A stretch of DNA of 32,999 nt from an uncultured cyanobacterium. GTDB lineage: Bacteria; Cyanobacteriota; Cyanobacteriia; Cyanobacteriales; Geitlerinemataceae. Made by a program: the position numbers and the translations under genes. Below are positions 1 to 32,999 of this stretch, in pieces. The stretch covers positions 1 to 32,999 of the forward strand of contig CALCCD010000054.1 of NCBI GenBank assembly GCA_937899645.1, given 5' to 3'. Under the pieces are notes generated by a model. The model saw only the letters and a list, made by a program, of their open reading frames with translations, was not told the origin of the DNA and searched no databases. Position 1 is the first letter of the stretch. The number at the start of each line of letters is the position of its first letter.

Positions 1-54
1 CACGAGAACTTCGAGTTCCCCGAGGAAGTTCTTCCTCGCGGTAACGCGCTCTAA
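1..54 (+). CDS. psbD: Photosystem II D2 protein, C-terminal end (partial)
   Basis: The first 17 codons read HENFEFPEEVLPRGNAL and end in TAA at 52-54. This is the highly conserved C-terminus of the photosystem II reaction-centre protein D2; the rest lies left of the window. D2 pairs with D1 in the thylakoid membrane to carry the charge-separation cofactors. In many cyanobacteria and plastids psbC begins inside the end of psbD with the reading GTG GTA ACG in the +1 frame. Here the equivalent triplets at 38-46 read GCG GTA ACG, so that overlapping start is absent. The identification rests on this short but diagnostic tail and on psbC following directly. Confidence 0.93.
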   Translation, partial: HENFEFPEEVLPRGNAL

Positions 55-248
55 TCTCCGCCTATTTTTGCCGTTTCGTTGTGGCAGTGGTTTGTTTCGG
101 CAGGCACTTGCCACGGCGAGCGCAGGAACTTCGATTTCGAGTGCTCGCACCGCGAGCGCTCAAAGCGGTTTTCAGTTAACGTATATCGTGTCTGAATTCT
201 GCTCTTTCATTAAGATCTCTTCGATCGAAAAGCTTCTACATTAACGAT

Positions 249-265
249 GGAGGTTTGCCCCCGTG
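249..265 (+). promoter_or_regulatory. psbC ribosome binding site and GTG start
   Basis: GGAGG at 249-253 lies 9 nt before a GTG at 263-265. It supports initiation at the GTG that yields METPFN, and it shows that psbC has its own initiation signal and need not be coupled to psbD termination 208 nt upstream. Confidence 0.7.
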
Positions 266-1651
266 GAAACGCCCTTTAATGGTGCGGTTGTCGGTGCGGG
301 TCGCGACCAAGAATCTACCGGCTTTGCCTGGTGGTCTGGTAACGCTCGCCTGATTAACCTGTCTGGTAAGCTGCTGGGCGCTCACGTCGCTCACGCAGGT
401 CTGATCGTCTTCTGGGCAGGCGCAATGTGCCTGTTTGAAGTCGCTCACTTCGTTCCCGAAAAGCCCATGTACGAGCAGGGTCTGATCCTGATTCCGCACA
501 TGGCATCCCAAGGCTGGGGCATCGGCCCCGGCGGTGAAGTCATCAACACCTATCCGTACTTCGTGATTGGTGTGCTTCACCTGATCTCTTCGGCAGTTCT
601 CGGTTTCGGTGGTATCTACCACGCCGTCCGCGGCCCCGAGCGCCTCGAAGAGTACTCGTCTTTCTTCGGCTACGACTGGAAAGACAAGAACCAGATGACC
701 AACATCATCGGCTTCCACCTCATCCTTCTGGGTGGTGGTGCGCTGCTGCTGGTTCTGAAAGCAATGTTCTTCGGCGGTGTCTATGACACTTGGGCTCCGG
801 GCGGCGGTGATGTTCGCCTCATCAGCAACCCGACGCTGAACCCGGCGATCATTTTCGGCTACCTGTTCAAAGCTCCCTTCGGTGGTGAAGGCTGGCTTTG
901 TGGCGTTGACAACATGGAAGACGTCATCGGCGGCCACATTTGGGTCGGACTCCTCTGCATCGGCGGCGGCATCTGGCACATCCTTACCAAACCGTTTGGT
1001 TGGGCGCGCCGTGCTTTTGTCTGGAACGGTGAAGCTTATCTGTCGTACAGCGTTGGTGCGCTGTCGCTGATGGCCTTCATCTGCTCGGCATTCATCTGGT
1101 TCAACAACACCGTTTACCCCAGTGAGTTCTACGGCCCGACGAACGCGGAAGCATCGCAGGCTCAGTCCTTCGTGTTCCTGGCTCGCGACCAAAAACTCGG
1201 TGCGAACATCGGTTCGGCGCAAGGCCCGACCGGTCTGGGTAAATACCTGATGCGCTCGCCGACTGGTGAGATCATCTTTGGTGGTGAGACCATGCGTTTC
1301 TGGGACTTCCGCGGTCCTTGGCTGGAGCCCCTGCGTGGCCCCAACGGTCTCGACCTCAGCAAACTGAAAAATGACATCCAACCGTGGCAAATTCGTCGTG
1401 CTTCTGAGTACATGACGCACGCGCCGAACGGTTCGATCAACTCGGTGGGTGGCATCATCACCGAGCCGAACTCGGGCTTTAACTACGTTAACCCCCGTGC
1501 TTGGCTGGCTGGTTTCCACTTCATCATGGCCTTTTTCTTCCTGGTAGGTCACCTCTGGCACGCTGGTCGCGCTCGCGCTGCGGCTGGTGGCTTCGAGAAA
1601 GGTATCGATCGTAAGACCGAGCCGGTTCTCGATATGACTCCGCTTGACTAA
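263..1651 (+). CDS. psbC: Photosystem II CP43 chlorophyll-binding core antenna protein
   Basis: This encodes the 462-residue CP43 apoprotein, the inner antenna of photosystem II that binds chlorophyll a and passes excitation to the D1/D2 reaction centre. Family hallmarks are the N-terminal [20 protein letters not shown] segment, six hydrophobic helices with paired histidines for chlorophyll, and the large lumenal loop. That loop contains [14 protein letters not shown], where E342 and R345 correspond to the Mn4CaO5 ligand Glu354 and neighbouring Arg357 of the usual numbering. The C-terminus ending [16 protein letters not shown] is typical. Length matches the family. The start is GTG at 263 with a good Shine-Dalgarno. 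It follows psbD in the usual order but with a 208-nt spacer instead of an overlap. Cys56, in GAMCLFE, sits where Thr or Asn is commoner. It ends before a strong hairpin terminator. Confidence 0.98.
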
Positions 1652-1710
1652 GCGTGTTGCTAACGCGACTTGTCTTTATGGATTGAGTTGCATGTAATAC
1701 GTTCAGACGA

Positions 1711-1739
1711 AGCCCCTGCATTTTGCGGGGGCTTTTTTT
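1711..1739 (+). terminator. Rho-independent terminator after psbC
   Basis: AGCCCCTGCA and TGCGGGGGCT form a GC-rich hairpin with a short loop, followed directly by seven T residues. It lies about 60 nt after the psbC stop and closes the psbD-psbC transcription unit. Confidence 0.88.
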
Positions 1740-1913
1740 GTTTGCTGTTTTTGGAATTCAGGACGCGGCGCGCGGTTTTTGAGCCCAGCTTTGAGTCCTG
1801 TCGAGCTGTTCTGGTAGCCTAGTGACAGTTTTGACGATCCCCCAGCGCGGTTTAAATAAAAGCGCCTGTGGGGCATCGCTTGGCAAGGTCGTTATTCAAG
1901 CAAGGACTCGGGA

Positions 1914-2849
1914 ATGGTACTGACGAACGAAATTGACGCGACTCAACCTACGGTTTCTCCGTCAGACTTCGATCTCCAGGCTTTTCTCCGTGCTGGCAAA
2001 GCCGAGGTAGAAGCCGCGCTCGATCGCTCGCTGCCGATGGCTTACCCCGAAAAGATTTACGAGTCGATGCGCTACTCGCTGCTGGCGGGCGGCAAGCGAC
2101 TGCGACCGCTGCTGTGTCTGGCGACCTGCGAGATGATGGGCGGCACGCGCGAGGCGGCGATGCCGACGGCCTGCGCGCTGGAGATGGTGCATACAATGTC
2201 GCTGATCCACGATGACCTTCCGGCGATGGACGACGACGACTACCGGCGCGGTCGGCTGACGAACCACAAGGTGTATGGTGACGACGTGGCGATTCTGGCC
2301 GGTGACGGCCTGTTGGCCTACGCTTTCGAGTACATCGCCAAGGAAACCCAGGGCGTATCTGCCGATCGTCTGCTCGATGTTGTCCAGTGCCTCGGCCATG
2401 CTGTCGGCGCGGCGGGTTTGGTCGGCGGGCAAATCGTCGATCTCGAGAGCGAGGGTAAGACCGATGTGCCGATCGAGACGCTGAACTTTATTCACAACCA
2501 CAAGACGGCGGCGCTGCTGGAGGCTTGTGTAGTGTCCGGCGGCACACTCGCCGGGGCGAGCGACGACGACGCGGCGCGCTTGACTCGCTATGCCCGCAAC
2601 ATCGGTCTCGCGTTCCAGATTATCGACGACATTCTCGATATCACGGCGTCGTCGGAAGAGCTGGGCAAGACGGCGGGCAAAGACGTGGCCGCGCAGAAAA
2701 CGACTTACCCGAGCCTGCTGGGCTTGGAGGAGTCGAAGCGTCGCGCGACGGCGCTGATCGAGGAAGCCAAAGCCGAGCTAGAACCTTATGGCCAGAGGGC
2801 TGACTCTCTCAAGGCGATCGCGGACTTCATCGGTAGTCGCAATCACTAG
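1914..2849 (+). CDS. crtE: Geranylgeranyl diphosphate synthase (trans-isoprenyl diphosphate synthase)
   Basis: This 311-residue soluble enzyme condenses isopentenyl diphosphate with allylic diphosphates to make geranylgeranyl diphosphate, the precursor of carotenoids, the phytyl tail of chlorophyll and quinone side chains. Visible motifs are GGKRLRP (59-65), the first aspartate-rich motif [15 protein letters not shown] with its two-residue insertion (from about 99), and the second aspartate-rich motif IIDDILD at about 235-241. The insertion in the first motif is typical of bacterial and plant-type GGPP synthases. The start ATG gives [10 protein letters not shown]; the upstream region carries no clear Shine-Dalgarno. 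A small divergent-PAP2 gene follows 61 nt downstream on the same strand. Product length cannot be proven from sequence, so a shorter-chain (farnesyl) synthase remains a minor alternative. Confidence 0.93.
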
Positions 2850-2910
2850 GCGCACCGAGCGCTCGTCGCATGGCTGCCGATGCTTATCGGTCTACGGAGA
2901 ATAGGACAGA

Positions 2911-3363
2911 ATGCAAGAGTTCGCGCTGTTTTTTGGCAACAAACCGCTGACGATCGCCCTGACGGCCTGCTTTATCGCGCAACTGTCGAAGTTATTAGTG
3001 AGCCTGCTCCAGCATGGGCAGCTCGACTTGCGCGTTTTAGTCGGCTCGGGCGGGATGCCCAGCTCCCACTCGGCGCTGGTGACGGCGCTGGCCGTGGCGA
3101 TCGGGCGGACAGAAGGCTGGCAGAGTTCGGCGTTCGCGATCGCGACGACCTTTGCATTTATCGTTATGTACGATGCGGCGGGCGTCCGTCAGGCGGCGGG
3201 CAAGCAGGCGAAAGTCCTCAACCAGATTGTTGACGAGCTGTTTCAGGAAAATCCGCAGCTCAACGAAGAAAAGCTCAAAGAGCTGCTCGGTCATACGCCG
3301 TTTCAGGTGATCGTCGGTGCAATTCTAGGCGGTGCGGTGGCCTGCATCGCCGGACTCTCCTAA
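2911..3363 (+). CDS. Divergent PAP2 family membrane protein (DUF212/YuiD-like)
   Basis: This 150-residue protein has several hydrophobic segments and the motif GGMPSSHSALVTALAVAIG at about 47-65, the conserved core of the divergent PAP2 (acid phosphatase/vanadium haloperoxidase-related) family. A second conserved block is MYDAAGVRQAAGKQAKVLNQ. The C-terminal HTPFQVIVGAILG segment is also hydrophobic and typical. Family members are integral membrane proteins of unestablished function; the PSSHSA stretch resembles one phosphatase motif, but the full PAP2 catalytic set is not obvious. It follows crtE on the same strand with 61 nt between, so co-transcription is likely, and a role with isoprenoid diphosphates is only an inference. 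The start ATG gives MQEFALFFGNKPLT. Function is unknown. Confidence 0.85.
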   Translation: MQEFALFFGNKPLTIALTACFIAQLSKLLVSLLQHGQLDLRVLVGSGGMPSSHSALVTALAVAIGRTEGWQSSAFAIATTFAFIVMYDAAGVRQAAGKQAKVLNQIVDELFQENPQLNEEKLKELLGHTPFQVIVGAILGGAVACIAGLS

Positions 3364-3369
3364 CGGGCG

Positions 3370-3546
3370 CTACAGCCAGTCCGGGCGATCGTCTTCTAGC
3401 AGCCACGACAGCAGCAGCACGAGCATCGCTCCACCGACCCACAGCGGAATGTCGATGTTCGCTAGTAGATCGATGGGAATCTCGATCGCAAAGCGATGCA
3501 CGATGATGTTAATCAAGGCGATGACGAACAGAAGGAAAATCGCCAC
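3370..3546 (-). CDS. Small hydrophobic protein, two predicted membrane helices
   Basis: A 58-codon reading frame on the minus strand starts at GTG (3544-3546) and ends at TAG (3370-3372). The product begins MAIFLLFVIALINIIVHRF, has a second hydrophobic stretch PLWVGGAMLVLLLSWLL, and ends in the acidic tail EDDRPDWL. It starts 15 nt after the larE stop codon and in the same frame, so it is probably translated from the larE transcript. There is no Shine-Dalgarno in front of the GTG, so coupling to larE termination or another start is possible. I recognise no family. Two clean transmembrane segments in a row argue against chance, but the call rests on composition and placement only. Confidence 0.5.
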   Translation of the reverse strand: MAIFLLFVIALINIIVHRFAIEIPIDLLANIDIPLWVGGAMLVLLLSWLLEDDRPDWL

Positions 3547-3561
3547 GGTCGTGATGCCGCA

Positions 3562-4449
3562 CTAGACGGAAGAGAGGGGCGTTTGCGTGGAGTCGGCGGA
3601 TGCGGTTGGTGTCGCGGAGATGCCGAGTAGCCGATTTAGCTTACCGCTCTGGAAACCTTCGAGATCCAGCGTTACGAATGCGAAGCCCAGATTCTGGAAC
3701 TGGGCGACTAGGGCGGGCAGGTCGGTGTTGTTGACAAAGTTAGCGATATTCTCGGCGGGGAGCTCGATACGGGCGGTATCGCCCTGCGATCGCACGCGCA
3801 AATCTTTCCAGCCGAGGCGACGTACGTAGACTTCGGCGCGACCGACGCGCTGGAGCTTTTCAAGGGTGATTTCTTCTCCGTAGGGGAAGCGCGATGACAG
3901 GCAGGGCTGTGACGGCTTGTCCCACCAGGGCAGGCCCAGGGCGCGCGACAGCTCGCGGATTTCGGCTTTGGTGATGCCCACTTCGGCTAGGGGCGATCGC
4001 GCGCCGCGCTCTTTGGCGGCTTGGATGCCGGGGCGGTAGTCGCTGAGGTCGTCGGCGTTGACGCCATCGATCGCGTAGTCGAAGCCGCGATCGCGCGCCA
4101 GCGGAATCAGCGTGTCGTGCAGCTCGCTTTTACAGAAATAGCAGCGGTTGACCGGGTTCGAGGCGTAGTTGGGGTTGTCTAGCTCGTGGGTTTTAACTTC
4201 GTCGTGACGGATGCCGATCGTTGCGGCCTGGATGCGGGCGTCTTCGAGATCTTCGGGCAGCAGCGACGGCGAAATCGCCGTGATCGCCAGAGCGCGATCG
4301 CCAAATACGTCGTAGGCCACCTTTGCGATCAGGGTGCTGTCGATACCGCCGGAGTAGGCGACGGGAACGGGGCCGATCTCGGTCAGGAGTGCCTTGAGCC
4401 GATCGAGTTTGGCGGCAGTTGCAAGGGAAAGGTCAGTCGAGGCAGTCAT
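3562..4449 (-). CDS. larE: ATP-dependent sulfur transferase LarE (nickel-pincer cofactor synthesis family)
   Basis: This 295-residue protein is a PP-loop ATP pyrophosphatase. AYSGGIDSTLIAKVAYDVFG (31-50) holds the SGGxDS ATP-binding loop. NRCYFCKSEL supplies a Cys103-x2-Cys106 pair, and QPCLSSRFPYGEEIT places Cys183 at the position of the sacrificial cysteine of Lactobacillus LarE. LarE activates the biscarboxylate mononucleotide precursor with ATP and inserts sulfur to make the nickel-pincer nucleotide of lactate racemase-type enzymes. No larA, larB or larC is in the window, so the physiological client is unknown. The extra CxxC pair suggests the sulfur source may differ from the sacrificial mechanism, which is inference. 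It lies downstream of vipp1 with a hairpin between, and a small membrane-protein frame follows its stop. Confidence 0.88.
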   Translation of the reverse strand: MTASTDLSLATAAKLDRLKALLTEIGPVPVAYSGGIDSTLIAKVAYDVFGDRALAITAISPSLLPEDLEDARIQAATIGIRHDEVKTHELDNPNYASNPVNRCYFCKSELHDTLIPLARDRGFDYAIDGVNADDLSDYRPGIQAAKERGARSPLAEVGITKAEIRELSRALGLPWWDKPSQPCLSSRFPYGEEITLEKLQRVGRAEVYVRRLGWKDLRVRSQGDTARIELPAENIANFVNNTDLPALVAQFQNLGFAFVTLDLEGFQSGKLNRLLGISATPTASADSTQTPLSSV

Positions 4450-4537
4450 GGTGGCGAGCGGTTAGTCGTCTGGATCGTCGAGGCGCGAGTACTCGAGTAT
4501 AACGAGATTGTTACAGCGCGATCGATGACCCCAAACA

Positions 4538-4576
4538 ACGCAAAACGCAGGAGCCTCCTGGCGGTAAGCCCCTGCG
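4538..4576 (-). terminator. Possible terminator after vipp1
   Basis: Read on the minus strand, CGCAGG (4571-4576) pairs with CCTGCG (4546-4551), and a nested hairpin lies in the loop. The stem is followed by the T-rich GTTTTGCG...TTT tract. It lies about 65 nt past the vipp1 stop, between vipp1 and larE. The T-run is interrupted, so termination may be partial. Confidence 0.42.
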
Positions 4577-4639
4577 CTGCGGGAAATGTTCTGCCGTGCG
4601 AACCCGATCGAGCGGTTAACCGAGCCCGCTCCGCATATC

Positions 4640-5401
4640 CTACTGACCGAGGTCGCGGCGGAGCTGCTCGAGTTCGGCATCCACGTCGGCGTTGGGAGAT
4701 GCCGCGGCATCGCCCTGGGGCAAAGCCGCCTGGCTGGTGCTGCCACCGGAGAGCTGGGCTTTCATTGCGGCCAGCTCGTCTTCGACATCGCTGCCGGATT
4801 CGAGCATTGCAAACTGGCTCTCCAGGTCGGAACCGGCCAGCTCGCCAGCGGCCTGGGAGCGCGCTTCGGCTTCGAGAACTTTCTCTTCCATGCGCTCGAA
4901 GGCGGCCATGCTGCTGCTGGTGTTCATCGAACTGACCGAGCTTTGCAGCTGCTCTTGAGCTTTGGCGGCTTGGATGCGCGCCTTGAGCATGTTTTTCTTG
5001 GTCTTCGCTTCGGAGATCTTGCTCTCGAGCTGGATCAGGCTGCGCTTGAGCGTATCGACTTGGGCGAGCTGCGGGTCGAGCTGGGCTTTAATCGTCGCGG
5101 CGGTGTCGGAGAAGCTTTTCTTGCGGCTCAGGGCTTCGCGGGCGAGGCTTTCGTCACCTTTCTGAAGGGCGAGCTGGGCGCGGCTCTGCCAGTTGTTGGC
5201 TTGGTTTTGCGCCTGGTCGTATTGCTGTTGCGTTCTCTTCTGGGTTGCGATGGCTTTGGCGACGGCTTGGCGCAGCTGCACCAAGTCTTCGCTCATGTCG
5301 ATGATGGCCTGTTCGAGAATCTTTTCGGGGTCTTCAGCTTTGGAGACGATGTCGTTGACGTTAGAGCGCACGACACGGCTAATGCGATCGAATAGTCCCA
5401 T
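4640..5401 (-). CDS. vipp1: Vipp1/IM30, PspA-family ESCRT-III-like membrane-remodelling protein
   Basis: This 253-residue protein starts MGLFDRISRVVRSNVNDIVSKAEDP, the amphipathic helix and first helix of the PspA/IM30 family. Long coiled-coil helices follow, including ISEAKTKKNMLKARIQAAKAQ and FERMEEKVLEAEARSQAAGELAG. A separate C-terminal segment (about 225-253, DVDAELEQLRRDLGQ) is the extra helix that distinguishes Vipp1 from PspA. Family members form large rings and rods that bind acidic lipid and are needed for thylakoid biogenesis and envelope stress protection in cyanobacteria. An in-frame extension upstream exists, but the ATG at 5401 matches the family start and has AGGAAGG about 11 nt before it. 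The length is close to the usual 260-270. The gene lies upstream of larE on the same strand. Confidence 0.94.
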   Translation of the reverse strand: MGLFDRISRVVRSNVNDIVSKAEDPEKILEQAIIDMSEDLVQLRQAVAKAIATQKRTQQQYDQAQNQANNWQSRAQLALQKGDESLAREALSRKKSFSDTAATIKAQLDPQLAQVDTLKRSLIQLESKISEAKTKKNMLKARIQAAKAQEQLQSSVSSMNTSSSMAAFERMEEKVLEAEARSQAAGELAGSDLESQFAMLESGSDVEDELAAMKAQLSGGSTSQAALPQGDAAASPNADVDAELEQLRRDLGQ

Positions 5402-5609
5402 AACTGTGTTTTCCTTCCTGGGTTTGAAACTGCAACAGACTCGCGTAACTACCAGTGTAACCACTGGGTGAGGCGTCAGGTGAAGATTCTTGTGGTGGCG
5501 ATCGCCGAACGGTAGCATTGTCGGCTTGTCGATCTGTCCCGGCCTCAATTCCAGCTCGAGCTAGACCCATCTACAAAGCGATTTGGCATGATTTCGGATT
5601 GTTACGAAA

Positions 5610-6629
5610 TTAGTTTGGCGAGGGTTGTAGCACTGACTGTCGGGCAGGCAAATAGGGCGCGAGGAGTTTGAGAATTAAATCGGTGTGGCGATCGACGCCT
5701 TCGCGATTGAGGTGGTAGTCGGAGTCGAAAAATAGGTCGCGATCGGCGGGCATCATTTGACGCGGCTCGCCGATGAGGGGCACGTCGAGTTCGGCGTAGA
5801 ACTGCTCGATCGCGGCGAAGAATGCCTGCGGATGTTCGTCGGCATAGTCATCGAACCAGAGGGCGTTCGGCCAGGTGGCGATCGGGGTGATGTCGCGATC
5901 GCGGCACCAGCGTACGAAGCGACGGATCGATCGCGCGCCGGGAGAGTCGCCGGTAAACGATTGCGCCATTAGCACCGGCAGCGGCTCGGCGTCGGCCACG
6001 TAGCCCGCCTGGATTTCGTTGCGATCGCTCGGCTCGTTATTGAGCCGATCGCCGTAGCGTCCGACTTCATTTTTGGGATCGGGGCCGTCGGTGGAGACGG
6101 GGCGATCGAGCAGCTTGCCGGTCGTACGCTTCCAGACGCGGGTAATCGGCAGTCCGAACCAGAAGCGCAGCCGGTCGAGCGCGCCGCGTCGGTTGAGGTA
6201 GCCGCGATCGTAGCGAAGCACGTAGTGGATAAAGAACTTGCTGGGGATGCCGCGATCGATGTAGTGGTTGAACTCCAGCGGCATCAGGGCGATGTCGCCG
6301 GGACGGAGCCAGTCGCGGCGGGCGCGATCGAGCAGATAGTCGATGCCGATTCCGGCGTGGATGCCGCCGTTGACGCAGGGGATGCCGGTACGTTCGACGA
6401 TCGTGACGCAGCGGATGCCGTAGTGAGAATTCGAGCCGGAGACGAGGACGAGTTTCGGGGTGTCGGTGGCGATCGCGCGATCGGCGGCGGCGGTTTTGAT
6501 GGCGTACATCTCGTGGAGGTAGTCTAGCGGCGGCTGTCCCCAGTCGGCTTGGTAGAGCGTGGCGGAGAGGTAGATCGCGACGCAGGCGAGAAAGCTGGAG
6601 AGCGCCGATCGCAGGTACGGGCTGCTCAC
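5610..6629 (-). CDS. Membrane-anchored SGNH-hydrolase-like protein
   Basis: This 339-residue protein has an N-terminal hydrophobic anchor (about 9-26, SALSSFLACVAIYLSATL). An extracytoplasmic domain then has features of the SGNH/GDSL fold: VLVSGSNSHYGIRC (62-75) resembles the nucleophile block, NGG with following residues the glycine block, and FFDSDYHLNREGVDRHT near the C-terminus carries the Asp-x-x-His block. This resembles DltD/AlgJ-type proteins that act with MBOAT O-acyltransferases on surface polymers. No MBOAT gene is nearby, so the substrate is unknown. The start is GTG at 6629, only 3 nt after the stop of the small gene at 6633-6977, implying translational coupling. The true nucleophile is uncertain (Ser65 or Ser67). 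Confidence 0.68.
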   Translation of the reverse strand: MSSPYLRSALSSFLACVAIYLSATLYQADWGQPPLDYLHEMYAIKTAAADRAIATDTPKLVLVSGSNSHYGIRCVTIVERTGIPCVNGGIHAGIGIDYLLDRARRDWLRPGDIALMPLEFNHYIDRGIPSKFFIHYVLRYDRGYLNRRGALDRLRFWFGLPITRVWKRTTGKLLDRPVSTDGPDPKNEVGRYGDRLNNEPSDRNEIQAGYVADAEPLPVLMAQSFTGDSPGARSIRRFVRWCRDRDITPIATWPNALWFDDYADEHPQAFFAAIEQFYAELDVPLIGEPRQMMPADRDLFFDSDYHLNREGVDRHTDLILKLLAPYLPARQSVLQPSPN

Positions 6630-6632
6630 GAT

Positions 6633-6977
6633 TTAACGTTTGGTCTCGGCCATGACATAGATTTCCTCGGGCGCTTCATCGAAGTACTTGAAGAGCGCAG
6701 GACAGAGCCATCCCTCTTGACCTTCCGCCAAACGATACCAGTGGCCGCCGAACTCTTCTCGCAGCCGCGTTAGCTGCATCTGATGGTTCGGGAATGGCGA
6801 CGAGGAAAATATCAGCCGAAAGCCAGATTCAGCGTCGTCGATATCGGCGGTTAAGGCTTCAATCATCGGTGGGATTCCGAAGACAAACGGCTCGCGCACC
6901 AGGTCTTTCGCTGCGTCATCGAACATCCAGGTTCCGTCGTCCAGGTACGGAAAGATAGCCATCATGGCGTTTGCCAT
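6633..6977 (-). CDS. Small conserved hypothetical protein, DUF6717-like
   Basis: This 114-residue soluble protein begins MANAMMAIFPYLDDGTWMFD. It continues with LVREPFVFGIPPMIEALTADI and the region FRLIFSSSPFPNHQMQLTRL, and ends in a Trp/Tyr-rich part (GGHWYRLAEGQEGWLCPALFKYF). From memory this pattern resembles the DUF6717 family, whose function is not known; the assignment is tentative. There is no signal peptide or membrane segment. A GAGG about 10 nt before the ATG supports this start, although Met5 or Met6 are possible starts. Its stop codon is 3 nt before the GTG of the SGNH-like gene, so the two form an operon. I do not infer a joint function. Confidence 0.75.
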   Translation of the reverse strand: MANAMMAIFPYLDDGTWMFDDAAKDLVREPFVFGIPPMIEALTADIDDAESGFRLIFSSSPFPNHQMQLTRLREEFGGHWYRLAEGQEGWLCPALFKYFDEAPEEIYVMAETKR

Positions 6978-7028
6978 TGTCGCTGTGCCTCAAAGTCAGG
7001 GATTTACAGATTTAACTGATGACAGCCC

Positions 7029-8006
7029 CTAGCCGCCAATCCAGCCGCTCGCGATCGCGAAGAACACGAACACGCCAAACGCAAACCGATACCACACGAA
7101 AACCCAGGTGCTCTGAGTTTGCAAAAAGCGAATCAACCAGGCGATCGCCAGATACGAGAACACCAGCGCCGAGATGAGCCCCGCGACCAGCGCCCACAGC
7201 GCCGCCGCCTCGATGCCGCCGACCAAATCCTTCAGCTCGAACATGCCTGCGAGGCTTATCGCGGGAATACCCAGCAGGAACGAGAAGCGGGCGGCGGTCG
7301 CGCGATCGAGCCCCAGAAAGAGACCTGCCGTCATCGTCGAGCCCGATCGCGACACACCAGGGACGATTGCCATCGCTTGTGCGAGGCCGATAAGAATGCC
7401 GTCTGTGACGCCAAGATTCTCAAAGTCGCGCGCGTGGCGGCACAGCTCCTCCGCAAAACCCAGCAGCAACCCCATCAAAATCGAGACGCTCGCGATCGTC
7501 GTCGAAGTACGGACAGTCAGCTCGTAAAAATCGTTGAAAAATAACCGAGTCGTTAGGCCGATCGCGACGATCGGAACCGTACCGATGGCGATACCCAACG
7601 CGATGCGAAAGTCTCGGGACTGCCAGTTTCGCTGGCCGATCGCTCGCGTCGCACCACCGACCACCTGCCGTAAATCGTTCCAAAAGTAGCCCAGCACCGC
7701 CGCGATACTGCCGAGCTGGATGGCGGCGCTAAACGCCGCGCCCGGGTCGCCCCAGCCCAATAGCTCTGGCACCATTTTCAAGTGCGCCGTGCTGCTGATC
7801 GGGACGAACTCCGTCAGGCCCTGCACCATGCCCAGTACTACCGCCTGAAAGATACTCGGATTCCAGATATCTGGCGCTAGTCCCTCGCTAGCGCGGGCAG
7901 GCGAGTCTAGGGCGATCGCCCAAAGCAGCGCAGCTATGCCGAGGGCGATCGCGGTAAGTTTCGGCAAGTGGCGATCGTGGTTCGGACTGGGGTGATGGGG
8001 AGGCAT
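7029..8006 (-). CDS. uppP: Undecaprenyl-diphosphatase UppP/BacA
   Basis: This 325-residue polytopic membrane enzyme dephosphorylates undecaprenyl diphosphate, recycling the lipid carrier of peptidoglycan and surface polysaccharide synthesis. The two catalytic signatures are clear: VQGLTEFVPISSTAHL (61-76), with Gln62 and Glu66 as the [E/Q]xxxE motif, and PGVSRSGSTMTAGLFLG, the PGxSRSxxT motif. Several further hydrophobic helices fill the rest. The protein has about 45 residues before the catalytic core, including a hydrophobic stretch ending SPARAS that looks like an extra helix or signal peptide. The ATG at 8006 was chosen because the longer in-frame extension upstream has no hydrophobic or family character. 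The gene is divergent from hemE across 235 nt. Confidence 0.92.
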   Translation of the reverse strand: MPPHHPSPNHDRHLPKLTAIALGIAALLWAIALDSPARASEGLAPDIWNPSIFQAVVLGMVQGLTEFVPISSTAHLKMVPELLGWGDPGAAFSAAIQLGSIAAVLGYFWNDLRQVVGGATRAIGQRNWQSRDFRIALGIAIGTVPIVAIGLTTRLFFNDFYELTVRTSTTIASVSILMGLLLGFAEELCRHARDFENLGVTDGILIGLAQAMAIVPGVSRSGSTMTAGLFLGLDRATAARFSFLLGIPAISLAGMFELKDLVGGIEAAALWALVAGLISALVFSYLAIAWLIRFLQTQSTWVFVWYRFAFGVFVFFAIASGWIGG

Positions 8007-8138
8007 ATTGAGAGTGGAGTGTCGCTGAGCGGTTAGCAGAGTGGAGTTTGTGGCTCGGAGGTGCAGCTCGGAAGTTCGGCAGACAGCACGAGGCCGACGG
8101 CAGAAATCGAAACGAAAAAACGCCAAAAGTTTCGCAGT

Positions 8139-8158
8139 GTTGCGGTATATGTCGCAAC
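8139..8158. promoter_or_regulatory. Palindrome in the uppP-hemE divergent region
   Basis: GTTGCG and CGCAAC flank the 8-nt sequence GTATATGT, an inverted repeat of operator size in the 235-nt divergent promoter region, 84 nt before the hemE start. No known operator is recognised and chance occurrence is possible. Confidence 0.22.
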
Positions 8159-8241
8159 CCAAAGGCCGGTCTGACCTGCGTGATAGGCTATGCGACAGCT
8201 TAAAAGCCAATCTATAAATTCTGATTAAGGAAACGCGGGAT

Positions 8242-9300
8242 ATGACGGGCGCGAATACTCCCTACCTACTGAGAGCCGCACGGGGCGAGAAACTCGATCG
8301 CCCGCCCGTGTGGATGATGCGACAAGCCGGTCGCTACATGAAGGCGTACCGCGACCTGCGCGAGAAGTATCCCAGCTTCCGGGAACGCTCGGAAATTCCC
8401 GAAGTGGCGATCGAGATTTCGCTACAGCCCTGGCGCGCCTTCAAGCCCGACGGCGTGATCCTGTTCTCGGATATCGTCACGCCGCTGCCCGGTATCGGCA
8501 TCGAGATGGATATCGCCGAAGGCAAAGGCCCGATTATCGCTAACCCGATCCGCACCCAGGCGCAGGTAGACGCTCTCTACCCGATCGAGCCGGACGAATC
8601 GACTCCCTTCATCCGTCCGATCCTCAAAGCGCTGCGCGAAGAAGTGAAGAGCGATGCGACCGTTCTCGGGTTCGTCGGCGCGCCCTGGACGTTGGCCGCC
8701 TACGCAGTCGAAGGCAAAGGCTCGAAGACCTACTCGGTCATCAAAAACATGGCCTTCTCCGACCCGGCGGTGCTGCACGCGCTGCTGGTCAAGATTGCCG
8801 ATACGATCACCGATTACGCCTGCCACCAAATCGAGTGCGGCGCGCAGCTCATCCAGATGTTCGACTCTTGGGCGGGTCAGCTCAGCCCGCAGGACTACGA
8901 AGTGTTCGCGCTGCCGTACCAGAAGCGCGTCTTCGAGAAAATCAAGGCCAAGCATCCCGAAACGCCGCTGATTCTTCTCGTTTCCGGTAGCGCCGGTCTG
9001 CTCGAGCGCATGGGCGAGTCGGGAGCCGACCTGATTAGCGTCGATTGGACGGTGGATATGGCAGACGCGCGTCGTCGCCTCGGCCCCGAAATGGGCGTAC
9101 AGGGCAACCTCGATCCGGGCGTGCTGTTCGGCTCGAAGGAATTCATTCGCGATCGCATTATCGACACGATTAAGAAGGCCGGTCCGCGCGGTCACATTCT
9201 CAACCTCGGCCACGGAATTTTGCCGACGACGCCGGAAGAGAATGCGGCCTACTTCTTCGAGACGGCTAAGCAGGCCGACAGCTTGCTCGCAGCCGTGTAG
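8242..9300 (+). CDS. hemE: Uroporphyrinogen III decarboxylase
   Basis: This 352-residue cytosolic enzyme removes four carboxyl groups from uroporphyrinogen III to give coproporphyrinogen III, on the common path to haem and chlorophyll. The family signatures are present: [18 protein letters not shown] near residues 20-37, [15 protein letters not shown] (the Asp of the substrate pocket), [25 protein letters not shown] and the C-terminal [14 protein letters not shown]. The length is normal. The start ATG at 8242 gives [19 protein letters not shown], in line with cyanobacterial homologues, with a weak AGGAAA upstream. The gene stands alone between uppP, which is divergent, and a hairpin terminator about 110 nt downstream. 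Confidence 0.98.
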
Positions 9301-9697
9301 CTCGATTTCGTTCGACTCGATTGTTCTCGTTCGGGCTTCTGGCTGACTGGATTCGACATCGTCTCGCGGAAAGTTCAGTGCGTACGGACGACTGAGAATT
9401 TCAATACAGAGCGCAGGTGGTGTTTCACGGCCTGCGTTTTTGTTTGGCGATTAGGGGCCGTACTGTCGTTCGGGCCGGTTAGCGATCGAGCGATCACAAT
9501 TACGTCGGTATTTCTACCACTTTCTTCGAGATTTGCGCCCGCAAAGCGAAACTCTCGGTTAAAGTTAGCACTTAAATTCAACTTCGGCCTCGATTGCTTC
9601 GACAGCGGTGCTTCTTCTTCGCCGTGTCTTGCCAGGTCACGGTGAGTCTCTAGGTGAACGCCCACCCGCACCATAGCTTTGCCGTGGCTGGCGATCG
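9301..9697. other. Intergenic region between hemE and the EamA permease
   Basis: About 400 nt without a supported gene. It holds the hemE terminator at 9412-9445. The remainder should carry the promoter of the downstream permease, but no convincing -35/-10 pair stands out. Short reading frames here have no recognisable family character. Confidence 0.6.
9412..9445 (+). terminator. Rho-independent terminator after hemE
   Basis: CGCAGG (9412-9417) pairs with CCTGCG (9431-9436) and is followed at once by TTTTTGTTT. The only nearby upstream gene on this strand is hemE, ending at 9300. Confidence 0.75.
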
Positions 9698-10789
9698 ATG
9701 CATCTCGTTTACAACTCGCCCCAACCCATGACCCAGCCGCTCAAACTTCAAGAAAAGCCTGCAATCGCGTTCTCCAGGGAAGCCACCGTGCCCCTCGAGC
9801 CGGAGGGGAGCCAGCCTCCACTGAAGGCATTTGTCAATCTCATCATCGCGCTTATTGCCGTCTCGTTTGCGGCAATTTTTATTCGCTACAGCACTGATGA
9901 TATTGGCGCGAACGCCACCGTATTCAGTCGCTTCGTGGTGTTCGTGCTGACCTTCGGGACGGTGCGGGCGATCGCGACGCTGCGCCAAAAGTCCGATACG
10001 GAATTTCCTTCTGCCGAGCCGCCGATTTCTCGCAAACAGTTGATTTTGCTGGTTGCGGTCGGCGCGATCGCCACGACTTCGCTCGTTCTTTGGGCGATGT
10101 CGCTGACGCGCACCAGTGTGGCGAACTCCGTGCTGCTGAACAACCTGACGCCGCTGTTTACCAGCCTGGGCGGCTGGCTGTTTCTGGGGCAAACCTTCGA
10201 TCGGCGCTTTTTGCTCGGGCTCGGTATTGCCCTGGGCGGCGCGATCGCGCTCGGCGCAAGCGACCTGCACCTTGGCGGCGAGACGCTGTGGGGTGACGGC
10301 TACGCGCTGCTGTCAGCGGCGTTCCTGGCGACGTATTTTTTGCTGGCGGAGCGCCTGCGCGATCGCTTCTCGGCGACAACGATTTTGCTGTGGCGCTGTT
10401 CGGTCGGCCTGATTATTCTGTTCCCGCTGGTGCTGCTAACGGAAGGCGGGCAGTTTTTCCCGACGACGCTGTCCGGCTGGGGCGCGGCGATCGCCCTAGG
10501 TATCATCTGCGAAGGGTTGGGTCAGCGTCTACTGGCGAGCAGCTTCGAGCTATTTTCGTCGAGCTTTATTTCGCTGTTTCTGTTGCTGGAGCCGCCGCTG
10601 AGCGCGCTGCTGGCCTGGGCGATCTTCGGCGAGCAGATGGGTGCGGCCAATTGGGTGTCGTTGGGGATTGTTTCGATCGGGCTGTATATCGCCCAGTCGA
10701 GCGACACGGCAACGGCGAGTATGGGCGATACGCCCAGCGATCGGAAGCCGGAAGCACCGCGCCTGGCGGAATCCGTTGCCTCTCGATAG
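9698..10789 (+). CDS. EamA/DMT-superfamily membrane transporter
   Basis: The 363-residue product has about ten hydrophobic helices arranged as two EamA halves. The first half runs from FVNLIIALIAVSFAAIFIRYS through the conserved RTSVANSVLLNNLTPLFTSLGGWLFLGQ, the usual EamA helix with its Asn/Pro signature. The second starts after a short loop at GDGYALLSAAFLATYFLLAERL and ends LLLEPPLSALLAWAIFGEQM. The family exports or imports small metabolites such as amino acids; the substrate cannot be deduced. The start is uncertain: ATG at 9698 or ATG at 9728 (MTQPLKLQEK), neither with a good Shine-Dalgarno. The last ~25 residues are hydrophilic. It converges on the PEP-synthase-like gene, with 17 nt between stop codons. 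Confidence 0.9.
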   Translation: MHLVYNSPQPMTQPLKLQEKPAIAFSREATVPLEPEGSQPPLKAFVNLIIALIAVSFAAIFIRYSTDDIGANATVFSRFVVFVLTFGTVRAIATLRQKSDTEFPSAEPPISRKQLILLVAVGAIATTSLVLWAMSLTRTSVANSVLLNNLTPLFTSLGGWLFLGQTFDRRFLLGLGIALGGAIALGASDLHLGGETLWGDGYALLSAAFLATYFLLAERLRDRFSATTILLWRCSVGLIILFPLVLLTEGGQFFPTTLSGWGAAIALGIICEGLGQRLLASSFELFSSSFISLFLLLEPPLSALLAWAIFGEQMGAANWVSLGIVSIGLYIAQSSDTATASMGDTPSDRKPEAPRLAESVASR

Positions 10790-10806
10790 ACACGCCGTCG
10801 ATCGAA

Positions 10807-13053
10807 TTAATGACGGGGATGGAGCAGTGAGGTCTTCTCGGCGATCGCCAGTGCCCGCGCGGCCTGCGCTAGCCGATCGACGCTGACCGACAGTGCCGTT
10901 ACCCCCGCCTCGAGAAGCTGGCGCAGTGCGGTGGGATCGCGAACGATGTCGTCGTCGCAAAGCTGGCAGGGCAATCCATGAATTTTGGCCGTTTCGGCAA
11001 GGCGCGCGATCGCCCGGTGGAGCAGCCAGCGCGATGCGGCCCGCGTTTGCCGCGCATCGTCGCGATCGAGCCCGAGCAGCAGCGACGCCAGATCGTTCGT
11101 GCCGATCGCGATCCCCGAGATGCCCAACTGGCAGTAGTCGTCCAGCGACAGCAAAATCGAAGGTACCTCCGCCATAATCCAAACCTCGATCTTGCGGGCG
11201 TCTTCGCCGATGCGCTCCAGTCGCTCGAGGCACAGCTCCAGCTCGGCGGGCTCGCGCACGAAGGGCAACAGCAGCCGAATGCGTCCTTGCCGATGCCGCT
11301 GCGCGAGCGCTTGAAGCTGAAGGTCGAGCAGCTCGGGGCGATCGAAGTACAGGGCCATGCCGCGCTCTGCGAGGGGTGCTTCTGGGTATAGCCGCTCGAT
11401 CGCGCGATAGAAAATCGGGCGTGGCCCGCACCGCGCGATCGTAAACTCTAGCCGCTCGTCGAGCCAGCGCTCTAAGCGATCGCCGCGACCGTCCGTCGCA
11501 TCCAGCGCCAGCCCTTCGGAAAACGCCAACATCTCCGCCCGCAAAATGCCGATGCCGTCGCAGTCCGGCGGCAGTTGCCAGTCGCGATCGAGATAGCTCA
11601 GGCTGGCGCGCAGCGGGGTTTGGTGAGCGGCAGCGGGCGGGTGCTGGGACTCGAGGGCGGCGATCGAGGCGGCCATCGCGGTTTGCGTATCGCCAGACGC
11701 GTCGGCGGTTTGCCCGAGCTCCGTTTGAGCTTTCCCCGTTCCTGCCAAGGGGACGATACGGCGCACCTGGCCTAGGGTGGCGTTCACCTCTAGCCGATCG
11801 CCCGTCCGCACTTCGCGAGCGACGCCGGTCGCGCCGACGACGATCGGCAGTCCCAGATCGCGCGCCAGCAAAATCGCGTGGCTAGTCGTGCTGGCCGCCT
11901 CGACGACCAAACCCGCCGCGTGGCGCAGGTCGGCAAGGCGATCGAGCGGTACGGTTTCGCAAACCCAAAGGCGGCCGGGTCGGGGCGTTTCGCCGCCGCG
12001 TTCCGTTCCGAACACGAAGGCCGCCGCAATCGCCGCACCCTGGGAAGCGCTCGTTCCCCGCCAGGTCGTCACGCACTCAGTTTCGATCGCGGCGGCGGGC
12101 ACAGTCTCGAACCACGCCGACGACCTCACCAGCTCTAGAGGCGCGAGCTGACGCAGGTAGAGCACGCGCGCCTGCCCGTCCGATCGCTCGCCAATCGGTT
12201 TGCCCGTGCGTTCGCCAATCCGTTCGCCCAAAGACCAGTCAAAGCGAATGCCATCCGAATCGCTGTCGCCCGAACTGCTCTCATCCGAACCGTCGGACGC
12301 GATCGCCCGCGCTAGCCCGACGATCGCCGCGATCTCCTCGAGCGAGAGGCTGCAGGCCAACCCCTCGGGCTCGACCATCTCGCGACGTACGATCGATCCC
12401 GCCCCCCACTCGTAGCGGCAGCACTTGTCTGCGATCGCCCGCGCCCGCACCGCCGCTGAGGATAGGTCGATCTCGAAGCGATCGGGATGCACTAGCGCCG
12501 TCTCAAACACCTGCGGTAGACCCCAAGACGCGTTTAAACGCAGGCGATCTCCGCGAATTTCGGCCCAGCCCGACGCGCGAGTGGCAGGCACACTCTGCAA
12601 CACTAGCGACATCCGCAGCGCCGACACATCCACGCCCGCCGCCGCAACAACTCGTGCCACCGCAGGACGAAATAGCTCGCTCCAAACTTGCAGTGCCGCC
12701 GAGGCCACCGACTCCGGACGGCGCGCGATCGTCGGATGCACCATCATCTCCGCGATCGCCGCGCAGCGCTTGACAGACAGTTGCGAACTTTTAAGCCGGG
12801 GCAAGATTTCGATCGCCGCGCCGGGAAGCTGCGCCGCCGCCTGCCAGAGCGTCTCTCGCGTCCGAGTATCCCCCTGCGCGATCGCTCGCCGCGCTGCTGC
12901 CAGAGCGCGATCGCCGGTTTCAGCACCGACTGGCCGCCGGGACAACAGTTCGGCCAGTACGTCTCCCGGCACGAGCGCCGACGGCAACGCGTACTCCACG
13001 AGGGACGGCGGTGCGGTGCTGCGATCGAAGTGGGGGAACTGCGGCAAAGTCAC
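10807..13053 (-). CDS. PEP-synthase/PTS enzyme I-like protein with reduced ATP-grasp region
   Basis: This 748-residue protein has three recognisable parts. Residues about 145-330 resemble the back half of a PEP-synthase ATP-grasp domain (LNASWGLPQVFETALVHPDRF). Residues 385-410 are the swivelling phosphohistidine domain, ASTTSHAILLARDLGLPIVVG, with His392. Residues 480-735 are a PEP-binding barrel: WIMAEVPS (Glu629), IAIGTNDLASLLLGLDRD (Asn653, Asp654, Arg664) and LPCQLCDDD, where Cys696 aligns with the enzyme I catalytic cysteine. The RSSATAED-type nucleotide loop of true PEP synthases is not visible in the first 140 residues, and a Ser/Asp-rich insert sits at 253-268. It may therefore not use ATP directly, or may be a phosphotransfer relay; function is unproven. 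The start is GTG at 13053. It is monocistronic. Confidence 0.8.
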   Translation of the reverse strand: MTLPQFPHFDRSTAPPSLVEYALPSALVPGDVLAELLSRRPVGAETGDRALAAARRAIAQGDTRTRETLWQAAAQLPGAAIEILPRLKSSQLSVKRCAAIAEMMVHPTIARRPESVASAALQVWSELFRPAVARVVAAAGVDVSALRMSLVLQSVPATRASGWAEIRGDRLRLNASWGLPQVFETALVHPDRFEIDLSSAAVRARAIADKCCRYEWGAGSIVRREMVEPEGLACSLSLEEIAAIVGLARAIASDGSDESSSGDSDSDGIRFDWSLGERIGERTGKPIGERSDGQARVLYLRQLAPLELVRSSAWFETVPAAAIETECVTTWRGTSASQGAAIAAAFVFGTERGGETPRPGRLWVCETVPLDRLADLRHAAGLVVEAASTTSHAILLARDLGLPIVVGATGVAREVRTGDRLEVNATLGQVRRIVPLAGTGKAQTELGQTADASGDTQTAMAASIAALESQHPPAAAHQTPLRASLSYLDRDWQLPPDCDGIGILRAEMLAFSEGLALDATDGRGDRLERWLDERLEFTIARCGPRPIFYRAIERLYPEAPLAERGMALYFDRPELLDLQLQALAQRHRQGRIRLLLPFVREPAELELCLERLERIGEDARKIEVWIMAEVPSILLSLDDYCQLGISGIAIGTNDLASLLLGLDRDDARQTRAASRWLLHRAIARLAETAKIHGLPCQLCDDDIVRDPTALRQLLEAGVTALSVSVDRLAQAARALAIAEKTSLLHPRH

Positions 13054-14017
13054 GTCTGCGCCATTAATAAAAACGCATCACTGAAGAAATTCGGGCTCGT
13101 GTCGAATTTAGCGGGAAGCGGCCCGAGCGAACCGGTCGAGCGATCCGTGTCGATCGAGCGCGGCGGCCCAGATCGGCACGCTCTGGAATCGTACGTGGAA
13201 ATCTGCCAACGCGGAAATCTACCGAATTCCCGATTCTGCCAAAACTTCACCTTCCAGAAGAAACACTGAAAACTCTGGGACTTCCGGTTTTGTTTGCCGC
13301 GCCGCTTACGGAACGACCGGCGAACTTTAATGCCCGTGTTTCTACGAATACTACTGCTTTTTCCTGGTTTTTCATCCGTGAGAATACGGGAAAATGCTTG
13401 AAAAATATCGCGATTGCGATCGTTCTCAATCAGTACTTCGCGCAGATCTGATGGAAAAACGCGAATGGTCGCTAAAGATAAAAAATAATCCGGATAAAAA
13501 CGCGAGCTTTCTAACAATTAGGTCTTGCGTATTTTACGTAACTTGTCCGGATCGTCGATTTTCGCACGTGTGAAACGAAGGCTGGCTGGCGATCGTCTGG
13601 CAGTGAAAAATTCCTCCTCATATCTTAAATAATCTGGCAAGCGATTGGCTCACTGCGATTTGTTGTTTTCGCCAAGCCTTTACCTGGAGAGGATTTGAGG
13701 CGCATGCGTGAAATCTGGATTCGACGCCTGATGTAGAGGTATCGCCAACCCACGCTGTTCCCGAAACGGCTCGCGACGATCGCGCAGAGACGACTCCAGC
13801 GGTTCGCTTCGATCGACGCAATCTCCACCGAGATTCGACCCAAACTTCATCTTGGCTTTAATTAAAGGGGGGGGAATGTCGGTTGGATTTTGTCTTCTAT
13901 GAAGACTCGGTGAAGATCGCCGTTTACGACTTCTCTTCTCAGGACATACACCTATACTGAAGGTGTCGAGGAACAGCAGGCCGAGACACCTAAGCACTAT
14001 TATCCAGAGAACACGCA
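13054..14017. other. Long intergenic region, no supported gene
   Basis: Nearly 1 kb between the divergent PEP-synthase-like gene and the PEP-CTERM gene. It looks more A/T-rich than its surroundings, with tracts such as AAAGATAAAAAATAAT and a run of eight G at about 13867. Reading frames on the minus strand here are Arg/Ser-rich and lack any family motif or ribosome binding site, so I do not call them. ACACCT...AGGTGT is a small inverted repeat around TATACT near 13948-13966, about 55-70 nt before the PEP-CTERM start; it could be part of that promoter. No tRNA or other RNA fold was recognised by eye. Confidence 0.55.
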
Positions 14018-14716
14018 ATGAAATCGCTCTTCCAAGCCGCCGTACTCACCAGCGCTGCCACCCTAGCCCTCGCTCCCATCGCTCATGCTGGTAGCTTCGG
14101 TGTCGATGACGGCATCAGCTTCGACAGTCAAACGACCCTCGAGTTCACCTTTGAAGAGGCGCGCGGTAGCTACCAATCCTCTCTCGGCATCTACTCTGTT
14201 ATCGACGGCGAAGCGACCCTCGAAGAAGTTCTGTTCGCCGAAACGATGGGCTCGGACGTCGGTAGCTCCAACTACTTGAGCACCTGCGGCGTTGATGGTG
14301 TGAGCGCGATCGAGAACTGCACCGCACAGTTCACCTTCGAGGCGGGCGTCGATTACGCCCTCGGCTTGATCTTGAACAACACCAACGTTCACTCGGGCGT
14401 CAAGTACTCGACCACGGACTTGAACGACGGTTCGCAGCAAGCCATCTTCGACGAAAACGAATTCAGCTTCGCGGCTGGCGATACAGTTGCATTCGGAAAC
14501 CCCGGCGACTACACCGACGACGTCTTCGCTGCCCTGAACGATGTCGTTTGGATTGGTTTCGACGATGGCGGCAACCAAAACGACGTTGACTTCCAAGATT
14601 TCGTGGTTTCGACCTCGATCGTCGATTCGGAGTCCGTTCCGGAACCGGCTTCGGCAATCGCGCTGCTGGCTGTTGGCGCTGCATCGCTGAAACTAGGCCG
14701 CCGCAACAACGCCTAG
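14018..14716 (+). CDS. PEP-CTERM sorted secreted protein, DUF4114-like
   Basis: This 232-residue precursor has a signal peptide (MKSLFQAAVLTSAATLALAP, cleavage after IAHA at about 24) and an acidic beta-rich body. The C-terminal sorting tag is VPEPASAIALLAVGAASLKL followed by GRRNNA, i.e. a PEP motif, a hydrophobic helix and basic residues. Such tags are recognised by exosortase, which in other bacteria links proteins to the cell surface or extracellular matrix. The segment WIGFDDGGNQNDVDFQDFVV resembles the calcium-type acidic motif of DUF4114 domains, which is tentative. The body is Cys-poor, with a pair of Cys at about 90 and 101 that could form a disulfide. No exosortase gene is in the window. 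A strong terminator lies about 125 nt downstream. The ligand or role is unknown. Confidence 0.88.
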   Translation: MKSLFQAAVLTSAATLALAPIAHAGSFGVDDGISFDSQTTLEFTFEEARGSYQSSLGIYSVIDGEATLEEVLFAETMGSDVGSSNYLSTCGVDGVSAIENCTAQFTFEAGVDYALGLILNNTNVHSGVKYSTTDLNDGSQQAIFDENEFSFAAGDTVAFGNPGDYTDDVFAALNDVVWIGFDDGGNQNDVDFQDFVVSTSIVDSESVPEPASAIALLAVGAASLKLGRRNNA

Positions 14717-14840
14717 TTCGAGCGCTTCAGCGAAACTACTTTTCGGTGCGGTCTCACGGAGTCGTGCCGATGTCTGAACCTGGCAAATCTGAGTACTCTG
14801 CCTGCTGAAGGAGTGATTTAGGTTTGCTTATCTCTAGTCG

Positions 14841-14878
14841 AAAAAGCCCCGCATCGGTTGCAGTGCGGGGCTTTTTTT
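14841..14878. terminator. Bidirectional rho-independent terminator
   Basis: AAAAAGCCCCGCA and TGCGGGGCTTTTTT form a strong stem with a 12-nt loop, A-rich on the left and T-rich on the right. It can therefore terminate the PEP-CTERM gene on the plus strand, and also transcripts arriving from the aminotransferase on the minus strand. Confidence 0.9.
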
Positions 14879-14970
14879 GGGCTCGATCGGGCGAAAGGAG
14901 CCTAGACGCGGACGGACATTCTCTATGCCGTTGCTTGAAAACTAGCTTGAAAATCTGACGCTACGACTGG

Positions 14971-15150
14971 TCGGAGCACTCCAAGAATACATTTTCCGGA
15001 AGTCGCCAATGAAGGCTGAGCTTGTCGTTCGCATAGCGTCGGCTTGCCGATCGCCTGGTGCTGCTGCACGATTCGCTTCGCGAATGCGGCGCTAACGACA
15101 CTCGGTGCTCGAATCCCGAACGGTGAGCGTTTATTTCCGGAAGACTCTTA
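14971..15150 (-). repeat. Dispersed MITE-like element, copy A
   Basis: Read on the minus strand, this segment aligns along its whole length with 20391-20581. Shared blocks, in the same order, are GGAAATAAA, GGATTCGAGCAC, ATCGGCAAGCCGACGCT, GCGAACGACAAGCTCAG and CTTCATTGGCGA. The ends are imperfect inverted repeats (minus-strand left end AAGAGTCTTCC, opposite end GGAGCACTCC). It encodes no protein. Its end at 15148-15150 provides the TAA stop of the aminotransferase gene. The exact borders are estimated by comparing the two copies. The element type is inferred from size, inverted ends and lack of coding content. Confidence 0.72.
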
Positions 15151-16302
15151 GCTCGCCTTAAACACGGCGGCGGCGGCGGCAATCCCCGCACCCGGAGTTG
15201 CGCCGTCGTGACCGAGTTCGACGAGCACCGACTCCAGCGCTCCGATCGCCGTCAGCACGTCGCGATCGGCGACAAAGCCTAGATGGCCGATGCGGAAGAT
15301 CTGGCCTTTCAGATGGTCTTGGCCACCGGCAAGGGCAATGTCGAACTTTTTATTCATTCGCGCGCGTACGTCTTCGGCTTTGACAGTTGCAGGTGCGACT
15401 GCCGTAATCGCGGGGCTGGCGCATTCGTCCGCACCGAACAGCGGCAGGCCCATCGCCTTAACGGCGGCGCGGGTGGCGCGCTTGAGGCGATCGTGGCGCG
15501 CGAAGATTGCCTCTAGCCCTTCGTCCTGCATCATTTGTAAGGCGGCGTGGAGCGCGAAATAGAGGTTGATCGGTGGCGTAAACGGCGTGCTGTTCTTGGC
15601 AGCGGTCTTGCGGTATTTGCCCAAATCGAAGTAAAAGCGGGGCAGCGTTGCTCGTTCGTAGGCGTCCCAAGCCTTGTTGCTGACGGCGACGAAACCGAGA
15701 CCGGGGGGAATCATATACCCCTTCTGGGAGCCGGAGCCGACCACGTCGAGACCCAGCTCGTCCACTTTCAGGTCGTACGCGCCAAGGCTGGTGACGGCAT
15801 CGACGATGCTGAGGGCTTTGCTGTGGGCCTTGATGTGAGCAACGATCGCCCCGAGGTCGTTGAGGACGCCGGTGGAGGTTTCGCTGTGGGTCAAGATAAC
15901 GGCGGCAATTTCCTTGTTGGTGTCGGCTTCGAGGGCGGCACGGAAGGCTTCGGGATCGAGCGGCTTGCCCCACTCAGCATCGATAACCTCGACGTTGAGG
16001 CCGTACGCTTGTGCTACCTGCACCCAGCGATCGCCAAATTTGCCGTTGGAGCCGACCAAAACGCGATCGCCCGCGCTCAGGAAGTTGATAATGCCTGCTT
16101 CCATCGCGCCCGTACCGCTGGCCGCCAGGGTCAGCACGTCGTTTTTCGTCTGGTGCAGCCACTGCAATCCGGCGTTGACTTCGCCGATCAGGGCGCTAAA
16201 CTCGCCGGTGCGGTGGCCGATCGGGTGCTTGCCCAGCGCCGTCAGCGCCCGTTCGGGAACCGGGGTCGGCCCCGGGATCATCAGCATTGCTTTATCGTCC
16301 AT
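15148..16302 (-). CDS. Alanine-glyoxylate / serine-type class V aminotransferase
   Basis: This 384-residue PLP enzyme belongs to the class V aminotransferases of the AGXT/SGAT type. MLMIPGPTPVPERALTAL at the N-terminus, GHRTGEFSALI, the PLP-binding SGTGAMEAG and GSQKGYMIPPGLGF with the Schiff-base Lys194 are all characteristic. ILTHSETSTGVLNDL and the Asp in LSIVDAVTSLGAYDL hold the cofactor ring. In cyanobacteria these enzymes transaminate glyoxylate in photorespiration; older annotations sometimes call them soluble hydrogenase small subunit. Which amino donor is used cannot be told. The ATG at 16302 has AGGAG about 10 nt upstream. The stop codon lies at the very end of a dispersed repeat, so the last residues (FKAS) may have been set by insertion of that element. 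Confidence 0.92.
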   Translation of the reverse strand: MDDKAMLMIPGPTPVPERALTALGKHPIGHRTGEFSALIGEVNAGLQWLHQTKNDVLTLAASGTGAMEAGIINFLSAGDRVLVGSNGKFGDRWVQVAQAYGLNVEVIDAEWGKPLDPEAFRAALEADTNKEIAAVILTHSETSTGVLNDLGAIVAHIKAHSKALSIVDAVTSLGAYDLKVDELGLDVVGSGSQKGYMIPPGLGFVAVSNKAWDAYERATLPRFYFDLGKYRKTAAKNSTPFTPPINLYFALHAALQMMQDEGLEAIFARHDRLKRATRAAVKAMGLPLFGADECASPAITAVAPATVKAEDVRARMNKKFDIALAGGQDHLKGQIFRIGHLGFVADRDVLTAIGALESVLVELGHDGATPGAGIAAAAAVFKAS

Positions 16303-16401
16303 TTGCTCTCTACTCCTAAATGAATGCGCGATCGCGGTGGGTGGTCTGTTCTGTTCGGGGCGCGATCGAGGGTCGTTAACGCGTCTTGCGGTTCTCTCGC
16401 A

Positions 16402-16448
16402 TCGCAGGCCCGACTCGCAAGCCCGACTTGCAGGCCCGACTCGCAGGC
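16402..16448. repeat. 13-nt tandem repeat
   Basis: Three consecutive copies of the 13-nt unit TCGCAGGCCCGAC, with one or two substitutions, are followed by a partial fourth that runs into the stop codon of the DUF5340-like gene. The unit length is not a multiple of three and lies in the spacer before the aminotransferase gene. Confidence 0.8.
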
Positions 16449-16681
16449 TACTCGCTGCCGGTGTCGTTGAGCGACCAACGGTAGTCGATCGGTCGGTGTA
16501 GACGATCGCAGTCGCCCTCGAGACTTTTCTGCAAGGCCAGTGCCTTTCGGAGGGTGGCGATCAGGTCGTTGACGCGCGCGCACTCGCGAGAACCGGGCTG
16601 GAAGGCGGGGCTCGTCTGGCGTTCGAGCAGTTGCAGCAGCAGCTCGTAGTGGATGTGCGACGGCAGCGGAATGGGCTCCAT
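16448..16681 (-). CDS. Small cyanobacterial protein, DUF5340-like
   Basis: This 77-residue protein begins MEPIPLPSHIHYELLLQLLE. It continues with a helical segment (RVNDLIATLRKALALQKSLE) and ends HRPIDYRWSLNDTGSE. This pattern is one I associate with a small family conserved in cyanobacteria (DUF5340), of unknown function. It has no signal peptide or transmembrane segment and is probably a short helical cytosolic protein. A start three codons upstream (MLA) is possible, but MEPIPLPSH is the conserved beginning. Neither start has a clear Shine-Dalgarno. The C-terminal stop codon lies in the tail of a 13-nt tandem repeat, so the last few residues could vary between strains. Confidence 0.8.
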   Translation of the reverse strand: MEPIPLPSHIHYELLLQLLERQTSPAFQPGSRECARVNDLIATLRKALALQKSLEGDCDRLHRPIDYRWSLNDTGSE

Positions 16682-16777
16682 AGCAAGCATTGGGGAGAGG
16701 CGACGGGCATTCTACTGCGGCCATCGCGAGCATTATACCCCGGTCGGAATCGCCCTCCGCGCCGCCGCGCCGAAACC

Positions 16778-17683
16778 TCAGGTGCGCGCGGTCTCGCCTG
16801 CAAAGAGGGTCGCGATCGCCGCTTCCGGGTCGGCCTGCTTGACGAGGGACTCACCGACGAGAACGGCCTGGGCTCCGGCGGCCACCACGCGATCGAGGTC
16901 GCCGCGCTGGTGGATGCCCGACTCGCTAACCAGCGTGATGCTCTTCTCTAGCAGGGCCTCGCGCCGCGCCGCGACGATCGCCTCGGTGGTGGCGAGATCG
17001 ACGCTAAAGTCTTCTAGGTTGCGATTGTTGATGCCGATTAGCTCGATTCCGTCGATCGCCAGTACGCGATCGAGCTCCGCCAAGGTATGCACCTCCACCA
17101 GGACGGCCATGCCCACAGTACGGGCGATCTTGATGAAATAGGACAGGTCGCGGTCTTCGAGGATCGCCGCGATCGCCAGCACGGCATCGGCTCCGTTGGC
17201 GCGGGCTTTGTAGATTTGGTAGGGGTAAATCACGAAATCCTTGCACAGCAGCGGAATTTCCACCGCCTCGCGAACGCGCGCCAGTACGTCGAAGCCCCCC
17301 TGAAAGAACTTCGTATCCGTTAACACCGAGAGGCAGCTCGCGCCGCCGCGTTCGTAGGCCGCCGCGATCTCCTCGGGATTGAAGTTTTCGCAGATGACGC
17401 CCTTGCTCGGCGAGGCTTTTTTGACCTCGGCAATTAGCGCGGGTTCGGTCTTCCCGGCGCGCAGGGCGGCGACGAAATCCAGCGCCGGAGGTTGCTCCTG
17501 CACGGCGCGACGCAGGTCTTGGAGCGGCTGCACCGATCGCCAGCGCTCGACCTCGACCTCCTTGTACCAGACGATTTCTTCGAGGATGTGCTGGGGCTCC
17601 GCGCCGGGGATGCGCACCTCGTAGCGGCACACGTCGGACTGGACGGCGGGACTGGGCGAGCGGCGGCGGATTTTGAGAGTCAT
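16778..17683 (-). CDS. trpC: Indole-3-glycerol phosphate synthase
   Basis: This 301-residue TIM-barrel enzyme closes the indole ring in tryptophan biosynthesis, converting carboxyphenylamino-deoxyribulose phosphate to indole-3-glycerol phosphate. Catalytic landmarks are [12 protein letters not shown] (lysine of strand 2 with the SPSKG phosphate-side loop), [13 protein letters not shown] (catalytic Lys), [10 protein letters not shown] (Glu), [14 protein letters not shown] (Asn) and LVSESGI (Glu/Ser). [13 protein letters not shown] closes the phosphate site. About 30 extra N-terminal residues ([20 protein letters not shown] and on) precede the usual [13 protein letters not shown] start and are common in cyanobacterial versions. 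No other trp gene is adjacent, matching the scattered trp genes usual in cyanobacteria. It is followed on the same strand by the DUF5340-like gene. Confidence 0.97.
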
Positions 17684-17757
17684 CGGGCAGTAGCGATAGT
17701 AGCGATCGAAGGCGGCGATCGAGGAACGGGTATCGATCTTATACCGATCTCGCCCCC

Positions 17758-18573
17758 TTAAGACTTGACGGGGTAGTAGCGCGAGTCGCTGTCTTTATAG
17801 CGGTATTCGATGCCGCAGCGGGCGCGGGTGAACTTGCCCAGATCGCCTTCCTCGCGCTTGCGATCGAGGGTGCGTTTGTCGCAGCGGCACAGACTGGCCA
17901 GACTGTTTTTGCTCAGAGAAGTCGCTTCGGTTAAGGTGGCGATTTCCGCTTGGCTCATCTTGCTCGACGAGCGGCGGCGGCGGCTGGGAGTCTTGGCTTT
18001 TTTGACGCGGCTGGTGGTCGGCTTGGGCGTCTCGGCTGGAGCTGGAGCGGTGGCGGACTCGAGCGCCGCTTTTGAAGTCGTCGCTGAGGTTGCTTTTGGG
18101 GCGGTCTTCGAGGCAGTTTTTGAAGCTGTCTTTGCAGCCGTCTTTGCAGTGGCAGGCTTCGCTGCCGAAGCTTTTGTTTTCTTGACTGCAGCGCGGCTCG
18201 CTGCCGGAGCCGTTTTTGAAGCCGGTGGTGCGCTTGCAGGCTCGCTGGACTTCGCCGTGCCGTTGGCCGCCGCCACCGGCTGTTTGAGCCGCGCCACCTC
18301 GCGTTCGAGGGCTTCGAGGCGGGCGAGCCAGTCGGCCTCCGGTGGCGCGGATGTCGGCACCTCCGGTGGTGCGGCAGCCGGTGGTGAGCCGTCGGGCGCA
18401 CTGGATAGCGACGATAGCCCTGCCTGGAGGATGTCCTGGAGCGTGGCGAGGCGATCGTACCCGAGCGCTCCACCCCGGCGGGCGGCCAGCGAGGACGGAT
18501 ACCGGCGCTTCCCAAGTTCGGCAATCGCCTCCATCATCGAATCGTCTACGCGAAGCTGGAGAATTTGAGGCAT
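17758..18573 (-). CDS. Histone-H1-like basic protein with C-terminal putative DNA-binding domain
   Basis: The 271-residue product has three parts. Residues 1-60 ([20 protein letters not shown] and on) are ordered; a short coiled coil follows at about 81-98 ([17 protein letters not shown]). Residues about 105-205 are almost only Ala, Lys, Thr, Ser and Pro, with the degenerate tandem unit [18 protein letters not shown], like the tail of eukaryotic H1 and bacterial H1-like proteins, then a basic patch RRRRSSSK. Residues about 206-271 form a compact region ([20 protein letters not shown]) that could be a helix-turn-helix. Nucleoid binding is therefore likely but unproven, and no named family is recognised. 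The ATG at 18573 is preferred over an in-frame TTG three codons earlier. It lies 74 nt upstream of trpC on the same strand. Confidence 0.75.
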
Positions 18574-18951
18574 CGGCTTCAAGAAAGAACGGACAAAAAG
18601 ACGGACGCGCTCGCGGCGGGGCGCGATAACCTGCCTCTATCGTCCTACAAGATGGCGCTCGTGGTGGTGGACTGGTGGTAAATTTCGTCGGGTGGCGCGC
18701 GGCGAGCTCACCCAGGAGGTCGAAGCGCTCGATCGTACTTCCAGAGAGGACTTTAGATACTTAACACCACTTTCATTACAAAATTTGCTTTACATTTCTT
18801 ATTGCGCTCTCGGCTCGTTTTTGGGTGGTGGCGCTGGTGTCGGGCGATCGCCTCGCGGCAATCGCGGCGATTCGAGTCGCGGCGATCCGCCAGGGCGGGG
18901 CATAACCTTTTAGACTAGGATTCGACGAGCGAGATTCAGGAGAGGTGTACT
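18574..18951. other. Divergent intergenic region before mgtE
   Basis: About 380 nt between the divergent H1-like and mgtE genes. The middle is A/T-rich (around 18760-18800, TTACATTTCTTATTGC) and may hold promoters. Closer to mgtE, GTCGCGGCGAT-like units repeat at 18862-18887. No magnesium-sensing riboswitch fold was recognised by eye. A 73-codon plus-strand frame beginning at 18692 has no family character and is not called. Confidence 0.5.
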
Positions 18952-18954
18952 GTG
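18938..18954 (+). promoter_or_regulatory. mgtE ribosome binding site and GTG start
   Basis: AGGAGAGG at 18938-18945 lies 6 nt before GTG at 18952-18954. This strong site fixes the non-ATG start of mgtE. Confidence 0.75.
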
Positions 18955-20385
18955 GGCGATCGCAACTCAGAATCAGCCGTCCAGAGCCTGTCGAGCCGCC
19001 GCGAGCTGCGCGAGCTGGTGCGATCGCAGCTACAAATGTTGCTCGAGCAGAATAACCTCCAGGGTGCGAAGACCCTGCTCGTGCCCGTGCAGCCCGCCGA
19101 TATCGCCGAGGCGATCGAAGGCTTGCCCGAAATCATGCACGCACTGGCCTTCCGGCTCCTCTCGAAGGACGAAGCCACCGAAGTTTACGAAAATCTCGAC
19201 TCCAGCGTGCAGCTCTCGCTCGTGGAGGACTTCAAGCGTCAGGAGGTGGTTGATATCGTCGAGCAGATGTCGCCTGACGATCGCGCCCGCCTGTTCGACG
19301 AGCTGCCCGCCACCGTGGTGCGCCGCCTGCTGCGCCATATGAGCCCCTCCGAGCGCCGCGCCACCTCGCTGCTGCTGGGCTACGAGTCCGACACCGCCGG
19401 TCGAATTATGACGCCGGAGTATATCTCGCTCAAGGAGCACTTCACCGTTACTCAGTCTCTGGAGCGGATTCGCAGCCTCGCGCTCGTCACCGAAACGGTG
19501 TACTCGCTCTACGTCACCGACGCCGCCCGCCAGCTCACCGGCATCCTATCGCTGCGGGATCTGGTGGTCGCCCAGCCCGATCGCACCGTCGGCGAGCTGA
19601 TGACCCGCGACGCCATCTTTATTCACACCAGCACCGACCAAGAGGAAGTCGCCCGGACGATCCAGCGCTACGACCTGCTGGCCGTGCCGGTGGTCGATAG
19701 CGAGCAGCGCCTGGTGGGCATCGTCACCGTAGATGACGTGATCGACATTATCGAGCGCGAAACCACCGAGGATATTTACGCGCTGGGCGGGCTGCAAACC
19801 GATGGCGACAACTACTTTCAGACAAACCTATTCAACGTGGCGCGGCAGCGGGTGGTGTGGCTGCTAGTGTTGCTGTTCACCAATACGCTGACCAGCGGCG
19901 TGATTCGCGCCAACGAGGACATCCTCGAGCGGGTGGTGAGTTTGGCGATGTTTATTCCGCTGCTGATCGGCACGGGCGGCAACGTCGGCGCGCAGTCTTC
20001 GACGGTGACGATTCGTGGGCTGAATATGGACTCGATCGGGGTCGATCGCGCCGGGTGGGTGATCCGTCGCGAGGCGATCGCCGGGGCGCTGCTGGGCACG
20101 ATGCTCGGCGCGATGGTGACGGTGGGAGCGTATTTTCTTCAAGGGGATCTGGTGGTGGCGATCGCAGTGGGGGTGAGTTTGATCGCCATCTCAGTGCTGG
20201 CCTCGGTGTCGGGCTCGGCGCTGCCGTTTTTGTTCCAGTCGCTGGGCTTCGATCCGGCGCTGATGTCGGCTCCGTTTATTACCACCGCCGTGGACGTGTT
20301 GGGGGTGCTGATTTATTTCGGGGTGGCGCGGCTGCTGTTGCAGGTGGTGCAGACGGCGATGGCGATCGGCTGGGTCGGTGTTTAG
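18952..20385 (+). CDS. mgtE: Magnesium transporter MgtE
   Basis: This 477-residue protein follows the MgtE layout. The cytosolic N domain (about 20-150, with FRLLSKDEATEVYENL and LPATVVRRLLRHMSPSERR) comes first. Two CBS domains follow (about 155-275), including MTPEYISLKEHFTVTQSLER and VDSEQRLVGIVTVDDVIDII. A connecting helix ends in QTNLFNVARQRVVWLLVLL, and five membrane helices then carry PLLIGTGGNVGAQSSTVTIR, the pore signature. Family members are homodimeric Mg2+ channels gated by Mg2+ binding to the N and CBS domains. Length and order are normal. The start is GTG with a strong Shine-Dalgarno. The stop codon falls inside an 11-nt sequence (GTTTAGCGACG) that is repeated beyond the dispersed element just downstream. 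Confidence 0.96.
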   Translation: MGDRNSESAVQSLSSRRELRELVRSQLQMLLEQNNLQGAKTLLVPVQPADIAEAIEGLPEIMHALAFRLLSKDEATEVYENLDSSVQLSLVEDFKRQEVVDIVEQMSPDDRARLFDELPATVVRRLLRHMSPSERRATSLLLGYESDTAGRIMTPEYISLKEHFTVTQSLERIRSLALVTETVYSLYVTDAARQLTGILSLRDLVVAQPDRTVGELMTRDAIFIHTSTDQEEVARTIQRYDLLAVPVVDSEQRLVGIVTVDDVIDIIERETTEDIYALGGLQTDGDNYFQTNLFNVARQRVVWLLVLLFTNTLTSGVIRANEDILERVVSLAMFIPLLIGTGGNVGAQSSTVTIRGLNMDSIGVDRAGWVIRREAIAGALLGTMLGAMVTVGAYFLQGDLVVAIAVGVSLIAISVLASVSGSALPFLFQSLGFDPALMSAPFITTAVDVLGVLIYFGVARLLLQVVQTAMAIGWVGV

Positions 20386-20390
20386 CGACG

Positions 20391-20581
20391 TTTAGAGTAC
20401 TCCACGGAAATAAATGCCCAGTATCCAGGATTCGAGCACTGAGCTTGTCGTTGGCGTAGCCTTCGCTTTGCGAATAGTGCGTCACACCCAGGCTATCGGC
20501 AAGCCGACGCTTCGCGAACGACAAGCTCAGTCTTCATTGGCGAACTCTGGACAGATACATTTGTGGACTGCTCTTAGCAAC
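20391..20581 (+). repeat. Dispersed MITE-like element, copy B
   Basis: This segment matches copy A (14971-15150, opposite strand) over its full length. Ends are imperfect inverted repeats (TAGAGTACTCCAC at the left; TAAGAGCAGTCCAC when the right end is read on the minus strand). Inside, ACTGAGCTTGTCGTT (20438-20452) and AACGACAAGCTCAGT (20517-20531) form a perfect 15-bp inverted repeat around 64 nt. The element is flanked by an 11-nt direct repeat GTTTAGCGACG (20380-20390 and 20582-20592), consistent with a target duplication. No protein is encoded. The mobilising transposase is not in the window. Confidence 0.75.
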
Positions 20582-20700
20582 GTTTAGCGACGGGTGGCGC
20601 GCGATCGGTGGCTTGTTTTCAATTGGCGAACCTGCCAGCAAACCCGCCAGCAAAACCTGATAGATTGGTTACTCGTATTTTTTTGTCCCCAGGCGCTGTC

Positions 20701-21885
20701 ATGTCAGTAGATTGGATCGAGCCCGCCGATCGCGTGCAAGCCTTGCCCCCCTACGTGTTCGCCCGCCTCGAAGAACTCAAGGCGCGAGCGCGAGAGCAGG
20801 GGCTCGATCTCATCGACCTCGGCATGGGGAACCCCGACGGCGCGACTCCCACTCCGATCGTCGAGGCAGCGGTGGCGGCGCTCCAAGACTCGCAAAACCA
20901 CGGCTACCCCCCCTTCGAGGGAACGGGCAGCTTTCGCAAGACGATCGCCGACTGGTACTACCGTCGCTACAGCGTCCAGCTCGACTCCGAAGGCGAAGCC
21001 CTGCCGCTGATTGGCTCCAAGGAGGGCTTGGCGCACCTGGCGCTGGCCTACGTCAACCCCGACGACCTGGTACTCGTCCCGACGCCCTCTTACCCGGCCC
21101 ACTTTCGCGGGCCGCTAATTGCGGGCGGCAGCATTCACAGCCTGACGCTCAGCGCCGAGAACGACTGGCTAATCGACCTGGCGGCGATTCCCGACGACGT
21201 GGCCGATCGCGCCAAGATTCTCTACTTCAACTATCCCAACAACCCCACCGGAGCCACCGCCCCGCGCGAATTCTTTGAAGACGTAGTGGCCTGGGCGCGC
21301 CGCCACGAAATCATCCTCGTCCACGATCTCTGCTATGCCGAGCTGGCCTTCGACGGCTACCAGCCCACTAGCCTGCTGGAAATCGAGGGCGCAAAGGAAA
21401 TCGGCGTCGAGTTTCACACCCTCTCGAAGACTTACAACATGGCCGGGTGGCGCGTCGGCTTCGTCGTCGGCAACCGCCACTTGATTCAGGGGCTGCGGAC
21501 GCTGAAAACCAACCTGGACTACGGCATTTTCTCGGCGCTGCAAAAGGCCGCTGAAACCGCCCTCGACTTGCCCGACAGCTACCTCGAGGTGGTGCAGAAG
21601 CGCTACAGCGAGCGCCGCGATTTCCTCATCGAGCGCTTTGGCCAGCTAGGCTGGACGGTTCCCAAAACCAAAGCGACGATGTATCTCTGGCTGCCCTGCC
21701 CGCCCGGAACGAGCTCTACGGACTTTGCGCTGTCGGTGTTGCAAACCACCGGGGTGGTGGTGACGCCGGGGAATGCTTTCGGCGAAGGCGGCGAGGGCTT
21801 CGTCCGCGTGAGCCTTATTGCCGACTGCGATCGACTGGGGACAGCGCTCGATCGCCTCGAACAGGCCGGAATTCGCTACGAGTAG
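20701..21885 (+). CDS. Class I/II aminotransferase, LL-diaminopimelate aminotransferase-like
   Basis: This 394-residue PLP enzyme belongs to fold type I. DLGMGNPDGATP (39-50), NHGYPPFEGTGSFRKTIADW, YFNYPNNPTGA, VHDLCYAELAFDGY and EFHTLSKTYNMAGWRVGF with the PLP Lys243 are all in place, as is the C-terminal substrate arginine region EGFVRVSLIADCD. The pattern, starting MSVDWIEPADRVQALPPYVF, matches cyanobacterial proteins often annotated as LL-diaminopimelate aminotransferase, which makes LL-diaminopimelate from tetrahydrodipicolinate for lysine and peptidoglycan. Sequence alone does not exclude an alanine or aspartate aminotransferase. The ATG at 20701 is preferred; an upstream in-frame extension lacks family similarity. 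A dispersed element separates it from mgtE. Confidence 0.87.
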   Translation: MSVDWIEPADRVQALPPYVFARLEELKARAREQGLDLIDLGMGNPDGATPTPIVEAAVAALQDSQNHGYPPFEGTGSFRKTIADWYYRRYSVQLDSEGEALPLIGSKEGLAHLALAYVNPDDLVLVPTPSYPAHFRGPLIAGGSIHSLTLSAENDWLIDLAAIPDDVADRAKILYFNYPNNPTGATAPREFFEDVVAWARRHEIILVHDLCYAELAFDGYQPTSLLEIEGAKEIGVEFHTLSKTYNMAGWRVGFVVGNRHLIQGLRTLKTNLDYGIFSALQKAAETALDLPDSYLEVVQKRYSERRDFLIERFGQLGWTVPKTKATMYLWLPCPPGTSSTDFALSVLQTTGVVVTPGNAFGEGGEGFVRVSLIADCDRLGTALDRLEQAGIRYE

Positions 21886-21903
21886 GCGCGTCAGCGCTTT
21901 TTT
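21886..21903 (+). terminator. Possible short terminator after the aminotransferase
   Basis: A 4-bp stem GCGC-GTCA-GCGC directly follows the stop codon and is followed by six T. The stem is short, so efficiency is uncertain. Confidence 0.35.
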
Positions 21904-21922
21904 ACCCAGAGATATAGGGACG

Positions 21923-24900
21923 CTAGGTATAGGAGCGACTTTTGAGAGCGCCGCCGATGCTGCCCAAGACGCGCCGAAGCTGACCGACGAGCTGCTGCTG
22001 GGCCGCTTGCAGGCGATCGGGTGCGGGGAAATCAGCCTTTAATTGACGCTCTAGATTGAGGCTGGCGGCGACCAGCTCGTGCGCGCCGATATTTCCCGCC
22101 GAGCCTTTGAGGGTGTGGGCGAGCTGCGCTGCGCGACCTTCACGGCGATTGCTACGACGATCGCGCAGTGCCGCCTCCAGGTCGCGCTCGAAGCCCGCAT
22201 AGGTCTGGGCGAACAGCTCCAGCAGTTCGCAGTAGCTGTCCCAGTCGCCGCCCATGCGCTCGAGGCCGACCTCGACTGCAATGCCGGGAATGACGGTCGA
22301 ACTCGGATCTTCAGGCGTTTGGCCGGTTTTGGACGGTCGATCGCGATCGCCAACCGTCCGAACGACGTCCAACGATTCGCGCGCTGTCAGTTTTGTTGCC
22401 TCGACGGGTCGCGCGGCCTCCACCGCTCGTGCGGTCTCGCCCGGAATCCACTGCCGCAGGATTTCTTGCAGCAGGGAAGCGTCGATCGGCTTCGGCAGCC
22501 AGTCGTTCATGCCCGCATCCAGGCAGTGCTGGCGGTGGTTCTCGGCATTGTGGGCGGTCATCGCCACGATCGTCACTTCGCCACACCAGGCATTTTCTGA
22601 ACTCTGGGCTGCGAGCTGGCGGATGCGGCGCGTCGCCTCGACCCCGCCCATGATGGGCATCTGCACGTCCATTAAAATCAGGTCGTAGCGCACCTGGCGC
22701 ACACGATCGAGGGCGACGCGACCGTTCTCGGCGATTTCGACGCAGTAGTTGAGGTTGCGGAGCATCTCTTGGGCGACGAACTGGTTGACCTCGTTGTCTT
22801 CGACTAGCAGGATCGTCTCGCCAGTGGGGTGCCTGCGAGTCGCGCGATCGCAGGGCGGCGATGCATCTGGCACGCTTTGGGAAGCGAGCGGCCCGGAAAG
22901 CGGTGGAGAGCATCGCGCAGAGGCTGGCCTAGACGTGCGTCCGGAGATTGCCCTGGAGCTGGTGGGTGTAGAGATCGCGTGGGAGATGGGAGGAGTCAGC
23001 GCGCGCCCGTCCCGCAGCTTCGGTCGGGCGGTGGGCCGTCGCTCGCAGCCGTCGAGGAACTGGAATAGCTGACGCAGTTGGCGGCGGTCGATCGGCTTGC
23101 CTAGATGGGCGTCGAAGCCGTCGCGCTCGAGCTGGGCGACTTCCGGCGTCGGACGACCGGGCGAGCATAGCAGCACCCGCGCGAATGGCGGCAGCAGGAA
23201 GTCGGCGTCGAGGTTGGCGATCGCTCCGCGACCGTTGGCTTCCGGCAGGGTGTCGTCCAGCAGTAGCAGATCGAAGGGCTGGGTTTCGAGGGCCAGCAGC
23301 AGCGACTCGATCGCCAGCTCGCTGGAACGAACGACCGTTACGTCCAGCCCCAGCCCGGACAGCGTCGCCCCCAGTGCCTCGCCGCTTGCCGCACTCGCCT
23401 CTGCCACCAGCGCGCGCTTGCCCCGCCACCGTCGACGCAAATCCGTCAGGGGCAGCAACGCCTCTGGAGCGCGCGTCCCAACCGCCGGGCCGCTGGGAAA
23501 GGTGCAGCGATCGGGTCGGACGCGTCCGAAGCTAAGGCGAACCCTAAAGCAGCTTCCGCGACCGACCTGGCTACTCGCGGAGATCTCGCCGCCCATCGCC
23601 TCGGTAAGCCGTTTGCAAATCGCGAGGCCGAGGCCGGTGCCGCCATATTCGCGCTCGTCAAAGCGGCCCGCCTGGGTAAAAGCCTCGAACAGAGCCGGAA
23701 TCTGGGCGTCGGTCAGGCCGATACCGGTGTCGGTTACGTCGAAGCGCAGCGCGATCCTCTCGTCGCGCGTCTCGATCGCCGCGATCTCTAGGGTGACGCT
23801 GCCCGCGTTGGTGAATTTAATACCGTTGGCGACGAGGTTGATCGCGATTTGAGTAACGCGCAGCGAGTCGCCGACGAGTAGGTCGGGCACATCCGCCCCG
23901 ATACGAAACAGCAGCTCGATTTGCTTGCTGGCGGCCTGGGTCGACAGCGAGTCGCTCAGGGCGGCGATCGCCTCATCGAGAGAAAACGGCACCTGGGCGA
24001 TCGCCAGCTTTCCCGCATCGAGCTTAGAGAAGTCGAGCACGTCGTTGACGATCCGCAGCAGCAGTTGCGAGGACGTCTGGATTTTGCCCAAATAGCGCAG
24101 GCGCTCCTCATCGCGATCGGCCTGGAGCGCGAGATCGGTCAGGCCGATAATGCCGTTCATCGGCGTTCGCAGCTCGTGGCTCATCACCGCCAGAAACTCG
24201 CTCTTCGCCTGACTGATGCCGTAAGCCGAGGCTTTGGCGCGGCGATCGATCCAGGCGGCGTAGCCCAGCGCCAGCGAGAGGCTGCTCCCGATCGCGACGA
24301 CCAGCAGCGTGCGCGGCCAGTAGGCGAAGTCGAGCCGGACGCCCATCACCCACTTACCCGACGGCAAGATAATGCCGACCGTGCGCTGGGGACGCTCGAA
24401 CACTGCCGGGTCGCCCCAAAACACCTCGCCCGCCATCCCCTGGGCGTTGCGTCCGCGCAGCGCGAAGTCGTACTCGGCGGGTAGATCGTGCAGGCCCGCA
24501 TCGCGATACAACGTGTTCGTTTCGATCAGGACGCTGGCAACTCCCCAAAAATCACTGGGCAGTTCCTGGAGCCAAGGGGTCTGAGCTGTGGCGCGATCGC
24601 GGCTGATATAAGCTTCGCGATCGAGCGCGCCGGGAATAAAAATCGGCTGGCGCGCGATGATGGCCTCGCCGCCCTGCACCAGTTCGATCGGCCCGACGAA
24701 CAGCAACTCGCGTCCGTGGATGGCCGAGAGAATCGCCGACATCCGACGGCCGTCGGAAAAAATGTCGTAGCCGCTCGCCTTGCGGTTGCGCGCGAAGTTC
24801 GTCAAGAATGTAACGAGGCCGTCGGGTGCGAGTTGAACGCTCAGGCTGTTGCCGAGCTGTCCGTCCAGCGCCACCGTCAAGTTTTGAAAGTCGGCCTCGA

Positions 24901-25198
24901 GCCGCTGGAGGTAGTTCGGATCGCGGATCGCCTCGGCGTCGTAGTAGCTCTCGACCAGCGAGGCTAGCGACGTTGCCAGTCCGAGGCGGCGTTCCAGGAT
25001 GCGCTCGAGGTTGTCGCTGACGCGAAACAAATGCTCCTCGGCGTGCTGGCTCTCGTGGCGGTGAAGCAGACTGCGATCGGTCGCGGCGATCGCTAGAGTC
25101 GCCAGCAGCCCGAGCCCCGTTACGACACCCGCAACCCAGTGCGGCGTCAGGGCCCGCACACCTTTCAGGAGCGGTGAATTCCGAACGATTTCAAGCAT
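21923..25198 (-). CDS. Hybrid sensor histidine kinase with CHASE-like sensor, two receivers and HPt
   Basis: The 1091-residue protein contains, in order: a membrane helix (about 21-40); an extracytoplasmic sensor region (about 41-295), probably CHASE-like; a second helix (about 296-316); HisKA with His341 in MSHELRTPMNG; and HATPase (NLVANGIKFTNAG, DTGIGL, GGTGLGL). A first receiver at about 594-715 has Asp648 and Lys701, but only one acidic residue where the pair is expected. After a Ser/Pro/Arg-rich linker comes a canonical second receiver (Glu800/Asp801, Asp844 in LILMDVQMP, Lys903). A C-terminal HPt has His1028 in AQLAHTLKGSA. This allows a His-Asp-His relay to an unlinked regulator. The signal is unknown. 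The ATG at 25198 gives MLEIVRNSPLLKG; longer in-frame starts read through non-coding-like sequence. A small gene lies just upstream. Confidence 0.9.
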   Translation of the reverse strand: MLEIVRNSPLLKGVRALTPHWVAGVVTGLGLLATLAIAATDRSLLHRHESQHAEEHLFRVSDNLERILERRLGLATSLASLVESYYDAEAIRDPNYLQRLEADFQNLTVALDGQLGNSLSVQLAPDGLVTFLTNFARNRKASGYDIFSDGRRMSAILSAIHGRELLFVGPIELVQGGEAIIARQPIFIPGALDREAYISRDRATAQTPWLQELPSDFWGVASVLIETNTLYRDAGLHDLPAEYDFALRGRNAQGMAGEVFWGDPAVFERPQRTVGIILPSGKWVMGVRLDFAYWPRTLLVVAIGSSLSLALGYAAWIDRRAKASAYGISQAKSEFLAVMSHELRTPMNGIIGLTDLALQADRDEERLRYLGKIQTSSQLLLRIVNDVLDFSKLDAGKLAIAQVPFSLDEAIAALSDSLSTQAASKQIELLFRIGADVPDLLVGDSLRVTQIAINLVANGIKFTNAGSVTLEIAAIETRDERIALRFDVTDTGIGLTDAQIPALFEAFTQAGRFDEREYGGTGLGLAICKRLTEAMGGEISASSQVGRGSCFRVRLSFGRVRPDRCTFPSGPAVGTRAPEALLPLTDLRRRWRGKRALVAEASAASGEALGATLSGLGLDVTVVRSSELAIESLLLALETQPFDLLLLDDTLPEANGRGAIANLDADFLLPPFARVLLCSPGRPTPEVAQLERDGFDAHLGKPIDRRQLRQLFQFLDGCERRPTARPKLRDGRALTPPISHAISTPTSSRAISGRTSRPASARCSPPLSGPLASQSVPDASPPCDRATRRHPTGETILLVEDNEVNQFVAQEMLRNLNYCVEIAENGRVALDRVRQVRYDLILMDVQMPIMGGVEATRRIRQLAAQSSENAWCGEVTIVAMTAHNAENHRQHCLDAGMNDWLPKPIDASLLQEILRQWIPGETARAVEAARPVEATKLTARESLDVVRTVGDRDRPSKTGQTPEDPSSTVIPGIAVEVGLERMGGDWDSYCELLELFAQTYAGFERDLEAALRDRRSNRREGRAAQLAHTLKGSAGNIGAHELVAASLNLERQLKADFPAPDRLQAAQQQLVGQLRRVLGSIGGALKSRSYT

Positions 25199-25284
25199 AG
25201 ACGAGGGCCGACGGGAGAGCGCGCTATCGAGAGAACACCCGCACGCGGGCAATGCCGCGTTGCCGAAGCAAGCGGCTCGATCGC

Positions 25285-25734
25285 TCAAGAGGCGATCGAT
25301 TCCTCGATCATACGAGCCTCGAGGCGATCGAGCAGGGTATCGACATCTACACCGAGGGCGGCGAACTCCTGCGCCGGGGTCGGATCTTCGCAAGAAAATA
25401 CAACGAGCTGAACCTGCCCTTCTGTAATGCCAACAACCAAAACCTCCTTTTCGGGATCGTAGCCGTCTAGCACGCCGATCGCCTCGCGCAGGCGGTTGTC
25501 CACCCGCTCGTTGAGCGCCTCGATTTGGGCGCGCGTGCAGGTAATAAAGTGCGGCTGCGGCTTGAGGTCGATGCCCAGATATTCCGGCTCGCTGCCCCGC
25601 TCGGCCACCACCTGGGCGTACCCCCACACGAGCGCGGCCATCTCCTGGCGGTAGTCGCGCACGAAGCGATCGATGCGCTTGAGTTTGCGTGTATCGGGCG
25701 CGTTGGGGTCGTTGCGGTCGGGAAGGTCGAACAT
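25285..25734 (-). CDS. Conserved hypothetical small soluble protein
   Basis: This 149-residue protein starts MFDLPDRNDPNAPDTRKLKR. It contains a helical part with FVRDYRQEMAALVWGYAQVV and the segment YLGIDLKPQPHFITCTRAQI, and then LVVGITEGQVQLVVF before an acidic helical tail. There is no signal peptide or membrane segment. I do not recognise a named family, although its order and composition look like a real cyanobacterial protein. Its start at 25734 is the first ATG; the frame extends upstream only through a TTG. It lies 86 nt upstream of the hybrid kinase on the same strand, so the two may be co-transcribed. A role with the kinase is speculation. Confidence 0.7.
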   Translation of the reverse strand: MFDLPDRNDPNAPDTRKLKRIDRFVRDYRQEMAALVWGYAQVVAERGSEPEYLGIDLKPQPHFITCTRAQIEALNERVDNRLREAIGVLDGYDPEKEVLVVGITEGQVQLVVFSCEDPTPAQEFAALGVDVDTLLDRLEARMIEESIAS

Positions 25735-25842
25735 CGGAAACTCAAAGAGGCAGCATGCCGGAGAAGCCGCGATCGCCACGCCGGTGCTGCCTACGATCTC
25801 ATATCGCAATCCCGATTTAAAGGATCTGTTTGTCGCAAGCCA

Positions 25843-25904
25843 AAAACCGGGTCTCTTTCGTTCGAGCTCGATTGGCGCGCCTGAGTCGTAGAAACCCGAT
25901 TTCT
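25843..25904. repeat. Imperfect inverted repeat, AGAAACCGGGTTTCT-type
   Basis: AAACCGGGTCTCT and AGAAACCCGATTT face each other across about 36 nt, pairing over 13 positions with two wobbles. The core resembles a short palindromic repeat scattered in cyanobacterial genomes. It lies between the glycosyltransferase and the small gene and might act as a transcription stop. Confidence 0.35.
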
Positions 25905-25932
25905 CGAACCTCGCTTCAGCGCCGACCCGGCC

Positions 25933-27093
25933 TCAACCCTCCACCAAAAACTCTAGCGCTTCGCAGGTCGCGCGTCCCGTCTGCTCCCAGCTAAACCGCC
26001 GCACGCGCGCCAGCCCCGCCGCCCGCAGCTGCTCGCGCAGCATCCCACTGCTCCAGAGCCGCTGCATCGCCGAGGCGATCGCCCCCACGCTGTAGGGATC
26101 GATCGACAGCGCCGCATCGCCCGCCACCTCCGCCATCGCCCCGAAGTCCGAGACGATCGTCGGCGTCCCGCAGGCCATCGCCTCCAGGATCGGCAGGCCG
26201 AACCCCTCCCACAGCGACGGAAACACCAGCGCGATCGCCCGCCCGATTGCCTCTGGCAGCTCCGCCTCGGACAGGTAGCCGCGAAACTTCAGGCGATGCT
26301 CGATCCCCAACTCTCGCGCCCGCTGTTGCAGCGCCGGGGCGTAGCGCCGATCGATGCCGCCAACGATATGCAGCTCAGCTTCCTCGGGCATCAGCGCCAG
26401 GGCTCGAACCACGCGATCGAGATTTTTGTAAGGCTCCTGACGACCGACATAAACGAAATAGTTCGATCGCTCCAGGTCGCGATCGCGATATAGCCCGCGA
26501 TCGTAGGCCAGTGGAATCACCTCAATTTTGGCGGTATCGACCTCGAAAAACGAGCGCAAATCGCGGGCGGTGGTCTCTGAAACGGCCAGGACGCGATCGG
26601 CGCGGCGCAGCACGGCAGGCACGTAAAACTTCTGGTAAGCCAGCAGCGGCGTGGCCTTTTGCGGGAAGCGCAGCGGTGTCAGGTCGTGGGCCGTGACGGC
26701 ATAGCGAAACTTCGGATCGATGGCCCCCAGCGGCGCTTCCGGCAGCGGCGAAAACAGCGCGCGCCCCCCGAGCTGGCGACAAATGCGCGGCAGCGAAAAC
26801 TGCGTCCACAGCAAACGCTTCGCGTGGCCGCGCGCCCCCTGCTCCGGCGTCATGCCTGCCGCGATCGGGTAGTGACCTTTGGACGACCCGGCGGGCTCGG
26901 CGGGCTCGGTTGGCCGATCGAGTTCGGAAAATTCGGCAGATTCAGAAAATTCGGCAGATTCGGCAAATCTGGGACGCTCCGCTGCCAAAAACACCGGTTC
27001 GAGAACGCCGAGATAGCGCGCCACCTGGCGGGCGTAGGTGCTGATGCCCGTCGGCTTGTTCATCAGAAAGGACAGATTGACGGGCAAAACCAT
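25933..27093 (-). CDS. Glycosyltransferase family 4 (GT-B fold)
   Basis: This 386-residue enzyme starts MVLPVNLSFLMNKPTGISTY, the usual N-terminal strand and glycine loop of GT-B enzymes. The C-terminal domain has YFVYVGRQEPYKNLDRVVRA and EGFGLPILEAMACGTPTIVS, where the E-x7-E motif binds the nucleotide-sugar donor. It probably transfers a hexose or mannose-type sugar to a lipid-linked or surface glycan; donor and acceptor are unknown. Residues about 41-72 form an odd low-complexity insert with SAEFSE repeated and then EPAEPAG, in a loop after the first strands. It is the third gene of a leftward set with a Wzt-type ATPase (65 nt upstream) and an ABC-2 permease, so it likely acts on the exported polysaccharide. 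Confidence 0.92.
   Translation of the reverse strand: MVLPVNLSFLMNKPTGISTYARQVARYLGVLEPVFLAAERPRFAESAEFSESAEFSELDRPTEPAEPAGSSKGHYPIAAGMTPEQGARGHAKRLLWTQFSLPRICRQLGGRALFSPLPEAPLGAIDPKFRYAVTAHDLTPLRFPQKATPLLAYQKFYVPAVLRRADRVLAVSETTARDLRSFFEVDTAKIEVIPLAYDRGLYRDRDLERSNYFVYVGRQEPYKNLDRVVRALALMPEEAELHIVGGIDRRYAPALQQRARELGIEHRLKFRGYLSEAELPEAIGRAIALVFPSLWEGFGLPILEAMACGTPTIVSDFGAMAEVAGDAALSIDPYSVGAIASAMQRLWSSGMLREQLRAAGLARVRRFSWEQTGRATCEALEFLVEG
26878..26970 (-). repeat. In-frame low-complexity repeats inside the glycosyltransferase gene
   Basis: Two near-perfect 18-nt units encode SAEFSE twice, and a 9-nt unit follows encoding EPA-type repeats. Unit lengths are multiples of three, so the frame is kept. 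Confidence 0.75.
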
Positions 27094-27157
27094 CGTGCGC
27101 GATCGGTCGAAGTTGGGGAGAAGCGAATCGTGGAAGATTCGATTTTAGCGGCTTGCC

Positions 27158-28537
27158 TCAACGCGCGCGATCGCGCTGCTTGTCGATTGCGATTTGCGGC
27201 GCGATCGACAGATCGACAATCTCGCTAGCAAACGACTCCGTTGGCGGCAGCACCCGAAAAATCGCGATATCGATACCCCGCGCCAAAAACGTAAACTGTC
27301 CGTCCACCGTCCCCGACACGCCCGCATTGAGGAAATACACGCCGGGGTTGAGGCAGCAGGTGAACCGGAAGCGCACTGTTATGCGCGTTTCGCCAGCGGC
27401 GTGGGTGACGTTCTGGGCGACTGCGGGGAACGATGCGCCGCCCAGCTCCAGGCCGCTAACGGTTTTAATCAGCATCCCGAAGCGCAAGTCGGTGGCCTCG
27501 CGATGAAATTCCACCTCGTAGGTGTAGACGTACTCGCGGCGACCGACGAGATTGTTTACCGGTCTGCCATCGAGCGCCAAAATCTTCGGGCTCTGGATAT
27601 CTGCACCGCGCGGCTCGTAGGCCAGACTGTTGCTCGGCTTCAAGCCGGGATCGAAAAAGTCATCGGCCTCAATTTCAAAGGCATCGTCCGATGCCTCTCT
27701 TTTCGCGCTGCCATTGAGGTCGTCGCGATCGCCGGGCGGCTCCGGCCACAGGGGCGAGTCGGGGATCGTCCGCAGCTTTTCGCGCAGCGCCGGGTAGCGA
27801 TCGGCGGGCGCGTAGATTAATTTCTGATATTGATCGATGACGAACTTCGGGTGGTGAGTCACGATCGCCTCACCGCGATCGAGCAGCAGCGCGCGATCGC
27901 ATAGCTCCACCACCTTCGACGCCGCGTGGGAAACAAACAGCGTCGTACAGCCCCGCTCTTGCAGCGACTCGATGCGCGCGAAACACTTACGCTGAAACGC
28001 CTCATCACCCACCGCCAACGCCTCGTCCACCACCAAAATATCCGGCTCGACGCTGGTGGCCACCGCAAACGCCAACCGCACGAACATCCCCGAAGAGTAG
28101 GTTTTTACCGGCTGCTCCAGGAAGTCGCCAATCCCCGCAAAAGCCGCAATATCGTCAAAGCGTTCCTCGATTTGCCCCCGCGTCAGGCCGAGAAGCTGCC
28201 CGTTGAAAAAGACATTCTGACGCCCCGTAAACTCCGGATTGAAGCCGCTGCCAAGCTCCAGTAGCGCCGAGATACGCCCGCGCACGTGGGCTTCGCCGGA
28301 GCTAGCCCGAAGCGTGCCGACGATGATTTGCAGCAGCGTGGACTTTCCGGAGCCGTTGCGCCCGACGATGCCGAGGGTTTGGCCGCGCGGCACGTCGATG
28401 CTGACGCCGCGCAGCGCCTGGAATTCGCGGTATTGTTTGCGGCTGGGAAACAGCAGTTCTTTGAGCCGATCGCTCGGTCGATCGTAGCGGCGAAACGACT
28501 TGGCGACGTTCCGAACGGATATGACGATGTCTTCCAT
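27158..28537 (-). CDS. wzt: Polysaccharide ABC transporter ATP-binding protein, Wzt-type
   Basis: The 459-residue protein joins an ABC ATPase to a C-terminal substrate-recognition domain. MEDIVISVRNVAKSFRRYDR starts the ATPase; GRNGSGKST (59-67) is Walker A, GSGFNPEFTGRQNV the family-typical Q-loop region, TYSSGMFVRLAFAVA the signature, and PDILVVDEALAVGDEAFQRK Walker B with the H-loop in FVSHAASKV. Residues after about 240 include a charged linker and a beta-rich Wzt-C-like domain (about 310-440) that in known systems binds the capped O-antigen. It energises export across the inner membrane with the permease encoded 100 nt upstream. The in-frame region before ATG 28537 has no homology. The gene symbol is by role, not a proven orthologue. 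Confidence 0.88.
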   Translation of the reverse strand: MEDIVISVRNVAKSFRRYDRPSDRLKELLFPSRKQYREFQALRGVSIDVPRGQTLGIVGRNGSGKSTLLQIIVGTLRASSGEAHVRGRISALLELGSGFNPEFTGRQNVFFNGQLLGLTRGQIEERFDDIAAFAGIGDFLEQPVKTYSSGMFVRLAFAVATSVEPDILVVDEALAVGDEAFQRKCFARIESLQERGCTTLFVSHAASKVVELCDRALLLDRGEAIVTHHPKFVIDQYQKLIYAPADRYPALREKLRTIPDSPLWPEPPGDRDDLNGSAKREASDDAFEIEADDFFDPGLKPSNSLAYEPRGADIQSPKILALDGRPVNNLVGRREYVYTYEVEFHREATDLRFGMLIKTVSGLELGGASFPAVAQNVTHAAGETRITVRFRFTCCLNPGVYFLNAGVSGTVDGQFTFLARGIDIAIFRVLPPTESFASEIVDLSIAPQIAIDKQRDRAR

Positions 28538-28637
28538 ATGTGGCGCGGGCGATCGCAGCGGAGTCGAACCGACTATACAGTGTCGGTGCGATTCGGGCGC
28601 TGCGGGTGTCGGCAAGCACGATTGCTCGAACTGGCCG

Positions 28638-29498
28638 CTAAATCACGTCCGCAAAGCCCGACTTGAGCTTGCGATAGACCGCGTAGCCCCCGAGAAACAC
28701 GACGATTGCCACCACCGACGCTACCGCCCACTGCCCGCCGTGCTGCACCGACCCCACCAAAATCAGATCGCGGTACACCTGGGCGATCGCCGTTAGCGGG
28801 TTGCCCCAAAATACGAACCCCTTCAGGAATTCCGGGATTTTCTCCGCTGGGTAGACGATCGGCGTCACGTAAAACCAAATATTCAAAATCACGCCCAGCG
28901 TCTGCGGCACGTCGCGCAGAAACACCGTCAGCCCCGCCGTCAGGTAACCCAGCCCCGCCGTCAGCAGAAGCTGCGTCAACCACACCGCCGGAAGCAGCAG
29001 CAGCGAGGCGTGTACCTGCCCGGTGACGAGCGCCACGGCCACCACCAGCGCCAGCACGCCTAGCAGGCTTTCGACGAACGCCGACAACACCGGCACGAGG
29101 GGCAGCAGCTCCAGTGGGAACACCACTTTTTTAATCAGGTTCGGCTGGGCGATCGCGCTATTGGTCGCGCCGATCAGCCCGTTTGTAAACGCCAGCCACG
29201 GCACGAGACCCGCAAACAGCCATAGCCCGAAGGTGAAATTATTCGACGGGATACCCATCAAGTCCAGCTTGACGCGCAGAACGATCGAAAAGACATAGGT
29301 GTAAATCAGCAGCTGCGACAGTTGCGTCAGCAGCGGCCAGAGGTTGCCGAGGATCGAGCCCTTATATTTCGCCTCCAGGTCGCGCTGGACGAGCGCTCCG
29401 AGTAAAGAGAACTTGGTTTTCCAGGCGGCGTAGCGATAGCCGAACAGGCGATCGAGCAGCGCGTGAATGGCGCGGAAGCGGCGACGGCTAAGAGACAA
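28638..29498 (-). CDS. wzm: Polysaccharide ABC-2 type permease, Wzm-type
   Basis: This 286-residue inner-membrane protein has about six hydrophobic helices. The amphipathic start [20 protein letters not shown] contains the conserved RDxxxKYKxSxLG motif of ABC-2 permeases for polysaccharides. [20 protein letters not shown] and [16 protein letters not shown] follow, the latter a standard signature near the last helices. It forms the channel for lipid-linked glycan with the Wzt-like ATPase next in the operon. The start is TTG at 29498, inferred because it gives the full N-terminal region; no good Shine-Dalgarno precedes it and no ATG is close, so the start is uncertain. It is divergent from uvrA across 160 nt. 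Confidence 0.88.
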
Positions 29499-29658
29499 GA
29501 GCGTAGGGCATAAAGGCGGATACGTCCGAATATATCAAGGTGTGAGCTTGCGGCTATCGGATGCTCCTCGTCATCCTGCCGCCCAGAACGCGATCGCGGC
29601 GCTAGAATCGAAAAGATTCGTTAAGCGCCAATCTTCCCCAGCCGCTCGCTGCTTTGCT

Positions 29659-32658
<3,000 letters not shown>

Positions 32659-32792
32659 GTGCCGATCGGCCTCGTCCTGACGTCAAGCGCCATCTACGGG
32701 AGCGCAACGACTAACTACGGCGACCTCCGCCATCAAAGCGGTTGGTGTCGAGTTCGATGGTGCGATCGCAGATCGGTCTGCCACCGCTGTCT

Positions 32793-32999
32793 CTAGCTGT
32801 AGAGTGCACCATCACCCGCAGTGAGAAAGTCATCACTGCTGGCACCTACCAAGCTATCGAGGCTGCTGTTGCCCACCAGGGTATCGACATTGTCGATCGC
32901 CAAGGTGTCGAGGCTATTGCTGCCTACCAAGCTATCGAGGCTGTTGCCCACCAAGCTGTCGAGGCTGCTGCTGCCCACCAGGGTGTCGAAATTGCCGAT
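32793..32999 (-). CDS. Repetitive acidic protein, C-terminal part (RTX-like?), truncated by the window edge
   Basis: A minus-strand frame is open from the right edge to TAG at 32793-32795, giving 68 residues. It consists of 8-9-residue units with the core LDSLVGNSS or VDTLVGNS repeated about six times, then ends DDFLTAGDGALYS. Asp, Ser, Asn and Gly dominate and hydrophobic residues recur at fixed positions, as in parallel beta-helix proteins. The last part (DDFLTAGDG) recalls the calcium-binding hemolysin repeat GGxGxDxL, but the rest does not keep its double glycine. The 24- or 27-nt DNA repeats are near-identical, suggesting recent duplication. The N-terminus and total length lie outside the window, so secretion and function cannot be judged. 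It converges on uvrA. Confidence 0.6.
   Translation of the reverse strand: MGNFDTLVGSSSLDSLVGNSLDSLVGSNSLDTLAIDNVDTLVGNSSLDSLVGASSDDFLTAGDGALYS

Follow-up and report, generated by a model that had tools for sequence, protein, structure and literature searches.

Two related non-coding segments in the genome of an uncultured cyanobacterium raise the question of whether they are copies of a miniature inverted-repeat transposable element (MITE), as a sequence-only reading had proposed, or a duplicated stretch of intergenic DNA. The window, by which is meant the whole stretch of DNA analysed (32,999 nucleotides), comprises all of contig C54 in a draft genome of 4.55 Mb and 134 contigs. A repeat search of the window finds inverted arms at 14995-15100 and 20446-20551 (106 nt, 81%) and at 15101-15139 and 20405-20443 (39 nt, 79%), and among the unrelated inverted pairs of the window none is longer than 44 nt (73%). 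When 20391-20581 was compared with the genome by BLAST, 14974-15139 was matched on the minus strand (78%, E 1.6e-31), one of at least 44 genome matches, a figure that includes the query itself and split pieces and comes with 40 of 134 candidates scored. The claim of two related segments in opposite orientation is upheld by these alignments, and both had been placed correctly to within 8 bases.

Delimited by the ends of the wider family to which both belong, here called family A, copy 1 occupies 14974-15147 on the minus strand (174 bp) and copy 2 occupies 20395-20573 on the plus strand (179 bp), directly after mgtE (18952-20385; TIGR00400). Both ends of copy 2 are recognisable and it still has its target duplication, TTA at 20392-20394 and again at 20574-20576; between these, all on the plus strand, lie a left terminal region GAGTACTCCACGGAAATAAATGCCCA (20395-20420), a core TTCGAGCACTGAGC...CAAGCTCAGTCTTC (20431-20535) common to two other element types, and a right terminal region TACATTTGTGGACTGCTC (20556-20573). 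By eye this core carries an insert of about 26 nt in its left arm and another in its right arm (the long/long type). Copy 1, likewise of the long-core type and 78% similar to copy 2, is decayed: its 5' end has small deletions, its 3' end GTGCTC is intact, and its target duplication has been lost, with TAA on one side and CGA on the other. The TAA (15148-15150, minus strand) fits the TNA target of the family and is also the stop codon of a class-V aminotransferase ORF (15148-16302, minus strand). As had been proposed, the element ends are imperfect inverted repeats, GAGTACTCCACGGAAATAAATG against GAGCAGTCCACAAATG at the 3' end read on the opposite strand, and coding content is absent, in that neither copy encloses an ORF of at least 80 aa; two ORFs of that size, at 19857-20459 (+) and 20279-20524 (-), overlap copy 2 from outside. 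Folded as single-stranded DNA, 20391-20581 (copy 2) is strong (z = -4.65) and copy 1 is not (z = -0.78). Both window copies are of a longer, older and more diverged type of family A.

An ORF at 14018-14716, with a VPEPASAIALLAVGAASL tail and weak PEP-CTERM matches (PF07589 at 19.9 bits, below the cut-off of 20.7), is followed near 14845-14878, just before copy 1, by a hairpin that by eye resembles a terminator. Elsewhere in the window, the minus strand at 677-863, antisense to psbC (263-1651; TIGR01153), matches the Rfam model of IsrR, the antisense RNA of isiA, at 152 bits; this perhaps reflects just the likeness of isiA to psbC and no true IsrR gene. Repeats with a 51-nt period occupy 32827-32999, at the contig end.

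The 20-nt left (5') end of A is found at 50 sites in the genome with up to 3 mismatches, 30 of them exact, and the reversed pattern at none; one of the 50, on C85, is by eye not a family member. From the fetched loci 44 two-ended copies were extracted, by a procedure that misses decayed ones such as copy 1: 29 are exactly 132 bp long and 15 measure 138-198 bp. The whole-genome search for further copies that had been suggested thus returned dozens, and a pair standing alone in the genome is not what is observed. The terminal inverted repeats of A are GAGTACTCCACGGAAATAAATGTCCAG and GAGYACTCCACAAATATATTTGTCCAG. Identical triplets flank 26 of the 29 132-bp copies but are kept in just 4 of the 15 longer ones, and the target deduced from the 132-bp set is C-TNA-G, the element being preceded by C (20/29), T (28/29) and A (29/29) and followed by T (29/29), A (27/29) and G (17/29). 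These 29 copies differ from one another at a mean of 7.1 positions (about 5%) and at most at 16; 14 of the 406 pairs are identical, and one sequence is present four times. At least six contigs (C53, C70, C71, C80, C100 and C111) end within A copies, as expected for such repeats. Because 29 copies of 132 bp lie only about 5% apart and 26 of them have the same TNA triplet on both sides at C-TNA-G targets, family A is a fairly recently mobile, non-autonomous element of the IS type, that is, a MITE as had been read from the window. The 132-bp subfamily represents the more recent spread and the window copies the older type. As some 132-bp copies are identical, a comparison of strains could reveal live movement.

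The proposal that the elements are mobilised in trans fares less evenly: the ends and the duplications fit it, and a transposase with matching ends was not found. Profile searches of the same genome gave one match to PF13340, four to PF01609 and none to PF13359, with A ends beside none of them. Five transposase loci scanned for A ends, one of which (L065) ends at its contig edge, yielded one unpaired site with 2 mismatches (L062); the sole PF13340 match (C123) appears by eye to have ends GAAAGCGTTTG flanked by TA. The 12-base A end TNAGAGYRCTCC occurs at 69 sites in the genome (39+30), against 3 (2+1) for the reversed control, and apart from those on C94 and C108 the sites are by eye members of the family; no transposase-bearing element with A ends was found in the 134 contigs of the draft. 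Hence the suggested comparison of the A ends with insertion sequences of the same genome found no match. A lone PF01797 (IS200/RAYT-type) transposase gene does lie at C103:98968-99318 (L076), amid repeats with GTAGGGTGTGTT.

Duplication lengths mark the subgroups of IS5 and also ISAs1, and the 3-bp TNA duplication of A fits an IS1031-type derivative of the IS5 family, of which we take such a duplication to be a trait. A published listing of IS1031- and ISL2-group elements, as far as it was available, gives no duplications. A transposase acting in trans may therefore be envisaged that would recognise the ends GAGTACTCCAC... and ...GTGGAGTGCTC and move or copy the element; insertion at C-TNA-G would duplicate the TNA, and the duplication suggests that the enzyme was IS5-like. 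Its parent IS, with GAGTACTCC ends, may now be absent or unassembled. A resident transposase with matching ends is treated here as a supporting and not a defining criterion for a MITE, since the available part of PMC3119063 describes MITEs in genomes that have no functional transposase for them.

Among the collections searched, the ends of A are confined to this genome. The exact 22-base A end has no occurrence in genome_contigs, a collection from which the source genome itself may be missing, and A ends gave no match at E 1e-5 in the plasmid collection. The 3' end of A is found at 23+18 sites in its own genome; single sites with 2-3 mismatches in 9 of 385 other cyanobacterial genomes were set aside as chance, the reversed control giving 3 sites. 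The 132-bp element was matched in 3 of 58 relatives, and among the matches listed only its middle (query 31-97) was involved. One of the stretches from relatives (L071, relative G002) shares at least 2359 bases without a difference with a contig (L203) of Coleofasciculaceae cyanobacterium RL_1_1, which implies that RL_1_1, or a near twin, belongs to the genus of the window.

The middle of A is a paired palindrome; two further MITE shells of this genome and of relatives, B and C, contain it too. This core consists of two inverted palindromic repeats around a loop, spans 57-144 bp in complete elements and has the same position in all three shells; its start is found 82 times in this genome, against once in a reversed control. 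Shell B has CAGGGCAAACGCATA ends (in full CAGGGCAAACGCATACTAATTTTC...GGGAGTATGCGTTTGCCCTG) and duplications of about 10 bp; in 14 of 19 elements the two sides agree at 8 or more of 10 positions, and in 6 they agree fully. Shell C has TAGACCTCTTGCA ends (in full TAGACCTCTTGCATGAATCG...GTGCAAGAGGTCTA) and ANT duplications, the flanking triplets being identical in 13 of 18 elements, in every case as ANT. At up to 2 mismatches, B ends number 68, 70 and 96 in three genomes of the genus, with 6, 5 and 9 in the controls. These ends and duplications point to transposases for B and C other than that of A.

The 74 cores counted in this genome comprise 39 with A ends on both sides (A/A), 10 B/B, 9 C/C, one A/C, 11 one-sided and four without a recognised shell, of which L131 and perhaps L174 resemble by eye decayed C and B shells. 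They remain from 84 instances after ten were dropped, the grounds for each being assigned by reading: L136 and L179 repeat a place already counted, and in eight others (L042, L045, L054, L157, L158, L168, L175 and the second place in L006) no core end was recognised. A random control at the same settings made no shell call on either side at 1931 window positions, and one with a wider right stretch made 0 of 500 on the left and 3 of 500 on the right. The loop too is common to B and C cores, GTGCGGCCACTTTTCGCGA..ACACCCAGG. Core arms are either short or carry the insert of about 26 nt, in combinations that vary within one shell; the short and long labels are approximate, as L156 and L164, labelled long/long, are short/long by eye. 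Stem partners match in 21 of 46 cores outside A, where 18.6 are expected and 19% of shuffles reach 21, so that conserved hairpin pairing outside A is not significant.

The core was found in 42 stretches from named genomes: 25 in RL_1_1, 4 in PH2015_06S_54_30, 2 in RI_101 and 11 in others, several of these last probably by chance. RL_1_1 and PH2015_06S_54_30 again carry it within B and C shells. Separately, palindromes without a shell, TTCGAGCACTGAGCG(A/T)AGTCGAAGTGC, occur in a Chitinophagaceae MAG and in Cyanobacteria bacterium RI_101 (L220, L210, L218), so that the half-core is not limited to a single phylum.

At L065 an end, CAGGGTAAACGCATC, that differs from B ends at 2 of 15 bases lies beside a fragment of an ISAs1 transposase (NF033564, 140.8 bits, cut-off 70), which suggests the kind of parent from which shell B came. 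Ends CAGGGTAAACGCATCTAAAAAGGGGG were seen at L065 (C73), L243 (C97), L246 (C132) and L247 (C37), three of them near contig edges and one adjoining an ISAs1 transposase fragment; these sites probably belong to an IS present in several copies, where the assembly breaks off. Another MITE, the fourth here and 287 bp long, has ends CAGGGTAAACGCATCTAA...TTAGATGCGTTCACCCTG; it is identical in all five fetched copies (L241, L242, L244, L245, L248), each with a 10-bp duplication and none with the core, and is very recent.

Whether the core follows its shell was studied in the complete B/B and C/C elements, 34 out of 35 being used because one C element of this genome with a poorer core end was omitted. 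Left arms are far more alike within a shell than between shells (0.821 vs 0.661), as are right arms (0.753 vs 0.635), differences reached in 0 of 5000 shuffles for either, and between B and C the likeness of the arms drops to the shuffled level. Cores, by contrast with shuffled cores (0.680 identity), are almost as similar between the two shells (0.887) as within them (0.893), a difference by shell that is small but not nil (104 of 5000 shuffles reach it). Genome set predicts core likeness at least as well as shell does (6 of 5000 shuffles), although the related set mixes genomes and the effects on the core are small; the arms are not tied to genome set (2134 and 887 of 5000 shuffles) and follow the shell alone. 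The cores of A cluster by shell (0.882 within, 0.855 between, 13 of 5000 shuffles; long/long set of this genome) and have a shorter loop of their own, which implies that A probably took up the core once and does not exchange it freely. Two mixed-end elements have the appearance of products of recombination or nesting by way of the core: L157, in which a C left arm is joined to a B right end via a truncated core, and L177, which has A on the left and C on the right, with a B left arm immediately beyond the element. They are two single cases, which nested insertions or deletions could also produce.

Taken together, these data are best accounted for by an ordinary MITE family whose core has been exchanged between, or captured by, shells that different transposases would have moved, a reading held with good though not complete confidence. 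Most likely the core moved from shell to shell through homologous recombination or gene conversion among its copies, or else each shell captured it; A, as it is found in this genome only, probably acquired it latest, along with the shortened loop. A stronger version, in which the core is a transferable cassette moved by at least three transposition systems, switching end-pairs by recombination and forming the unit of selection while the ends are disposable vehicles, is rather unlikely; were it true, the A shell, not found in any other genome, would be a vehicle of recent date.

The most serious competitor, which falls well short of even odds, holds that the core is itself a mobile palindromic repeat, resembling the small dispersed repeats of cyanobacteria or a doublet of the REPIN type, and that three MITEs which already existed each received it by a separate insertion. 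Half-cores and bare palindromes do lie outside shells (L048, L168, L069, L072, and in other taxa L210, L218, L220), the inserts in the core arms are present or absent in varying combinations, as nested small repeats would give, and four of the 74 cores lack a recognised shell, even if by eye L131, and perhaps also L174, could be decayed remnants of a C and a B shell. Yet the core boundaries are similar in all three shells, with no duplication at the boundary spotted by eye, and a RAYT/REPIN origin of the core was rejected, as the single PF01797 gene of the genome is flanked by other repeats. A palindrome that arose by chance or convergence in three unrelated shells is a highly improbable explanation of the shared core: CTGAGC..GCTCAG palindromes are short and are found alone elsewhere, but 82 core starts against one in the reversed control contradict a chance palindrome, and B and C cores have a common loop and a between-shell identity of 0.88-0.89 against 0.68 when shuffled. 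Segmental duplication of an intergenic region without any mobile element would suit the window itself, which holds two copies only, but is practically negligible in the face of dozens of copies at different sites with precise ends and target duplications.

Exchange or capture of the core, the preferred reading, bears on how MITEs are understood. Family A is a new family of a known kind, and it is the shared core that merits further study. A MITE is usually viewed as the remnant of one parent transposon; a core common to three end types with different duplication lengths shows that what lies inside a MITE can have a history apart from that of its ends. This poses a testable question, namely whether the cores of MITEs are of importance to transposition or to the host, or whether recombination spreads them as passive filler.

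Some features of the core recall repeats already known from cyanobacteria. Small dispersed repeats, palindromes of 21-27 nt reportedly described by Elhai et al. in 2008, are said to lie sometimes inside minitransposons; the inserts of about 26 nt in the core arms resemble them in size, the one respect in which they are compared. Nezha of cyanobacteria belongs to the same general kind, being short, non-coding and multicopy with inverted ends, the respects in which it is compared here. Bacterial MITEs as presented in the accessible parts of PMC10969869 and PMC3733652 are also short, non-coding and multicopy, with terminal inverted repeats, short duplications and no transposase, but one core in three end types, as seen here, is not mentioned there. 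The MITEs of Haloquadratum walsbyi, according to the available part of PMC3119063, have only terminal bases in common with their transposon and are, like A, mobile without a functional resident transposase; they are archaeal, and that part mentions no core common to different end types. TIMEs, derived from Tn3 elements, are likewise non-autonomous and are described in the available part of PMC4133298 as forming mosaic transposons; they are of the Tn3 type, with 5-6-bp duplications and composite forms, and that text does not speak of an internal core being swapped from one end type to another. The available parts of PMC3733652, PMC10969869, PMC4133298, PMC3196728, PMC3119063 and PMC3116915, and the listings of literature searches, the main cyanobacterial repeat paper aside, contain no account of a single core occurring in MITEs with several kinds of ends. 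A structural parallel to the core itself is offered by REPINs (PMC3116915) and GTAG/CGTC REPs (PMC3733652), which in the accessible text similarly consist of two inverted palindromic repeats forming a hairpin. REPINs are tied there to RAYT genes (PMC3116915), and no RAYT gene carrying the core was found here, the sole PF01797 gene (L076) having GTAGGGTGTGTT repeats and no core; unlike REPINs, the core described here lies within inverted-repeat shells flanked by target duplications.
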